This document shows, piece by piece, positions 1 to 64,000 of a DNA stretch of 64,000 nt. The position numbers and the translations under genes were made by a program. How positions within the stretch are numbered: position 1 is the stretch's first letter; the number at the start of each line of letters is the position of its first letter. Below the pieces are notes generated by a model. That model did not search any database, was not told the DNA's origin, and was given only the letters and a program-made list of their open reading frames with translations. This stretch comes from Fusobacterium varium (lineage in GTDB: Bacteria; Fusobacteriota; Fusobacteriia; Fusobacteriales; Fusobacteriaceae), in contig LR134390.1 in assembly GCA_900637705.1 (NCBI GenBank), forward strand, positions 62,001-126,000, read 5' to 3'.

Positions 1-243
1 GATAAGGATCCTACTTTAGAAGTTATATTTGATAGAGATGTTCTTGTAAATGAAGGACAGACAATAGAGAATATAGCAAAATCTGTAGGAATTATATCTG
101 AAGAAACACTTGTATCAATGCATCCATTTGTAGCAGATCCAAAAGCAGAACTTGAAAGGATGAAAAAGGAAAAAGAAGAAAAAATGGAAGTGTATCCAGA
201 GGTTTTTAAAAATCTAGGTGATCCAGATGACAAAGAAGAGTAG
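1..243 (+). CDS. Phage portal protein, C-terminal end (partial)
   Basis: The reading frame is open from the first base and closes at TAG 241-243, giving the last 80 residues. The text VSMHPFVADPKAELERM followed by an acidic Lys/Glu-rich tail matches the C-terminal end of SPP1 gp6-type portal proteins, which form the dodecameric DNA entry ring of the capsid. The next gene overlaps its 3' end and is a MuF head protein, the normal neighbour of a portal. The N-terminal part lies outside the window. Confidence 0.75.
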   Translation, partial: DKDPTLEVIFDRDVLVNEGQTIENIAKSVGIISEETLVSMHPFVADPKAELERMKKEKEEKMEVYPEVFKNLGDPDDKEE

Positions 244-1960
244 TTATTGGCAAGAAAGGTTTTTAGAGGAAGAAGAAAGAATAAATAAGGATGCCAGAGC
301 ATATGCAAGAAGAATAGAACAGCAATATGATATAGCACTTAGAAACATAGAAAGAGATATAAATGATTGGTATATGAGAATAGCAAAGAACAACAATGTT
401 AGTCTATTAGAAGCTAAAAGAATGCTATCAGCTAGAGAACTTGCAGAATTTAAGTGGAGTGTAAAAGAGTACATAAAAGCTGGAGAAACTAATGCTATTT
501 CTCCCATTTGGATGAAAGAACTTGAGAATGCATCAGCAAGGGTTCATATCTCCAGATTAGAAGCTCTAAAAATTCAAATACAGAATGAAGTTGAGGGAAT
601 CTATGGAATAAGAGACAAGGAAATGCAGAATTATCTTGTAAGAACCTATGGAGAAACATATTACCACACAGCTTACGAGATACAGAAAGGAAATGGGGTA
701 GGATGGTCACTAAATAGACTTGATACAAATAAAGTTAATGCTATTATTCATAAACCTTGGGCAGCAGATGGCAAGAACTTTTCAGAAAGAATTTGGGAAG
801 ATAAGACAAAACTGATTAATACTTTACACACAGGACTTACTCAAAACTTTATTAGAGGGGAAGCTCCAGATAAGCTTATATCTTCTATCACTAAAGAATT
901 TAATATAAAAAAGAGTGTAGCAGCTAGACTGGTAATGACAGAATCAGCTGCATATTCTTCACAGGCCAGAGAAAAGTCATTTAAGGCATTAAACTTGAGT
1001 AAATATGAAATAGTGGCAACTTTAGATAGTAAAACATCTGAAATATGTCAGGAAATGGATGGAAAAGTATTTGATATGAAAGATTATCAAGTAGGAGTAA
1101 CAGCTCCACCTTTTCATGTTTGGTGTAGAACTACTACGGCTCCATGGTTTCCTGAAAATTTTGATGCAGAAAGAATAGCTAGGGGAACAGATGGGAAAAC
1201 ATATAAAGTTCCAGAGAATATGAAATATAAAGATTGGAAAGAAAAATATGTGAAAGACAATGAAGAAAATGGTATAATAGAAATAAAAACAAAAGATGAT
1301 TTTATAAAGAGGATGAAAGAAGATTTTGGATTTAAAAAAGTTGATAGTGAAAATGTGGAAATAGGTGTTTTAAAAGAAATTCATGGGTCACTTAAAAAAT
1401 CATATGAAGACTATCCTGTACTAAAAGATTTCATTACAGATTTTAATATCAGTACTAAAACCAAAGCCCCAGCATGGGCAGCAATGGAAGTGAAAGAAAA
1501 TGGAAAAATTATCAGATCTTTAAATGTAAATCCTAAACACATAGGCAATCAAAATGAAATTTTAAAAATGATAGACCGATCTGTACAAACTGGATGGTGG
1601 ACACCAAAAGATGGTGTAGGTGGAATAGTGAGACATGAATTAGGACATATGATTGAATATGCCTTAAATTTAAAAATGGCAAAGATAGATTTAAAAAATC
1701 TTACAACTTCTACTGCTGGATTAATAGACCCGTGGAAAGCGTGTGCAAAAGGAACACTATCTAAGAAGATTTTATCTGGAGTATTTAAAAGTAAAGGTTT
1801 AAAAATGAATAAAGCCAATCTTGAGAACTTTATCTCAAAATATGGAGCTAAAAATACAAAAGAAGCATTGGCAGAATGTATTGGGTGTGATGATAAAAAA
1901 GAAATACCAGATTTAGTAAAATCAGAAGTGATGAAACTTATCAAGGAGTTGATGAAATGA
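227..1960 (+). CDS. MuF-type minor head protein with C-terminal zincin-like domain
   Basis: The central part (about residues 225-310, with TESAAYSSQ and FHVWCRTTT) is the SPP1 gp7/Mu gpF head morphogenesis domain, a minor capsid protein that sits near the portal. The N-terminal part is helical and charged. A long C-terminal extension carries RHELGHMIEYA with HELGH at residues 470-474, a zinc-metallopeptidase signature. Such extensions on MuF proteins are often effector or toxin domains delivered with the DNA; activity here is inferred only. ATG 227 is chosen over an in-frame GTG at 218 because AGGTG lies about 7-8 bases upstream. It overlaps the portal gene and is followed by a 61-codon gene with an ATGA overlap. 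Confidence 0.85.
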   Translation: MTKKSSYWQERFLEEEERINKDARAYARRIEQQYDIALRNIERDINDWYMRIAKNNNVSLLEAKRMLSARELAEFKWSVKEYIKAGETNAISPIWMKELENASARVHISRLEALKIQIQNEVEGIYGIRDKEMQNYLVRTYGETYYHTAYEIQKGNGVGWSLNRLDTNKVNAIIHKPWAADGKNFSERIWEDKTKLINTLHTGLTQNFIRGEAPDKLISSITKEFNIKKSVAARLVMTESAAYSSQAREKSFKALNLSKYEIVATLDSKTSEICQEMDGKVFDMKDYQVGVTAPPFHVWCRTTTAPWFPENFDAERIARGTDGKTYKVPENMKYKDWKEKYVKDNEENGIIEIKTKDDFIKRMKEDFGFKKVDSENVEIGVLKEIHGSLKKSYEDYPVLKDFITDFNISTKTKAPAWAAMEVKENGKIIRSLNVNPKHIGNQNEILKMIDRSVQTGWWTPKDGVGGIVRHELGHMIEYALNLKMAKIDLKNLTTSTAGLIDPWKACAKGTLSKKILSGVFKSKGLKMNKANLENFISKYGAKNTKEALAECIGCDDKKEIPDLVKSEVMKLIKELMK

Positions 1961-2142
1961 TGTTAACGGAATATCCTATGGAACTAAAAGAGAAAATTGA
2001 GTATGATTCTCAAGGAAAAATAAGATTGAAAAAGGGAGCTACAGAAGAAGAGAAGAGAATATTTAATGAACATATGAAACTTCTTGAATCTCTTGAAAAC
2101 TTAGAAGATACAAAAGATATAGAAACAATAATTGATTATTAA
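1957..2142 (+). CDS. Small phage protein, unknown
   Basis: A 61-residue acidic protein that starts in an ATGATG overlapping the stop of the MuF gene, with AAGGAG 9-14 bases upstream. It is translationally coupled to the MuF gene and followed directly by an intrinsic terminator. No family is recognised. Because the upstream protein carries a putative metallopeptidase domain, a regulatory or immunity role for this partner is possible, but nothing in the sequence shows it. Confidence 0.6.
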   Translation: MMLTEYPMELKEKIEYDSQGKIRLKKGATEEEKRIFNEHMKLLESLENLEDTKDIETIIDY

Positions 2143-2170
2143 GCACTTAGAGAAATCTAGGTGCTTTTTT
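2141..2170 (+). terminator. Intrinsic terminator after the MuF gene pair
   Basis: An 11-bp stem, AAGCACTTAGA paired with TCTAGGTGCTT (one G-T pair), closes a GAAA tetraloop and runs into six T residues. It separates the portal/MuF block from the capsid genes. Confidence 0.88.
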
Positions 2171-2197
2171 AATACCAAAATTTAAGGAGGAATAAAA

Positions 2198-2461
2198 ATG
2201 GATTCGAAAGAATTTATAACATTATGTAAAAAGGAAATAGTAAATTATTTTAATGGAAACTCTGAAAAGACTGATAAATTTGAACTTTCAGAGGATGATG
2301 TGTTTGTTGTTTGGAGCTGTAAGACTTTACAAAACAATAAAGCTCTATTGAGTACGACTGTCAGTGATGGAATGTATTATGAAGTTACATTCAATGGTGA
2401 CAAAAAAGAAATGTATTTGGATGTCTACAAGAAATGGGAAAATAAATGTATAAAATTATAA
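2198..2461 (+). CDS. Hypothetical phage protein
   Basis: An 87-residue protein with a clear AAGGAGG ribosome site. The middle part (VFVVWSCKTLQNNKALLST, then TVSDGMYYEVTFNG) resembles a small phage protein family seen between packaging and head genes that often carries the same WSCKTLQN-type motif. No enzymatic residues are obvious. It lies just after a terminator, so it may have its own promoter. Confidence 0.65.
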   Translation: MDSKEFITLCKKEIVNYFNGNSEKTDKFELSEDDVFVVWSCKTLQNNKALLSTTVSDGMYYEVTFNGDKKEMYLDVYKKWENKCIKL

Positions 2462-2480
2462 AAATAGGAGAGTGATTAAA

Positions 2481-2597
2481 ATGATGACATCAGGATTTAC
2501 AGTAGCAGGATTGGTGTTTGTAGGAATTGTAATAGGAGGTGTAGCAGGATATTTTGTAGGAAAGATTAGAGAAAGAAATGGCAAAAGTAAAAAATGA
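2481..2597 (+). CDS. 38-residue single-pass membrane protein
   Basis: ATGATG follows AGGAGAG at 9 bases. The product is one hydrophobic segment (about residues 5-26, rich in Gly and Val) followed by a basic tail RERNGKSKK, a typical small phage membrane protein. It ends at TGA 2595-2597. The same frame stays open downstream to 2714, so the stop may separate two parts of one former gene. Confidence 0.55.
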   Translation: MMTSGFTVAGLVFVGIVIGGVAGYFVGKIRERNGKSKK

Positions 2598-2606
2598 ACA
2601 GCAGAA

Positions 2607-2714
2607 GTGATACACCATGGAAGAATCAAAGAGCTTGAGTATTCAATACTAGGAGCTGGGTATGGACAACATGCATATGGCATACCTTGCTCTTATTTTT
2701 ATAAAAGTAAATAA
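2607..2714 (+). CDS. Possible 35-residue ORF, in frame with the preceding gene
   Basis: A GTG-started frame encodes VIHHGRIKELEYSILGAG and continues with an aromatic, Tyr/Gly-rich stretch ending YFYKSK. It is in the same frame as the upstream membrane peptide and separated from it by one TGA. The ribosome site is weak. It could be an independent short gene, the C-terminal half of a broken gene, or noise. Confidence 0.3.
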   Translation: MIHHGRIKELEYSILGAGYGQHAYGIPCSYFYKSK

Positions 2715-2727
2715 GGAGGAAAAATAA

Positions 2728-3321
2728 ATGACTAAAGAACAATTAAAAGCTTTAGGAGTTACTGAAGAATTAGCAATTAAAATTGCTGGAGAATCTAAGA
2801 AGGAGCTAGAAGGCTATGTGGAAAAAACAAAATTTGATGAAGTTGAAACCAAAGTAAAACAACTAGAAACCTCAGTAGCAGAAAGAGACAGACAGTTGGA
2901 AGATTTAAAAAAATCAACTGGAGATGTGGAAACACTGAAAAAGCAAATAGAAACTTTGCAAAATGAGAATAAAACAAAAGAAGAAACGTATAAAACAGAG
3001 TTGTCTAATTTGAAAAAAACTAATGCACTTGATTTAGCTTTATCTGGAGCAAAGGTTAAAAATAATAAGGCAATAAAAGCTTTATTAGCTAGTGAAAAAA
3101 TCAAACTAAAAGATGATGGAACATTAGAAGGACTTACAGAGCAGTTAGAAGCTATTAAAAAAACAGATGCATATTTATTTGAGGAAACTCAAACAAAAGA
3201 AAAAACAGTTCCTAAAGGATTTGTACCTGGAGTAACACCACCAGGAGAAACAGTAACATCTCCTGCAAGTTTAGGAGATGCAGTAGCAACAGCTTTAGCT
3301 GGAGTATTTAATAAAAATTAA
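2728..3321 (+). CDS. Phage scaffold protein (GP20 family)
   Basis: A 197-residue protein with LTEELAIKI-like N-terminal helices, a long coiled coil at about residues 30-100 (heptads with Glu/Lys), and the conserved LALSGAKVKNNKAIKALL segment at about 105-125 that marks the phage minor structural GP20 family. These proteins scaffold the procapsid. It sits immediately upstream of the major capsid gene, as expected, with an AGGAGG site. Confidence 0.9.
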   Translation: MTKEQLKALGVTEELAIKIAGESKKELEGYVEKTKFDEVETKVKQLETSVAERDRQLEDLKKSTGDVETLKKQIETLQNENKTKEETYKTELSNLKKTNALDLALSGAKVKNNKAIKALLASEKIKLKDDGTLEGLTEQLEAIKKTDAYLFEETQTKEKTVPKGFVPGVTPPGETVTSPASLGDAVATALAGVFNKN

Positions 3322-3334
3322 GGAGGAGATATAA

Positions 3335-4288
3335 ATGGCAGTAACATTAGCACAAGCAAAATTAAATGTACAAGATGCATTACAAATGGGAGTAATAGAT
3401 GAATTTGCAAAAAGCAACTTCATAATGGCTAACATTCCGTGGGATGATTGTGTATCACCAACTGGAGGAGGAGCAACTCTTACATACGCATACACAAGAT
3501 TAAAAACACAACCAACAGCAACTTTTAGAGAAGTAAACACAGAGTATACAGCTCAAGAAGTGGAAAAAGAAAGACATACAGCTGATATAAAAATATTTGG
3601 AGGAGCATTCCAAATAGATAGAGTAATAGCTGATATGGGAGGAATTATAAGTGAAGTAACACTGCAAATGCAGCAAAAGATTAAAGCTGCATCAGCACTA
3701 TTTAATGAAAATGTAATCAATGGTGATAGTGCAGTAGATAACAAAGCATTTGACGGACTTGATAAAGCTCTTACAGGGTCATCAACAGAAGTTGTTCCAA
3801 CAGCTCCAATAGATTTATCTACATCAGCAGCAGTAGATACTAACTGGAAAGAATTTTTGGATGTATTGGATGAATTTCTTATGGGATTAGATGGAACTCC
3901 ATCAATGATTGGGGGAAATACAAAGCTTATTGCTAAGATAAGAGCATGTGCAAGAAGAGCAGGAATGTATCAAGTAACAAAAAATGATTTTGGTCAACAA
4001 GTGGAATCATACAATACAATTCCTTTAGTGGATTTAGGAGCGAAAGCAGGAACTAATGATCCAGTAGTTAAAACTGATACATCTACAGGAGAAACATCTT
4101 TGTATGCTATAAGATTTGGATTAGATGGATTTCATGCAGTAACTACTCCAGGACAATTCATCAAAACATGGTTGCCTGATTATAATACTGCTGGAGCAGT
4201 AAAAACTGGAGAAGTAGAAGCACTAGCTGCAGTTGTATTAAAAACAACAAAGGCAGCAGGAGTATTAAGAAAAATCAAAGTTCAATAG
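3335..4288 (+). CDS. Major capsid protein
   Basis: A 317-residue protein that follows the scaffold gene with 13 bases between them. It is Ala/Gly-rich with an HK97-fold layout: N-terminal helix, the E-loop region near SPTGGGATLTYAYTR at residues 42-56, and an FGGAFQIDRVIADMGG segment at about 90-105 shared by capsid proteins of Firmicutes and fusobacterial prophages. Length and position between scaffold and connector genes agree. Confidence 0.9.
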   Translation: MAVTLAQAKLNVQDALQMGVIDEFAKSNFIMANIPWDDCVSPTGGGATLTYAYTRLKTQPTATFREVNTEYTAQEVEKERHTADIKIFGGAFQIDRVIADMGGIISEVTLQMQQKIKAASALFNENVINGDSAVDNKAFDGLDKALTGSSTEVVPTAPIDLSTSAAVDTNWKEFLDVLDEFLMGLDGTPSMIGGNTKLIAKIRACARRAGMYQVTKNDFGQQVESYNTIPLVDLGAKAGTNDPVVKTDTSTGETSLYAIRFGLDGFHAVTTPGQFIKTWLPDYNTAGAVKTGEVEALAAVVLKTTKAAGVLRKIKVQ

Positions 4289-4301
4289 TAGGAGGAAAAT
4301 T

Positions 4302-4670
4302 ATGGCTAAAATAATATGTCCTAACAAAGAATACACTGGAGTTTCTGCCAGTGTATCTTTTTGTAATGGAGTAGGAGAAACAGAAGATATAAGATTGATA
4401 AAATGGTTTGAAGACCACGGATATACTGTAGTAAATAATGAGAAAGTAGTAGAAAAAGCAGCAATTGATGAAAAGGAGAAAGAAGAAGTAACAGCAGAGG
4501 AAACAGCAACAGAAAAAGAAATGTACACTAAAAAAGCTTTAGAGGGAATGGCTGCTCTTGATATAGATGAGTTAGCAGCAAGAGAGGGAGTAGATATTTC
4601 TAATTGCAAAAACAAAAATGAGAAAATAGAAAAAATTTTAGAATACCAAAAGGCTAAAGAAGAAAAATAG
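4302..4670 (+). CDS. Small head-associated protein with SAP/Rho-N-like tail
   Basis: A 122-residue protein. The N-terminal half (ICPNKEYTGVSASVSFCNGVGE, then WFEDHGYTVV) is a small domain commonly found just after phage capsid genes. The C-terminal 45 residues (LEGMAALDIDELAAREGVDI onward) look like a helix-extension-helix/Rho-N-type nucleic-acid-binding module. A role in head decoration or DNA contact is inference. Confidence 0.7.
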   Translation: MAKIICPNKEYTGVSASVSFCNGVGETEDIRLIKWFEDHGYTVVNNEKVVEKAAIDEKEKEEVTAEETATEKEMYTKKALEGMAALDIDELAAREGVDISNCKNKNEKIEKILEYQKAKEEK

Positions 4671-4679
4671 GAGGGAATC

Positions 4680-5081
4680 ATGGGAATAGCTGAAGCAGTA
4701 AAATTAAGATTGAAAATGTTTAAAATAACAGTATCAACAGAAGATGAAGACATATTAGAATACCTCATAAATAAATCTCTCAATAGCATAAATAATATAA
4801 CCAATCAGGATTATACTGCTGATACATTCCCTACTCCTATTTTTGAAATATGGGTGGATAAAGCAGCAGGAGAGTATATAAACCTCAAGAAAACTACGGG
4901 AGAGCTACCAGAAGATTATGACTTATTACTTCTAGTTAATCAGGTAAAATTAGGAGATACAAGTGTAAATCTAGGAGAAGGAACAGCAAGTAGTGATGAA
5001 CAGAGATTAAATGCTGCAATAAGCTATTTAATGTTTGGAAGAGACAGAGAACTAATAAGGCTTAGGAGGATGTCAAGATGA
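4680..5081 (+). CDS. Head-tail connector (gp6/YqbG-like)
   Basis: A 133-residue protein beginning with a helical segment (EDEDILEYLINKSLNSI) followed by an ITNQDY turn and DKAAGEYINLK, the pattern of the phage gp6-like head-tail connector family that docks on the portal ring. It overlaps the next gene by 4 bases and sits directly after the capsid block. Confidence 0.8.
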   Translation: MGIAEAVKLRLKMFKITVSTEDEDILEYLINKSLNSINNITNQDYTADTFPTPIFEIWVDKAAGEYINLKKTTGELPEDYDLLLLVNQVKLGDTSVNLGEGTASSDEQRLNAAISYLMFGRDRELIRLRRMSR

Positions 5082-5461
5082 CAAGAAAAGAAAAGTATAT
5101 AGCAGCTTGCAGAAAGTCAATAGAAAAGCTTTATGATGATACATGTAATATTTATGAGAGTGGCATGATAAAAGACCCTAAAACAAAAATTACAAAGCCT
5201 ACAGATGATAATTTAGTAGTTAAGAATCAACAATGCAGGATATCATTTAAAACTATATCCCCTACTAATCAAACTGAGAGTAATAATAAGATTTCTCAGG
5301 AGATAAAACTATTCATAGCTCCAGAACTGCTTATCAAAGAAGGTTCTAAAATAGTTATAACTAGAAATGGAAGGACTACAGAATATAAAAATAGTGGAAC
5401 TCCAGCTATATATAGTACTCATCAAGAGATAATTTTAACTCTAGTAAAGGAATATGCATAA
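5078..5461 (+). CDS. Head closure protein (XkdH-like)
   Basis: A 127-residue, beta-rich protein with the sequence LYDDTCNIYESG near the N-terminus and KLFIAPELLIKEGSKIVITRNGRT in the middle, as in XkdH/YqbH-type head closure proteins that plug the connector. It overlaps genes on both sides, which supports translational coupling in the connector operon. Confidence 0.72.
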   Translation: MTRKEKYIAACRKSIEKLYDDTCNIYESGMIKDPKTKITKPTDDNLVVKNQQCRISFKTISPTNQTESNNKISQEIKLFIAPELLIKEGSKIVITRNGRTTEYKNSGTPAIYSTHQEIILTLVKEYA

Positions 5462-5979
5462 TGGGTAATGCAGTTAAAATAAATTTTAAAGAACTTGAAA
5501 ACTTTTCAAAGCAATTAGAAAAATTGGCAGAAGAAACAAGATGGGTGATAGTGGAGCTTGCAAATGAGATAGCAGCAAGATTACTGAGGAAAGTAATTAA
5601 AAGAACTCCTGTTGGGATATATGGAAAACAAATACCAGTCACTAAAAAGATTTATAGATATGAGGTAATTCAAGGCGAAACAACAAGGAATGGAAAGCCC
5701 AAGAAGAGAAGAATTGATACAGGAAGAACAAAAACAGTTATGCAGAGTACATCAAGTAAAACTGGTGGTACTTTGAGAAGAGGATGGGATATAGGACCTG
5801 TTATTAAGTCTGGTGAAACCTATTCAGTGGAAATATTTAATTCAGTAGAATATGCATCTTATGTGGAGTTTGGGCACAGAACAAGAAATCACAAAGGCTG
5901 GGTACAAGGGCACTTTATGCTTACTATCTCAGAAAAAGAGCTATCAGAGAATCTAAATGTAATTATAGAAAAAAGCTGA
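5461..5979 (+). CDS. Tail completion protein (HK97 gp10/XkdI-like)
   Basis: A 172-residue protein with the HK97 gp10 family layout: N-terminal helix (ELENFSKQLEKLAEETRW), KVIKRTPVGIYG, a basic loop, LRRGWDIG at about residue 103, and the closing motif YASYVEFGHRTRNHKGWVQG at about 137-156. These proteins complete the tail end that joins the head. Its start overlaps the stop of the preceding gene. Confidence 0.85.
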   Translation: MGNAVKINFKELENFSKQLEKLAEETRWVIVELANEIAARLLRKVIKRTPVGIYGKQIPVTKKIYRYEVIQGETTRNGKPKKRRIDTGRTKTVMQSTSSKTGGTLRRGWDIGPVIKSGETYSVEIFNSVEYASYVEFGHRTRNHKGWVQGHFMLTISEKELSENLNVIIEKS

Positions 5980-6004
5980 CAGAATTGTTCAGGGAGCGGT
6001 TTAG

Positions 6005-6445
6005 ATGATGAATGGAATTATAGCAGGTATAGGAAAAGCTTTATCAGATGAGTTTAAAGATACATATCAAATATATATGGAACAAATACCACAAGATTTT
6101 AAAGAGCCTTGTTTTTTTATACAAGGAATAAATGCAACAGAAAAGCAGTTTTTAAACAGAAGATATAAATTCAATCAATCCTTTGTGGTTCAGTATTTTC
6201 CTGAAGAAGATAAAATATCAAATGAAAATATGTATTTTATAGCTGAAAGAATGATGAGAGCTTTAGAATTTATAGAGCAAATTGGAGAAGAAGAAACAAA
6301 TAAACTTAGAGGGACAAACAGAAGTTATAGAATAATTGATGGGGTATTGAATTTATTTGTTGATTACAATTTCTTTGCTTATTTGGAAATACCAGAAGAA
6401 GCATTTATGGAAATTTTAAATGGGAATTATCAAACAAAAGGGTAA
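6005..6445 (+). CDS. Tail terminator protein (XkdJ position)
   Basis: A 146-residue protein starting at tandem ATGs. It has the sequence IYMEQIPQDFKEPCFFIQGINATEKQ and a central FVVQYFP, matching the tail-terminator-like family (DUF6838) that precedes the sheath gene in xkd-type phages. The terminator ring ends tail polymerisation and binds the head. Identification rests on the motif and on position. Confidence 0.75.
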   Translation: MMNGIIAGIGKALSDEFKDTYQIYMEQIPQDFKEPCFFIQGINATEKQFLNRRYKFNQSFVVQYFPEEDKISNENMYFIAERMMRALEFIEQIGEEETNKLRGTNRSYRIIDGVLNLFVDYNFFAYLEIPEEAFMEILNGNYQTKG

Positions 6446-6457
6446 GGAGGAAATATA

Positions 6458-6643
6458 GTGGCAAAAGAAATAAAAGAAACTATTGTAGAAGAGAAAAAAT
6501 TTACTAAAAATTCTTTAGTGAATAGTGAGAAATATAAAAGTAAAAAAATTCTATTAAAAGTGCTACTTGAAGAAGAGAAGAAATATTCATTTAAAGAAGT
6601 AGAAAAGATAATAGATGACTATTTAAAAAAAGGGGTGAAATAA
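6458..6643 (+). CDS. Small protein before the sheath gene
   Basis: A 61-residue Lys/Glu-rich protein with a GTG start 8 bases after AGGAGG. Its stop abuts the ATG of the sheath gene. Small genes of this type regularly precede sheath genes in PBSX-like modules; the function is not known. No transmembrane segment is present and helices are likely throughout. Confidence 0.6.
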   Translation: MAKEIKETIVEEKKFTKNSLVNSEKYKSKKILLKVLLEEEKKYSFKEVEKIIDDYLKKGVK

Positions 6644-7957
6644 ATGGCATTTGGAGGAGGAACATGGTTAACTCAAAACAAGGTACTTCCAGGTACCTAT
6701 ATTAACTTTGTAAGTGCAGCGGCAGCATATGTAAATATTGCTGATAGAGGGTATGCGTGTATGGGATTTAATTTGGACTGGGGAATTGAGAATGAAATAT
6801 TCACTGTTGAAAACTCAGATTTTCAAACAAATAGTATGAAGTATTTTGGTTATGAATACACACATGACAAAATGAAAGCACTCAGAGATATATTTCAAAA
6901 TGCTAAAACAGTATACTGTTTTAGATTAAATGGATCAGGAGGAGTAAAAGCTTCAAATACTTTTGCTACAGCTAAATATGCAGGAGTAAGAGGAAATGAT
7001 ATAAAAGTTATAATTGCTGATAGTGTGGATGAAGAAGAAAAATTTGATGTATCTACATATATTGGAATTTCTTTAGTCGATACACAAACTGTAGCTGCAG
7101 CAGCAGAGTTAAAAGACAATGATTATGTTGTTTGGAAAAAAGAAGCAACTTTAGAAGTTACAGCAGGAATACCATTAACAGGTGGAACAAATGGAACAGA
7201 TTCTACAGGACTTTCCCATCAAACTTTCTTAGAAAAATCTGAAAAATATAGATTTAACTCTATAGGAGCAGCTGTTACAGATAAAGTAACCAAACAGTTG
7301 TATGCAGAGCATACTAAAAGAATGAGAGATGAAGTAGGAGTTAAGTATCAGTGTGTGTTGTATGATTATGAAGCTGATTATGAGGGAGTAATCAATGTAG
7401 TTAATGCATGTACTGACACTGGAGAGAATGAAGCCTCAATAGTTTATTGGTTAGTGGGGGCAAATGCAGGATGTGCAATAAATGAGTCATTAACTAATAA
7501 AAATTATGATGGTTCATTTAAAATAAAAACAGATTACACTCAAACACAATTAGAACAAGGAATGAAAGCAGGACACTTCATGTTTCATCAAGTTGATAAT
7601 GCTATAGCAGTTCTATCTGATATTAACAGTTTTGTCAATTGGAGTATTTATAAAAATGAAGACTTTTACAGAAATCAAGTTATAAGAATATTGGATCAAG
7701 TAGCAATGGATGTAGCAAGTTTGTTTAATAAAAGACATCTTGGTAAGACTAGAAATAATAATCCAGGAAGAGTTGCTTTATGGACAGATATAACAGCTCA
7801 TCATCAAGAGCTTGAGAAAATAGAAGCCATAGAAGATTTTAATCCTAAAGAGGTTACAGTCTTAGAAGGAGCTGACAAGGTATCAGTTTTAGTAAATGAC
7901 AGAATAAAACCTGTGGGAGTAATGGAAAAATTATATATGGCAGTAGTTGTTGTATAA
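6644..7957 (+). CDS. Tail sheath protein (XkdK-like)
   Basis: A 437-residue protein that opens with GGGTWLTQNKVLPGTYINFVS, the standard N-terminus of contractile tail sheaths, and has YAGVRGNDIKV at about residues 108-118 and VNDRIKPVGVMEKLYM near the C-terminus, where sheath strands interlock. The sheath contracts to drive the tube through the envelope. The tail tube gene follows, confirming a myovirus-type tail. Confidence 0.95.
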   Translation: MAFGGGTWLTQNKVLPGTYINFVSAAAAYVNIADRGYACMGFNLDWGIENEIFTVENSDFQTNSMKYFGYEYTHDKMKALRDIFQNAKTVYCFRLNGSGGVKASNTFATAKYAGVRGNDIKVIIADSVDEEEKFDVSTYIGISLVDTQTVAAAAELKDNDYVVWKKEATLEVTAGIPLTGGTNGTDSTGLSHQTFLEKSEKYRFNSIGAAVTDKVTKQLYAEHTKRMRDEVGVKYQCVLYDYEADYEGVINVVNACTDTGENEASIVYWLVGANAGCAINESLTNKNYDGSFKIKTDYTQTQLEQGMKAGHFMFHQVDNAIAVLSDINSFVNWSIYKNEDFYRNQVIRILDQVAMDVASLFNKRHLGKTRNNNPGRVALWTDITAHHQELEKIEAIEDFNPKEVTVLEGADKVSVLVNDRIKPVGVMEKLYMAVVVV

Positions 7958-7974
7958 AGGGAGGTAGAAAGTAA

Positions 7975-8451
7975 ATGAGAAGAGTAACGATGCATGGAAA
8001 AGATGCTATAAGTGGTTCAGAAGCAGAATGCTATATTACAATAGATGGAAATAGATATAATTTTATGCAGGCAATAACTTTTGAAGCAACTTTTGAAAAA
8101 AATAAAACAGAAGTTCCTATACTTGGAAGACCTGGAAAAGGAAACAAAGCAAATGGATGGACTGGAACAGGATCGATGACATGCCATTTCAATCAATCTG
8201 TAATGAGAGAACTTTTAGAAAAGTATAAAAATGATGGGATAGATACTTATTTCACTATCATGGTAACAAATGAGGATCCTACATCAGCAGTAGGAAGACA
8301 GACAGTAATATTTAAGGATTGTAATTTAGATGGCGGAATATTAGCCAAATTTGATGCAGATGCAGATTATTTGGATGAGGACTTCGATTTTACATTTGAA
8401 GATTTTGAAATACAAGAAACATTTAAACCATTAGATGGATTTATAGCATAG
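7975..8451 (+). CDS. Tail tube protein (XkdM-like)
   Basis: A 158-residue protein with SGSEAECYITIDG, the EKNKTEVPILGRPGKGNK loop at about residues 42-59 and the WTGTGSMT strand, diagnostic of the XkdM tail tube family. It polymerises inside the sheath. ATG 7975 is preceded by GGGAGG; an in-frame ATG at 7990 is a less well-spaced alternative. Confidence 0.93.
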   Translation: MRRVTMHGKDAISGSEAECYITIDGNRYNFMQAITFEATFEKNKTEVPILGRPGKGNKANGWTGTGSMTCHFNQSVMRELLEKYKNDGIDTYFTIMVTNEDPTSAVGRQTVIFKDCNLDGGILAKFDADADYLDEDFDFTFEDFEIQETFKPLDGFIA

Positions 8452-8463
8452 GAGGAGAGAAAT

Positions 8464-8874
8464 ATGAGTTTAACAACATTTTTAAAAGGAAATGCAAAAA
8501 CAATAGGAGTGATAGAGTATGCTCCATCAGATAGATTTTTAGATGAAGAAGGAAAACCAGCTAAATTTAAAATAAGAGCAATATCAGGAAAATTAGATGC
8601 TCAGTTAAGAGCTCAATCTCAAATTAAAGATTTAAAAAGTGGGGCAATAGATTTTGATACTAATAAATACATGGCCTTACTGATGACTACATGTATATCT
8701 GAACCAGATTTGAGAAATGCGGAACTTCAAGATAGCTATGAAGTAAAAAATGAAGTAGATCTTTTAGAAGTCATGTTTACAGCTGGAGAATATCAGAGAC
8801 TTTTAATGAAAGTTCAAGAGGTAAATGGTTTTACTGAAACATATCAAGAAAAGGTTAAACAGGCAAAAAACTAA
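8464..8874 (+). CDS. Tail assembly chaperone, short form (XkdN-like)
   Basis: A 136-residue protein of the XkdN family, located between the tube and tape-measure genes, with FKIRAISGKLDAQLRAQ and a conserved LLEVMFTAGEYQRLL segment. It binds the tape measure during tail assembly. The last sense codons are AAA AAC preceded by A, directly before TAA. This places the canonical slippery heptamer A_AAA_AAC in the zero frame and predicts a longer -1 product. Confidence 0.9.
   Translation: MSLTTFLKGNAKTIGVIEYAPSDRFLDEEGKPAKFKIRAISGKLDAQLRAQSQIKDLKSGAIDFDTNKYMALLMTTCISEPDLRNAELQDSYEVKNEVDLLEVMFTAGEYQRLLMKVQEVNGFTETYQEKVKQAKN
8865..8871 (+). promoter_or_regulatory. -1 ribosomal frameshift site A_AAA_AAC
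   Basis: The heptamer is in register (codons AAA AAC, then TAA) and the -1 frame leads straight into the conserved second chaperone domain. The zero-frame stop follows immediately. Confidence 0.85.
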
Positions 8875-9059
8875 TAAAGGAAGGTGATAGCGAGGCAAAT
8901 CTTGCCTACTATTGCCTTCATAAATTAAAAATGCTGCCAAGTGTATATCTAAGCCTTCCAGAAAATGAAAGGGCATTTGTAGATGCATGTATACTGGAGA
9001 AAGTAGAACAAGAGAAAAAAGAAGAAAAGAAATCAAAAAGAAATAGAAAAAAGAGATAA
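8871..9059 (+). CDS. Tail assembly chaperone, -1 frameshift extension
   Basis: The -1 frame entered at base 8871 is open for 62 codons and encodes EANLAYYCLHKLKMLPSVYL followed by a basic tail. This is the usual second domain of G/GT-type chaperones in PBSX-like phages. It has no good start codon or ribosome site of its own, so it is expressed as a 198-residue fusion by -1 slippage at A_AAA_AAC (8865-8871). The arrangement of short and long forms in a fixed ratio is the established mechanism in lambda gpG/gpGT. Confidence 0.88.
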   Translation, partial: LIKEGDSEANLAYYCLHKLKMLPSVYLSLPENERAFVDACILEKVEQEKKEEKKSKRNRKKR

Positions 9060-9071
9060 GGAGGGGATAGG

Positions 9072-11191
9072 ATGGCACAAATAAATGCAAGCATTAATCT
9101 TATGAATGGTATGACGCAACCACTTATGAACATAGTAAATTCAGTGAATAATGTTATATCTACACTTAGAGCAGTAAATAATGCAAATATAAATATTGAT
9201 ACCTCATCTCTCCAAGCATCTCAAAATTTACTTAATCAAACCTCTGCTGATTTATTAAGATGGCAGCAGGAACTGGAAAATCAAATAAGAGAAAATGGAG
9301 ATGAAGCTGGTAAGCTCAATAATAGGTTTCGTGAAGGTGGAGGTCCATTAGAAGGACTTATAGCAAAAGCAAAAAGATTAGCTTTAACATTAGGAGGAAT
9401 TACCTTTGGGAAGAAACTTTTAGGATTATCAGATGAGATAACGACAATGAATGCCAGAGTAAATATAATGGCAAAAGCAAATGAGGATCCAGAAGATATT
9501 AAAAGAGCTCTTTTGAATCAGCTCAAAGATCCAGGGCGGACTATTTTGCTACTGCCAATGCAGCAGCAACAATGGGAATAACAGCAAAAGATACCTTTGG
9601 AAGCAGCAAGGAAGTAATAAGTTTTATGGAATTGGCAAATAAACAATTTACTATAGCAGGAACTGAAGGGGCAGCCAAAGAAGGAGCTATGCTTCAACTA
9701 CAGCAAGCTATGTCTATGGGAGTTTTAAGAGGACAAGAATTTAGATCAGTACAGCAGGGGATGCCAACTATGATTGATTATCTGGCCAAACATTTAGGAA
9801 AAACTAAAGCTCAGATTAAGGAAATGGCAGATCAGGGAAAACTTACAGCAGGGGTAGTAAAAGCAGCAATGTTTGGAGCAGCAGATGACATTAATAAAAA
9901 ATTTGAAAGTATGCCTAAAACCTTGGGACAGATAGGAACATCTATTAAAAATACTTTTATAAAGAACTTTGAACCAGTATCAGAAAAACTGTCAAAGATG
10001 TTTAATAGTGAATCCTTTAAAAATTTTGTTAATACTATATCAATGGGAATAAATATTAGTATTTTAGCAATAGGAGGGCTGATATCAGCTGTGGCTGGGA
10101 TGGTAAACTGGATTAGAAAATACAGCAGTTATATAGTTCCAATATTAACAATAGCAACAATAGGGTTTGTACAATTAAAATGGGCTGTAATAGCTTCTAC
10201 TGCTGCAACGATTAAAGATACTATTGCAAAGGGTGTAAATGCAGCAGCTACCTTGGGATTAACAGCTGTGTATGTACTCTATAATGGGGCAGTAGCCTTG
10301 GCAACATTGGCAACAGGAATAATGACAGGAAGTACAGCAGCTCTAACAATTGGGGTAAAAGGATTATCAGCAGCCTTTCTAGCATGTCCTGTTGTTTGGG
10401 TTGCATTAGCAATTATGGGAATTGTATATGGATTGTATAAACTTGTAGAATGGCTTAATAAAACCAAGGGAATGAGTTTGTCAACTTTTGGTGTTATAGC
10501 AGGAGCTATAGCTTATTTTGTAACTTCAACATTTAATTTACTTAAAGTTTTTGCCAATAATATAATGTTTACGATTTCGATTATATACAACAATTTTGCA
10601 ACATTTGCAGAGTTTTTAGCTAATCTATTTAATGATCCAGTAACTGCAGTGAAGAATTTGTTTTTAGATTTAGGAGAAAATATAATAAAAATATTAACAA
10701 CAGTATCAGGAGTAATTGATAAAGTTTTAGGAACTAACCTTTCATCAGGATTGAATGATTTTCAAGATAAATTAAATACTTGGAGGAATGAAAATGTAAA
10801 AGAAAATAAAATAAAAATTCCAAGAATGAATCCTGAATATTTTCAACTTTCAGATCCAAAAGAAGCATTTAAAAATGCACATGACAAAACAGTAGAGATA
10901 GCTAATAACATAAAGGGAAGTTTAAATTTAGGAGTGACAAATGACTATTTAAAAACTATTGCAGGAAATACAGAGAAAACTAATAGTACTTTGGACCTGA
11001 CAAAAGAGGAATTGAAATATCTTAGAGATGTTGCAGAACAAGAGGTTATTAATAGATACACAACTGCTTCTATAAATAACAATAACACATTCAATAATAA
11101 TATAAACAGTGAAACGGATGTGGATGGTGTAGTAAGTAAGTTTTATAATGGATTGGCAGAAGCAGCATCAATGGTGGCTGAGGGGGTATAA
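9072..11191 (+). pseudogene. Tape measure protein, broken by one missing base
   Basis: Two overlapping frames (9072-9581, 169 aa; 9572-11191, 539 aa) together make one tape measure of about 706 residues. The second frame, read upstream of its first Met, gives QRSRADYFATANAAATMGIT, the conserved tape-measure block. It joins the first frame after LLNQ if one G is restored near 9521 (CAG GCT instead of CAGCT). The N-terminal part has the MAQINASINLMNGMTQP start; the C-terminal part has hydrophobic segments at about 10,030-10,620 and a Thr/Asn-rich tail. The protein sets tail length. The break is either a real mutation or a sequence error; no good slippery heptamer lies at the junction. Confidence 0.87.
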
Positions 11192-11193
11192 AT

Positions 11194-11850
11194 ATGTATA
11201 TTTTTTATTTAGGAAGTTTATTATTTCCTGTTGCTCCTGAGGGTGTAAATATTAAGGCTAATAACCAAAATAAAACCTTAACATTAATCAATGAGGGGGA
11301 AATAAATCTTTTAAAATCAGGAGGACTGCAAGAGATAAACTTTGAAGTGATGATACCTCATCAAAAGTACTCCTTTTCTAAATATCTTGGTGGAGTTCTT
11401 CCTATACAACATTATACAGAAGCTTTAGCAGCTATGAAAGCTACTAAAAAGCCTGTTCAATTTATTATACTTAGAAACCTTAAGAGTATATCAGGAATCT
11501 ATAATACTAATATAAAAGTATCAGTGGAAGATTATAATCTCATAGATAGTGCAGATAAATATGGAGAGGATATAGGGATATCTATTAAATTAAAAGAATA
11601 TAGAGATAAATCAAATATTTTTATGTCTGTAGTAGGTAATGTAGGGAATAAAACACAATACCTATTAACAAAAATTAGAGAAAGTACTAAAATACTTCCA
11701 AAAACTTATACTGTAAATCCAGGAGATACTTTATTTACAATAGCAAAAAAGCAGTTGGGAGATGGAAGCAAAGCTCAAAATCTTTTAGAATTAAATAAGC
11801 TTCCAAATCTTATAGATATTGTAGCAGGACAGGTGATAAGACTTGAATGA
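11194..11850 (+). CDS. LysM-domain baseplate protein (XkdP-like)
   Basis: A 218-residue protein with a C-terminal LysM domain from about residue 170 (TYTVNPGDTLFTIAKKQLGD ... LNKLPNLIDIVAGQVIRL). It lies between tape measure and hub genes as in PBSX. It probably joins the tape measure to the hub and may touch peptidoglycan through LysM. The last codons overlap the TTG start of the next gene. Confidence 0.9.
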   Translation: MYIFYLGSLLFPVAPEGVNIKANNQNKTLTLINEGEINLLKSGGLQEINFEVMIPHQKYSFSKYLGGVLPIQHYTEALAAMKATKKPVQFIILRNLKSISGIYNTNIKVSVEDYNLIDSADKYGEDIGISIKLKEYRDKSNIFMSVVGNVGNKTQYLLTKIRESTKILPKTYTVNPGDTLFTIAKKQLGDGSKAQNLLELNKLPNLIDIVAGQVIRLE

Positions 11851-12828
11851 TGCAGATATAAAAGTATATATAGTTAAACAAGACACACCAGATACTACAG
11901 GAAATGTTTTTATACCTAAAGTACTTGAAGGTGTTACCTGGACAACAGAAAGATATGGAACTGCTGGGAAATTAGAATTTTCTATTTTAAATGAAGGAGA
12001 TATTTTTCCAGTAGAAGGGGATAAGGTGGAGTTTCATTATAATGGAGCTCCTGTTTTTTTAGGATTTATATTTACTATCCAAAGAGATAAAACAGATGTG
12101 ATAAAGATTACAGCATATGACCAATTAAGGTATTTAAAAATAAAGGGATACATGAGTATAAAAATAAAAGAGCTGATGAAGTGGTAAAAATGCTGGCAGA
12201 TGATTATAGATTACAACTAGGAGATCTTGACAATACAGGACACATAATTCCAATTAGAAAAGAAGTAAATAAAACACTGTTAGATATAATAAATACTGCT
12301 TTATCTATAACTTTACAGAACACTAAAAAGCTATATGTTTTATATGATGACTTTGGGAAAATTATGCTTAAGGATATTGAAAGCCTATATATAGAGCTTT
12401 TAATAGATGAGAATAACAGTGAAAATTTTTCTTATACATCAAGTATAGATAAAAGAACATATAACAGGATAGTAGTGTATAGGGAAAATGAGAAAGCAGG
12501 AACAAGGGAATTGTATGAAACTAAATCGACAAAAAATCAGAATGAGTGGGGAATACTTCAGCATGTAGAACAATGTGGAGAAAAAGAAAATCCAAAAGTT
12601 ATGGCAGATGCACTTTTGGAATTATACAATAAAAAAACAAGAATGCTCTCAATAAAAAATGTTTTAGGAGATGTAAGATGTAGAGCTGGGTTTAGCTTAT
12701 TTGTAAAATTAGATACTGGAGATATTGATATTAATAACAAAATGATTATCAATAGGGTTACACACACATTCAAATATCAAGAGCATTTAATGACACTTGA
12801 TTTAATAGGAGGTGTTTTAAATGTATAG
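11843..12828 (+). pseudogene. Tail hub/late control protein (XkdQ-like), frame break at A-run
   Basis: Frame 11843-12187 (114 aa) and frame 12181-12828 (215 aa) are halves of one hub protein. Restoring one A in the A5 run 12136-12140 gives YDQLRYLKNKG then IHEYKNKRADEVVKMLADDY, the conserved XkdQ junction. Translated as it stands, the first frame stops at 12187. The break lies on TTTAAAA (12133-12139) in X_XXY_YYZ register, so a -1 slip would restore exactly the right frame. It uses TTG as start, coupled to the LysM gene. The hub sits at the tail tip. Confidence 0.85.
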
Positions 12829-13261
12829 TGACTTGATAAGGCTATTTAAACGGATAGCAAAAGATGTAATTGAAAACGATAAGCCAGTGGCAGTTCAAAC
12901 TGGAACAGTTATCCAAGTAAATCCTATACATATCAGAGTGGATGACAAGATAACACATAAGGAAGAGGATGGAGATCTTATACTAACTCATCTTGTAAAA
13001 GATTATGAAGTAGATATTACTGTACAGCATAGTACAGATAGTATTTATAAAGAATGGGATACTAATCATGCACATCCAGGTGTAGGGATGGCTACAATTC
13101 CTATTGACCATGAACATGAATATAGAGGAAGAAAAAAGATAATAATGCATCTAGCACTTAAAAAAGGAGAAAAGGTATTATTATTAAGAGAAAATGGGGG
13201 GCAAAGATATATAGTTTTAGATAGAGTTTATGATCCAATAGTAGAGGGGGAATGGATATGA
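12821..13261 (+). CDS. Baseplate protein (XkdR-like, DUF2577)
   Basis: A 146-residue protein with GTVIQVNPIHIRVDDKI at residues 28-44 and LKKGEKVLLLRENGGQRYIVLDR near the end, the hallmark strands of the DUF2577/XkdR family. The spacing and order (hub, R, S, T, U) are those of PBSX. It begins inside the stop region of the hub gene and has GGAGGTG upstream. Confidence 0.87.
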   Translation: MYSDLIRLFKRIAKDVIENDKPVAVQTGTVIQVNPIHIRVDDKITHKEEDGDLILTHLVKDYEVDITVQHSTDSIYKEWDTNHAHPGVGMATIPIDHEHEYRGRKKIIMHLALKKGEKVLLLRENGGQRYIVLDRVYDPIVEGEWI

Positions 13262-13683
13262 TACCAGTAAGAGACAGTTTTACATCTGATGAATATAGTA
13301 TTATAGAAAGTCCTACTAAAACTTATAAGATGGATATAGAAGACAATAAAAGATATTTAAGGATAAAAGGCCATACTGATGAAAGAAAAGCTATGGAACA
13401 GGCCATATATAAGATTCTATTGACTGAAAGATATCAATATCTTATTTACAGTTGGAACTATGGAATTGAGTTAAAAGATTTATTTGGCAAGCCTATTCCA
13501 TATTGTTGTGTAGAATTAGAAAGAAGAATAAGAGAAGCATTACTTCAAGATGAGAGAATAACTAAGGTTTATGATTTTGAGTTTGAAAACCCTGAGTTTG
13601 AAACAATTCTTGTTAAATTTAAAGCAGATACAATTTATGGAGAAATGGATTTATCAAGGGAGGTGAGATTAAGCAGTGTTTGA
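13258..13683 (+). CDS. Baseplate wedge protein (XkdS-like, DUF2634)
   Basis: About 141 residues, with YKMDIEDNKRYLRIKGHTDE and the RYQYLIYSWNYGIELKDLFGK block of the gp25/DUF2634 baseplate family. ATG 13258 is preferred over in-frame ATG 13252 because GAGGGGG lies 8 bases upstream of it. It overlaps the stop of the preceding gene and the start of the next. Confidence 0.87.
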   Translation: MIPVRDSFTSDEYSIIESPTKTYKMDIEDNKRYLRIKGHTDERKAMEQAIYKILLTERYQYLIYSWNYGIELKDLFGKPIPYCCVELERRIREALLQDERITKVYDFEFENPEFETILVKFKADTIYGEMDLSREVRLSSV

Positions 13684-14755
13684 AACTAAAACTTTTGAAT
13701 ATTTAATGAATGAGAAACTTAAAAATGTGCCTTCTGATGTAGATAAAAGAGAAGGCTCTGTTGTTTGGGATAGTATGGCTCCTAATGCTTTAGAATCAGC
13801 TATGATGTATCAGGAACTGGAAGCTTATTACAAAGAAACATTTGGAAGTACAGCAAGTAGAACATACCTAATTGAAAGGTGTAGAGAAAGAGGGATAACT
13901 CCTAAAGCAGCAAGTGCAGGAGTATATAAAGGGAAATTTAATATTCAAGTACCTATTGGTAATAGATTTAGTTTAGATATATACAATTATGAAGTTATAG
14001 CCTATATAGGATTAAATACAGATACTCAGTACTATGAATATCAGTTAAGATGTGAAAGTACTGGGATAGCTCCAAATTCTAACTTTGGTCAATTAATACC
14101 TATAGACTATCTACAAGGACTAACTTATGCACAACTAACAGAAACTTTAATACCAGGAGAAAATGAAGAGCATACAGAAGTGCTTAGACAAAGATACTTA
14201 GATTCTTTTGATACCCAAGCATATGGAGGAAATATAAAGGATTATGAGGAGAAAACTTTATCTATATCAGGAGTGGGAGCTGTAAAAGTAACTCCAGTAT
14301 GGGCTGGAGGAGGAACAGTAAAGTTGACTATTTTGGATAGTGAGTATAATGATGCAACATCGACTCTGATAGGTGCAGTTCAGGAAATAATAGATCCTAC
14401 ACAGGATGCATCAGGAAAAGGAGTAGCACCAATAGGACATATTGTAACAGTAGATACAACTTTAAGAGAAACAATCTATATAGCAACAGTATTAACATTA
14501 CAAGGTATAGATTTAAGTAATGTAAAAGATGCTATAAATGAAACCTTAAAAGAATACTTACTGGAACTTAGAAAAGCATGGTCCTTATCTGAAAAATTGA
14601 TTGTAAGAATATCTCAAATTGAAACAAGAATTCTTGCAGTTAATCCTGGAATAATAGATGTGAAAAATACTAAAATAAATGGTTTTGAAAAAAACCTTGA
14701 AATAACAGCAAATAAAATTCCTGTATGGGGAGATGGTAGTTATGTTACTGGATAA
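13676..14755 (+). CDS. Baseplate J-like protein (XkdT-like)
   Basis: A 359-residue baseplate J family protein that builds the baseplate wedge. It has PSDVDKREGSVVWDSMAPNA at residues 18-37, the RCRERGITPKAASAGVYKG-like segment, PGENEEHTEVLRQRYLDSF and GAVKVTPVWAGGGTVKLTIL. The GTG start at 13676 is supported by GGGAGGTGA about 8 bases upstream. Confidence 0.92.
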   Translation: MFETKTFEYLMNEKLKNVPSDVDKREGSVVWDSMAPNALESAMMYQELEAYYKETFGSTASRTYLIERCRERGITPKAASAGVYKGKFNIQVPIGNRFSLDIYNYEVIAYIGLNTDTQYYEYQLRCESTGIAPNSNFGQLIPIDYLQGLTYAQLTETLIPGENEEHTEVLRQRYLDSFDTQAYGGNIKDYEEKTLSISGVGAVKVTPVWAGGGTVKLTILDSEYNDATSTLIGAVQEIIDPTQDASGKGVAPIGHIVTVDTTLRETIYIATVLTLQGIDLSNVKDAINETLKEYLLELRKAWSLSEKLIVRISQIETRILAVNPGIIDVKNTKINGFEKNLEITANKIPVWGDGSYVTG

Positions 14756-15383
14756 AGCAAAAACAGTCAACTTAATTAAGTATCTCCCTGTTTTTATGCA
14801 TGAGTACAAGGAAATAAAAACTATAACAGATTGTGAAAATCCAATAATCCAAGATGAATGTCTAAGGTTAAAACAAGCATTTAGAAATAATTTTATATTT
14901 CTTACAGATGAAACAGGAATAGCCATATTTGAAAAGATGATGAAGATATATCCACCTAGTAATGCAAGTCTAGCCTCAAGACAAGCAGCTGTATTTACTA
15001 AATGGAACTCATCACTACCTTATACTTGGGAATGGTTACTGGAATTTTTAGAGAATTATTTCAGTAATAGTGATACTATAGCAACTCCAATTTTATATAA
15101 CTTAATTTATGGACTTGATATAGAGTTAGTAAAGGAAGAGGAATTTACGGATTTTGAATATGCTTTATTTACATATTTAAGAGAAGTGATACCTGCTAAC
15201 CTAGTATTAAATATAATCAATAGAAAGGAAAGCTCTGGAACTTATTACCTGGGGAACTTAGAAACACAAATATTAGAAGAAGAGTATTATCCTGATGGAG
15301 AAGATACTGAGTGGGATAATAGATATTACATGAAAAACTTAGAAATACAAATAATAGAAGAGGTGATAATAAATGGCATATAA
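14742..15383 (+). CDS. Baseplate protein (XkdU/YmfQ-like, DUF2313)
   Basis: About 213 residues, with the WEWLLEF segment and NLETQILEEEYYPDGEDTEW repeated-type C-terminal segments. The family links the baseplate to the fibres. The start at 14742 is favoured over ATG 14733 because GGGGAG ends 9 bases before it. The gene overlaps the J-like gene and the fibre gene. Confidence 0.83.
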   Translation: MLLDKAKTVNLIKYLPVFMHEYKEIKTITDCENPIIQDECLRLKQAFRNNFIFLTDETGIAIFEKMMKIYPPSNASLASRQAAVFTKWNSSLPYTWEWLLEFLENYFSNSDTIATPILYNLIYGLDIELVKEEEFTDFEYALFTYLREVIPANLVLNIINRKESSGTYYLGNLETQILEEEYYPDGEDTEWDNRYYMKNLEIQIIEEVIINGI

Positions 15384-16116
15384 TGGATTAACAAATGCAG
15401 GAGCAGCATATTTAGCTGCAAGACAGGCGAACAATCTGCCAGTAGAATTTTTAAAAGCAAAAGTAGGAAATGGAATAGTTCCATCAGGAACAGATCCAGC
15501 AGAACTTACAGATATAATATCAGGAAAAATGGAAGTAGAAATAACAGATATACATCAAGTAGAAAGAACATTGAAAATGACGATACAAATAAGCAATGAA
15601 AGTCTAACTACTGGCTTTTATCTTACAGAGATAGCAATATTTGTAAATGATAATGGAACACCAGTACTTTACTGGTATATAGGAAAAGACAATGGAACTT
15701 ATGTACCTGATAGTACTAAGCCGATGAAATATAAAAATATTTTAAATATTGAGGTTTCAAGTACACTAGTAACAACAGTAAATTATACAGGAAAAGATTT
15801 ATGGATAGATGAAGAAACTTTAAATGCAAAATTTGGAACTAAGGAAAAGGAAATACTTGAAGGAATTCAACTGGCTCGTACACTTGGTTTGGAATATGGT
15901 GGTGAGTTAAATAACAGCAATACAAAAAAACTAAATACTGTCTACTATGATACACAAAATAAATCATTTTTTAAATGTTTTAGAGAAAATACATTAAATT
16001 ACGCTGATTCAAATTATTATGAAGGAATTTCAAACAATGATTTATTGAATAAATTACAGAATTTAACCAATGAAAAGCAATTTAGATTTGAAATGGGTAA
16101 TGTTGCTGTAGCTTAA
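15373..16116 (+). CDS. Tail fibre protein, N-terminal part (3' end decayed)
   Basis: The first 150 residues (NGLTNAGAAYLAARQANNLPV, then KVGNGIVPSGTDPAELTDI, and GFYLTEIAIFVND) are the phage tail-collar fibre domain that attaches to the baseplate. After a helical linker (FGTKEKEILEGIQLARTLGL) the sequence changes to a receptor-tip type. The frame ends at TAA 16114-16116, directly after EMGNVAVA, where related fibres run on. The missing tip is found out of frame just downstream. Confidence 0.88.
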   Translation: MAYNGLTNAGAAYLAARQANNLPVEFLKAKVGNGIVPSGTDPAELTDIISGKMEVEITDIHQVERTLKMTIQISNESLTTGFYLTEIAIFVNDNGTPVLYWYIGKDNGTYVPDSTKPMKYKNILNIEVSSTLVTTVNYTGKDLWIDEETLNAKFGTKEKEILEGIQLARTLGLEYGGELNNSNTKKLNTVYYDTQNKSFFKCFRENTLNYADSNYYEGISNNDLLNKLQNLTNEKQFRFEMGNVAVA

Positions 16117-16347
16117 CAAAATTCGGTAAAATAATTATGTGTGTAGTCCAACATCAAGTGGGCTTTTAATGCTGGCTTACCTGTTGGAACTATTCCACTG
16201 GATTTTAGAGGAGAATATACAACATATTTAACAGTTCCTTGTATTACAGGTTCTCCATATATAGCCCTAAGAACTGATGGAAGTGTAGAATTTCGACTTA
16301 ATGATGCAACATTTCAAATTCTAACAACAAATACAAGTTATTTTTAA
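16117..16347 (+). pseudogene. Tail fibre tip remnant, frameshifted
   Basis: Frame 3 first gives KFGKIIMCVVQ (16119-16151). Then the original fibre frame gives WAFNAGLPVGTIPLDFRG from 16159 and continues to a natural end, NTSYF plus TAA at 16345-16347. The segment has the Gly-Thr-Ile-Pro...Arg-Gly and DGSVEF pattern of beta-rich fibre tips. Two compensating shifts and stop codons separate it from the fibre gene, so the tip is not made as it stands. Confidence 0.7.
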
Positions 16348-16352
16348 CACAA

Positions 16353-16390
16353 AGTTATTTTTCTAAGCTTTATTAAGAATAGTTATTTTT
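16353..16390 (+). repeat. Short direct repeats AGTTATTTTT
   Basis: AGTTATTTTT occurs at 16336-16345, 16353-16362 and 16381-16390, where the ends of the plus-strand and minus-strand fibre-tip frames meet. The third copy lies in the end of the minus-strand frame. Confidence 0.45.
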
Positions 16391-16630
16391 ATTAGTCTTT
16401 GCAATACCAATTCCTTGTATGGCAATAAATGGCTGTACTGGGCTACTTCCAAAATTTAAAGTTATTTCTCCAGAAGGACTAATAGAGCCATCATAGACAG
16501 TCGAAAGGCTTACTACACTACAAATATAGGCATCATATCTTGGGATAAAACGAGGATTATCTATAGTAAAAATCTTTGCTTTTCCTACTACAGAAAAATC
16601 AATTTTATTGGAAGAATTGTAAATTATCAT
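16373..16630 (-). pseudogene. Inverted tail-fibre tip fragment
   Basis: On the minus strand an 85-codon frame (extending upstream without an ATG to about 16,667, including TENGVVFVFKRIGN) encodes a second fibre-tip-like sequence: RFIPRYDAYICSVVS, DGSISPSGEITLNFGSSPVQ and PFIAIQGIGI. The layout matches the plus-strand remnant (GN...R.......DGS..). It is convergent with the fibre gene, lacks its own ribosome site and lies next to a recombinase. It may be a stored alternative tip or a decayed relic. Confidence 0.5.
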
Positions 16631-16763
16631 ATTCCCAATTCTTTTAAATACAAAAACTACACCATTTTCAGTTTATAATATGTTTCTACTTTGGATAAAT
16701 TCTGTAATTACCTCTTTGCTATACTATATGTATTAATTACATAAAAGCAGGAGGAAAACAGAG

Positions 16764-17723
16764 ATGAGAACTTATAACAAGGCTAATTTGGAAGTTTATG
16801 AAATGTATTTGGAAAGTAATAAGGCACGGAATTACGAAAGCCTTAAAACGACTTACAGAGTGTATAAAAGCAATATGCTGCAATATATGCAATACTTGCA
16901 AAAGTGGGAAGGAAATAGATTATTGCTAAGTGATAGCACTATTAAAAATTGTGTATCTATCTTAGAAAGATATATAAATTTTTGTAGAGAAAATGGAAAT
17001 AACAATCAGACAATTAATAATAAACTTACTGCCATATCTAGTTTTTATATTTGGTGTGTAAAGAGGGATTTAATAACCCATCATCCCTTTATGCACAAGC
17101 TGGATAGACTTAGAAAAGGAGCTTTTGATAAGCGTAGAGAAAGCTATTTTTTAACTATGGAGGATATCATAAAAGCTAGAATACTTATGCAGCACAATAA
17201 TAAAAAATTTGATATCCAATCCAGGTTACTATGGGAGCTATTTCTAGAGAGTGCTTGTAGAATATCTGCTGTACAGAATTTAACATTCTCTCAATTAGAT
17301 TTAAAAAATGGTTATTTTACTGGTGTAAGAGAAAAGGGAAATAAAATGGTAGATGTCATCTTTCTAGATAATACAGAAAGACTATTGAGAGAATGGATAG
17401 AAAAAAGAAAGGAACTAGAAATTGATGTAGACTTTATATTTATAACCAAAGAAAATGGAGAATATAGGCAAATGGCACAAAGTACTATTAGAAATAGAAT
17501 TAAAAAGATAGGAGGATTAATAGGATATAATAAACTTTATCCTCACACTCTTAGGAAAACATCTATAAATTTATTAAAGAACTGGAGTGATATAAACACA
17601 GCATCAGAATTTGCAAATCATAATGACACAAAAACTACTGTTGAGCATTATATAAAGGCTCGAACAGGTACAGAAAACCGGAATAAAATATTGCAAATTC
17701 GTAGAGAAAAAGGCTTAATTTAA
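16764..17723 (+). CDS. Tyrosine recombinase
   Basis: A 319-residue phage integrase family protein. An N-terminal SAM-like core-binding domain covers about residues 10-110. The catalytic domain has Arg in LESACRISAV (about 165-175), HTLRK (His-x-x-Arg, about 258-262), His in FANHNDTKTT and the nucleophile Tyr in VEHYIK (about 294). It cuts and joins DNA through a 3'-phosphotyrosine. A strong GGAGGAAA site precedes it. Its place between fibre and lysis genes, not at a prophage end, suggests a local inversion or fibre-switching role rather than phage integration; the latter cannot be excluded because the left end is not seen. Confidence 0.88.
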   Translation: MRTYNKANLEVYEMYLESNKARNYESLKTTYRVYKSNMLQYMQYLQKWEGNRLLLSDSTIKNCVSILERYINFCRENGNNNQTINNKLTAISSFYIWCVKRDLITHHPFMHKLDRLRKGAFDKRRESYFLTMEDIIKARILMQHNNKKFDIQSRLLWELFLESACRISAVQNLTFSQLDLKNGYFTGVREKGNKMVDVIFLDNTERLLREWIEKRKELEIDVDFIFITKENGEYRQMAQSTIRNRIKKIGGLIGYNKLYPHTLRKTSINLLKNWSDINTASEFANHNDTKTTVEHYIKARTGTENRNKILQIRREKGLI

Positions 17724-17994
17724 GCCTAAAAAGTTGTAGAAATTATTCAATTTACACAAATTTCTATAAATTCTTAAAAATGAAATGTCTTGATTTTATT
17801 GAGTTTATGAAGTTTAAAAAAAATTAGCTCTTAACTTTTGGATCAACTACAACTTTATTTTAAAAGTTATAAATCCTTATTATTTCGGAACTTTCGAAAT
17901 ATAATAAACTTGAATTTTTGATGAAATTGAATAATTTATGCATAGTAAAAAATAGAAAAAATTAAAAATAAAATTACAAAAAGGAGAAAAGAAA
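17724..17994. other. AT-rich gap with a 7-7-7 inverted repeat
   Basis: No gene is seen in this gap. It holds TATTTCG (17881-17887), a 7-base spacer and CGAAATA (17895-17901), a perfect inverted repeat of the size used as a core site by tyrosine recombinases. A ribosome site AAGGAG precedes the next gene. Confidence 0.4.
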
Positions 17995-18522
17995 ATGGAA
18001 AAAATAATCTATATTTATAATAAAAATTTAGAATTAATAGGGCAGCCTTTTATAAAGGATTATGAAGAGTTTAAGGAAAATCCTATAAAATATTATCCTA
18101 GTTGGGATAACACAATGTATGCTTCTTTAGAAAAATATAACAATCCAGTTTTAGATAAAAAAATAGGAGAAATAAGAGAAAAAACTAGAGAAGAACTTAT
18201 TTTATTGGATAATAAATTGGAATTACTCCAAGATGGAGAATATGTAGAAGCTGGAGAGATAATAGTTGTAGAAGCTCCAGACAGACTTATAAAAAAGATT
18301 TGGAATAAAGAAATATATATTTGGGAAGAAGGAGCTACCAGAGAAGAATTAATAGAAGAAAGAAAAAATAAAATACTAGAATATAAAAAACTAAAGGATG
18401 ATAAAAAGGATTTAGAAGATAGTGGATTTTCTTCAGAAGAAGAAATTTTAATGTTAAGTGAAAAAATGGCTCTATTAGAAGCAGATATAAATAATCTAGC
18501 AGAAAAGATAAAAGGTTTATAG
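17995..18522 (+). CDS. Hypothetical phage protein with C-terminal coiled coil
   Basis: A 175-residue protein. Residues 1-110 are a mixed domain (IYIYNKNLELIGQPFIKDY, then GEYVEAGEIIVVEAP) and residues 118-175 a charged coiled coil (EERKNKILEYKKLKDDKKDL...). The fold and the position after the fibre region suggest a fibre assembly or tail accessory protein, but no family is recognised. It has its own AAGGAG site. Confidence 0.6.
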   Translation: MEKIIYIYNKNLELIGQPFIKDYEEFKENPIKYYPSWDNTMYASLEKYNNPVLDKKIGEIREKTREELILLDNKLELLQDGEYVEAGEIIVVEAPDRLIKKIWNKEIYIWEEGATREELIEERKNKILEYKKLKDDKKDLEDSGFSSEEEILMLSEKMALLEADINNLAEKIKGL

Positions 18523-18566
18523 TTAAAATTATTAATGTAAAAAAATAATTTTTTAAGGAGGATAAA

Positions 18567-18989
18567 ATGAAAATATCAAAATATTTTGATGAAAAGGAAA
18601 CAACAGTATCAGCAATGGGAGAAAGACTGAAAATAAAGAATATTCCTAATCAAGATGAAAAGGATAATATATTATATACAGCATCCAGAATGGATTTAAT
18701 AAGAGAATATCTAGGAATACCTCTTATAGTTTTAAGCTGGTTTAGGTCAGAAGAACTTAATATAGCAGTAAAAGGAAGTAAAACCTCTGCACATAGAATT
18801 GGAATGGCAGTAGATGTTTATAGTAATAAGATGACTAGCAAAGACATATATAATAAGCTTATAGGAGCACAGGCAGAAGGAGTATTGCAGTTTGATCAGT
18901 TAATTTATTATCCAAAACAAAACTTTGTGCATATTGGCTTTAAATTAAATAAGGATCAGGAAAGAAAAAAATACTGGATAAATGGATAG
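18567..18989 (+). CDS. Endolysin, peptidase M15-type
   Basis: A 140-residue protein with the M15 zinc signature: SAHRIGMAVDV at about residues 73-83 (His and Asp ligands) and FVHIGF near 118-123 (His ligand). M15 phage enzymes cut peptide bonds in peptidoglycan to release phage. No signal peptide is present, so export depends on the holins encoded next. AAGGAGG precedes the ATG. Confidence 0.88.
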   Translation: MKISKYFDEKETTVSAMGERLKIKNIPNQDEKDNILYTASRMDLIREYLGIPLIVLSWFRSEELNIAVKGSKTSAHRIGMAVDVYSNKMTSKDIYNKLIGAQAEGVLQFDQLIYYPKQNFVHIGFKLNKDQERKKYWING

Positions 18990-19003
18990 GGAGGAATAAA
19001 AAA

Positions 19004-19492
19004 ATGAATAAAGAAACATTATTTTTTATAATAACAATTATTTTGATTATAATGGGTTTGTATTACTTATATAAATATAAAAAAGAAAGTTTGTGGGTAA
19101 TAGCTTGTTATGTAGTAGCAAGAGCAGAGGAAGAATTTATATCAGGACAAGGAAAACAAAAACTTGAGTATGCTATAAAAGAATTTAAAAAAAGAATTCC
19201 TGAATATCTATCTTGGCTTATATCAGAAAAATTTATTATTTCTTTAATAGAAGAAGCATTAAAAACACTTCAGGAAGTTTTCAAAAAAACAAAAGAAAAA
19301 CAGCTTATAATAGTTAATGAAATTCTTAAAACAGCAACTACAGGAGCTACAAAAGATATATTAAAAGTAGCTGGGGAAATGCAAAAAGATATAACTAGCA
19401 AAGGATATATAGAAGGATATTTAGAAGGAAAAACAGATTTAAGAGGCAACAATAATATAGTTGGTGGATTAAGAGCAGGAGTTAAGTTATAA
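19004..19492 (+). CDS. Holin-like protein (LLH/superfamily 6 type)
   Basis: A 162-residue protein with one N-terminal transmembrane segment (FFIITIILIIMGLYYLYKY, residues 7-25) followed by AEEEFISGQGKQKLEYAI and a long helical region. The pattern of TM helix plus Gly-Gln-Lys-Lys-containing helix is that of the LLH holin family. It sits between endolysin and a second holin. Function is inferred from layout. Confidence 0.68.
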   Translation: MNKETLFFIITIILIIMGLYYLYKYKKESLWVIACYVVARAEEEFISGQGKQKLEYAIKEFKKRIPEYLSWLISEKFIISLIEEALKTLQEVFKKTKEKQLIIVNEILKTATTGATKDILKVAGEMQKDITSKGYIEGYLEGKTDLRGNNNIVGGLRAGVKL

Positions 19493-19507
19493 AAGATGGA
19501 GGAATAT

Positions 19508-19954
19508 ATGTTTGAAGCGTTAAAAGAGTATATAAATTTAGCAAAGATAGGACTGGCTATGATATGGACAAGTTGGATAAGTATTTTTATTTTCTTAGTA
19601 GGAGGTATTGATAACTTGTTTAGGGCATTGTTGATAATGATGGCATTAGATTATATAACAGGAGTTGCAAAGGGGTATAAAGAGAAGAATATGAATTCCA
19701 AAAGAGCTTATAAAGGATTTTGGAAGAAATTTATTATCCTTGTAATAATAGTTGGAGCTACTCAAATGGATATAATTTTACAAGGTGTGGGAATAAGAAC
19801 ACTTGTATTAATGTTTTATGTAGCCACAGAATTTTTATCTATTTTAGAAAATGCAGCTATACTAGGAATACCTATACCAGAAAAATTAAAGGTAGCATTA
19901 GAACAATGTAAGGATAAGCAAGAGATAAAAATAAGAACAAAAATTAATTTTTAA
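19508..19954 (+). CDS. Phage holin (Cph1/toxin-secretion holin type)
   Basis: About 148 residues with three or four hydrophobic segments, the motif ALDYITGVAKGYKEKNMNSK at about residues 42-61 and GFWKKFIILVIIV, as in the Cph1/TcdE-like holin family. It forms membrane lesions that release the endolysin. The start at 19508 follows GGAGG by 5 bases; ATG 19496 has no ribosome site. Confidence 0.85.
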   Translation: MFEALKEYINLAKIGLAMIWTSWISIFIFLVGGIDNLFRALLIMMALDYITGVAKGYKEKNMNSKRAYKGFWKKFIILVIIVGATQMDIILQGVGIRTLVLMFYVATEFLSILENAAILGIPIPEKLKVALEQCKDKQEIKIRTKINF

Positions 19955-20064
19955 ATTTTAAGGTTTATATTGTTAATGAAACTATTTTTTGTATTCACAA
20001 AAAGAAACTTATATGATATTATATTTGTATACAAAATCTTTCCCCAAGATGTTTATAACTATAA

Positions 20065-20096
20065 AAAAGGCCTCTCTTGATTGAGAGGTCTTTTAA
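20065..20096 (+). terminator. Intrinsic terminator at the end of the lysis genes
   Basis: AAAAGGCCTCTC pairs with GAGAGGTCTTTT around the loop TTGATT and runs into a T-rich tract. It ends the prophage late transcript. Confidence 0.85.
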
Positions 20097-20134
20097 TTTT
20101 TATTTTGGTAATACTTTGGTAATTTTTATTTGAA

Positions 20135-20200
20135 AAGCCATTATTTTTTTATGATTTTAATGTATTTATATGTTTAAAAAGTCAGTAAAAATAATGGCTT
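20135..20200. repeat. Perfect 14-bp inverted repeat near the prophage end
   Basis: AAGCCATTATTTTT at 20135-20148 is exactly inverted at 20187-20200, with 38 bases between. It lies between the late terminator and the host junction. It may be arm sites for integration or a bidirectional transcription barrier. Confidence 0.65.
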
Positions 20201-20228
20201 GTGATTTGATGATATTAAATAAATGTCC
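20200..20228. other. Probable attachment junction (attR) inside gspE
   Basis: The host ATPase frame is open only from 20219; the same frame has TAA at 20216-20218, and no promoter, ribosome site or start belongs to the truncated gene. The junction with prophage DNA must lie here. The partner site and core repeat would be at the left prophage end, outside the window. Confidence 0.6.
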
Positions 20229-21313
20229 ATATCGAACCAAATAGAGATTATATAAGAATAAGATATAGAATAGATGGAATATTGACTGAAGCAGAAAAAA
20301 TATCTTTAGAATTGCTATCTCCTATTATTTCAAGGTTAAAAGTGATATCAAGTTTGGATATTACTGAAAAAAGAATGCCACAAGATGGAAGATTTAATTT
20401 AGAGATAAGAGGGAAAAAAATAGATTTCAGAGTGTCCATAATGCCTGTAATAAATGGAGAAAAGGCTGTAATAAGAATACTGGATAGAGATATAATAGAA
20501 TTTGAAATAGAAAAAATAGGAATGCTAAAAACTGATTATAATAGATTGTTATTCCAATTAAATAGAAAAAATGGAATATTTTTAGTAAGTGGGCCTACAG
20601 GTTCTGGGAAAAGTAGTACCCTTTATTCCTTGTTGAAAAAACTTAATACAGGGGAAGTTAATATTTCTACAGTAGAAGATCCTGTGGAATATGAGATAGA
20701 TGGAATAAATCAAGTACAATGTAAAAGCGATATAGGAAGAAACTTTGCTTCTGTATTAAGAGCTTATCTTAGGCAAGACCCTGATATTTTAATGGTTGGA
20801 GAAATAAGAGATCATGAAACTGCTGAAATAGCAGTAAAAGCTGCAATTACAGGGCATCTTGTACTTTCAACTATTCATACAAATGATTCTATTGGAGGAA
20901 TAAATAGACTTTTAAATATTGGAGTACAACCATATATGGTATCTGCTTCTCTCATAGGTATACTATCTCAAAGATTAGTACGAAGGTTATGTCCTTACTG
21001 CCAAGAAAAAGATGAAAACTGGAAAGTTAAAATACAACTTTTAGGTTATAAATATGAAAGATACCTAGAAAATATTTTTTATATGGGCAAAGGTTGTGAA
21101 AAATGTAGTTACACTGGATATAAAGGAAGAACAGCAGTTTTTGAAATGTTTGAGCTTAATGAAAAAGTAAAAGAAATGATTGAAAAAGGTAACTCATATC
21201 AAGAAATCGAAAGAGAAGCGTTAAATAATGGAATGAAAAAATTGATAGAAGATGGAATAGAAAAAGCAGGAATGAGAATAACATCTTTAGATGAAATACT
21301 AAGACAGTGTTAA
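20219..21313 (+). pseudogene. gspE: GspE/PilB secretion ATPase, 5' part removed by the prophage
   Basis: The visible 364 codons start at INVHIEP, the conserved NxHIEP motif of type II secretion and type IV pilus ATPases, and run to the normal C-terminus. They contain SGPTGSGKS (Walker A), EDPVEYE (Asp box), DPDILMVGEIRD (Walker B), a His box (GHLVLSTIHTND) and a CPYC...CEKC four-Cys zinc module. The first 150-200 residues usual for the family are missing, and the frame upstream belongs to prophage DNA. The 5' part should lie left of the prophage. The gene is inactive while the prophage is in place. It leads an operon with gspF. Confidence 0.9.
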
Positions 21314-21325
21314 AAGAGGGAAAAA

Positions 21326-22507
21326 ATGCCACAATATAGATATACAGCATATGATGCAAAGGGAAGAAAGTGTAGAGGGAAAAAAGAATTTTCAAATGAA
21401 AAAGAATTTAGAAAATTTTTAAAAGGTAAAAGAATGATATTAATTCAATTTGAAATTCTAAAAAAAAATAGAAAGATGCTGAGAAGAGATATATTATCTT
21501 TTACTAGAGAGTTAAAAATAATGCTGGAAAGCAAGATAAATGTAATAGAAACCCTGAAAATATTAGAAGAACAATATGAGAATAGTAGGTTTGGGGAAAT
21601 TATATCTGATATAAGAAAAAATATATTAAATGGAAATTCTATTGGAGAGGCTTTTAATAAACATAGAAATATTTTTGGAAATTTTTATGTAGATTTGTTA
21701 TATCTAGGGGAAATCTCAGGAAAAATTACCGAAAATTTAGAAAGAATATCAATAAATTTAGAATTAGAAGATAAAATAAGAAAAAAGATGATAGAAGCTC
21801 TTTTTTATCCATGTATAGTAATATTTTTTTCCATAATAGTAGTAATGTTTTTAATGCTATATGTGCTTCCTAATTTTGTTGAGATATTTAATGAAAGTGA
21901 AACAGTACTTCCTTTAATTACTAAAATTCTAATGAGTATAAGTAAAAATATTCACTATATAATTTTATTATTCACATGTATATGTACAGTAATAATTTGC
22001 ATAAGAAAAAAAATTAAAAGTAATATAAAAGATAAATTTTATTATGATAAATTTGTAATGAAAATACCAGTGTACAATAAAATTATGACTAAAAATATAA
22101 TAATAAGGTTTTCCAAAAATATGGCACTAATGTTGGAATCAGGAATGTTGGTAACTGAAATACTTGAACTTATGCAGGAAAGTTTTGATAATGTTTTTGT
22201 AAAAGCTGGGATAGAAGATATGAGATATAGCATCATTTCAGGTGGGGGAATAGCAGAATCGCTTAAGCAACTGGAAATATATCCAAGTAGATATCAAAAG
22301 ATGGTGGTAATAGGAGAGGAGAGTGGAGAATTAGTAAATATGTTTCATAAAATATCTCAGTTGTGTCAAGAAGAATTAGAAAGCTACATAGGAAAAATAC
22401 TAATTTTAATAGAGCCAATAATGATAATCATATTAGGTTTGATATTAGGAGTTGTAATTATAGCTATTTATCTTCCTATATTCAATTTGTCAGAGATAAT
22501 TAAATAA
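21326..22507 (+). CDS. gspF: Inner-membrane platform protein GspF/PilC
   Basis: A 393-residue protein of the T2SS F family: N-terminal YRYTAYDAKGRKCRG, two repeated cytoplasmic domains (about 55-155 and 255-355), and three transmembrane segments (about 165-190, 210-230 and 365-388). It forms the platform that the ATPase acts on to extract pilins. It starts 12 bases after gspE. Confidence 0.92.
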   Translation: MPQYRYTAYDAKGRKCRGKKEFSNEKEFRKFLKGKRMILIQFEILKKNRKMLRRDILSFTRELKIMLESKINVIETLKILEEQYENSRFGEIISDIRKNILNGNSIGEAFNKHRNIFGNFYVDLLYLGEISGKITENLERISINLELEDKIRKKMIEALFYPCIVIFFSIIVVMFLMLYVLPNFVEIFNESETVLPLITKILMSISKNIHYIILLFTCICTVIICIRKKIKSNIKDKFYYDKFVMKIPVYNKIMTKNIIIRFSKNMALMLESGMLVTEILELMQESFDNVFVKAGIEDMRYSIISGGGIAESLKQLEIYPSRYQKMVVIGEESGELVNMFHKISQLCQEELESYIGKILILIEPIMIIILGLILGVVIIAIYLPIFNLSEIIK

Positions 22508-22532
22508 AATATAAAAACTTGGAGGAGAGCAA

Positions 22533-23009
22533 ATGAAAAATGGAGGATTTACATTAATTGAATTGATAATAGCAGTGGCATTAGTTGGAATATTATCAAG
22601 TCTAGTTACACCTAAAGTGAGAATTCAATTAGCAAAAGGAAGAGATACTAAAGCTATATCGTATTTAGGAGCTATGAGAACAGCAGCAGAATTATATTAT
22701 ATAGAGAAAGGGGAAGCTCCAACTACAGTAATATCTCCTAATGAAGCTGATGATAAAAAAGCAATAGAAAATATATTGCCCTATTTAGATCCAAAAGCAG
22801 AATCTGTAATAAAAGATGGAAAAATACAGATTGGTGGTAGCAGAAAAGATGAAAATGGAAAAATAACTTTTGGTGGGGAAATGAAGTTTACTTTTAAAAG
22901 TCCTCAGCATGATGAAATTGCCAAGAGAGGAGATGGGATATATATTTGGTTTGCTCCTGAAGAAAGCCAAGTATATGATATACAAGGCAATAAATGGCTA
23001 GAATATTAA
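22533..23009 (+). CDS. gspG: Major pseudopilin/type IV pilin (GspG-like)
   Basis: A 158-residue protein with a prepilin signal: MKNGG then FTLIELIIAVALVGIL, with cleavage after Gly5, Phe+1 and Glu5 of the mature chain. The hydrophobic helix is followed by a globular domain with an acidic loop ending DIQGNKWLEY. It is the best candidate for the main filament subunit. AGGAG lies upstream. Confidence 0.9.
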   Translation: MKNGGFTLIELIIAVALVGILSSLVTPKVRIQLAKGRDTKAISYLGAMRTAAELYYIEKGEAPTTVISPNEADDKKAIENILPYLDPKAESVIKDGKIQIGGSRKDENGKITFGGEMKFTFKSPQHDEIAKRGDGIYIWFAPEESQVYDIQGNKWLEY

Positions 23010-23021
23010 GAGGAGAAAAAT

Positions 23022-23474
23022 ATGGGAAATTTATTTTTAGTTTTTCTTCTAATTGTTTCTTTTATAATATTTGTAATAGATATAAAAAAATTATATATTC
23101 CTAATACTATAAATATAATATTTTTTGTAATGGCTGTATGTTATAGAGGATTTGATTTGTATAAAATAGAGAATGGAATACTCGGAGCAGGAGTTTATAC
23201 TCTTCCCCTACTCTTTTTTTATGGATACGGATCAGATCTTGCTCAAAAAGAAATTATGGGTTTTGGAGATATAAAACTTATGATAGGGATTGGCTATGTT
23301 TTAGGATATAGTGATTTTTATACTATTTATATTTATTATTTAGAAACTTTTGTCATAGCTGCTCTTTTTGGAATAGTATACATTGTGAAGAAAAAAACAG
23401 TAAGAGGAGAAATTGCTTTTTCACCTTTTCTTCTTTTTTCTTTTTATTGTATTTTATTTATGGAGAGGGTATGA
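23022..23474 (+). CDS. Prepilin peptidase, single-domain (A24 type)
   Basis: A 150-residue, all-membrane aspartic protease with Asp in FVIDIKKLYIPN (about residue 20) and Asp in GFGDIKLM (about residue 87), the two catalytic sites of the A24 family. It is half the usual length: the N-terminal N-methyltransferase domain with its Cys pairs is absent. It processes the pilins encoded around it. Its stop overlaps the ATG of the next pseudopilin. Confidence 0.87.
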   Translation: MGNLFLVFLLIVSFIIFVIDIKKLYIPNTINIIFFVMAVCYRGFDLYKIENGILGAGVYTLPLLFFYGYGSDLAQKEIMGFGDIKLMIGIGYVLGYSDFYTIYIYYLETFVIAALFGIVYIVKKKTVRGEIAFSPFLLFSFYCILFMERV

Positions 23475-23908
23475 AAAATAAAGCTTTTTCTTTTGTAGAG
23501 GTAATTATTGCTATAAGCTTATTTTTAATAACTATATTTCCAATTATGGAACTTAATAGAGAAATCTTAAAGATAAACAGAAAATATATGGAGATAGAAC
23601 AGAGTGAAAAAAATTTTTATTTGGTAGAAAAAAATATAACAGCGAAAGGATATACATTTTTATCTTCAAATTTAGGAAATTATGAATATAAAATAGGGGA
23701 AACTAAGGATAGCAATCATATTTTTGGAGATATAAAATTTTTATATGAAAATAATAATGGTGATAAAATATTGATTTTTATAGAAAAAACAATATTTAGT
23801 AGTGAGGTTGAACGAAATAATTTTATAATTTTAAAAATAGAGTTTTACAGTAGAAATAGAGTGTTTAAAAAAGAAAAACTAATATCAGAATATGATGAAT
23901 ATTACTAG
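23471..23908 (+). CDS. Minor pseudopilin (GspI-like position)
   Basis: About 145 residues with KNKA then FSFVEVIIAISLFLITI, a class III signal with Ala in place of Gly at -1 and Glu5 kept. The ATG at 23471 overlaps the peptidase stop (ATGA) and has GGAGAGG close upstream. The rest is small and beta-rich. The subtype (I or H) is not certain. Confidence 0.8.
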   Translation: MKNKAFSFVEVIIAISLFLITIFPIMELNREILKINRKYMEIEQSEKNFYLVEKNITAKGYTFLSSNLGNYEYKIGETKDSNHIFGDIKFLYENNNGDKILIFIEKTIFSSEVERNNFIILKIEFYSRNRVFKKEKLISEYDEYY

Positions 23909-23915
23909 GAGAAAA

Positions 23916-24518
23916 ATGTATAGGAAAAAAACAAAAGGAATAACTCTTCTGGAAACAATAGTATCTATAGGAATAATTGGAATGTTTCTACTTCTTTCTT
24001 TTCCCATTATGAAAATTATTTATAAGACAGAAATTTTTTTTGTAAATGAAAGAAATAGTGGAAGAAATAGTTCAAGAATAATAGAAATTATTGAAAGAGA
24101 TGTAAAAGAGAGCTGTTTTGGGAACAAAGAATATATTGGAAAGAAATATATGAGCAATGGGAAAAAAATATTTGAGCATTCTGGTTATATTAGCAATCCA
24201 TTAAGAGAAGAATTCTTCAAATCGAAAGTTGAAAAAGGAAATATGTTATTTTTAGAAATACCATTTATCAAAAATAATACTGTTTTCTCTAAATATATTA
24301 TTTACAGATTTTATGCTGGAAGTTTACAAATTATAGAGTGCAGTTTATTCAATGGAAATATTTTTATAGAAAATACAGAGAATATATTAGATGGGGTAGA
24401 TGGTTCCTTTGAAAGAGATAAAAAAGGAATAATAATAACTTTGAAAATACGAAGTGATAAAGAAAAAATAAAAAAAGTATTGAAAGGCTATGAAATTATG
24501 GGGAAAAAATATGAATAA
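23916..24518 (+). CDS. Minor pseudopilin (GspJ-like)
   Basis: About 200 residues with KKTKG then ITLLETIVSIGIIGMFLLLS, a class III signal with Glu5. ATG 23916 is chosen because TAGGAG lies 6 bases upstream; an upstream in-frame ATG at 23892 is inside the preceding gene. The long beta-rich body is as expected for J-type pseudopilins. It overlaps the next gene. Confidence 0.8.
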   Translation: MYRKKTKGITLLETIVSIGIIGMFLLLSFPIMKIIYKTEIFFVNERNSGRNSSRIIEIIERDVKESCFGNKEYIGKKYMSNGKKIFEHSGYISNPLREEFFKSKVEKGNMLFLEIPFIKNNTVFSKYIIYRFYAGSLQIIECSLFNGNIFIENTENILDGVDGSFERDKKGIIITLKIRSDKEKIKKVLKGYEIMGKKYE

Positions 24519-25098
24519 AAAAGCTTTTTTACTTTTAATAACAATTTTTTTAATAACCTTTATAATGGGAAGTTTTCTTGTTGGATATAGAATGACTCAT
24601 ACTAGAGGGAAAAAATTAATAAGCAGACTTAATACTTTAAAAATTAAAGAAAAAAAAGATATTTTACATACCTTAGCATATCATGAATTATATAAAATAG
24701 ATAAATATATAAGAGAAGGTAAATATGAAAATACTATAGATTTTTTTGCAAAAAATAATGATAAAAAAAGGATATGGTTGAAAAAGAAAGGTGAAATGCT
24801 TCAATTGAGTTATGGAGGGTATACTCTACAAAAATTTTTTTATAATAATTCTGAAGAAATTTATCCAAATAGTACAGGTGAAATATATGAAAGAATATTA
24901 GATAAACTTCAAAGCCACTTTGTTGAGAAAAGAAAATTTACAGCAAGAATGGAGAAAAAAATTAAATCTGATGAATTTAATATGGAAGTAATATTTACTG
25001 TTGTAATAGATATAGAATATGAATTTGGAAATGAAGATATAAATAGGGCAGATGCCGAATATATAAAGGAGTTTGTGGTGTCAGAAGATGTTCAATAA
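24511..25098 (+). CDS. Minor pseudopilin/GspK- or PilX-like protein
   Basis: About 195 residues starting NKKAFLLLITIFLITFIMGSFL, a hydrophobic N-terminus with the look of a pilin helix but without the conserved Glu5. The order after I- and J-like genes and the missing Glu5 fit GspK/PilX, the tip subunit, though its length is short for GspK. It overlaps its neighbours on both sides. Confidence 0.65.
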   Translation: MNKKAFLLLITIFLITFIMGSFLVGYRMTHTRGKKLISRLNTLKIKEKKDILHTLAYHELYKIDKYIREGKYENTIDFFAKNNDKKRIWLKKKGEMLQLSYGGYTLQKFFYNNSEEIYPNSTGEIYERILDKLQSHFVEKRKFTARMEKKIKSDEFNMEVIFTVVIDIEYEFGNEDINRADAEYIKEFVVSEDVQ

Positions 25099-26310
25099 CT
25101 TTTTAAATAGAGAAAAAGATACCTTTTTTACTTTAGAAGATACAGAAAATGTAAAAAAAGGAATATTAGTACTTGAAAGTGAATATTTTGAAATAATTAA
25201 AATAATATTAGAAGAAGATTTAGATGAACGAGAAAGAGAATATGAAATAGAAGAACAGTTAGAGAACAGAATTATAAATTATGAAGCAGTAGATTATATA
25301 GAAAAAGAAATTTTTTGAGAAAGATAGATGAAATAGAAGAAAATCTTATAATACTTATCAAGAGAGAAAAAATATATGAAATAGCAGATAAAATAAGAGA
25401 AAAAGGGATAGATCTTAAAGGAATAATACCAGTTTTTCTTTTAAAATATCTTTCAAATGAGGAGAAAAAAGATGAAATTTTTCTGGATATAGGAATGGGT
25501 AGAACTTCAGTTGTAGTTTTTAAAGATAATAAACTGAGAGATATAGTGACTATAGATATAGAAAAAGGTGAAGGGCTTTATTCTCAAGAAGAATTTGATG
25601 AGTTATTAGAAAGAATAGTTTTTTCAATTGAAGAAGAAAATTTTGATAATATAGAAAAAATAATTATTTATGAGAAAGACAAAGAATTAGAAAAATTTAT
25701 AGAAAAAAGTGAACTATATAAAAAGGAGATAGTAGTAGAAAATTGGAAAAATTATGAAATAACTTTTAATAAGAGTTTTGATTTTATTCCAATAGAATAT
25801 AGAAAGGGAATGGAACAGAGAAAATATATAAAATATGGAGCAGCTGTTCTAGCAGGAATTTTGATTATAGAATTTTTTCTATTTTTCTTTTTGACAAGTG
25901 TAAGAAATAATGAAATGGAAAATATAAAAAATTTTGAAAGAGATTTAGGAAATCTCAAAGGTAAGATAGAAGAAAAAAGACAGGATATAAAAAAGTTTGA
26001 AAATTTTAAAGATAAAAAAAGTAAATTGTTGGAAAAAATAAGTTTTGGGAAATTTAAACTGTCTGAAATATTAAATGAATTAAAAAAATGTAAACCATCA
26101 CACATATATTTTAATGGGATAGAATATAATGGAAAAAATACTTTGAAAATAATTGGAAGGTCACAGGAAGAAAAAGATATTTATGAATTTGAAAAAAATA
26201 TTTTAAAAAATAGTAATTTCTTTTATTTAAATCATGATTATATAAAAAAACAGGAATATGGATATGAATTTCAGATGGATATAGGGGTAAAAAATGAAAG
26301 AAATAAGTAA
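25088..26310 (+). pseudogene. GspL/PilM-PilN-like assembly protein, frame break at T6
   Basis: Frame 25088-25318 (about 76 aa) and frame 25315-26310 (331 aa, TTG start) read as one protein of about 405 residues if one T is added to the T6 run 25311-25316 (DYIEKEIF continuing into RKIDEIEENLIILI). The middle contains an actin-like GspL/PilM domain (IFLDIGMGRTSVVVF at about 60 of the second frame), a transmembrane segment near 175-195 and a periplasmic coiled coil with ferredoxin-like end, so PilM and PilN functions are fused. Two coupled genes (TTGA overlap) remain a possible reading. Confidence 0.7.
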
Positions 26311-27064
26311 TATTCAAATTACTGAATGGAAAGAAAAAGGTATAGTATTTATTTTTATTGGTTTATGGCTGATTTTGTCATATAAGTTGGTAGTAGAACC
26401 ATACAATGAAATTCAAAATAAAAAAAAGCAAAAAATATCTTTGGAAACTAAAGTGAAAAATGCTAAAAAAGAGTTGAAAGAAACTGAAAAAATATATCAA
26501 AAAAAGTTTAAGGAAAATATGAAAGAAAAAGCTGAGTATGAAATATATGAAAAAACTATTTTAGAAAGAGGATTTCAAAATTTTGGGAAAATGGAAGAAT
26601 ATATATATCAAAAGTCGAAGGAAAACAAGATAACTATTGAAATTATAGGAAGTATAGAAAAAAGTGGAACTGTAGAGAAAGAGAGAAAAGGAAAAGTATA
26701 TATTCCTTATTCAATAACTGGGAAGGAAGAAAATATTTTAAAATGGATTGGAGAAATTGAGAATTCAGAAAAATTAATATCATTGACTGACACTCCCTTT
26801 CAGTTGAATAAAGATGAAAATGAGATGAAAGCTAATTTAAAAATATCTGGATATGTTCTTAATGATACTCTTAAAGAAAAAAGTGTGCAAAGCATAATAA
26901 CAGAAAATCTTTTTTTTAATTACAATCAAAAAGAAATAGTGATAGAGAAAAATACAATAGAAATTAATGGAAAAATACATATAATATTAAAATTTAAAAG
27001 TGGAAAAAGAAAAATACTTACTGATGGGGAAAAAATAAAAAAGGTAAAGAATGGTATATGTTAA
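26294..27064 (+). CDS. GspM/PilO-like assembly protein
   Basis: A 256-residue bitopic protein: a transmembrane segment at about 16-35 (IVFIFIGLWLILSYKLVV), a Lys/Glu coiled coil (38-90), then a periplasmic domain of the GspM/PilO kind. It pairs with the preceding protein to form the inner-membrane alignment complex. Its start overlaps the preceding gene by 17 bases. Confidence 0.75.
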   Translation: MKEISNIQITEWKEKGIVFIFIGLWLILSYKLVVEPYNEIQNKKKQKISLETKVKNAKKELKETEKIYQKKFKENMKEKAEYEIYEKTILERGFQNFGKMEEYIYQKSKENKITIEIIGSIEKSGTVEKERKGKVYIPYSITGKEENILKWIGEIENSEKLISLTDTPFQLNKDENEMKANLKISGYVLNDTLKEKSVQSIITENLFFNYNQKEIVIEKNTIEINGKIHIILKFKSGKRKILTDGEKIKKVKNGIC

Positions 27065-27130
27065 GAATACAGGATAAAGAGGGATATTAAGAAAAGATTT
27101 TAAAAAATGAAGATTAATTAAGGAGAATAT

Positions 27131-28821
27131 ATGAAAAAAACTCTTATACTTTTATTAATTTTTTTTATTTGCTATAATATTTATGGTAAAATAGAAAAGA
27201 AATCTTTAAGAGAAATAAAGCTTGAACAGGAGCTAGAATTGAAAAACATAGTTCTTTCAGATGCATTAGCAGTTATTTCCAAAGAGAGTAGAATATCAAT
27301 AATAGCAGATGATAAAGCTAAGGACATAGTTTTAGATCTTTTTTTGCTAAAGGGGAAAATTTTGAAAATATTTTAGATGGAATTGCTGCAACTAATAATT
27401 TAAAAATAAGTACCATAAGTGAAATGTTGATTTTATCAAAAAGAAATTCAAATATATCTGGTGAAATGGCTTTAGGAGGAAAAGTTCTCATAGATGGTTA
27501 TGATAATGGTATAGAAGGTGTAAAAATTACTGTTCAAAAAAGTTCTTCATCTCCAGTTTATACTACATATGGAGGAAATTTTGTTATAAATGATTTGAAT
27601 CCTGGAATATATGTGGTAAAATTTGAGAAAGCAGGATTTCTTACAGTAGGGCAGATAATAAATATTGATAAAAGTATAAATACTATTACTGTTTCTATGG
27701 AAAGGGATAAAAATAATTCTGAAAAGGTAAAAGAAGAAAAAGATATTAATAATATAATGGAGAAAACTTTTATCAATGGAGAGGAATTTTATACTGAAAA
27801 AATAAAATTGATGAATATATCATCAGATGATGTAAGTAACATATTAAAAAATTCCTTTGGTGAAGAAGTAAGAATATCTTCTATACCTAAAATGAATATA
27901 GTAATAATAGTTGGTAAAAAAGATAGTACTATGTCAGCTATAAAACTTGTAAAAGAATTGGATAAAGAGATACAGCAGGTAAGAATAACTTCACAGATAT
28001 TAGATGTGACAGATAATCTCTTTGAAACCCTGGGCTTTGATTGGCTATATAATAATGTAGGAAGTGTAGAAAAAAATAGTGGACTGGATATTTCATTAAT
28101 TGGAAAAGCAGCTTTAGATAGTGCAGGAGTAAGTTTTGGTTCTGGTATAAACTTAGTAAGACAGTTTAATAATGGAAATGATGTACTTGGCTTGGGAATA
28201 AATCTTTTACAGGCTACACAGGATTTAGTGATAAGTGCTATGCCCTCTATACTTGTAGCTGATGGTGAAGAGGGGGAATTTAAAATAACAGAGGAAGTAA
28301 TAGTTGGTGAAGAAAAAAAAGAAAATGATAATACAGAGAAAACAACTTATACACCTTTATTTAGAGAAGCTGGAATAATACTTAAAGTAAAACCATTAAT
28401 TAAAGAAAATGGAACAATATTTTTAAAGGTAATGATAGAAGTAAGTAACTTCAGATTAAAGAAAAATGAAAAGGAAAATATGATTTCTGAGGGAGGAACA
28501 TATAATTCAGAAGGTGGTTCTAAAATAGGAAGAAGTATTGAAACTACTGTAAAAATGAGAGATGGAGAAACTATTTTTATAGGAGGTCTTAAAAGAGCTG
28601 TAATACAGAATTTAGATAGCCAAGTTCCTTTTCTTGGAACGCTTCCTGTAATAAATATTTTTTTCAAAAATCAGTCTGTAAAAAAAGAAATAACCGATAT
28701 ATATATAAAATTAAAAGTTGATATAGAAAAGGATACTTGGGAAAAGGATAGTTTTGATAAAATAGAATTACACCAAAAAATTAAAGATATAAAAAATAGA
28801 AAAATATATCCTGTATTCTAG
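27131..28821 (+). pseudogene. gspD: Secretin GspD/PilQ with carboxypeptidase-regulatory-like domain, frame break at T7
   Basis: Frames 27131-27376 and 27424-28821 form one secretin of about 563 residues: restoring one T in the T7 run near 27342-27348 joins KDIVLDLF to FAKGENFENILDGIAA. A signal peptide (KKTLILLLIFFICYNIYG) leads. A CarboxypepD_reg-like beta domain (GGKVLIDGYDNGIEGVKI ... GIYVVKFEKAGF) follows, which is unusual in secretins. The N1-type domain and secretin core end in VPFLGTLPVINIFFKNQSV. It forms the outer-membrane pore. The run in register CTT TTT TTG is also a -1 slippery site (T_TTT_TTG). Confidence 0.85.
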
Positions 28822-28841
28822 CAGGAAACAAGGAGAATTTT

Positions 28842-29840
28842 ATGGAGCAAAGGAAGAATTTTGATTTGAAGAAAATACTGGATAACTTTAAAAACATAAA
28901 AATAGGGGTAGTTGGAGATCTAATGTTGGATGATTACATCTATGGAAGTGTAGATAGAATATCACCAGAAGCACCTGTACCAGTAGTGAATGTATTAGAG
29001 GAAAAATTTGTGCTAGGAGGAGCAGCAAATGTTGTGAATAATCTGGCTTCTTTAGGTGCGCAGACTATCTGTTTTGGTGTTATTGGAAATGATTCCAATG
29101 GAGATAGGCTTATGGGAGCATTTTCAGATAAAAATATAGATGTATCTGGTCTGATAAGGAGCAAGGATAGAACTACTATTGTAAAAAGAAGAGTAATTGG
29201 AGGCAATCAGCAGTTATTAAGAATAGATTGGGAAGATATAACTCCAATATCTACATTTTTAGAATATGCCCTTCTTAAAAATATAGAATCAAAAATAGAT
29301 GAATTAGATGCAGTTATACTTTCAGATTATGACAAGGGAGTGCTTACTCCAATGGTAGCAAAAGAGATAGTAAAAATGTGCAGAGAAAGAGGAAAAATAG
29401 TAACAGTAGATCCTAAACCTAAAAATGCAGTAAATTATACAGGAGCAACATCTATAACTCCTAATAGAAAAGAAGCTTTAGAATGTCTTGGGCTGAAAAG
29501 ATCAGATGATATGGAGGCTGTTGGAAGAGAGCTTAAAGCAAAACTTCAGCTTGATAATCTTCTTCTTACTAGAAGTGAAGAGGGAATGAGCCTTTTCTTA
29601 GATAATGATGAAGTTGTAACTATACCAACTTTTGCAAAAGAAGTGTATGATGTAACAGGAGCAGGGGATACAGTAATATCAGTATTTACATTGGCAGGAG
29701 CTTCTGGGGTATCTTGGCATGAGGCTGCAAAAATAGCTAATACAGCAGCAGGAGTGGTAGTTGGAAAAATGGGAACTTCTACTGTAACTAAAGACGAAAT
29801 ACTTGAATTCTATAACAGAATTTATGAGAGATGGGAATAG
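28842..29840 (+). CDS. hldE: D-glycero-beta-D-manno-heptose-7-phosphate kinase (HldE kinase domain)
   Basis: A 332-residue PfkB-family kinase with GDLMLDDYIYGSVDRISPEAPVPVV, GGAANVVNNLASLGA and the DVTGAGDTVISVF anion-hole/catalytic motif (Asp about 270). It makes heptose-1,7-bisphosphate for the LPS inner core. The adenylyltransferase domain of bifunctional HldE is absent, as in HldA. The ISPEAPVPVV motif separates it from sugar kinases such as RbsK. It indicates an outer membrane with heptose-bearing LPS. Confidence 0.93.
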   Translation: MEQRKNFDLKKILDNFKNIKIGVVGDLMLDDYIYGSVDRISPEAPVPVVNVLEEKFVLGGAANVVNNLASLGAQTICFGVIGNDSNGDRLMGAFSDKNIDVSGLIRSKDRTTIVKRRVIGGNQQLLRIDWEDITPISTFLEYALLKNIESKIDELDAVILSDYDKGVLTPMVAKEIVKMCRERGKIVTVDPKPKNAVNYTGATSITPNRKEALECLGLKRSDDMEAVGRELKAKLQLDNLLLTRSEEGMSLFLDNDEVVTIPTFAKEVYDVTGAGDTVISVFTLAGASGVSWHEAAKIANTAAGVVVGKMGTSTVTKDEILEFYNRIYERWE

Positions 29841-29847
29841 TGATATA

Positions 29848-30321
29848 ATGATAAGAATTGGAAATGGATATGATGTCCATGTACTTGCAGAAGGAAGAAA
29901 ACTAATACTTGGAGGAGTAGAAATTCCTCATACTAAAGGTGTATTAGGACATTCTGATGGAGATGTATTGGTCCATGCAATAATGGACGCAATGCTTGGG
30001 GCATTAGCTTTAGGAGATATAGGACAACATTTTCCTGATACAGATATGAAATATGAGAATATAGATAGTACTATACTTTTAAAAAGAGTAAAAGAATTAA
30101 TTGCTGAAAGAGGATATAAAATAATTAATCTTGATTCTATAATAGTTTTACAAAAACCAAAAGTAAAACCATATATAGAAGCTATGAGAAAAAGAATCGC
30201 AGAAGTATTGGAAATAGATGTAGAACAGGTAAGTGTCAAGGCTACTACTGAAGAAAAACTAGGGTTCACAGGAGATGAAAGTGGAGTAAAATCTTACTGT
30301 GTTGTGCTTTTAGAAAAATAA
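29848..30321 (+). CDS. ispF: 2-C-methyl-D-erythritol 2,4-cyclodiphosphate synthase
   Basis: 157 residues, the usual length, with GYDVHVL and the HSDGDVLVHAIMDAMLGA zinc-binding and active-site segment (Asp and His ligands), DIGQHFPDTD, and KATTEEKLGFTG at the end. It closes the cyclodiphosphate in the MEP isoprenoid pathway. ATG 29848 is chosen over upstream in-frame ATG 29803, which lies inside the kinase gene. Confidence 0.95.
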   Translation: MIRIGNGYDVHVLAEGRKLILGGVEIPHTKGVLGHSDGDVLVHAIMDAMLGALALGDIGQHFPDTDMKYENIDSTILLKRVKELIAERGYKIINLDSIIVLQKPKVKPYIEAMRKRIAEVLEIDVEQVSVKATTEEKLGFTGDESGVKSYCVVLLEK

Positions 30322-30403
30322 ATTATTAAATTGAGGATAATTGAAAAGCAAGATTAAATTTTTGCTTGTAAGTTATCCTTATATTTTTATAGGAGGTAAA
30401 AAT

Positions 30404-30727
30404 ATGAATTATACAAGAGAAAAAATATGTATATACATAAAAATAAAATTTTTTGAAGATAAAAGAAAAACTCCTGTAAAATTTTCTGATGGAAATTATA
30501 GACCTCATTTTGTAATAAAAAATGATTCTGAATATTTAGGAGTTCAATTTATAGAGGGGGAGGAATTTGTTTTTGAAAAAGAGGTACTTGGAATTGTTCA
30601 GCCTCTCTATACAGATACTGTAGACTACAGCAAATTAATACCAGGAACAGAATTTTTCATTTTAGAAGGAAAAAATCTAGTAGGAGAAGGGGTAGTTGTA
30701 GAAAATTTTAAAACTGAACTTTCTTAA
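30404..30727 (+). CDS. Small EF-Tu C-terminal-domain-like protein
   Basis: About 107 residues starting after a strong AGGAGG. The sequence (RPHFVI, YLGVQFIEG, FVFEKEVLGIVQPLYTDTVDYSKLIPGTEFFILEG) resembles the C-terminal beta-barrel of elongation factor Tu without any GTPase domain. Stand-alone proteins of this type are known as hypothetical proteins; no role is established. It is followed by a convergent terminator. Confidence 0.7.
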   Translation: MNYTREKICIYIKIKFFEDKRKTPVKFSDGNYRPHFVIKNDSEYLGVQFIEGEEFVFEKEVLGIVQPLYTDTVDYSKLIPGTEFFILEGKNLVGEGVVVENFKTELS

Positions 30728-30754
30728 AAATTTTTTAGTATTTTAAAAGAATTT

Positions 30755-30806
30755 TTTAATAAAAAGCTACACTCTCTGTTCTAGTAATTAAGAGTGAGAG
30801 TGTAGC
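30755..30806 (-). terminator. Intrinsic terminator, mainly for tryptophanase
   Basis: GCTACACTCTC (30766-30776) pairs with GAGAGTGTAGC (30796-30806). Read on the minus strand the stem runs into TTTTTATTAAAAAA, so it ends the tryptophanase transcript and may also stop the convergent gene. Confidence 0.85.
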
Positions 30807-30826
30807 ATATAATGTTTATAAGAATT

Positions 30827-32218
30827 TTATTCTTCTATTGGAGCAAGAGAAGCTTGGAAATGACGAAGAATAGGAGGCTCCCAAATTATCTTATATCCAC
30901 GTTTGATTTCGTGGGCTCTTTTACTTACTTCTATAATAGCGTCAGCCATTACATCAAAGTGAGATTGAGTGTAAACTCTTCTAGGAATAGCTAGACGAGT
31001 AAATTCAAAATCTGCTTCTAATTGTTTTCCTGTATCAGGATCATTTCCTAACATATAAGAACCAATGTCACAAGTCCTTATTCCAGCTTCAATATAAAGT
31101 TCTATTGCAAGAACCTGACCTGGATATTCATTATAAGGAATTTGAGGGAACATAGCTTTAGCATCTATAAATGCTCCATGTCCACCTATTGGAGCTTGGT
31201 AAGCTATTCCAGCATCATCAAGTCTAGAAGCTAAATATTCCATTTGTCCATTTCTATATTTTAAATAATCTTCATCAATTCCTTCATAAAGACCTATAGC
31301 AAGGGCTTCTAAATCACGTCCTCCCAGTCCGCCATAAGTAAAGAATCCTTCATAAGATATACAATTAGCTTTTATTTTCAGAATAAGAGGGCTTTGAGGA
31401 TCTTTAACACCTATAAGTCCACCCATATTTACAATAGTATCTTTTTTAGCGGACATAGTAAACATATCAGCATAGCTGAAAGTTTCTCTGATGATATCTT
31501 TTATTGATTTATTTTGATAGCCTTCTTCATCTCTCTTGATGAAATAAGCATTTTCAGCATAACGAGCAGCATCAATATTGAATGGGATACCATATTTTTT
31601 ACATATTTCTGAAGTTTCTCTAATATTTTTCATAGAAACAGGTTGACCACCAGCAGAGTTATTTGTAATTGTCATAACAATTAATCCTATATTTTCAGGT
31701 CCTTTTTCAAGAATTATTTTTTCCATTTTTTCAACATCCATATTACCTTTAAACTTACAACGATGAGAAGGATCTTTAGCTTCTTCAATTACACAATCTA
31801 TTGGACGAGCTCCAGCTAGAATTACATGAGCACGAGTTGTATCAAAAAACATATTTGAAATAGCAAATTTTCCTGGACTTAAAAATGTAGGAAACAGAAC
31901 TTTTTCAGCAGCACGCCCTTGGTGGACTGGCTGAATAAAACCATAATTGAATATATCTTTACCAGCATCTACTAATCTAAAATAACTTGAAGCACCTGCA
32001 TAAGCTTCATCTCCACGCATAACTCCTGACCATTGATCATGGCTCATTGCATTTGTTCCAGAATCTGTTAGAAGGTCAATATAAACATCTGCACCTTTAA
32101 GATTAAACAAATTATAGTTTGCTTCCTTGATTTTTTCAATTCTTTCCTCTCTAGTAAGCATTTTGATTGGTTCAACCATTTTAATTCTAAATGGTTCTGG
32201 AATATACTTTACTGCCAT
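30827..32218 (-). CDS. tnaA: Tryptophanase
   Basis: A 463-residue PLP enzyme of the beta-eliminating lyase family that splits tryptophan to indole, pyruvate and ammonia. It has [17 protein letters not shown]-like VHQGRAAE, the PLP-lysine motif MSAKKD, and [10 protein letters not shown]. It is called tryptophanase rather than tyrosine phenol-lyase because it has SNMFFDTT (Asp where TPL has Thr) and [20 protein letters not shown] (no TPL-type Arg at MERG). The start at 32218 follows GGAGGTG by about 8 bases. Its 5' leader is unusually structured. Confidence 0.92.
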
Positions 32219-32257
32219 AAATAAACACCTCCAAAATTTGTATGAAAATTTTTTCTG

Positions 32258-32293
32258 TGCCCTGGTCATTGAAATATCAACTGGCAGGCGGCA
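32258..32293 (-). promoter_or_regulatory. Structured leader element upstream of tnaA
   Basis: In very AT-rich surroundings this GC-rich segment folds, on the minus strand, into nested helices TGCC/GGCA, CCTG/CAGG and TTGA/TCAA with asymmetric internal loops, 40 bases before the tnaA start codon. It is not followed by a T-run in the tnaA direction, so it is not a simple terminator; on the plus strand a T5 follows it. It may be a riboswitch-like or protein-binding element; no known class is recognised. Confidence 0.45.
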
Positions 32294-32797
32294 TCTTTTT
32301 AAATAGAACTTACTCAGTTCACAGTAAAAATAAATGTATTAAATTACTTTATTCTCTTGAGAAGATTTTAACTTTTTTCAAAATAAATGTCAATAATTTC
32401 TTAAAAATATTTTTAATTATTTTTTTAATATAGGTTTTTAAATAGTGAAAAATTGATTTATAGAAATTAAAAGCTAGAAAAATATTTATTAAACTAAAAA
32501 ATTAGATTAAAATTTATTAAGTTATGTTAATATATATTTGTATTAGTTTTAAAAATTATTGAGAGAAATAAAAGGATAGAACCTAAAATTAAATATCTGG
32601 TATCTAGAGATGTTTTTGTAAAATAATAGATTCTATTTTACTATTTGAAATAGTTTCTAAAAAAATTTATTTTTTATAATTTTATAATATATTTTTTATA
32701 TTTTACTTGTTGGAAAAATGTATTATACTTATGAATATAAAACCTTAGAATTTTTTCTCAATAAAAAAATATAAAAAGAAAAAAATCTTATAATTGA
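32294..32797. other. Long AT-rich intergenic region between tnaA and the YheO-type regulator
   Basis: About 500 bases without a credible gene. It should contain the divergent promoters of tnaA and the regulator. A -10-like TATACT lies at about 32,725 before the regulator. Nothing else can be supported. Confidence 0.5.
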
Positions 32798-32809
32798 TTG
32801 GGAGGTTTT

Positions 32810-33478
32810 ATGATTTTTGAAGATGGTTTTTCATATTATAGTATTATTATTAATTTTTTAGAAAGAACATTTGGGGAATTAACAGAAATAACACTCTATA
32901 GTTTTGAAGATGGAGACGAAGGAAAACTTATAGCTAAATCATCTAATTGTAGTTTTAAATTAGGGAGTGCTACTCCAAAAACATTGAGAAAATTACTTGA
33001 TAAGTATAATAATAAAAAAGAATCAAATGATAATATTGATTTTATAACAAATTTTCCTGGAAAAGATAATGATGGGAAGTTATTTAGAGTATCAACTTTT
33101 TTTATAAAAGGGGAAAAAAATTCTCTTAAAGGAGCATTTAACATAAAAGTTGATATATCTGAGATGGTATATGCAGCTAATTTTTTAAATAAAGCATTAA
33201 AAGAGCTGACTGGAGGACTAGAAAGAAATCTTGAAAAAGAATCTGAAGAAGTAGACGAATTAGGAACAATAGAAGAATACTCAAAATATCTAATAAATCA
33301 ATATTTTGATAGTTTGAAAAAACCAATGGATGCAATGACTACTTCAGAAAAGATAGAAATTGTAAAATCTTTAGATAAAAAGGGAATATTTAATCTTAAG
33401 GGAAGTGTTGGAGAACTTGCGAAAAGATTTAATACTTCTGAAAAAACAATTTACAGATATTTAAGTTCAGAGCAATAA
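32810..33478 (+). CDS. YheO-type PAS/HTH transcriptional regulator
   Basis: A 222-residue protein with an N-terminal YheO-like PAS domain (about 1-120) and a C-terminal helix-turn-helix (VGELAKRFNTSEKTIYRYLSS) ending the protein. ATG 32810 has GGGAGG 6-11 bases upstream; a TTG at 32798 is inside the ribosome site. It is divergent from tnaA and upstream of an amino-acid transporter, so control of tryptophan use is a reasonable inference. Confidence 0.82.
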   Translation: MIFEDGFSYYSIIINFLERTFGELTEITLYSFEDGDEGKLIAKSSNCSFKLGSATPKTLRKLLDKYNNKKESNDNIDFITNFPGKDNDGKLFRVSTFFIKGEKNSLKGAFNIKVDISEMVYAANFLNKALKELTGGLERNLEKESEEVDELGTIEEYSKYLINQYFDSLKKPMDAMTTSEKIEIVKSLDKKGIFNLKGSVGELAKRFNTSEKTIYRYLSSEQ

Positions 33479-33605
33479 TTTTTTATTTCAGCCAATATTT
33501 AAAATGATAATACCTAAAAATAGTTTTTATAGAGAAAAAATATAATAATCTTTATAAAGTTTTTAATAAAAATAAGTTTTTAAAAATAGCTTAAGGAGGT
33601 TTATC

Positions 33606-35105
33606 ATGGCTGAAACGAGAGAAGTATGGAAGAGTAGAAAAGGATTTATCTTTGCAGCAGTTGGAGCAGCAATCGGTTTGGGAAACCTATGGAGATTTCC
33701 ATTTCAAGCCTATAAAAATGGTGGAGGAGCATTTTTCTTTCCCTATATAATAGCATTATTTACATGTGCAATGCCTCTAATGATATTAGAATATCAATAT
33801 GGAAGAAAAATAAGAGGAGGGTCAACAAAAGCCTTTAGACTTTTAGGTAAAAGATATGAATGGGTTGGCTGGCTTCAAGTGATGGTACCAATAGTGGTTA
33901 TGATGTTTTACAGTACTATAATATCAATATCAATTATATTTATGTTTTGGTCTCTTGGTCATGCTTTTGGACTAACTAACTGGATGGCAGATCCTGGGAA
34001 ATTAATGGGAATGATAGTAGGTGGAGGAAAGGGACCATTTGATTTTGCAGCAGGAATAAGTAAGTATTTATTAGGGTTTGTTGTATTAGTGTGGCTTGGA
34101 AACTGGATCATTGTTAAAAAAGGAATATCAGGTGGAATTGAAAAATGTTCTAATATATTTACACCACTTTTGATGATAATGATGGTAGCTTTTATGTTTA
34201 ATTCAATCAGACTCACAGGAGCAAAAGTAGGCTTGAATGCTTTGTTTACACCAGATTTTACTAAAATTTTAAACCCAAGTATATGGGTTGCAGCATATGC
34301 ACAAGTATTTTTTTCAACAACTTTAGCAGTTGGAGTTATGATAGCCTATGGTTCATATATACATGATGATTGGGATATAGTAAATAGCTCGTTTATTACA
34401 GTGTTTTCAAATGCTTCATTTGATATAATATCTGGAATAACAGTATTTTCAACTCTTGGATATTTGGTACAAAATATGGGAGTAGATTATAATTCTTTTG
34501 GCGATGGAGCGGGGATAGCATTCATAGCTTTTCCAATAGCAATTTCAACAATAACAACAAGTCAATTCTTACAGGGGATTATAGGTTTTTTATTTTTCTT
34601 GTGTTTATTTATAGCTGGACTTTCTTCAAGTATTTCAATGTTGGAATCTTTTTCAACAGCAGCATTGGATAAATTTAAAATAAGTAGAGAAAAATTAGTG
34701 GGAATTGTTTCAATTGTAGGTTTTATAGGAAGTGCATGTTTTGCAACATATGCAGGATTTAATTATATACTTGATATAGTAGATTCATATGTTGGAAGTT
34801 ATATAATAGCTACATCTGGACTAATAGAAACTTTGCTTGTTTGCTATGTTTATGGAATAGAAAAAATAAGACAAGATGCAAATGAATTTTCTGATTTTAA
34901 AGTAGGAAAATGGTTTAATTTCTTGTTGAAATATGTAACACCAATAATTTTAGGAACAACAGTAATAACGAATCTTATAAAAGGATTGTCAAAACTTAAT
35001 ACAGCAGAAATAATATTTGGTTGGGGAACAATTTTTTTAATGATAATATCAGCTACTATTTTTTACAATAAGAAATGGGAAAATAAAGTAGATATAGAGG
35101 AATAA
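33606..35105 (+). CDS. Neurotransmitter:sodium symporter family amino-acid transporter
   Basis: A 499-residue transporter with 11-12 membrane segments and the NSS signature GAAIGLGNLWRFPFQAYKNGGGAFF at TM1 (two Na+ and the substrate bind at its unwound centre). It moves an amino acid with Na+ into the cell. The neighbouring tryptophanase suggests an aromatic substrate, while the small subunit downstream is like that of methionine/alanine importers. Substrate is therefore open. Confidence 0.92.
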   Translation: MAETREVWKSRKGFIFAAVGAAIGLGNLWRFPFQAYKNGGGAFFFPYIIALFTCAMPLMILEYQYGRKIRGGSTKAFRLLGKRYEWVGWLQVMVPIVVMMFYSTIISISIIFMFWSLGHAFGLTNWMADPGKLMGMIVGGGKGPFDFAAGISKYLLGFVVLVWLGNWIIVKKGISGGIEKCSNIFTPLLMIMMVAFMFNSIRLTGAKVGLNALFTPDFTKILNPSIWVAAYAQVFFSTTLAVGVMIAYGSYIHDDWDIVNSSFITVFSNASFDIISGITVFSTLGYLVQNMGVDYNSFGDGAGIAFIAFPIAISTITTSQFLQGIIGFLFFLCLFIAGLSSSISMLESFSTAALDKFKISREKLVGIVSIVGFIGSACFATYAGFNYILDIVDSYVGSYIIATSGLIETLLVCYVYGIEKIRQDANEFSDFKVGKWFNFLLKYVTPIILGTTVITNLIKGLSKLNTAEIIFGWGTIFLMIISATIFYNKKWENKVDIEE

Positions 35106-35126
35106 TTATTACAGAGGAGGCTTATT

Positions 35127-35228
35127 ATGAATATAAGTGCATTGATAATGATGACAATGGGGTGTGTAATTATTTGGGGTGGTTTATTTGTAACTTTAGG
35201 AATTGCATTTAAAAAAGGGAATATTTAA
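35127..35228 (+). CDS. NSS transporter small subunit (MetS-like)
   Basis: A 33-residue single-pass membrane protein, ISALIMMTMGCVIIWGGLFV then a short basic tail, with GAGGAGG upstream and 21 bases after the transporter stop. The I-M-M...W-G-G pattern matches the MetS small subunits that pair with MetP-type NSS importers. It is likely needed for transporter activity. Confidence 0.82.
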   Translation: MNISALIMMTMGCVIIWGGLFVTLGIAFKKGNI

Positions 35229-35253
35229 TTAAAAATCAATATTGATAAAAAAG

Positions 35254-35327
35254 AGGTTGACCTAGAGTAAGAAGTAATTTTAGAGTGTTTTTAAATTTAT
35301 TTCAGCTTTTGGGTCAACCTTGTTTTT
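35254..35327 (+). terminator. Intrinsic terminator after the NSS transporter operon
   Basis: AGGTTGACC at 35254-35262 pairs with GGTCAACCT at 35312-35320, with a long AT-rich loop, then TGTTTTTATTTT. It may work for both converging transcripts. Confidence 0.75.
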
Positions 35328-35339
35328 ATTTTAGTTAAG

Positions 35340-37049
35340 TTATAGATTATATAATTTTAATTTTCTATAAAGAGTAGCAAGGCTTATATCAAGTGTGTTA
35401 GCTACTTTAATTTTATCTTTAGATGAATGTCCATATTTTAAAAGAAGAGTTTCAATAGCTTCTTTTTCTATTTCAGCTAAAGTTTTTATTTCTTTGATAT
35501 TAAGAGAATTTGTAAGTTTTGGTGGTAAGTGTTTTACAGTTATCATCAAATCTCTTTCTTCAATTACATTTATTATATATTCAGTTATATTTTTTAGTTC
35601 TCTTATATTTCCAGGCCAGCTGTAAGAAAGAAAAATAGACATAACTTCATTTGAAAGACTTCTTATAGGAATATTGAAAAGCTGAGAATACTTAGCAATG
35701 AAGAAATTCGTTAAATCTTCTATATCTTTAGGTCTTTCTCTTAATGGAGGAATATCTATTGGAAAGACATTTAATCTATAATAGAGATCTTCTCTAAACT
35801 TGCCTTCAGCAACAAGGGCTTCTAAATTTTTATTGGTAGCAGCAATAATTCTTATATCTATTTCTTTTACCTTATCAGAACCAACAGGAGAGATAGTTTT
35901 TTCCTGAAGTACTCTTAAAAGTTTAACTTGAAGAGGCAGAGGCATATCTCCAATTTCATCTAAAAATATAGTTCCTTTATCAGCCTGTTCAAAAAATCCC
36001 ACTTTCCCTTTCGGGTTTGCTCCTGTAAAAGCTCCCTTTACATATCCAAAAAATTCGCTTTCCATAAGAGTATCTGGAATGGCTCCACAATTGACTGCAA
36101 CAAGGGGCATATCAGCTCTGTTACTGTTCATATGAATAGCTTTTGCGGCTACTTCTTTTCCAGTTCCGCTTTCCCCTGTAATGAGAACAGTTGATGTTGT
36201 TTTTGCAACTTTTCTTATTTTTGAATATACAGCTTCCATTTCCTGAGAATTAAAAATGAACTCTTTAGAAAAATTATAGTTTAATTGGTGGAGGTATGTT
36301 TTAAATTTTTCAGATTCCTGAAATATATACAAGGTTCTAAATCTTCCCATATTTTTGGGAAAGTATATTATATCTCCTACAACGTCGTGTGAAATGTCAG
36401 CATAGGAAAGAGAAAATTCTTTTTTATCAAGAAAATTTTTTATAGGTGAAACTATGAGTTTATGTTCATAGTCTGTAAGTTTAAAAAGAGCTATTCCCTT
36501 TTCATTGATAAGCTCAATTTTATCATTTTCATTAGTTATAATAATAGAATCAGGAATTCTATCAACTATATTCATAAGAACTTTATTATTATTTTCTATC
36601 ATTATTTTTTCATTGGCTTCATATACTCTGGAACTTATGAATAAAGCTATCTGTTGTAAAAATTTTATATATGAATCTTTTTTTAAGATAAATTCTTCTT
36701 TCTGTTTTTCATCAAAACAGATTAGACCAATGACTCCAATAGGTTCAGAATTAAACATAACAGGAGTTGAGATTTCCAATACTTCTGTACAAGTATATTT
36801 TGAAGGACAGGTTTGGCATATTTTTTCTTCTCTTGGAGAAAGGATAATCTCTGTATTTCCAGTTGTTAAGACATGCTCATAGACATGAGATTCCCCAGTC
36901 ATATCAAGTCCAACTTTTTCTTTTAATCTTCCAGTACCAGCTATTCTTATGAGATCTTTGCTCATAATTTCTACATCTATATTTATTACTTGAGAAATAG
37001 TTTCAGCATATTTTGATATATCGCCTTTTACTTTATTTAATAAATCCAT
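35340..37049 (-). CDS. Sigma-54-dependent transcriptional activator (YgeV-like)
   Basis: A 569-residue enhancer-binding protein. An N-terminal GAF-like sensor (about 1-150) holds a Cys cluster C78-x2-C81-x5-C87. A PAS-like domain follows (150-250), then an AAA+ domain with GESGTGKE (292-299), GAFTGA (339-344, the sigma-54 contact loop) and FLDEIGD, and a C-terminal Fis-type HTH. It opens sigma-54 promoters on ATP hydrolysis. It is divergent from ygeX-ygeY, and E. coli YgeV occupies the same place in the purine-catabolic cluster. Palindromic sites in the shared gap are its likely targets. Confidence 0.9.
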   Translation of the reverse strand: MDLLNKVKGDISKYAETISQVINIDVEIMSKDLIRIAGTGRLKEKVGLDMTGESHVYEHVLTTGNTEIILSPREEKICQTCPSKYTCTEVLEISTPVMFNSEPIGVIGLICFDEKQKEEFILKKDSYIKFLQQIALFISSRVYEANEKIMIENNNKVLMNIVDRIPDSIIITNENDKIELINEKGIALFKLTDYEHKLIVSPIKNFLDKKEFSLSYADISHDVVGDIIYFPKNMGRFRTLYIFQESEKFKTYLHQLNYNFSKEFIFNSQEMEAVYSKIRKVAKTTSTVLITGESGTGKEVAAKAIHMNSNRADMPLVAVNCGAIPDTLMESEFFGYVKGAFTGANPKGKVGFFEQADKGTIFLDEIGDMPLPLQVKLLRVLQEKTISPVGSDKVKEIDIRIIAATNKNLEALVAEGKFREDLYYRLNVFPIDIPPLRERPKDIEDLTNFFIAKYSQLFNIPIRSLSNEVMSIFLSYSWPGNIRELKNITEYIINVIEERDLMITVKHLPPKLTNSLNIKEIKTLAEIEKEAIETLLLKYGHSSKDKIKVANTLDISLATLYRKLKLYNL

Positions 37050-37090
37050 ATTCCCACATCCTTTTATTTCATATATACATTATACAATTT

Positions 37091-37193
37091 TTTCTCAAAA
37101 TGAGAAAGAAAAAAATAATTAAAAGAGTAAATTAGAAAATATAGGACTTTAGTGAAAATTATCAAAATGATAGTTATTTCTCAAAATGAGAAA
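37091..37193. promoter_or_regulatory. Three palindromic enhancer sites for the sigma-54 activator
   Basis: TTTCTCAAAATGAGAAA occurs at 37091-37107 and again at 37177-37193 (7-bp arms, AAA centre). TATCAAAATGATA lies at 37160-37172, offset 17 bases from the second. They are 84-186 bases upstream of the -24 element. The same set recurs before the hydantoinase operon. Confidence 0.8.
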
Positions 37194-37276
37194 TTAAAAA
37201 ATGGTTTATTTTACAAAAATGAATAAAAATAATTCTAAAAGTTCTAAAAATAAACGGAAAAAAAATTTAAAAAATT

Positions 37277-37290
37277 GGTATGGTTTTTGC
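37277..37290 (+). promoter_or_regulatory. Sigma-54 promoter of the ygeX operon
   Basis: TTGGTATGGTTTTTGC has GG and GC separated by exactly 10 bases, the invariant -24/-12 arrangement. It lies about 40 bases before the ygeX start. Confidence 0.8.
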
Positions 37291-37331
37291 TTATTATATA
37301 CTATGAAAATAAAACAATAGGAGGAAAAAAA

Positions 37332-38552
37332 TTGGAACTATTAAAATGGGTACACAATAAAAGAAGCAGAAACATTGAATATAAAAAATCTGAACTTTCA
37401 GGTTTCAGCTCTGAGGAAATGAAAGAGGTTTATGAATTTCATAAAAGTCTTCCTGACTATCAAGCTACTCCTTTAGTTGATTTAAAATCTCTTGCTTCAT
37501 ACTATGGAGTTAAAAAAGTATGGCTGAAAGATGAATCTAAAAGATTTGGACTTAATGCTTTCAAAGTATTAGGAGGGTCATATGCTATAGGTAAATATCT
37601 TAGTAAAAAACTTAACAGAGATATGAAGGAGCTTCCTTTCAATGTCCTTATCTCTGATGAAGTAAAAAAACAATTAGGAGATGTCACTTTTGTTACTGCT
37701 ACTGATGGTAATCATGGTAGAGGTGTTGCATGGATGGCTGCAAGGCTTAGACAAAAATCTGTTGTATATATGCCTAAAGGTTCAGCTCAGATGAGATTTG
37801 ATGCTATTGCCAGAGAAGGAGCAGATGTAACAATAACTGATCTTAATTATGATGATGCTGTAAGGCTTGCTAATAAAGGAGCACAGGATCATGGTTGGAT
37901 AATGGTACAGGATACTGCATGGGACGGATATGAAGAAATTCCTTTATGGATTATGCAGGGATATTCAACAATAATAAATGAAGTTGTAGAACAGCTTGAA
38001 GCAGCTAAAGAAGAAAAACCAACTCATGTATTTCTTCAAGCTGGTGTAGGATCATTTGCAGGGGCAGTGCAGGGGTACTTAGCACATCTTTATGGAGATG
38101 ACAGACCAGTTACAATTATCTGTGAGCCTCATGGAGCTAACTGTATATATAAATCTATGGAAGCTAATGATGGAAACCCTCATAATGTATCTGGAGATCT
38201 TACTACTATAATGGCTGGGCTTGCATGTGGAGAACCAAACACTATTAGTTGGAAAATACTAAGAGATAATGCAGATTTCTCTGTGTCATGTGATGATCAG
38301 GTTGCAGCTAGAGGAATGAGAGTACTTTCAAGCCCTCTTGGAAATGATACAAGAGTCATCTCAGGAGAATCAGGAGCTGTAGGGTTAGGACTATTCACTA
38401 TTCTTTCAGAAAAGAAAGAAGAATACAAAGAACTTATGAATGAACTGAAAATAGATGAAAATTCAAGAATTCTTTGCATCAGTACAGAAGGAGATACAGA
38501 TGTAGAGGGATACAAAAATGTAGTATGGAATGGAGCTTATCCAAATAAATAA
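37332..38552 (+). CDS. ygeX: Diaminopropionate ammonia-lyase
   Basis: About 406 residues. A fold type II PLP enzyme with the lysine in KRFGLNAFKVLGG (about 58-70), ATDGNHGRGVAWMA and a glycine loop near SGESGAVGLG. It converts 2,3-diaminopropionate to pyruvate and two ammonia. A TTG start at 37332 is used: AGGAGG lies 8 bases upstream, while the upstream in-frame ATG overlaps the sigma-54 promoter. It leads the operon with ygeY, a symporter and a deacylase. Confidence 0.92.
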   Translation: MELLKWVHNKRSRNIEYKKSELSGFSSEEMKEVYEFHKSLPDYQATPLVDLKSLASYYGVKKVWLKDESKRFGLNAFKVLGGSYAIGKYLSKKLNRDMKELPFNVLISDEVKKQLGDVTFVTATDGNHGRGVAWMAARLRQKSVVYMPKGSAQMRFDAIAREGADVTITDLNYDDAVRLANKGAQDHGWIMVQDTAWDGYEEIPLWIMQGYSTIINEVVEQLEAAKEEKPTHVFLQAGVGSFAGAVQGYLAHLYGDDRPVTIICEPHGANCIYKSMEANDGNPHNVSGDLTTIMAGLACGEPNTISWKILRDNADFSVSCDDQVAARGMRVLSSPLGNDTRVISGESGAVGLGLFTILSEKKEEYKELMNELKIDENSRILCISTEGDTDVEGYKNVVWNGAYPNK

Positions 38553-38584
38553 TATTTTAAATAAAAAATTCAGGAGGAATTTAA

Positions 38585-39769
38585 ATGTTGACTAATGAAA
38601 GAAAAGAACAAATAGTAGAAGTACTTCAAAATCTTATTCAAAGAAGAAGTTATTCAGGAGAAGAAAAAGAGGTAGCAGAATATATTAAAAAATTATGTCT
38701 TGAAGTAGGATATGACACTGTACATATAGATAAATATGGAAATGTTATTGGTTCTGTAAAAGGAAAATATGAAGGGCCAAAAGTACTTATGGATGGGCAT
38801 ATAGACACAGTTCCAGTAGATGAGGAAAAATGGACTAAAAAACCTTTTGCAGGAAATATAGAAGATGGAAAACTTTATGGAAGAGGAACTACAGATATGA
38901 AAGGAGCTGTATGTGCAATGCTTTTAGCTGGAGCATACTTAGCTCAAGATCTTAAAAAAGAGTTTGCAGGAGAAATATTTATTGCTGGTGTAGTTCATGA
39001 AGAATGTTTTGAAGGAGTTGCAGCAAGAGAAATAAGTAAATATGTAAAACCTGATTATGTAATAATAGGGGAAGCTTCTCAACTTAACCTTAAAATAGGG
39101 CAGAGAGGAAGAGGAGAAATAGTAGTAGAAACTTTTGGAAAACCAGCTCACTCAGCTAATCCAGAAAAAGGAATAAATGCAGTATATAAAATGATGAAGA
39201 TAATAGAAAATATTCAAAAACTTCCAATGACTCATCATGACACATTAGGATATGGAATACTTGAATTAACAGATGTGAAATCATCTCCATATCCAGGAGC
39301 ATCAGTAGTACCAGATTATTGTAGAGCTACTTATGACAGAAGACTTTTAGTAGGAGAAACTCCTGAAAGTGTACTTGCACCTATTCAAAAACTATTAGAT
39401 GAAATGATGAAAGAAGATGACACTCTAAAAGCAAAAGTATCATATGCAAGAGGGGTAGAAAAATGCTGGACAGGGGCAACAATAGAAGGAGAAAGATTCT
39501 TCCCAGGATGGCTGTTTGAAGAAAAAGATGAATATGTACAAAAAGCATTAAAAGCACTAAAAGAAATAGGACAAACACCAACAATAACTCACTATAACTT
39601 CTGTACAAATGGATCACACTATGCAGGGGAAGCAGGAATAAAAACAATAGGATATGGACCATCAAGAGAAAATCTAGCACATACAATTGATGAGTATATA
39701 GAATTAGATAGCCTATATAATGTAACAGAAGGATATTATGCAATTTTAAAAGCTTATTTGGCAAAGTAA
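38585..39769 (+). CDS. ygeY: YgeY-type M20 family amidohydrolase/deacetylase
   Basis: A 394-residue M20 metallohydrolase with MDGHIDTVP (metal His and Asp), YGRGTTDMKGAVCAM (bridging Asp), HEE (catalytic Glu) and GEASQLNL. YgeY proteins go with YgeX in gene clusters for nitrogen-compound degradation; the natural substrate is probably an N-acyl or carbamoyl diamino acid. AGGAGG lies upstream. Confidence 0.88.
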   Translation: MLTNERKEQIVEVLQNLIQRRSYSGEEKEVAEYIKKLCLEVGYDTVHIDKYGNVIGSVKGKYEGPKVLMDGHIDTVPVDEEKWTKKPFAGNIEDGKLYGRGTTDMKGAVCAMLLAGAYLAQDLKKEFAGEIFIAGVVHEECFEGVAAREISKYVKPDYVIIGEASQLNLKIGQRGRGEIVVETFGKPAHSANPEKGINAVYKMMKIIENIQKLPMTHHDTLGYGILELTDVKSSPYPGASVVPDYCRATYDRRLLVGETPESVLAPIQKLLDEMMKEDDTLKAKVSYARGVEKCWTGATIEGERFFPGWLFEEKDEYVQKALKALKEIGQTPTITHYNFCTNGSHYAGEAGIKTIGYGPSRENLAHTIDEYIELDSLYNVTEGYYAILKAYLAK

Positions 39770-39799
39770 TAAATTAAATTAATTTAGGGGGAATCAAAT

Positions 39800-41272
39800 A
39801 TGAATAAAGCACAAATCACAGCTTTAGTAATTATTTTACTTTATATGGCGGCAACTGTTGCTATTGGACTTATTGCCTCAAGAAAAAAAGCAGAAGAAAA
39901 GCAAAGTAATGATGACTTTTTAATGGCGAGCAAGTCTTTAGGTCCAGTAGTTCTTGCAGGAACATTATTTGCAGCTAATACAGGGGGAGCAAGTACAACA
40001 GGTATTGCAACTAATGTTTTTCAATATGGACTATCAGCAGCATGGTATGTTATAGCAGGAGGAATAGGATTTGTTTTAGTATCATTTATAGCTCCGTATT
40101 TCAGAAGAGCACAGGCGAATACAGTGCCTGAAATAATTAGCAAGAGATATGGTAAAGCTTCTCATATATTTACTGCTATCACATCTATTTTGGCATTATT
40201 TATGGCAACAGGAGCTCAAATTATAGCAACAGCTTCTATTATTAATGTTGTTACAGGGTTTGATTTTAGAACAGCGGCAATTGTAAGTACAGCAGTAGTT
40301 ATTATATATACTATGGTTGGAGGATTTAAATCTGTTACAGCAGCAAATCTAATGCATGTTCTGTTCATTACAGTAGGAATGACTATTGCAATGCTTGTAA
40401 TGGTAAATAGTAAAGAAGTTGGTGGGTTTGGTGCATTATTCCAGAAGGCAGAAGCTATGAAAAGTGTAAGTGGTGCAAATATGGATATGCTTAGTATGAC
40501 AAAAATAGGAGCTACAACAATTATAGGATACATAGCTATGTATTTCATGACTTTCCCTACTGGACAGGAAATAGTTCAAACTTATTGTTCAGCAAAAGAT
40601 GGTAAATCAGCAAAATTAGGATCTATACTTGCTGGACTTGTATCAGCAGCTTATGCGATAGTTCCTGCTATAATCGGACTTTTAGCTTATGTTTGTATTG
40701 ATGGGTATGCACTTGGAGGATCTCAAAAAAATGCTCTTGCACAAGCAACAATTACATTTGCTCCAGCTGTCATTGCAGGTATAGTACTAGCAGCAATTGT
40801 TGCAGCAACTATGAGTAGTGCAGCAGGAAACATGATTGGTACTGCCACAATGTTTACAAATGATATTTTTGTTCCTTATATTAATAAAGGTGTTAAAGAA
40901 GATAAAAAAGAAATTTGGATTTCAAAAATTGCCATGTTAATAGTTGGAGGAGTAGGACTTTTCATAGCTCTTGAAGCAAGTAATGTAATCAGTGTTATGA
41001 TGGGGGCTTTTGCTCTTAGAAGTGCAGGACCTTTTGCAGCATTTATCTGTGGTATTTTCTACAAAAATGTAACAAGAAATGCAGGGTTTATTTCAATTGT
41101 TGCAGGTACAGTTGTAGCAGCTATATGGATATACATTTTAAATACTCCTTGGGGACTGAATGCAATGGTTCCTGGTGGAATTGTAGCGTTTATAGTAATC
41201 TTTGCTGTTTCAGCAATTGAAAGAAGTATGGGTGTAAAACCAGCTCCAGAAATTGAATTTGAAAATATTTAA
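39800..41272 (+). CDS. Sodium:solute symporter (SSS family)
   Basis: A 490-residue protein with 13 predicted membrane segments and the SSS pattern (DDFLMASKSLGPVVLAGTLFAANTGG near the first segments). It probably imports the substrate processed by the flanking hydrolases, driven by Na+. No sequence feature fixes the substrate. It lies between ygeY and the deacylase with 30-36 base gaps, all one operon. Confidence 0.87.
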   Translation: MNKAQITALVIILLYMAATVAIGLIASRKKAEEKQSNDDFLMASKSLGPVVLAGTLFAANTGGASTTGIATNVFQYGLSAAWYVIAGGIGFVLVSFIAPYFRRAQANTVPEIISKRYGKASHIFTAITSILALFMATGAQIIATASIINVVTGFDFRTAAIVSTAVVIIYTMVGGFKSVTAANLMHVLFITVGMTIAMLVMVNSKEVGGFGALFQKAEAMKSVSGANMDMLSMTKIGATTIIGYIAMYFMTFPTGQEIVQTYCSAKDGKSAKLGSILAGLVSAAYAIVPAIIGLLAYVCIDGYALGGSQKNALAQATITFAPAVIAGIVLAAIVAATMSSAAGNMIGTATMFTNDIFVPYINKGVKEDKKEIWISKIAMLIVGGVGLFIALEASNVISVMMGAFALRSAGPFAAFICGIFYKNVTRNAGFISIVAGTVVAAIWIYILNTPWGLNAMVPGGIVAFIVIFAVSAIERSMGVKPAPEIEFENI

Positions 41273-41308
41273 TGATATAAGTACAACTATTAAGGAGGAG
41301 ATTATATT

Positions 41309-42898
41309 ATGAAGAAATTGATAAAAAATGGTTTTGTTATTGATGGTAGTGGTGAAAAAAGATATAAAGCAGATGTCCTTGTAAATGGAGATAAAATTGA
41401 AAAAATAGGAGCAATAGATAATATAGAAGGAGCAGAAGTTATAGATGCTACTGGTAAAATAGTAGCTCCTGGATTTATAGATACTCATAGTCACTCAGAT
41501 TTAAAAGTATTAATAGAACCATTTATTGAACCTAAACTTCGTCAAGGGATAACTACAGAAATACTTGGACAAGATGGAATTTCAATGGCTCCTCTTCCAA
41601 AAGAGTTTGTAAGTTCTTGGAGAAAAAATCTAGCTGGACTAGATGGTGACAGTGATCTTCTTTCTTGGGACTGGGAAACAACAGATAAATATCTTGATCT
41701 TATAGCAAAAACTGGTTCTGGACCTAATGAACTATATTTAGTTCCTCATGGAAATATCAGAATGGAAGCTATGGGACTTGAAGCAAGAGTGGCAACTGAT
41801 GAAGAATTGGCTAAGATGAGAGATATAACTAGAAGAGAGATGGAAGCTGGTGCAGCTGGACTTTCAACAGGACTTATCTACATACCTTGTGCTTATTCAG
41901 ATACTAGAGAATTAGTAGAAATATGTAAAGTAGCAGCAGAATATGACAGACCTCTAGTTATACATCAAAGAAGTGAAGCAGATACTATGATAGAATCTAT
42001 GAATGAAGTTATAACTATAGCTAGAGAAAGTGGAGTAAAAATTCACTTCTCTCACTTCAAAATATGTGGTAAAAAGAACTGGCATCTAATAAAAGATATC
42101 ATTGCTCTTCTTGATAAATGTAAAGAGGAAGGAATCAAAATATCTTATGACCAATATCCATATGTTGCAGGAAGTACAATGCTTGGAGTTATTATTCCAC
42201 CTTGGGCACATGCAGGAGGAACTGATAAACTTGTAGAAAGATTGGGAAATAAAGCTGATAGAGAAAAAATGAAACATGATATAATCAATGGAATTCCAGG
42301 TTGGGATAACTTTATAGATTTTGCTGGGTTCGAAGGTATATATGTAACTTCAGTAAAGACAAAAGCTAATGAAGACTGTATAGGAAAAAATCTAATAGAA
42401 ATAGCTGAATTAAGAGGAAAAGATAAATTTGATGCAGTATTTGATTTGTTGAAAGAAGAAGAAAATGCTGTTGGAATGTATGACTACTATGGAAAAGATG
42501 AGCATGTAGTTACTTTCATGACAAGAGAAGAAAGTAATATATGTACAGATGGACTTTTAGGAGGAAAACCACACCCTAGAGTATATGGAGCTTTCCCAAG
42601 AGTTATAGGAAAATTTGTAAGAGAAATGAAAGCTATGACATTGGAAGAAGCAGTTTATAAAATGACAAATAAACCTGCTAAAACATTTAAAATAGAGAAT
42701 AGAGGACTATTAAAAGAAGGATACTTTGCAGACGTAGTTATATTTGATGAAAATACAACTATTGATAAAGGAACTTTTGTTGACCCTATTCAATTCCCAG
42801 AAGGAATAAGTCATGTAATGGTAAATGGAGAACTTGTAATTAATAATTATAAGAAAAATGAAGTATTGCCAGGAAGAGTTATCAGAATTAAAAAATAG
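41309..42898 (+). CDS. D-aminoacylase-type amidohydrolase
   Basis: A 529-residue amidohydrolase with GFIDTHSHSDL (HxH metal site, about 57-59), His in VIHQRSE and HFSHFK, and an Asp near the end. It resembles N-acyl-D-amino-acid deacylases. The Cys usual in GNCGIS of D-aminoacylases is replaced: GQDGIS at about 90-95. This change of a metal-ligand position suggests a different metal setup or substrate. It is the last gene of the operon. Confidence 0.85.
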   Translation: MKKLIKNGFVIDGSGEKRYKADVLVNGDKIEKIGAIDNIEGAEVIDATGKIVAPGFIDTHSHSDLKVLIEPFIEPKLRQGITTEILGQDGISMAPLPKEFVSSWRKNLAGLDGDSDLLSWDWETTDKYLDLIAKTGSGPNELYLVPHGNIRMEAMGLEARVATDEELAKMRDITRREMEAGAAGLSTGLIYIPCAYSDTRELVEICKVAAEYDRPLVIHQRSEADTMIESMNEVITIARESGVKIHFSHFKICGKKNWHLIKDIIALLDKCKEEGIKISYDQYPYVAGSTMLGVIIPPWAHAGGTDKLVERLGNKADREKMKHDIINGIPGWDNFIDFAGFEGIYVTSVKTKANEDCIGKNLIEIAELRGKDKFDAVFDLLKEEENAVGMYDYYGKDEHVVTFMTREESNICTDGLLGGKPHPRVYGAFPRVIGKFVREMKAMTLEEAVYKMTNKPAKTFKIENRGLLKEGYFADVVIFDENTTIDKGTFVDPIQFPEGISHVMVNGELVINNYKKNEVLPGRVIRIKK

Positions 42899-42951
42899 CT
42901 ACCATTTACAAAATTATTTATAAATTTTGTACTCTAAATAATCCTTAAAGA

Positions 42952-42980
42952 AAGAGCATGAGAAATCATGTTCTTTTTTT
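42952..42980 (+). terminator. Intrinsic terminator of the ygeX operon
   Basis: AAGAGCATG pairs with CATGTTCTT around AGAAAT and runs into seven T residues. Confidence 0.87.
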
Positions 42981-43063
42981 GTGCTCATACTGAAGGAGGA
43001 GAATTGACTTTTTCAGGTAAAACTTATTATAATTAAATTACTCGTAGCATTAGAAAAAACATC

Positions 43064-43106
43064 ATGAAGTAGGCTTTCACTGTGTGGAAGCCTACTTCAT
43101 TTTTTC
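43064..43106 (-). terminator. Intrinsic terminator overlapping the stop of the YcxB-like gene
   Basis: ATGAAGTAGGCTT and AAGCCTACTTCAT form a perfect 13-bp stem around a 11-base loop. T-rich tracts on both sides allow termination in both directions. The stop codon of the minus-strand gene lies in the stem. Confidence 0.8.
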
Positions 43107-43592
43107 ATTTATAAATTTTTTAAATTCCTCAAAAGTTCCAATTGAAAAACTATCTTTTTTTAATATCAGTCCCTGCCTTTTTCCAATCATTAAAACATAA
43201 ATCAGTTTATATTCTTTTATTTTTTTAATTTGATTATATTCAAATTCCATTGATATTTTACCTTCTTTTAAAGCAATATTGTTATCAGTAAATTGCAAAA
43301 TAGATTCTGGTTTTTGCCCATTATGTAGATTAAGAGAAGATTTTTTCATATTTTTTAGATAAAGTAAATGATAGAAAATCAATCGCAATGAAACAATAAA
43401 TATTACTATAGTCAATGCAGCCATAACTAAACGCAGGCTTTTCATCTTAAATAGTATGAGGTAAGTATAGAGCATTGCAACGAGCATAAAGAAAAATCCG
43501 ATTATTCTAAGATATCTGCAATGGACATCTTTTATATACTCAGTTAAAATTTTTTTATCAGAGTAATATCTATTTTCAAATAATATTTCCAT
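43092..43592 (-). CDS. YcxB-like membrane protein
   Basis: A 166-residue protein with two transmembrane segments (about 28-48 and 55-75) and a C-terminal cytoplasmic beta domain (ESILQFTDNNIALKEGKISMEFEYNQIKKIKEY, then LILKKDSFSIGTFEEFKKFI) typical of YcxB/PF14317 proteins. These are of unknown function. It stands alone between two terminators. Confidence 0.75.
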   Translation of the reverse strand: MEILFENRYYSDKKILTEYIKDVHCRYLRIIGFFFMLVAMLYTYLILFKMKSLRLVMAALTIVIFIVSLRLIFYHLLYLKNMKKSSLNLHNGQKPESILQFTDNNIALKEGKISMEFEYNQIKKIKEYKLIYVLMIGKRQGLILKKDSFSIGTFEEFKKFINEKMK

Positions 43593-43773
43593 TCTTTCCC
43601 TCCATTATCCTATTATTTATATGCTTTCTCTAAAATTTTTAAGTATTTAAAATATTATATAGTAATTTATACTTTTAGTCTACTTATAATTATAATAAAA
43701 TAGAAAATAAATGGAGGTTTATTAAAAATAATGAAAAAGTATCAATTGTTTAAAAAATATAATCTTAAAGTTT

Positions 43774-44847
43774 TTATTGCTTTACAGAGTAGCTTCCTAA
43801 TATTTTAAGGTCTTTACAATTTTTTCTCATAGCCTCTATCAAATCTTTTGTTTTTTGAGCTTTTAATTCTCCCACTATCTCCACGTAGAAGAAGTACTGC
43901 CAAGGAAGATTATGAAGTGAACGAGATTTAATACTTTCCATATTGAACCCATGCTCAGCTACTATCTGAATGATATGTGCAAGCTGTCCTGCATTGTGGT
44001 CAACAGTAAATAAAAGATTAAATCTATCCCCTTTCTCTTCAAGTTTTTTAGTTAATATAATAAATCTTGTAGTATTTTCTATACTTGTGTTAATATTTTC
44101 CACTAAAATTTTTAAACCATAAAGTTCAGCAGTTTCTCTGCTGGCAATGGCAGCTTTATGTATATCTCCAGCTTCACTTACAAATTTTGCTGCTAATGCA
44201 GTATTAGGGTATGGAATAGCTTCAAAATTAGTTCCTTTTAAGAAAGTCTGGCATTGAGATAAGGCTTGATGATGAGAATAGACTTTTTCTATATCTTTTA
44301 TTTCAGCATTTTTTAATCCCAATAAATTTTGATCTATTTTAAGGTCATAAATTCCAGAGATGTGGCAATCATATTTTAAAAGGAGGTCAAGGACTTCTCC
44401 CACTTCTCCTGTAAATGAGTTTTCAAAAGGAATAACGCCATATGCAGCAGCACCATCAGCAACAGACTTAAACACATCTTCAAAAGTTGCAAATGATTTT
44501 AATTTTGAATCTGGAAAAACTTTTTTTGAGGCAATATGAGAAAAAGCTCCCATAGTTCCTTGATATGCAACCACTCCTTTATTAATGATGGAAGCCTGAT
44601 ATCTTTTAGAAGTATCCATAAGATTTTGAATAAATTCCTTATATGATTCAATATATTTTTCTTCTGTGATATAGGCACAATTTTTTTCTATTACCTGTTT
44701 TTCTCTGCTGCTGTCAAGAATAGGCATATTATTTTCTAATTTATAAAGTATAACATCTTCCACAGCCTGCATTCTTTTTTGAAAAAGAGCTGCTATTTCT
44801 TTGTCTACTTCATTTATAATTTTTCTAGCTTCTTCCAATCTGTTCAT
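43774..44847 (-). CDS. pheA: Chorismate mutase/prephenate dehydratase
   Basis: A 357-residue P-protein: AroQ-type chorismate mutase (about 1-85), prephenate dehydratase (about 90-270, with GAFSHIASKKVFP and the NTTRFIIL catalytic motif) and a C-terminal ACT domain (DHNAGQLAHIIQIVAEHGFN with the Phe-binding ESIKSRSL segment). It makes phenylpyruvate and is feedback-inhibited by Phe. It is transcribed away from the aro operon and has GGGGGAAG upstream. Confidence 0.93.
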   Translation of the reverse strand: MNRLEEARKIINEVDKEIAALFQKRMQAVEDVILYKLENNMPILDSSREKQVIEKNCAYITEEKYIESYKEFIQNLMDTSKRYQASIINKGVVAYQGTMGAFSHIASKKVFPDSKLKSFATFEDVFKSVADGAAAYGVIPFENSFTGEVGEVLDLLLKYDCHISGIYDLKIDQNLLGLKNAEIKDIEKVYSHHQALSQCQTFLKGTNFEAIPYPNTALAAKFVSEAGDIHKAAIASRETAELYGLKILVENINTSIENTTRFIILTKKLEEKGDRFNLLFTVDHNAGQLAHIIQIVAEHGFNMESIKSRSLHNLPWQYFFYVEIVGELKAQKTKDLIEAMRKNCKDLKILGSYSVKQ

Positions 44848-45007
44848 AATTTACTTCCCCCTTTGAATTTTGAAATTATTATAACACTATTTTATATGAC
44901 ATTCTACATAAAAATTTTTTACTTTTTATAAAAAACGGAAAAGCTAGTAAAAATAAGGAGTTTCATAGAATGTAAAAATTAAAGTTATAAAAAATTTAAA
45001 AAAAATG

Positions 45008-45036
45008 TTGCAAAATTTTTAATATAGGTTTACTAT
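45008..45036 (+). promoter_or_regulatory. Promoter of the aro leader and operon
   Basis: TTGCAA and TACTAT are separated by 17 bases. The -10 end lies about 33 bases before the leader peptide start. Confidence 0.65.
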
Positions 45037-45068
45037 AAGTAAAATTCGTTTTTTCGGAGTGGTAACTT

Positions 45069-45119
45069 ATGAGAGATAAAAAAGCAGACAATATAGTATT
45101 CAGATTTTATTTTAGATAG
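45069..45119 (+). CDS. Leader peptide of the aromatic operon (16 aa)
   Basis: ATG at 45069 has GGAG 9 bases upstream. The peptide is MRDKKADNIVFRFYFR: five of its last six codons before the stop region are Phe, Arg, Phe, Tyr, Phe. It ends with TAG at the base of a 13-bp hairpin, followed by a terminator and the aro genes. In classical attenuation the ribosome pauses at such codons when Phe- or Tyr-tRNA is scarce. It is too short to be found by length-based gene calling. Confidence 0.78.
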   Translation: MRDKKADNIVFRFYFR

Positions 45120-45197
45120 CCTTGATACAACCATAAAGTCCTTATGGTCTTTTGTTGTATCAAGGCGAAGCATTCAAGGAATTGAATGCTTTTTTTT
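45119..45197 (+). promoter_or_regulatory. Attenuator: long hairpin plus intrinsic terminator
   Basis: GCCTTGATACAAC (45119-45131) pairs with GTTGTATCAAGGC (45154-45166), with a nested CCATAA/TTATGG hairpin. Directly after it AAGCATTCAA (45168-45177) pairs with TTGAATGCTT (45182-45191) around GGAA and runs into eight T residues. The first stem begins at the leader stop codon. A ribosome stalled in the leader would disturb the first stem; the exact antiterminator pairing was not resolved by eye. Confidence 0.8.
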
Positions 45198-45229
45198 ATA
45201 TCTGAGGAAAAAATATAAGGAGGATTTTT

Positions 45230-46231
45230 ATGAAACTGAGAATAGAACTTAGGGAAAAAAGTTATGATATTCATATTGAAAAGGGGATACTTCATAAAAT
45301 AAAAGAATATATAAATCTAGATAGAAAAGTTATGATAGTGACAGATAAGGGTGTTCCTGAAAAATATATGAATATAGTGAAAGCCCAATGTCCAAACGGA
45401 TACTCTATAGCTGTAGAACAGGGAGAGGGAGCAAAGAGCTTTAAAGTATTTGAAGAAGTATGCAGAAAGCTTCTTGATCTGGGATTCCATAGAAATGATT
45501 TGATAATAGCTCTTGGAGGAGGAGTAATTGGAGATCTTGCAGGTTTTGCAGCAGCTTCTTATATGAGGGGGATAGATTTTATAAATATTCCGACTACTAC
45601 ATTGTCACAGATAGATAGTTCTATTGGAGGAAAGACAGCAATAAATCTTGGAGATACTAAAAATATAATAGGAGCTTTTTATCAGCCGAAAGGAGTATTT
45701 ATAGATTTAGAAGTTTTGAAAACTCTTCCTGAAAGACACTATTATAATGGACTGGTAGAAGCATTGAAGGCAGGCCTTATATATGATAAAGAACTTTTTG
45801 AGATATTTGAAAATAAAAACATAGATGAGAATCTTCAAGAGATAATATACAGAGCCCTCTTGGTAAAAAAAGATGTGGTGGAAAAAGATGAAAAAGAAGA
45901 AAATCTTAGAAAAATACTAAACTTTGGACACACTGTAGGACATGGAATAGAGGGATTCTTTCATTTGAAAGATGTGCTTCATGGAGAAGGAGTAGCTATG
46001 GGAATGCTTCCTATGATAGAAGACGAAGATTTAAGAGAGAGAACTAAAAAAATATTGAAGAAAATGAATATAGATACAGATATAGAATATGACAGAGAAA
46101 AAGTATTTGAACTTATGCTTAAAGATAAAAAAGCTGATCAAGATAAAATAACTTTAGTAAAGGTAAAAGAGCTGGGAAAAGCTGAATTAGTAAAAGTTCC
46201 AATAGAAGAATGTAAAAATTATCTTAAATAA
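45230..46231 (+). CDS. aroB: 3-dehydroquinate synthase
   Basis: A 333-residue NAD+/zinc enzyme with LGGGVIGDLAGFAAASYMRG (96-115), PTTTLSQIDSSIGGKTAINLG and LNFGHTVGHGIE (zinc His). It makes 3-dehydroquinate, the second step of the shikimate pathway. It opens the five-gene operon and has AAGGAGG upstream. Confidence 0.95.
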   Translation: MKLRIELREKSYDIHIEKGILHKIKEYINLDRKVMIVTDKGVPEKYMNIVKAQCPNGYSIAVEQGEGAKSFKVFEEVCRKLLDLGFHRNDLIIALGGGVIGDLAGFAAASYMRGIDFINIPTTTLSQIDSSIGGKTAINLGDTKNIIGAFYQPKGVFIDLEVLKTLPERHYYNGLVEALKAGLIYDKELFEIFENKNIDENLQEIIYRALLVKKDVVEKDEKEENLRKILNFGHTVGHGIEGFFHLKDVLHGEGVAMGMLPMIEDEDLRERTKKILKKMNIDTDIEYDREKVFELMLKDKKADQDKITLVKVKELGKAELVKVPIEECKNYLK

Positions 46232-46242
46232 GAGGAGGAAAA

Positions 46243-47352
46243 ATGCAGAGTACAATAGGAAATAGTATAAAGCTCAGTCTTTTTGGAGAATCACATGGAA
46301 CAGCTATTGGAATAGTGATAGACGGCTTAGCCCCTGGAATAAAATTAGATACTGATTTTATACAGCAGCAGCTGGAAAAAAGAAAACCAAAGGGCAAAAT
46401 ATCAACTCAAAGACACGAAGCAGATGATTTTAAAATAGTCAGTGGATATTTCAATGGATACACAACTGGGACACCACTGTGCCTCATAATTGAAAATAAA
46501 TCACAGATGAGCAGAGATTATGAAAAAACTAAAAGCATAATGAGGCCTTCTCATGCTGATTATACAGCAGATGTAAAATATATGGGGTATCAGGACTATA
46601 GAGGGGGAGGACATTTTTCTGGAAGAACAACAGCACCTCTGGTAGCAGCAGGGGCAATATTCATTCAGATACTTAAATCTAAAGGAATAGAAATAGGAAC
46701 TCATATATTAAAATGTAAAAATGAAAGAGATAAAGATTTTTCATCAGATGAAATAACACTTTTAAAGGAAATCAGAGAAGTAAATGAAAAATATTTTCCT
46801 GTACTGGGAAAAGATGCAGAAGAAAAAATGAAAAACATAATAGAAAAAGCAGGGGAGGAACTTGATTCAGTAGGAGGAATACTGGAGACTGCTGTGACAG
46901 GATTGCCAGCTGGAATAGGAGAGCCATATTTTAATTCTGTAGAAAGTGTACTTTCTCATCTTATATATTCTATACCAGCAGTAAAAGGAATAGAATTCGG
47001 AGCTGGTTTTGGAATAACAGATATGTATGGAAGCGAAGCTAATGACAGTTTCTATTATGAAAATGAAAAGGTAAAAACAAAAACAAATAATAATGGTGGT
47101 ATCAACGGAGGGATAACAAATTCTATGCCGCTTATAATGAAAACTGCTGTAAAACCTACACCATCGATATATAAAGAGCAGGAAAGCATAGATATATCTA
47201 AAGAGAAAAATGTAAAATTTAATATTGAAGGAAGACATGACCCAGCTATAATACATAGAGCAAGAGTGGTTGTAGATTCTATGGCAGCATTTGGACTGCT
47301 TGATCTCATATGTATGAGATATGGATATATGTGGATGACAGATAAAAAATAA
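46243..47352 (+). CDS. aroC: Chorismate synthase
   Basis: A 369-residue FMN-dependent enzyme with NSIKLSLFGESHGTAIG (5-21), KPKGKISTQRHEADDF, RPSHADYTADVKY and the RGGGHFSGRTTAP loop. It makes chorismate from EPSP. It starts 11 bases after aroB with GAGGAGG. Confidence 0.96.
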   Translation: MQSTIGNSIKLSLFGESHGTAIGIVIDGLAPGIKLDTDFIQQQLEKRKPKGKISTQRHEADDFKIVSGYFNGYTTGTPLCLIIENKSQMSRDYEKTKSIMRPSHADYTADVKYMGYQDYRGGGHFSGRTTAPLVAAGAIFIQILKSKGIEIGTHILKCKNERDKDFSSDEITLLKEIREVNEKYFPVLGKDAEEKMKNIIEKAGEELDSVGGILETAVTGLPAGIGEPYFNSVESVLSHLIYSIPAVKGIEFGAGFGITDMYGSEANDSFYYENEKVKTKTNNNGGINGGITNSMPLIMKTAVKPTPSIYKEQESIDISKEKNVKFNIEGRHDPAIIHRARVVVDSMAAFGLLDLICMRYGYMWMTDKK

Positions 47353-47388
47353 AAATTAAAATATATAAAAAACTGAGGGGGAAGAAAA

Positions 47389-48408
47389 ATGATAATAACT
47401 TTAAAAAAGAATACACCACAAGAAGAAATTCAAAAGATGATTGAGGCTTTAGAAAGTAAAAATGATGTATCAGTAACTCTTATATCAGGAGAAAACTACA
47501 ATGTATTTGGTATTGTAGGGGATACAACAAAAATAGATGAAAAAGCATTGAAGGCAAATCCATATGTTGAAGATGTAACTAGAATAGCAGCACCATATAA
47601 GAAAGCCAACAGACTTTTTCACCCAGAAGACAGTATTGTAGATGTAGCAGGAATCAAGATAGGTGCAGGACAAAAAATAGCTGTAATAGGAGGGCCTTGT
47701 TCTGTAGAGGGAGAATGCTCAGTTATGGAGATAGCTAAAGAAGTAAAAGAGGCAGGAGCTTCTATGCTTAGAGGTGGAGCTTACAAACCTCGTACATCAC
47801 CATATGCTTTTCAGGGAATGGCAAGTGAAGGAATACAATGTCTGGTGAAAGCAAGAGAAGCTTATGGACTTCCAATAGTGAGTGAACTTATGAGTGCTGA
47901 TAAAATAGATGAATTTGTTGAAAATGTAGACCTTATTCAAATAGGGGCAAGAAATATGCAGAACTTTGATTTACTAAAAGCTGTAGGGAAAATAAATAAG
48001 CCTATTCTTCTAAAAAGAGGACTTTCAAATACTATTGAGGAATGGATAATGTCAGCTGAATATATAATGGCTGGAGGAAATGAAAATGTAATACTGTGTG
48101 AAAGAGGTATCCGTACATTTGAAAAATATACTAGAAATACACTTGATCTCAGTGTAATACCTATTATCAAGCAGAAAACACATCTTCCTATAATAATCGA
48201 CCCTTCTCATGCTACTGGAAACTGGGAATATGTAGAATCAATGTCATTAGCAGCTATTGCTGCTGGGGCAGATGGACTTATCATAGAAGTTCATAATGAC
48301 CCTGAGCATGCTTGGAGTGATGGAGCTCAATCATTAAAACCTAAAAAATTCAAACATTTGATAGAGCAGGGAAGAAAAATAGCAAAAGTTATTGGAAGAG
48401 ATATGTAG
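47389..48408 (+). CDS. aroF: DAHP synthase, type I-beta with ferredoxin-like regulatory domain
   Basis: A 339-residue protein. Residues 1-70 are a ferredoxin-like/ACT-type domain (EIQKMIEALESKNDVSVTLI). The TIM barrel has VIGGPCSVEGE, RGGAYKPRTSPYAFQG, PIVSELMS, LKRGLSNTIEEW and IDPSHATGNWEY. The N-terminal domain is known in this subfamily to give feedback inhibition by Phe/Tyr. It makes the first intermediate of the pathway, here third in the operon. Confidence 0.94.
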   Translation: MIITLKKNTPQEEIQKMIEALESKNDVSVTLISGENYNVFGIVGDTTKIDEKALKANPYVEDVTRIAAPYKKANRLFHPEDSIVDVAGIKIGAGQKIAVIGGPCSVEGECSVMEIAKEVKEAGASMLRGGAYKPRTSPYAFQGMASEGIQCLVKAREAYGLPIVSELMSADKIDEFVENVDLIQIGARNMQNFDLLKAVGKINKPILLKRGLSNTIEEWIMSAEYIMAGGNENVILCERGIRTFEKYTRNTLDLSVIPIIKQKTHLPIIIDPSHATGNWEYVESMSLAAIAAGADGLIIEVHNDPEHAWSDGAQSLKPKKFKHLIEQGRKIAKVIGRDM

Positions 48409-48431
48409 AACTTGCTGTAGGGAGGAAATAA

Positions 48432-49703
48432 ATGAAAGTAAAAATATATCCATCAAAATGCAGTGGGCAGATAGTTATACCTCCTTCTAAAAGTATGGGG
48501 CATAGAGCAATAATATGTGCTTCATTGGCTTCTGGAAGAAGTGTCATAAAAAATGTAGCTTATTCTGATGATATAAAAACAACTATTGAGGGAATGAGAA
48601 AATTAGGAGCTGAAATAGAGGAGAATGGAGATATTCTTATTATAGATGGAATAAAAGATATTACAAGAATTTCAGATGAAATAATAAATTGTAATGAATC
48701 TGGCTCAACTTTGAGATTTTTTATACCTATATTTTCTTTAACTGGGAAAAAAATAACTTTTCTTGGAAAGAACAGACTTCTTAAAAGGCCTCAAAAAATA
48801 TATGAGGATATATTTAAAGAACAGAAACTGCATTATTTTCATGATGAAACTAAAATAGAAATAGAAGGCAGATTGAAAGCTGGAACATATGTGGTAGATG
48901 GAAATATAAGCTCACAGTTTATAAGTGGACTTCTATTTACTCTTCCTTTGCTGGAGGGAGATTCTAAAATAAAAATAAAACCTCCTTTTGAATCAGCTTC
49001 GTATATAGAGCTTACTCTTGAAATGTTGAGAAGGTATGGAATAGAAATATCTAAGACAGATGAACTTACTTTTAAAATTAAAGGAAATCAAAAATATAAG
49101 CCTTGTGATTATACAATAGAGGGAGATTTTTCACAACTTGGTTTTTTTGCAGTACTGGGAGCAATAAATAATAATATTGAATGTCTTGGTCTGAATCATG
49201 GGTCTAATCAGGGAGATAAGGCTATAATAGAAATATTAAGAAATGCTGGAATAAAAATAGAAAATATAGAGGGAGGATATCTAATTCATAAGAGTACTCC
49301 CAAAAGTTGTGAAATAGATCTTGCTGACTGTCCAGATCTAGGGCCGATACTTAATGTATTGGGAATGTACGGAGATGGAAAATTCAGAATCTACAATGCA
49401 GGAAGATTGAGATACAAGGAAAGCGACAGAATAGCAGCTATGGAAGAGGAACTTTTAAAGCTGGGAGTGGACATAAAAACTACTGAAGATGAAATTTTTA
49501 TATCTGGTAAAAAAATATATGATGGTGGAATAGAAGCAGCAGGACATAAAGATCATAGAATAGTTATGAGTCTGGCAGTGGCAGCAACTATTATGAACAA
49601 ACCAGTCATTATAGATGGAGCAGAGGCTGTAGAAAAGTCTTACCCAGATTTTTTTAAAGATATAGAGAAGATAGGGATAAAGGTTGAATACTATGATAAA
49701 TAA
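48432..49703 (+). CDS. aroA: EPSP synthase (3-phosphoshikimate 1-carboxyvinyltransferase)
   Basis: A 423-residue enzyme with PPSKSMGHRAIICASLASG (16-34), NESGSTLRFFIPI, SSQFISGLLF, KESDRIAAMEEEL and GHKDHRIVMSLAVAA. It joins shikimate-3-phosphate and PEP. The stop overlaps the tyrA start region. GGAGG precedes the ATG. Confidence 0.95.
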   Translation: MKVKIYPSKCSGQIVIPPSKSMGHRAIICASLASGRSVIKNVAYSDDIKTTIEGMRKLGAEIEENGDILIIDGIKDITRISDEIINCNESGSTLRFFIPIFSLTGKKITFLGKNRLLKRPQKIYEDIFKEQKLHYFHDETKIEIEGRLKAGTYVVDGNISSQFISGLLFTLPLLEGDSKIKIKPPFESASYIELTLEMLRRYGIEISKTDELTFKIKGNQKYKPCDYTIEGDFSQLGFFAVLGAINNNIECLGLNHGSNQGDKAIIEILRNAGIKIENIEGGYLIHKSTPKSCEIDLADCPDLGPILNVLGMYGDGKFRIYNAGRLRYKESDRIAAMEEELLKLGVDIKTTEDEIFISGKKIYDGGIEAAGHKDHRIVMSLAVAATIMNKPVIIDGAEAVEKSYPDFFKDIEKIGIKVEYYDK

Positions 49704-50565
49704 AAATACAAAGTTCCTAATTGTAGGGTTGGGACTTTTAGGGGGAGCTTATGCAAAAGCTCTTAAGAAAAAAGGATATTTTGTAAGTGCTGTTGATATT
49801 AATAAAGACAGTATAGAGTATGCTCTTGAAAATAAAATAATAGATGAAGGGGCAGTTTCTGATTATGAATCATTGATAGAAAAGGCAGATGTAATAATAT
49901 CAGGACTTTATCCTACTACTATGGTAGGATGGATAGAAAAAAATAAAAAATATTTAAAAAAAGGCTGTATACTTACTGATGTAAGTGGTGTAAAAAGAGG
50001 TATAGTTAATAAAGTACAAGGAATTCTGCCCAAAGATACAGAGTTTATCAGTTCTCATCCAATGGCAGGAAAAGAAGTGAGTGGAGTGAGAAACAGTGAT
50101 GAAACTATTTTTGAAATAGCTAACTTTATTGTTACTCCTACAGAAAAAAATACAGTTCAGGGAATAGAATTTGCAAAGGAACTTGGAAAAATACTTGGTT
50201 TTAGAAATATAACCCAGCTTTCTTTGGAGGAACATGATAAAATGATTGGGTTTGTATCTCAGCTTACTCATGTGATAGCTGTATCCCTTATGAATACAAA
50301 TGATAATACACATCTTGTAGAGTATACAGGGGATTCATTTAGAGATCTTACTAGAATAGCTAAAATAAATGAAGTTTTGTGGAGTGAACTTTTTCTTTTG
50401 AACAAAGATAATCTAGTGAAAGAAATAGATGATTTTACAGCAGAACTTAATAACTTTAGAGAAAAACTTGTAAGTGAAGATGTTGAAGGAATGAAAAAAT
50501 TATTTATTCAATCAACTGAGAGAAGAAAACTTTTTGACAAGAAAGATGTAAAGAATAGGAAGTGA
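49693..50565 (+). CDS. tyrA: Prephenate dehydrogenase
   Basis: About 290 residues with an N-terminal NAD(P) fold (FLIVGLGLLGGAYAKAL), LTDVSGVKRGI, the SSHPMAGKEVSGV active-site His segment and a helical dimerisation domain (THVIAVSLMNTN, FRDLTRIAKI). It makes 4-hydroxyphenylpyruvate. ATG 49693 is chosen over TTG 49684; both overlap the aroA end. There is no ACT domain, so feedback control is probably by the attenuator and DAHP synthase. Confidence 0.92.
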   Translation: MINKNTKFLIVGLGLLGGAYAKALKKKGYFVSAVDINKDSIEYALENKIIDEGAVSDYESLIEKADVIISGLYPTTMVGWIEKNKKYLKKGCILTDVSGVKRGIVNKVQGILPKDTEFISSHPMAGKEVSGVRNSDETIFEIANFIVTPTEKNTVQGIEFAKELGKILGFRNITQLSLEEHDKMIGFVSQLTHVIAVSLMNTNDNTHLVEYTGDSFRDLTRIAKINEVLWSELFLLNKDNLVKEIDDFTAELNNFREKLVSEDVEGMKKLFIQSTERRKLFDKKDVKNRK

Positions 50566-50729
50566 ATTTTTTTAATCAATAAGCAGCCAAGTTATTTTTC
50601 ATGGTAATTTATTTTAATGATTGAGTAATTAAAAAATAAATTTTATATTCAACAGGATAACAATTATACCTTATCAATATTTTTTCAATTTTAGTATTAT
50701 TAAGATAACTGTTAAAAAATATAAATAAA

Positions 50730-50772
50730 AAATGAACTTGGTGACTAAATTTTTTAGCAGCCAAGTTCATTT
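50730..50772. terminator. Bidirectional terminator between tyrA and the ROK kinase
   Basis: AAATGAACTTGG pairs perfectly with CCAAGTTCATTT; T-rich and A-rich flanks serve both convergent transcripts. The core AGCAGCCAAGTT is repeated at 50582-50593, just after tyrA. Confidence 0.75.
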
Positions 50773-50797
50773 GATTTTTGGTATTTATAGCAAAGTT

Positions 50798-51664
50798 TTA
50801 TTTAAAACAAAGAGCCAAAGCTCCCAAAATCCCAGCATCTTCTCCAAGAGCAGGAGGAACAATATATTCATCGATATTTTTTAAGATACTTTCAGTTTGA
50901 ATATATCCATTTAAAAGTTGAACCACTTTTTTTCTAATTATAGGAAAAAGATGTTTTTCTCTCATTACTCCTCCACCTAACATTATTTTTTCAGGTGACA
51001 GAACAAGTATATAGTTTACAAGAGCATGAGCTATGTAGTATCCTTCCATTTCCCAAGCAGGGTGATCAGCTGGGATATCTGCCCCTTTCATTCCCCATCT
51101 TCTTTCAAGAGCTGGACCTGAAGCCATTCCTTCCAAACAGTTTCCACCATGAAATGGACAATTTCCAACAAATTTATCTCTAGGATGTCTGTTGACAAAA
51201 ATATGCCCCATCTCTGGGTGAAGCATTCCGTGGACAAGTTTTCCCTCAACTACTGCTCCTCCTCCGATTCCAGTTCCTACAGTGAGATAGATTGAACTTT
51301 TTAAGTCTTTTCCAGCTCCCCATACATATTCACCAAAAGCAGCAGCATTTACATCTGTATCAAAATATACTGGGATATCAAAGTTCTTTTTAATTTCTCC
51401 AACAAGATTGAAATTTTTCCATGCAGTTTTAGGAGTGGAAGTTATATACCCATAAGTTTCAGAATCTTTATTTAAGTTGATAGGACCAAAACAGCCTATT
51501 CCAATTGCTTCAATGTCTTTACCTTTGAAAAAAGATATAACATTTTTCATCGTTTCATGTGGTAGTTCTGTAGGGAAAGAGATTCTCTCTACTAATTCAC
51601 CAGATTTAGTTCCTATTCCACATACAAATTTTGTTCCACCAGCTTCTATTGCACCAAAGAACAT
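50798..51664 (-). CDS. ROK family sugar kinase (fructokinase-like)
   Basis: A 288-residue kinase with GAIEAGGTKFVCGIG (ATP loop), DTDVNAAAFGE, TVGTGIGGGAVV and the zinc motif HPEMGHIFVNRHPRD ... CPFHGGNCLEG. It phosphorylates a hexose, most likely fructose, given similarity of this motif to ScrK-type enzymes. Start 51664 follows GGGAGG by 7 bases. Confidence 0.9.
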   Translation of the reverse strand: MFFGAIEAGGTKFVCGIGTKSGELVERISFPTELPHETMKNVISFFKGKDIEAIGIGCFGPINLNKDSETYGYITSTPKTAWKNFNLVGEIKKNFDIPVYFDTDVNAAAFGEYVWGAGKDLKSSIYLTVGTGIGGGAVVEGKLVHGMLHPEMGHIFVNRHPRDKFVGNCPFHGGNCLEGMASGPALERRWGMKGADIPADHPAWEMEGYYIAHALVNYILVLSPEKIMLGGGVMREKHLFPIIRKKVVQLLNGYIQTESILKNIDEYIVPPALGEDAGILGALALCFK

Positions 51665-51961
51665 AACATTTCCTCCCATTCCCATATATTTTAAAATCAT
51701 TTTACCTTCTATGTATATTCTACCATTTCTTTGAAAAAGTTTGTAGATAATAAATAAAAAAATTTAGAAAAATAAATTCCCCAAACCACTATAAGAAATG
51801 AGTTTTGAATTTAAAGAGAAAGAGAATATAGAAAGTCATATATTTGTAGTCGAAAAATATTCATAAAATTATACTAAATTGAAATTTTACTTGAGAGGAA
51901 TTTCAGTATATTTTACTGTATTATATTTTATTATATATTATATATTATATATTATATAGTC
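51665..51961. other. AT-rich intergenic region with ATTATAT tandem repeat
   Basis: No gene is seen. A 7-base unit ATTATAT is repeated about four times in tandem near 51,930-51,958. The promoter of the ROK kinase must lie here on the minus strand. The enhancer sites of the next operon begin at 51962. Confidence 0.5.
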
Positions 51962-52068
51962 TTTCTCAAAATAAGAAAGAAAAATAACAAATAGATTTAA
52001 TAAATTAACAAAGCAAGAGCATTTATTAATGAATTATCAATATGATATAAATTTCTCAAAATGATAAA
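51962..52068. promoter_or_regulatory. Three palindromic enhancer sites before the hydantoinase operon
   Basis: TTTCTCAAAATAAGAAA (51962-51978) and TTTCTCAAAATGATAAA (52052-52068) flank TATCAATATGATA (52035-52047). The middle site is 17 bases upstream of the last, exactly as before ygeX, and the outer spacing is 90 bases (86 there). The same activator should bind both. Confidence 0.78.
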
Positions 52069-52139
52069 GTTGGGAAAATTTTTTCATAGAAAAATGAACT
52101 GCAATAAAACTTAGAGTATTTAAATAGAACGATTTTTTT

Positions 52140-52153
52140 GGCATATTTTTTGC
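52140..52153 (+). promoter_or_regulatory. Sigma-54 promoter of the hydantoinase operon
   Basis: TTTGGCATATTTTTTGCT has GG and GC exactly 10 bases apart, and matches the consensus TGGCA-N-TTGC well. It lies about 120 bases before the hydantoinase start codon. Confidence 0.82.
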
Positions 52154-52270
52154 TCATATATTTTTTATAAAAATCCAATGCTACAAAAATTAAAAAGTTC
52201 TTTTAATAAGGTTATTTAATGTACTTAATTAAAAGTTTTTTATATCAGCTAAATTAAATAATAAGGGGGA

Positions 52271-53704
52271 ATGGAAATGCAGTACGATTTAATTATCAAA
52301 AATGGAAAGATAGTATCATCTGAATCAACATTAGAGGGTGATATTGCTATTGTAGGAGAAAAAATAGTAGCACTTGGAAAGTTTAATGATGTTGAATCTA
52401 AAAAGATTATTGATGCACAGGGGAAATATATTATGCCAGGGGTTATAGAAGCACATATGCATTGTCAAGCACCATTTCAAGGTTGTCTAGGAGCTAATAC
52501 TTTTTATGAACAAAGTATTAGTGGAGCCTTTGGGGGAGTTACTATGTTTATGGATTTTGCTAATATGAAAAAAGGTGATTCTCCATATAAGCAAGCATTA
52601 GCAAGGGCTGAGGAAATGCAAGAATCAGCTATTGATTTTAGTGTACATGGAAAATTTGTAGAATCAACCGAAGAAGCAATAAATGATATTAAAAAAATGG
52701 CAGAGGCAGGAATTCCAACTTTTAAAATATTTATGACATATAAAAAAGAAGGAGTAATGTCAGATGATGAAACTATGTTAAAAGTTTTTGAGAGTGCAAA
52801 AGAAGTAAATGGACTTCCTATGGTTCATTGTGAAAGTAATGCAATTGCAGAAGCTAATATTGAGAAATGTCAATTAAAAAATGATATGAGTTGGGTAAAT
52901 TTTGCTAAATGCAAACCAATTTTATGTGAAGCAGAAGCTTTTGATAGAGCAGTTAACTTTGCTGAATATGTTGGAAATGCATTACTAGTTGTACATACTA
53001 CCAATGAAAAAGCTCTTAATACAGCAAGAAGAGCACATGAACAAGGATTGCCTATTTATGTAGAAACAGGACCTCATTATTTAACATTGTTTGATGATTT
53101 ATATAAAAATGAAAATGGGTACTTAGCTATTTGTTCTCCACCATTAAGAAATTCAAAAGAAGCAGAAGCTTTATGGAAAGGATTGCAGGACGGAACAATT
53201 TCATTAACAGGTTCTGATGATTGTACTTTTGATATAGATGAAAAATCTATGTTCTTAGAAAAAAATGAAGATGGAACTTGGAAACAAGATTTTACTAAAG
53301 TAGTAAATGGGCTATCAGGACTTGAAGTAAGACTTCCTATTCTTCTTTCAGAAGGTGTTAATAAAGGAAGGTTAAGCATAAATAAAGTATGTGCTTTAAC
53401 AAGTACAAATATTGCAAAAATATATGGTTGCTTTCCTCAAAAGGGAGTGATTGCTCCTGGCTCAGATGCAGATATAGTTATTGTAGATATGGAAAAAGAA
53501 GTGATTTTATCAAAAGATACATTACATAATAATATAAGTTATTGTTTACATGAAGGAATGAAAATAAAAGGCTACCCGATTATGACAATAGCTAGAGGAA
53601 AAATTATTATTGAAAATGACCAGTTTAAAGGAGAAAAAGGAAGAGGGCGTTTTATTAAACGAAAAATAAATTCACAATATTTAAAAAAATATGGGCTAAA
53701 CTAA
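52271..53704 (+). CDS. Dihydropyrimidinase/D-hydantoinase family cyclic amidohydrolase
   Basis: A 477-residue amidohydrolase with HMHCQAPFQG (HxH), TFKIFMTYKK (lysine to be carbamylated), MVHCES, VVHTT and GSDDCTF (Asp). The family opens cyclic ureides such as hydantoins, dihydropyrimidines or allantoin. The permease gene downstream and the shared regulator with ygeX suggest a purine- or pyrimidine-derived ring as substrate. HyuA of the E. coli yge cluster is a close type. GGGGGAATGG precedes the ATG. Confidence 0.9.
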   Translation: MEMQYDLIIKNGKIVSSESTLEGDIAIVGEKIVALGKFNDVESKKIIDAQGKYIMPGVIEAHMHCQAPFQGCLGANTFYEQSISGAFGGVTMFMDFANMKKGDSPYKQALARAEEMQESAIDFSVHGKFVESTEEAINDIKKMAEAGIPTFKIFMTYKKEGVMSDDETMLKVFESAKEVNGLPMVHCESNAIAEANIEKCQLKNDMSWVNFAKCKPILCEAEAFDRAVNFAEYVGNALLVVHTTNEKALNTARRAHEQGLPIYVETGPHYLTLFDDLYKNENGYLAICSPPLRNSKEAEALWKGLQDGTISLTGSDDCTFDIDEKSMFLEKNEDGTWKQDFTKVVNGLSGLEVRLPILLSEGVNKGRLSINKVCALTSTNIAKIYGCFPQKGVIAPGSDADIVIVDMEKEVILSKDTLHNNISYCLHEGMKIKGYPIMTIARGKIIIENDQFKGEKGRGRFIKRKINSQYLKKYGLN

Positions 53705-53723
53705 AAATTGGGAGTGTGAAAGT

Positions 53724-55130
53724 ATGAACTCAGAAAATGAAAAACTTCGAAGTAAAGAATTATTACCAACAGGTAGTAAAGAAAGAGATATGTCATTATT
53801 TGATTATATTATTCTTTGGGCTGGAATGACAATTAATATAGTAGCTTTTAGTTTAGGAGCACAATATTATAATGGTGGGAAAGGGTTATCTCCTTGGACT
53901 TTAGTATGTGTTATGCTTATTGGATATGGCATTGTAACTCTATTCACATCACTTGTAGGTGATATAGGAACTAAATATGGAGTTCCATTTGCAGCATATA
54001 TAAGAGCTCCTTTTGGGTATAAAGGAGCTAACATTGCAGGGTTTATTCGTGCAATACCAGGATTATATTGGTTTGGTTTTTTAACTTGGATAGGAGCAGG
54101 GTCACTCAATAAAATTATGGCAATAATTTTTCCTGGTTTTGATAATTTAATGTTAATGATTATAATATTCGCTGCAGTGCAAGTATTAAATACAATGTAT
54201 GGTTTGAAAGCTATGGCAAAATTTGGTTGGATAGCAATACCATCATTAGCAGTTATGTTTACAGCAATTTTAATAGGAACATTAAATAAATATAATATAA
54301 CAATACCTGAAATTATGTCTATTGAAACAGAAGGAGGTTATTCATTTGCATTCGCTATTGCAGGAATAGCAGGAGGCTGGCTGACTATGGCATTAAATGG
54401 TAGTGATTTAACAAGACAGATAAAAAGATATGAAAATTATGAAAATATGAATTTTTTTCAACGTAATAAAAGAGCTATATTTGGACAAGTGGTTGGATTG
54501 ATGATTGTTGGTGTAGTTACTATGTTAATAGGAGTAGCAAGTGGGATAACATCTGGGTTCTGGGACTTGAATGATGTTGTACCAGATTTATTCGCAAATA
54601 ATAATATTACTTTAATTTTATGTTTTATAGTTATAGTATTTGCTCAATGGTCTACTAATACAGCAGCTAATCTATTGCCACCTGCCTTAGTTCTTTTGAA
54701 TTTTTCACCTAAAATCAAATATTGGATGAGTACAATTATTTGTGGAACTATTTCTATTGGTATTATGCCATGGAAAATACAAAGTTCAGGAGGCTTTTTA
54801 GTAGATATACAAAGCTGGATTTCTCAAATGTTAGGTCCTATTATTGGAATAATACTTACAGATTATTTTATTATAAGAAAATGTCAACTAAATGTAAAAG
54901 ATTTATATACAGCAGGGGGACAATATGAATATACTAATGGATATAATATAAGTGCAATAATAGCACTGTTTATAGCATTTTTTATAGGTTTATTATTTGG
55001 AGATTATGCATTTTTTGTTGGCTCTATAGTAAGTGTTATTGTTTATTATGTGCTGATGAAATGTATAACTTTAAAAAAATATAATCAAAATATAGGAAAA
55101 GAAATATTTTTTGATTCAAGTATAAATTAA
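53724..55130 (+). CDS. NCS1 family permease (uracil/hydantoin/allantoin type)
   Basis: A 468-residue transporter with 12 membrane segments and the NCS1 pattern: LLPTGSKERDMSLFDYIILWAGM near the start, FAAYIRAPFGYKG, and SDLTRQIKRYENY. It brings a nucleobase- or hydantoin-like compound into the cell. Cotranscription with the hydantoinase supports a cyclic ureide. The C-terminal region keeps the GGFLVDIQSWISQMLGPIIG helix. Confidence 0.9.
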   Translation: MNSENEKLRSKELLPTGSKERDMSLFDYIILWAGMTINIVAFSLGAQYYNGGKGLSPWTLVCVMLIGYGIVTLFTSLVGDIGTKYGVPFAAYIRAPFGYKGANIAGFIRAIPGLYWFGFLTWIGAGSLNKIMAIIFPGFDNLMLMIIIFAAVQVLNTMYGLKAMAKFGWIAIPSLAVMFTAILIGTLNKYNITIPEIMSIETEGGYSFAFAIAGIAGGWLTMALNGSDLTRQIKRYENYENMNFFQRNKRAIFGQVVGLMIVGVVTMLIGVASGITSGFWDLNDVVPDLFANNNITLILCFIVIVFAQWSTNTAANLLPPALVLLNFSPKIKYWMSTIICGTISIGIMPWKIQSSGGFLVDIQSWISQMLGPIIGIILTDYFIIRKCQLNVKDLYTAGGQYEYTNGYNISAIIALFIAFFIGLLFGDYAFFVGSIVSVIVYYVLMKCITLKKYNQNIGKEIFFDSSIN

Positions 55131-55326
55131 AATTAGGGAGATTTTGCTTTCTTAGAAAGATTTATTTGAAAATATAGAATATTTATTTCATAAAATAAAT
55201 ATAATTTATAACACATACAATTTTAGAAGAGATATAGGTGATTTGAATAGAAAAAAGTAAATATAAAAATTAAAACTATTAGAGCATTATAAGTGAGAAT
55301 TTAAATAATTAAAATTTAAAATGGCT

Positions 55327-55364
55327 TTCTATGATAAAATAGTATCATAGAAGGCTGTTTTTTT
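55327..55364 (+). terminator. Intrinsic terminator after the hydantoinase operon
   Basis: TTCTATGATA pairs with TATCATAGAA and is followed by GGCTG and seven T residues. Confidence 0.82.
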
Positions 55365-55403
55365 ATAGAGAGGAAAAGTAATTTTAAGTGGAGAGAGGTT
55401 CAC

Positions 55404-55491
55404 TAATTTGGTAAAACATTAGATAAGCATAAGTGCTGAAAAATAGAGAACTTGAAGATGAATCAATAATTTGGTATAATACATTAGATAA
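55404..55491. repeat. Imperfect direct repeat upstream of smpB
   Basis: TAATTTGGTAAAACATTAG at 55404 and TAATTTGGTATAATACATTAG at 55467 repeat, both followed by ATAA. The second copy contains the -10 element of smpB; the first lacks TATAAT. Confidence 0.6.
55452..55480 (+). promoter_or_regulatory. smpB promoter
   Basis: TTGAAG and TATAAT with a 17-base spacer, 32 bases upstream of the smpB ATG. Confidence 0.75.
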
Positions 55492-55511
55492 TCTAGATTT
55501 AGGAGGAAAAA

Positions 55512-55952
55512 ATGATACTAGCAGGAAATAAGAAAGCATTTTTCGATTATTTCATAGAAGATAAATTTGAAGCCGGTATTGAGTTAGTAGGAAGTGAAGT
55601 AAAATCTGCAAAAGCTGGAAAAATAAGCATAAAAGAATCTTTTATAAGAATAATAAATGGAGAAATTTTTATTATGGGAATGTCAATAGTTCCATGGGGA
55701 TTTGGAAGTGTATATAACCCAGATGAAAGAAGAGTGAGAAAACTTCTTCTTCATAAAAAAGAGATAAAAAAACTTCATGAAAAAGTATCTCAAAAAGGAT
55801 ATACTATTGTTCCTTTGAATGTCCATCTGTCTAAGGGATATGTAAAACTTGAGATAGCTTTGGCAAGAGGTAAGAAAAACTATGATAAGAGAGAAAGCTT
55901 AGCTAAAAAAGATGTTGAAAGAGATCTTCAAAGAATGGCAAAAGAAAGATAA
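55512..55952 (+). CDS. smpB: SsrA-binding protein SmpB
   Basis: A 146-residue protein, usual length, with NKKAFFDYFIEDKFEAGIELVGSEVKS near the start, KISIKESFIRI, LLLHKKEI, LVPLN-like TIVPLNVHLSKGYVKLEIALARGKK, and a basic C-terminal tail (KDVERDLQRMAKER). It escorts tmRNA to stalled ribosomes. tmRNA is encoded 58 bases downstream. AGGAGG precedes the ATG. Confidence 0.96.
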   Translation: MILAGNKKAFFDYFIEDKFEAGIELVGSEVKSAKAGKISIKESFIRIINGEIFIMGMSIVPWGFGSVYNPDERRVRKLLLHKKEIKKLHEKVSQKGYTIVPLNVHLSKGYVKLEIALARGKKNYDKRESLAKKDVERDLQRMAKER

Positions 55953-55954
55953 AA

Positions 55955-55983
55955 TTGAAAAAAAAATAGAAATATGCTATACT
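55955..55983 (+). promoter_or_regulatory. tmRNA promoter
   Basis: TTGAAA and TATACT with a 17-base spacer, 26 bases before the mature tmRNA 5' end. The -35 begins just after the smpB stop, so tmRNA has its own promoter. Confidence 0.75.
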
Positions 55984-56009
55984 CTAATGTAGCATAAAAA
56001 TTGAATAAT

Positions 56010-56357
56010 GGGGATGCAAAGGTTTCGACGGGGTTCTCAGGTTATAGGTAGCAGGTCAGGGTGACCGCTGTGAGAGGTCAACTCATCGTTTAGATGGAAA
56101 CAAAAATTACGCTTTAGCTGCTTAATGTCAGCTCACCTTTGAACATATTCTTCTGTAAATGTGTTCAGCCAAGGTGTCACTAAAATACAGATTACCCTAA
56201 ATGATTTCTCTAAGTTATAGGGGACATTCCAGAGGATAGCTTTAGTTAGCCCTGTCTGTGGGATTAACTACTGCGAAATTCAATAGCAGACTAAACTTGT
56301 AGAAGCCTATGGCGCTGGCAATTTCGGACACGGGTTCGATTCCCGTCATCTCCACCA
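56010..56357 (+). ncRNA. ssrA: tmRNA (transfer-messenger RNA)
   Basis: The ends form the tRNA-like acceptor: GGGGATG pairs with CATCTCC, followed by ACCA. The 3' half has GGACACGGGTTCGATTCCCGTCATC (T arm with GGTTCGATTCC). The 5' part starts GGGGATGCAAAGGTTTCGACGGG, typical of tmRNA. The reading frame encodes a tag ending GNKNYALAA then TAA at 56123-56125. It rescues stalled ribosomes and tags proteins for degradation. Pseudoknot segments lie between the tag and the acceptor. Confidence 0.97.
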
Positions 56358-56823
56358 ACCTTATCCATATACATGGGGATATCACGAACTCTGATTTCCA
56401 CATGATTTGAATAGATTATAACCTGGTCGATAAATGCTTCGATTATTAATTTTTTTATTACTTTTATAAAAATGACTGAATAAATAAATTTATCCAGTCA
56501 TTAATCTATAATTTTTATTACAAGGTTACTGTAATTTTTTGATTTTCTTTTTAATTATCCTTTCTTTTTTTAGTCCTATTTACTTCTTTTAAAGATTTTA
56601 TAATATGAATATAATTTTCTTTTCTTAATTTTTTTATTTATAATATCTTTAGTTTCAATTTTTATTAATTAAGAGTAATATTCTATAAAATTTTCTACAA
56701 TCTTAATTACTATCAGACAACCATTATTTTTGATATAATATTCAAGGTTCATACTGATTAATAAAAGAAAAATAGATTTAGCTTAATTTAAACTATAAAA
56801 AATAATTAGGCATTTAAATTGTT
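56358..56823. other. Gap after tmRNA
   Basis: No gene is seen. An 8-bp inverted repeat AATGACTG/CAGTCATT (56471-56502) has T5 on the minus-strand side, so it could end the lemA operon transcript, some 320 bases past its last stop. The rest is low-complexity AT-rich sequence. Confidence 0.45.
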
Positions 56824-57546
56824 CTAAAAGAAAACTTCTTTAGCCTTTTGTTTAATTTCTTTAGAAGCAATAAAAGGAATTCTAGTTGTATATTCTTTTT
56901 TGGCAGCAATATATTTCTTAAATGGCCATTCAAAAATTTCCCTGTTCCAAATACCAATACTGTCATTATAGACTTCTCTTGCAGCTGTAATTTCTCTTTG
57001 AAGATATAGATTTTGTTGCATAGCATCTCTTAATTCCATATGACTTTTTAAATCAGGATAATTTTCAACTGCTATACTTAATCCACTGTAAGCTTTTTCT
57101 AGTTTTCCTTGAATTTCGTTTCTTTCACTTTCTTTAATATTTCCACCAGTTCTAAGTTTAGCAACTTCACTAAATATAGACTTATCTAGATCTACAGCTT
57201 TTTCTACTAATTTAGCAGTATTTTGTAAGACTATAACCCTTTGCTCTAAATAATTATCAATTTGAGAAGCACTTTGTTGTATTCTCTGTTCTAACTGATT
57301 AAAATATGATTCTTGTTTTTTTAAATTACTATATACAATACCAAGAATTATCACTCCTATGGGAATAATATAGTATATTTTGCTTATAGCCCCTCCAATT
57401 ATCAGTCCTAAGCCCAATAGATACAATACACAGATTAATATTTGAAGACTTGGATCTTTTTCAACCTTAATCTGTTTAGCAATAACATTAGTATCTCTAC
57501 CTTCTTCTCTTATTTCTTCATCTAATTCGTTTAACATATTTGACAT
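56824..57546 (-). CDS. LemA family protein with N-terminal membrane segments
   Basis: A 240-residue protein with two transmembrane segments (about 33-50 and 55-75) followed by a long helical LemA domain (QIDNYLEQRVIVLQNTAKLVEK, then ENYPDLKS, LYLQREITAAREVYNDSI). LemA proteins are membrane-anchored helical bundles of unknown role. The LemA signature NYPDL...AREVYND is clear. It lies 12 bases after the larger partner gene, with GGGAGGAAA before its ATG. Confidence 0.85.
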   Translation of the reverse strand: MSNMLNELDEEIREEGRDTNVIAKQIKVEKDPSLQILICVLYLLGLGLIIGGAISKIYYIIPIGVIILGIVYSNLKKQESYFNQLEQRIQQSASQIDNYLEQRVIVLQNTAKLVEKAVDLDKSIFSEVAKLRTGGNIKESERNEIQGKLEKAYSGLSIAVENYPDLKSHMELRDAMQQNLYLQREITAAREVYNDSIGIWNREIFEWPFKKYIAAKKEYTTRIPFIASKEIKQKAKEVFF

Positions 57547-57558
57547 AGTTTTCCTCCC

Positions 57559-59385
57559 TTATTTATTAGTTAAATTTTTCAATATTTTGCTATGCCTTAT
57601 CTCATTTTCATTGGTAAATATTGCAAAAATATTATTTTTATAAGTATATTTTTTATTGCCTATTGATTTTGAAAATTCATGATTAATAGATTTTTCAAAA
57701 TCTTTTTCTTCTATATTTATTTTTTTTATTTCCATTCTTCCAAGAGTACTAAGAGGAATATATTCAATCCAATCTACAGGGACATTATAGGTTCTTCCGT
57801 TATTTGCAGTTACAGGGATATACTGTGTTCTAGTAATTGTTTTATATGATTTTCCCTTTACTTCAACTAAATCAATATCTTCCTGAGTTTTGATAGTATT
57901 AGTTTTTAAAATAGAAGGAGTTATGGATTCACTGTGAGAAAAGAGATTTTGTCCTAAAGAGTTTGCCATAACTTCAGCTATGTATGAATTATAATTATAA
58001 TTGAATTCATTTCCATAAATATAATTTTGTGATTTGTGTTGATGATATACAGGGATTGTAAAAATTGGTAAAAATAATCTATAAAAATTGCTAAAAAATT
58101 TTTTATTAATCTCATAATATTTTTCTTTTATTACATCAAATGAAAAATCATTATAATAAGACTTATTTACATTTAAAATCCAGTTTTTTCCATTTGAGAT
58201 TTTATTTAATTTGTTCATTTTATGAAAAACAAAGTCATCTCCAAAATCTTTATCTTTTAATAATTCTATCATATTTCTTTGAGCTATTGGAGTAAAAAGT
58301 ACTCTAAATTCAACTTCATTATTTCTATTTAAGGCTCCAAACAAACCATCAAACTCCAAGTTTCCCATTTCTAAAAAACTATCTCCTGTTTTAATTGATT
58401 TTTCACTTTTTTTCTTAATCTCTTTTTCTATTTTTTTTAGATATTTTGCAAGTTCTTTAGGTGTAAAATCATGAATAAAATTTGGTTCTCTTATAAAACT
58501 TAAATGTTCAGCTGCATCATTTCCATAGATTAAATCAATAATCTCTTCAAATATTTGTTTTGGTTTAACTATGCTTGCTCTTAAAGTTTGTGTCCTATTT
58601 CTTGATTTTCTTTCTCCGTTATAAGTATAATATTCAGTCCATGAAACTGTCAGTGAACCATGATAAGTTTCATCTACAACTCTATTTTGAATACTTTTTA
58701 TTATAACAAAAGGATTTCCTAGAATTTCTCCTGATATCAAATCTTTTGCAGATAAATTACTATCTAATTGTTCAGCCATTCCAAAATTATATACTAAATC
58801 AGCATATCTTTCTATCTTAAAGTATTTATCTAAAATCAATGTAGGAATAATTTCAGTTATAAATTTATTTGCCATGTTACTCTCAAAGAGTTTTAGAAGA
58901 GGAGCAACCTGTGAATAGCATTCATCTTGTTTTGCTTTAAGTTCAGTTCCTAATTCTTCTATCTTTTGAATGTATATATATTTCTTTTTATTTATATATT
59001 TAAAATTTAAAATAGAAAGAGCAATGATAAAAAATCCTGTAATAACAGTTTTAATAGTTATATTATATATATTCTTATTCATATCAAAAAGTTTTTTTAA
59101 TATTGTAATATTGTTTATTTCATATATTGTTAGGCAGATAGAACTAATTATCACTAAATAAGAAAAGCGTTTCAACCACTTTAATATATTTTCGTTTTTT
59201 GCTTTAGTACTTGATATTTCATTGTATTCTTCCACAGACTTTCTATTGACTTCAATATCTATATTAGATTCTTTTAATAGTTTTTTAAAAGTATCAGTAA
59301 GTTTATTTAAAAACTTTTCAGTTAGCTCTGTTTTATAATATTTTAATGGGTCCAATAATTTTTCTTGTTCATCAATGAGTTCCAT
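57559..59385 (-). CDS. Large membrane protein paired with LemA, function unknown
   Basis: A 608-residue protein. Two transmembrane segments lie at about 69-88 and 105-125, after a Lys/Glu-rich N-terminus. A long cytoplasmic or extracytoplasmic body follows with a YHGSLTVSWTEYYTY strand region (about 245) and TRTQYIPVTANNGRTYNVPVD near 525-545. A comparable LemA plus large membrane protein pair is known in mollicutes (MAG1210-like), which is the closest match I can suggest; the assignment is tentative. No enzymatic motif is seen. Confidence 0.75.
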   Translation of the reverse strand: MELIDEQEKLLDPLKYYKTELTEKFLNKLTDTFKKLLKESNIDIEVNRKSVEEYNEISSTKAKNENILKWLKRFSYLVIISSICLTIYEINNITILKKLFDMNKNIYNITIKTVITGFFIIALSILNFKYINKKKYIYIQKIEELGTELKAKQDECYSQVAPLLKLFESNMANKFITEIIPTLILDKYFKIERYADLVYNFGMAEQLDSNLSAKDLISGEILGNPFVIIKSIQNRVVDETYHGSLTVSWTEYYTYNGERKSRNRTQTLRASIVKPKQIFEEIIDLIYGNDAAEHLSFIREPNFIHDFTPKELAKYLKKIEKEIKKKSEKSIKTGDSFLEMGNLEFDGLFGALNRNNEVEFRVLFTPIAQRNMIELLKDKDFGDDFVFHKMNKLNKISNGKNWILNVNKSYYNDFSFDVIKEKYYEINKKFFSNFYRLFLPIFTIPVYHQHKSQNYIYGNEFNYNYNSYIAEVMANSLGQNLFSHSESITPSILKTNTIKTQEDIDLVEVKGKSYKTITRTQYIPVTANNGRTYNVPVDWIEYIPLSTLGRMEIKKINIEEKDFEKSINHEFSKSIGNKKYTYKNNIFAIFTNENEIRHSKILKNLTNK

Positions 59386-59756
59386 AACTTTCCTCCAGAT
59401 TTTAAATTCATTTATGTTAATTTAAATTTATACAAACTACTTCTAACCTCTTATAAGATATAATAATTTACTTAGTTTTATTATATCTTTCTAATTTAAT
59501 TAGAGATAATTTTTATTTTGAATTAATAGATTTTTAATGATCATTAACAATTATATCATATTAAATTAGTTAAATTTTATTTTGTTACTTTTAGAGTGAT
59601 ATTTTTCTTCTTTAATACTTTGAAATAAAATTTTTGTTAATTTTATTTTTTTATGTTAAGAATATAAATCAAACTTAGAATAAGAAAACAAAAAGTAAAC
59701 AAGAATATAAGAAATATAAAAAATAAAGTAGTAAAAGCAAGAAAAATATCAAAAAG
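59386..59756. other. AT-rich gap between the LemA pair and the sugar locus
   Basis: No gene is seen in about 370 bases. It must hold the minus-strand promoter of the LemA operon. An orphan terminator follows it. Confidence 0.45.
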
Positions 59757-59791
59757 ACAGAATTTAGAAGAGCTCTATTTTCTGTTTTTTT
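59757..59791 (+). terminator. Orphan intrinsic terminator
   Basis: ACAGAA pairs with TTCTGT and TAGA with TCTA across a small internal loop, followed by seven T residues. No plus-strand gene precedes it for 3 kb, so it may end a small RNA or be a relic. Confidence 0.6.
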
Positions 59792-59885
59792 ATTTTGTAA
59801 TGAAAAAATAATTCTTTTTATGATGTTTAACATTAAAAAATGATTCGATATCAATATAAATGTTTAAAAATAAATCATAAAAAAG

Positions 59886-59914
59886 TTGACAATGGAAAAA
59901 CCATAGAGTATACT
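59886..59914 (+). promoter_or_regulatory. Sigma-70 type promoter with internal palindrome
   Basis: TTGACA (consensus) and TATACT are 17 bases apart. The spacer contains ATGG-AAAAA-CCAT, a small palindrome suitable as an operator for the ROK regulator it drives. Confidence 0.8.
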
Positions 59915-59961
59915 TAAATTAATTAATAAACTTTCTTTATTAAAAATGAAAGGAGAATATA

Positions 59962-61011
59962 ATGGCGACAATTAATGGAAAACCTAAAATAATAAAAGAA
60001 ATAAATATGGCTTTAGTTAGAAAAAATATTATTAGACATTCACCTATAACAAAGCCGGAATTATCAAAATTACTTGGACTTAGTCTTCCAACTGTAAATA
60101 AATGTGTAGATGAACTTCTTGAAAAAGAAATTGTAAAAGTATTTGAAGGAGAGATACAGGTAAAAGGAAGTGGAAAAAAACCAATATTTTATGAGATAAA
60201 TAGTGATCATGTATCATATATAGCTGCATATTTTAAAGGAACAATTCTTACAGTAAGGGAATATAATCTTCTTGGAAAAATAAAAAATGAAAAAGTAAAA
60301 AAATTGAAAGAAGACAGTGATGAAAAAGTGTTAATTTCAGTTTTAGATAAAATAATAAAAGAATCTAAAAATAAAGAAAATATAGAAGCAATTTCTATTG
60401 GTGTTGCAGGAATTGTAGAAGAAAATGGAAGTATTAATAATGTTTATACCTTGAAAAAATTTAATGGGGTTTTCTTAAAAAGAATATTGGAAGAAAGATA
60501 CAATATTCCAACTATAATAGAAAATGATGCAAACTTGGTGACTTTTGGTCTTATAGATAAAATAGAATTTAACACTAAAAATCTTGTATATATTTATATG
60601 GGAACTGGTATAGGAACAGGAACAGTAATTGATGGAAAACTTCATAAAGGAAAATCTAACTTTTCTGGAGAAATAGGAGAGCTTCCTATATCAATAGAAA
60701 AAACTTTAGAAGATGATTATAAAGAAGTTCTAAAAAGAAAAGATATGGAAAAATTTGAAAAAATTATAATTTTTGTAATTATGATTAATATTTCTATATT
60801 GAATCCTGAAATAATAGTATTGAATAGTGATATATTGAAAATCGAAAAAAGTTTATTGCGAAATATAATTAAAAAAATATCTAAAAAATTTGGAGAAAAG
60901 AATATGCCAGAAATTATTCTTGATAATAATGATATTGAAAATGGTATGAAAGGTGCATTAAAATTAGCTCTTCAAGAAAGTGACAAAGATTTAAAAATAA
61001 TAGGGAAATAG
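59962..61011 (+). CDS. ROK family transcriptional regulator
   Basis: A 349-residue protein with an N-terminal winged helix (SPITKPELSKLLGLSLPTVNKCVDELLEK, about 28-55) and a ROK sugar-binding domain (IENDANLVTFG, MGTGIGTGTVIDGKLHKG, GEIGELP). The usual zinc motif with three Cys (CxCGxxGC) is missing after GEIGELP and the region is short, so it may not bind zinc. It probably senses a sugar of the downstream genes and represses its own promoter. Confidence 0.85.
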   Translation: MATINGKPKIIKEINMALVRKNIIRHSPITKPELSKLLGLSLPTVNKCVDELLEKEIVKVFEGEIQVKGSGKKPIFYEINSDHVSYIAAYFKGTILTVREYNLLGKIKNEKVKKLKEDSDEKVLISVLDKIIKESKNKENIEAISIGVAGIVEENGSINNVYTLKKFNGVFLKRILEERYNIPTIIENDANLVTFGLIDKIEFNTKNLVYIYMGTGIGTGTVIDGKLHKGKSNFSGEIGELPISIEKTLEDDYKEVLKRKDMEKFEKIIIFVIMINISILNPEIIVLNSDILKIEKSLLRNIIKKISKKFGEKNMPEIILDNNDIENGMKGALKLALQESDKDLKIIGK

Positions 61012-61020
61012 AGGTAAAAA

Positions 61021-61932
61021 ATGGGATATATATTATCGGTAGATGGTGGGGGAAGCAAAACTCTGTATTGTCTATATGAAATAGAGAATGATTATAAAGA
61101 ATACATTAGAGGGGATAGTACTAATTATAAAAATATTGGAATAGATGTTGTTAAAAGCAATCTTGAAAAAAATATTAATGAAATAATGAATAAAAAAAAT
61201 ATAAGTTTTCAAGATATAAAATATTTTGTATTTGGATTTTCCAGTTGTGATACTGCTGAAGATTATAAACTATTTAAAAAAATACTTGAAGATATTGGAG
61301 TAAAAGAGAATTTTGTAATAATGAATGATGCAGAACTGGCTTTCAGAGCTATATGTCCATTTGAAGATGGAGGAGTTATTGTATCTGGAACAGGATCTAT
61401 AGGTTTTGCTTTTGATGACAAAAAAGTAGTAAGAGTTGGAGGCTGGGGAAAAGAACTTAGTGATCTTGGATCAGGATATTGGATAGGCAGAAAATTTCTT
61501 GAAAAATATATTCTCTATTTAGAAGGTATGGAAGAAAAGGATAAGTCTTTTGATAAAGTAGAAATATTTGCTGATAATAGAAGAAAGCAACTGGAAAAAA
61601 TAGTTGAAAAATATAATACAACAGAAAAAATAGCAAGTATAGCAAAATTTGTTATAAAGGAAAAAGATACATTATTATGTGAAAAAATATTAGATGAAGC
61701 AGTAGCAGAGCTTATGAAAATGGTAAAACAGATATCTAAGAATATAAAAAAAGATAAATATACTCTTGTATTGTCAGGAGGAGTAGCTGTAAATGAAATA
61801 GTTACAGTTAAAATAAAAGAAAAAATAGTTCAATGTGGTTTAGAAAATAAGATAAAGTTAGTTGCCAATAAGTATGAACCTGTAGATGGTGGAATAAATA
61901 TAGGACTTAATTATCTGAATAAAAATATCTAA
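61021..61932 (+). CDS. BadF/BadG-type sugar kinase (N-acetylglucosamine kinase-like)
   Basis: A 303-residue member of the ASKHA ATPase fold with SVDGGGSKTLYCL (phosphate 1), VIMNDAELAF, VSGTGSIGFAF (phosphate 2), GGWGKELSDLGSGYWIG and LSGGVAVNE (adenosine). The relatives that are known phosphorylate amino sugars. It is 9 bases after the regulator. Confidence 0.85.
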   Translation: MGYILSVDGGGSKTLYCLYEIENDYKEYIRGDSTNYKNIGIDVVKSNLEKNINEIMNKKNISFQDIKYFVFGFSSCDTAEDYKLFKKILEDIGVKENFVIMNDAELAFRAICPFEDGGVIVSGTGSIGFAFDDKKVVRVGGWGKELSDLGSGYWIGRKFLEKYILYLEGMEEKDKSFDKVEIFADNRRKQLEKIVEKYNTTEKIASIAKFVIKEKDTLLCEKILDEAVAELMKMVKQISKNIKKDKYTLVLSGGVAVNEIVTVKIKEKIVQCGLENKIKLVANKYEPVDGGINIGLNYLNKNI

Positions 61933-61944
61933 ATGGTGGTGAAA

Positions 61945-63099
61945 ATGAAAAAATATTTACAGGTGTTTTCTGGAGGATTTTCAAATCTGGAAGTAGATAT
62001 AGAAAAATTAAAAGAAAAGCTTTTAAAAATAATGAAGATAAAAAAAATAGATGGAATTATTATAGGTTGGAATGAAAATAAAGAATTATATAGGGAACTA
62101 AAGGATTTTTTAAGACCTTATAAAACAAAGCTATATTTTTGGTTTCCAGTATTTTCAGAATTATCTTATTATAAGAAATTTAATAAAGTATTAGATTATA
62201 AAGAGGAAGAAATAGAAAATTTTTCATTTCAAGAAGGAGAAAACTTTGAATTTTATTGCCCTAATACTATTGAAAATATGCAAAATATAGAAAAAATATT
62301 TGATGAAAAATTTTCTGATTATGAAATAGATGGAGTTTTTCTGGATAAAATAAGATATCCGGCATTTTCAAATGGAGGAAAAGCTGTATTTAGTTGTTTT
62401 TGTCCTGCATGTATAAAAAAGATGAAAGAAAAGGGAATAGATGTAGAGAAATTAAAAATATACATTGAAGAAAGTTTTGGAAAGTTAGGAAATAATCCCC
62501 TTGAAATAGAAAAATATGAAAATTTTAGATATAAATTTAAAAATAAGGAAATGGATCAATATTTTCAATTTAAAAATGATTCAATAACTGAAAAAGTAAA
62601 TGAACTTATAGATTTTTTTAAGGGCAAAGGGTTGGAAGTTGGATTAGATACATATGCTTCTGACATATCTTATCTATTTGGGCAAGATATAATAAGGCTC
62701 AGTCAAAAAGCAGATTTTATTAAGCCTATGTATTATAGAAGAACTTATGCACCAGCAGGAATACCTTTTGAAATTCAGACTTTTGAAGAAATGTATAATA
62801 AAGAAGCTGGAGAATTTCTTTTAAATATTATAGGAGAAAAAGATTTAAAGAATAATATAGGAAAAGAACAAATGAAAGAGGAAGTAAAATATTTATCTGA
62901 AAATTTAGAGAATATATTTCTAGGAATAGATTTTAATAAGAAAGAGAATATCGCATTAAGTGATAAAGAATATATAAAAGAAGTATTTGATATTTTAGAA
63001 GAAGGAAATTCAAAGGGAATAGTTCTTTCATGGGATTTGATGAGTATACCTGAAGAACATTTAAAAATATTTCTGGAAAGGGAGGAAAAATGCGATTAG
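61945..63099 (+). CDS. TIM-barrel-like putative glycoside hydrolase
   Basis: About 384 residues with alternating beta-strand and helix patterns and conserved-looking sites: DGVFLDKIRYPAF (Asp at about 134), FSCFCPACIKKM (Cys-rich), GLDTYASD, KPMYYRRTYAP. This layout resembles uncharacterised barrel-type glycosyl hydrolases with FLD.IRYP motifs. No signal peptide is present, so it acts in the cytoplasm, on imported sugar. ATG 61945 is favoured by GGTGG upstream. It overlaps the ABC gene. Confidence 0.7.
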   Translation: MKKYLQVFSGGFSNLEVDIEKLKEKLLKIMKIKKIDGIIIGWNENKELYRELKDFLRPYKTKLYFWFPVFSELSYYKKFNKVLDYKEEEIENFSFQEGENFEFYCPNTIENMQNIEKIFDEKFSDYEIDGVFLDKIRYPAFSNGGKAVFSCFCPACIKKMKEKGIDVEKLKIYIEESFGKLGNNPLEIEKYENFRYKFKNKEMDQYFQFKNDSITEKVNELIDFFKGKGLEVGLDTYASDISYLFGQDIIRLSQKADFIKPMYYRRTYAPAGIPFEIQTFEEMYNKEAGEFLLNIIGEKDLKNNIGKEQMKEEVKYLSENLENIFLGIDFNKKENIALSDKEYIKEVFDILEEGNSKGIVLSWDLMSIPEEHLKIFLEREEKCD

Positions 63100-64000
63100 G
63101 AGATGTAATTCTGAATTGTAAAAATATAAGCAAATCTTTTTCCAAAGTAGAAGTTTTAAAAAATATAAATATTGAAATAAAAAAAGGTGAAGTTCATGCA
63201 ATAATAGGAGCAAATGGTGCAGGAAAATCTACTTTGATGAAAATAATATGTGGAGTGCATGAAGCTAATGGTGGAGAACTTATATATAAAGGAAACATAG
63301 AAAAATTTAAAACACCCTTAGAGGCACAAAAAAAAGGAATAAGTATAATATATCAAGAATTGAGCCTTGTATCAACGCTTAAAAATTATGAAAATCTTTT
63401 TGTAGGAAATGAAATAAAAAAATATGGTGTATTTACTGACGATACAGCTATGGTTAAAAAATTTAAAGAATTATGTGAAAAATTAAATTTTGATATAGAT
63501 CCGATGGAGATAACTAGAAATATGAGTATATCTAAGCAACAAATGATAGAGATACTTAAAGTTGTAGCAAATGATTCAGATATCATAATAATGGATGAAC
63601 CAACTACTTCGTTATCAGAAAAAGAGAAAAAATCTTTATTTGATGTTATAAGAAGATTAAAAGAAGCTGGAAAGACAGTTATATATATTTCTCATATGTT
63701 AGAGGAAGTATTTTCAGTATGCGATAGAATAAGTGTATTGAGAGATGGAGAATTTATAGCTACCCAAAAAGTCTCAGAACTTACAAAAGATAAAGTAGTA
63801 GAGTTGATGACAGGAAAAGCAGTCAAAAAAGGAAATATAAAAGAAAAAAAAGATAATAGAAATGAAGTAATTCTTGAAGTAAAGGAATTGGAATATAAAA
63901 ATATATTAAAAAATGTATCTTTTCAAGTTAAAAGAGGAGAGATATTAGGAATAGCAGGATTAGTTGGTTCAGGAAGAAGTGAGTTAGCAGAATGTATATT
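63090..64000 (+). CDS. Sugar ABC transporter ATP-binding protein (RbsA/MglA-like), partial
   Basis: The frame starts at ATG 63090 (GGGAGG upstream) and runs off the right edge after 303 codons. It has IGANGAGKSTLMK (Walker A), MSISKQQMIEI (signature), IIIMDEPTTSLSE (Walker B) and then enters a second ABC module (LGIAGLVGSGRSEL). This double-ABC layout is that of ribose/galactose-type importers. Permease and binding-protein genes should follow outside the window. Confidence 0.92.
   Translation, partial: MRLGDVILNCKNISKSFSKVEVLKNINIEIKKGEVHAIIGANGAGKSTLMKIICGVHEANGGELIYKGNIEKFKTPLEAQKKGISIIYQELSLVSTLKNYENLFVGNEIKKYGVFTDDTAMVKKFKELCEKLNFDIDPMEITRNMSISKQQMIEILKVVANDSDIIIMDEPTTSLSEKEKKSLFDVIRRLKEAGKTVIYISHMLEEVFSVCDRISVLRDGEFIATQKVSELTKDKVVELMTGKAVKKGNIKEKKDNRNEVILEVKELEYKNILKNVSFQVKRGEILGIAGLVGSGRSELAECI

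Follow-up and report, generated by a model that had tools for sequence, protein, structure and literature searches.

A 64,000-nucleotide stretch of the Fusobacterium varium genome (positions 62,001 to 126,000 of contig LR134390.1; hereafter the window) carries an operon for chorismate and tyrosine synthesis, and the question raised by this locus is whether the RNA ahead of its first gene is a leader-peptide attenuator that responds to phenylalanine and tyrosine and, if so, by which switch logic and from which lineage it came. An earlier note, made from the sequence of the window, had described such an attenuator with its parts in the order known from Escherichia coli.

The leader element and its operon

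The operon is encoded on the forward strand and comprises aroB (3-dehydroquinate synthase, gene 1; 45230-46231), aroC (chorismate synthase; 46243-47352), the DAHP synthase gene (47389-48408), aroA (EPSP synthase; 48432-49703) and tyrA (prephenate dehydrogenase; 49684-50565). The divergent pheA gene (chorismate mutase-prephenate dehydratase; 43774-44847, reverse strand) would be part of the same transferred block (see below). The window also contains a tmRNA gene (56010-56357, forward strand; Rfam RF00023, 169 bits).

All parts of the leader element lie on the forward strand upstream of aroB. A putative sigma-70 promoter, TTGCAA-17-TACTAT (45009-45037), was read from the sequence with 8 of 12 matches and falls under the threshold of the promoter scanner. 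It is followed by a Shine-Dalgarno-like sequence, CGGAGTGG (45055-45062, sequence reading), and by a leader peptide ORF of 16 codons, MRDKKADNIVFRFYFR (45069-45119; ATG at 45069, stop codon TAG at 45117-45119), the Phe/Tyr codons of which include codons 11, 13, 14 and 15 (TTC, TTT, TAT and TTT, respectively). A 13-bp stem, P1, starts with the G that ends the stop codon, with its 5' strand at 45119-45131 pairing with its 3' strand at 45154-45166, and it encloses an inner hairpin, P2 (CCATAA/TTATGG; 45131-45147), plus a CTTTT run (the two spanning 45131-45153), a possible RNA polymerase pause site. Before aroB follows an intrinsic terminator (45168-45197) with a 10-bp stem, AAGCATTCAA-GGAA-TTGAATGCTT (45168-45191), and a T8 run at 45190-45197.

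The 153-nt leader RNA folds with a z-score of -5.6, and none of 200 shuffled sequences was equally stable. An ORF preceded by a Shine-Dalgarno sequence and having at least four Phe/Tyr among its last six codons arose in 10 of 5000 Markov shuffles, while the terminator scan of the window gave one terminator against 0.6 expected, i.e. weak evidence if taken alone.

T-boxes regulate Tyr/Phe-type operons in many Firmicutes, and this general knowledge is what would favor a T-box or a known Tyr/Phe riboswitch at this locus. Covariance-model searches argue against it, since the Rfam search of the window gave no riboswitch or T-box match at the leader (RF00230 being absent), seven representative loci searched at an E-value of 0.5 gave zero matches, and no T-box RNA was found across the whole genome (G000). 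We therefore consider this explanation extremely improbable.

Conservation within the genus

The same leader element is present in three genus mates, where the sequence from promoter to terminator is 96-100% identical to the window as compared to only 80% for the DNA upstream of the promoter. Specifically, identity is 96% for the promoter and for the leader ORF, 99% for the last nine codons plus the stop codon, 98% for P1-P2 and 100% for the terminator, which is single-copy in each of the four genus genomes. The -10 element reads TATTAT in two of the genus mates, CGGAGTGG is invariant across the four genus members, and the Phe/Tyr codons show a single difference, the synonymous replacement of TAT by TAC. 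The 16-codon Phe/Tyr ORF, the 13-bp hairpin at the leader stop and the terminator, which the earlier note had placed ahead of aroB-aroC-DAHP synthase-aroA-tyrA, are borne out by the folding z-score and by this degree of conservation.

Two other members of the genus, G024 and G028, have the same aroB type (68-69% identity; loci L006 and L007), a divergent pheA and a short upstream region. Upstream of aroB in these two loci both the leader and the terminator are absent; G024 and G028 apparently either lost the attenuator or never acquired it.

Origin of the locus

The AroB protein of the window shares 61% identity with that of Longicatena caecimuris, but mostly 35-46% with the AroB proteins of other Fusobacteriaceae; a different AroB is carried by most of the other Fusobacteriaceae that were searched, several genus mates among them. 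In a maximum-likelihood AroB tree, six fusobacterial proteins of the window type nest within an Erysipelotrichaceae/Clostridia clade (support 100/99), and the remaining sampled fusobacterial AroB proteins lie outside this clade. Moreover, the gene order, pheA on the reverse strand followed by leader-aroB-aroC-DAHP synthase-aroA-tyrA, is identical in L032, L033 and L034. From the AroB phylogeny together with the identical synteny it would follow that the locus was acquired as a whole from the Erysipelotrichaceae lineage, and the simplest reading of the sequences is a transfer of the entire pheA / leader-aroB...tyrA locus into the Fusobacterium lineage from an Erysipelotrichaceae-like donor. The earlier note had missed that the locus, judging from this nesting and synteny, is not natively fusobacterial. 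A search at the order level did not reveal further families with the window type of aroB. One member of the Erysipelotrichaceae, G206, has two copies of aroB, equal in match score and approximately 114 kb apart (C1:2784701 and 2898332).

Leader peptides in Erysipelotrichaceae

Using one objective criterion, identical on both sides, a Tyr/Phe-rich leader plus a terminator was identified in 67 of 127 Erysipelotrichaceae aroB upstream regions and in 2 of 1270 shuffled regions. This comparison gives good support to the suggestion in the earlier note that a Phe/Tyr leader peptide controls a terminator before the shikimate-tyrosine operon. The leaders end in runs of Tyr and Phe, e.g. MHNKGFYYYL, MLFNRYYYS, MRKNAYFYYYE, MKTLTNTFYFYFR and MNTNLFSYFYFYF, and many of them are preceded by GGAGTG or GGAGG. 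Among the last eight codons of the homologous leaders, 260 of 265 TT-/TA- codons encode Phe or Tyr in frame, compared to 72/114 and 56/219 off frame, a count that is partly circular because the leaders were selected by their Phe/Tyr content.

The homologous leaders diverge nearly everywhere but keep the Phe/Tyr run and the hairpins, and the Phe/Tyr codons of the leader ORF are kept across two phyla. A pattern in which homologues keep the hairpins but lose the Phe/Tyr codons, named in the earlier note as evidence against its reading, is therefore not what we see in general. The exception is L123 (G151): here the stop codon after the Tyr run is lost and the ORF continues through P1 (MHKPMVDYYYALLRLEPIDRMDIFTF), with P1, P2 and the terminator retained.

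Hairpin geometry and folding in class A

The homologues show three RNA architectures at the same operon, referred to as class A, the class B relay and the class C four-strand type. Class A takes in the window and Longicatena. In 23 of 25 class A sequences P1 begins +1 to +5 nt from the first base of the stop codon (+2 in the window), and a ribosome positioned at the stop codon would therefore cover the 5' strand of P1. When 21 class A sequences were aligned with MAFFT and folded as a consensus, no pairs were obtained because the 3' strands of P1 misalign; we therefore used strand-permutation tests, in which matched strands are compared with permuted ones. The two strands of P1 co-evolve across 20 homologues (z -8.3), as do the arms of P2 (z -4.2) and those of the terminator (z -5.3) in class A.

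These data bear on the idea that the terminator is constitutive and partial and that the leader ORF has no amino-acid-specific role. U-rich DNA easily yields Phe/Tyr codons and the window has no detectable antiterminator, as would be expected in such a case. We nevertheless regard it as very improbable given that codon conservation is confined to the reading frame, is located right before the stop codon and recurs in dozens of divergent genomes, and that the P1 geometry is tied to the stop codon.

How P1 might influence the terminator is less straightforward. P1 and the terminator in the window share no bases, which rules out P1 as an antiterminator acting through terminator overlap. According to the masking model, the terminator probability in the window is at least 0.92 at every ribosome position, and before the 3' arm of the terminator has been made its 5' arm is paired upstream with a probability of 0.03-0.10 when the ribosome is stalled as compared to 0.49 when it is at the stop codon. 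The 5' arm would thus be freer during stalling, which is opposite to classical logic, and no antiterminator that is both exclusive with the terminator and favored by stalling was found in the window using this model. Likewise, no mutually exclusive pairing with strong support was found in class A.

Other pairings were considered and rejected. The P2 3' arm plus U-run could pair with the terminator 5' arm (GGUUCUUUU:AAAAGCAUC), but the class A post-stop region and terminator are less complementary than permuted ones (z +2.3). A bulged 7-bp helix between the P1 3' strand and the 3' arm of the terminator (GUAUCAA:UUGAAUGC) is not conserved and its logic would be inverted, and pairing of CCUUGA in the P1 5' strand with UCAAGG in the terminator involves 6 bp and is weaker than P1.

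A classical four-strand attenuator such as that of E. coli pheA, in which a strand released by stalling on Phe/Tyr codons pairs with the 5' arm of the terminator, is consequently quite unlikely for the window. The order of the parts fits, and two homologous loci (L185 and L144) are exactly of this type; we found no such strand in the window, the pairing probabilities given above argue against one, and the positive z-score means that co-evolution of the post-stop region with the terminator is absent from class A. Hence, the statement in the earlier note that the parts stand in the order of E. coli attenuators holds for the order itself and is not supported for the mechanism, which would require a post-stop hairpin that overlaps the terminator and a stall-dependent antiterminator as found in these two homologous loci.

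The leader coding region might itself act as antiterminator, such that a ribosome-free leader pairs with the loop and 3' arm of the terminator and readthrough reports missing translation rather than stalling at Phe/Tyr codons. Complementarity between leader and terminator co-evolves in class A (z -3.5, p 0.0004), and the pairing is strongest in L140, L142, L147, L198, L201 and L202 (-13 to -21 kcal/mol). This signal comes mainly from one subgroup; in the window the pairing is weak (about 8 bp including wobbles) and the terminator probability is still 0.95 without a ribosome. As this alternative also leaves the Phe/Tyr codons unexplained, we find it unlikely.

Two other RNA architectures at aroB

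Class C consists of two loci upstream of aroB, L185 (G188) and L144 (G190), each a textbook four-strand Tyr/Phe attenuator. In the masking model their terminator probability is 0.95 with the ribosome at the stop codon, as compared to 0.26 (L185) and 0.49 (L144) at the best stall position.

In class B, present in many species, hairpin 1 directly follows the stop codon and is followed by segment X (GGCATTATCT), for which three pairing partners are possible: the end of the leader, the 3' arm of hairpin 1, and the loop plus 3' arm of the terminator; L171, which carries GGCATTATC, is one such relay locus. These pairings and the terminator all co-evolve (z -3.2 to -9.2, matched vs permuted). For the antiterminator, X:F, the z-score is -3.2; its signal weakens to p 0.06 after dereplication to eight dissimilar sequences, and the remaining class B helices are still significant after this dereplication. 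Before the terminator 3' arm has been made, the loop is sequestered with a probability of 0.84-0.87 when the ribosome is stalled vs 0.62 when it is at the stop codon. Together this supports a classical logic for class B, in which hairpin 1 stays intact when the ribosome stalls, so that X is free and antiterminates. To our knowledge, a relay of this kind with one extra hairpin has not been described earlier.

Proposed mechanism

Taken together, we predict that the element in the window is a ribosome-gated Phe/Tyr leader-peptide transcription attenuator that was acquired, along with pheA / aroB-aroC-DAHP synthase-aroA-tyrA, from an Erysipelotrichaceae-like donor, and we consider this the likely explanation. 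With ample Tyr and Phe the ribosome would promptly reach the stop codon and cover the P1 5' strand, and transcription would end at the terminator; with Tyr- or Phe-tRNA in short supply the ribosome would lag, P1 would form and the polymerase would read into aroB-tyrA. We infer this amino-acid response of the window leader from the comparison of homologues and from its relatives in classes B and C. Equilibrium folding of the window, taken alone, points in the opposite direction to the proposed path from P1 formation to readthrough, and the leaderless aroB regions of the close relatives G024 and G028 count against the proposal as well.

Since an antiterminator of the classical type was not found in the window, we regard the element as a new variant, probably with the function of an attenuator. 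We tentatively suggest, as a possibility that is rather doubtful at present, that a ribosome-gated hairpin here controls a non-overlapping terminator via co-transcriptional kinetics, pausing or polymerase contacts and not via exclusive base pairing, and that at least three switch logics have evolved in one family under the same Phe/Tyr leader.

The Phe/Tyr leader peptides at about half of the examined Erysipelotrichaceae aroB loci form a family that has apparently gone unannotated. If this leader was carried into fusobacteria with its complete operon, a ribosome-sensing RNA switch can cross phyla together with its genes, and the combination of one leader with three RNA logics at a single locus opens attenuator evolution to testing.

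Comparison with known systems

In the open-licence literature we did not find a published Phe/Tyr leader of this type for Fusobacterium or Erysipelotrichaceae. Of the published motifs found, the one that comes closest is uORFC-13-1, located upstream of aroF in Acholeplasma (Brewer et al. 2021, PMC8632094); it likewise has a candidate uORF with Phe codon(s), a promoter and an RBS ahead of a gene for DAHP synthase, with a terminator adjacent. Compared by description, it is reported only from Acholeplasma and environmental sequences, is located before aroF and has at least one Phe codon, whereas the family of the window has Tyr/Phe runs of three to eight codons before aroB in Erysipelotrichaceae and Fusobacterium.

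Leader peptides in Firmicutes are known for hisZ/hisS (PMC2965389), and a Leu-rich attenuator is described for ilv-leu of Staphylococcus aureus (PMC5794164). Both are, like the window, cases of leader-peptide attenuation outside Proteobacteria and Actinobacteria, and they differ from it in amino acids, genes and RNA structures.

Compared to the trp and pheA attenuators of E. coli, the post-stop hairpin of the window and its terminator do not overlap and the antiterminator was not found, with L185 and L144 being the classical representatives among its homologues. What the window shares with the E. coli systems is a short leader rich in codons for the end products, a terminator before the first gene, and a hairpin the 5' strand of which a ribosome on the stop codon would cover.
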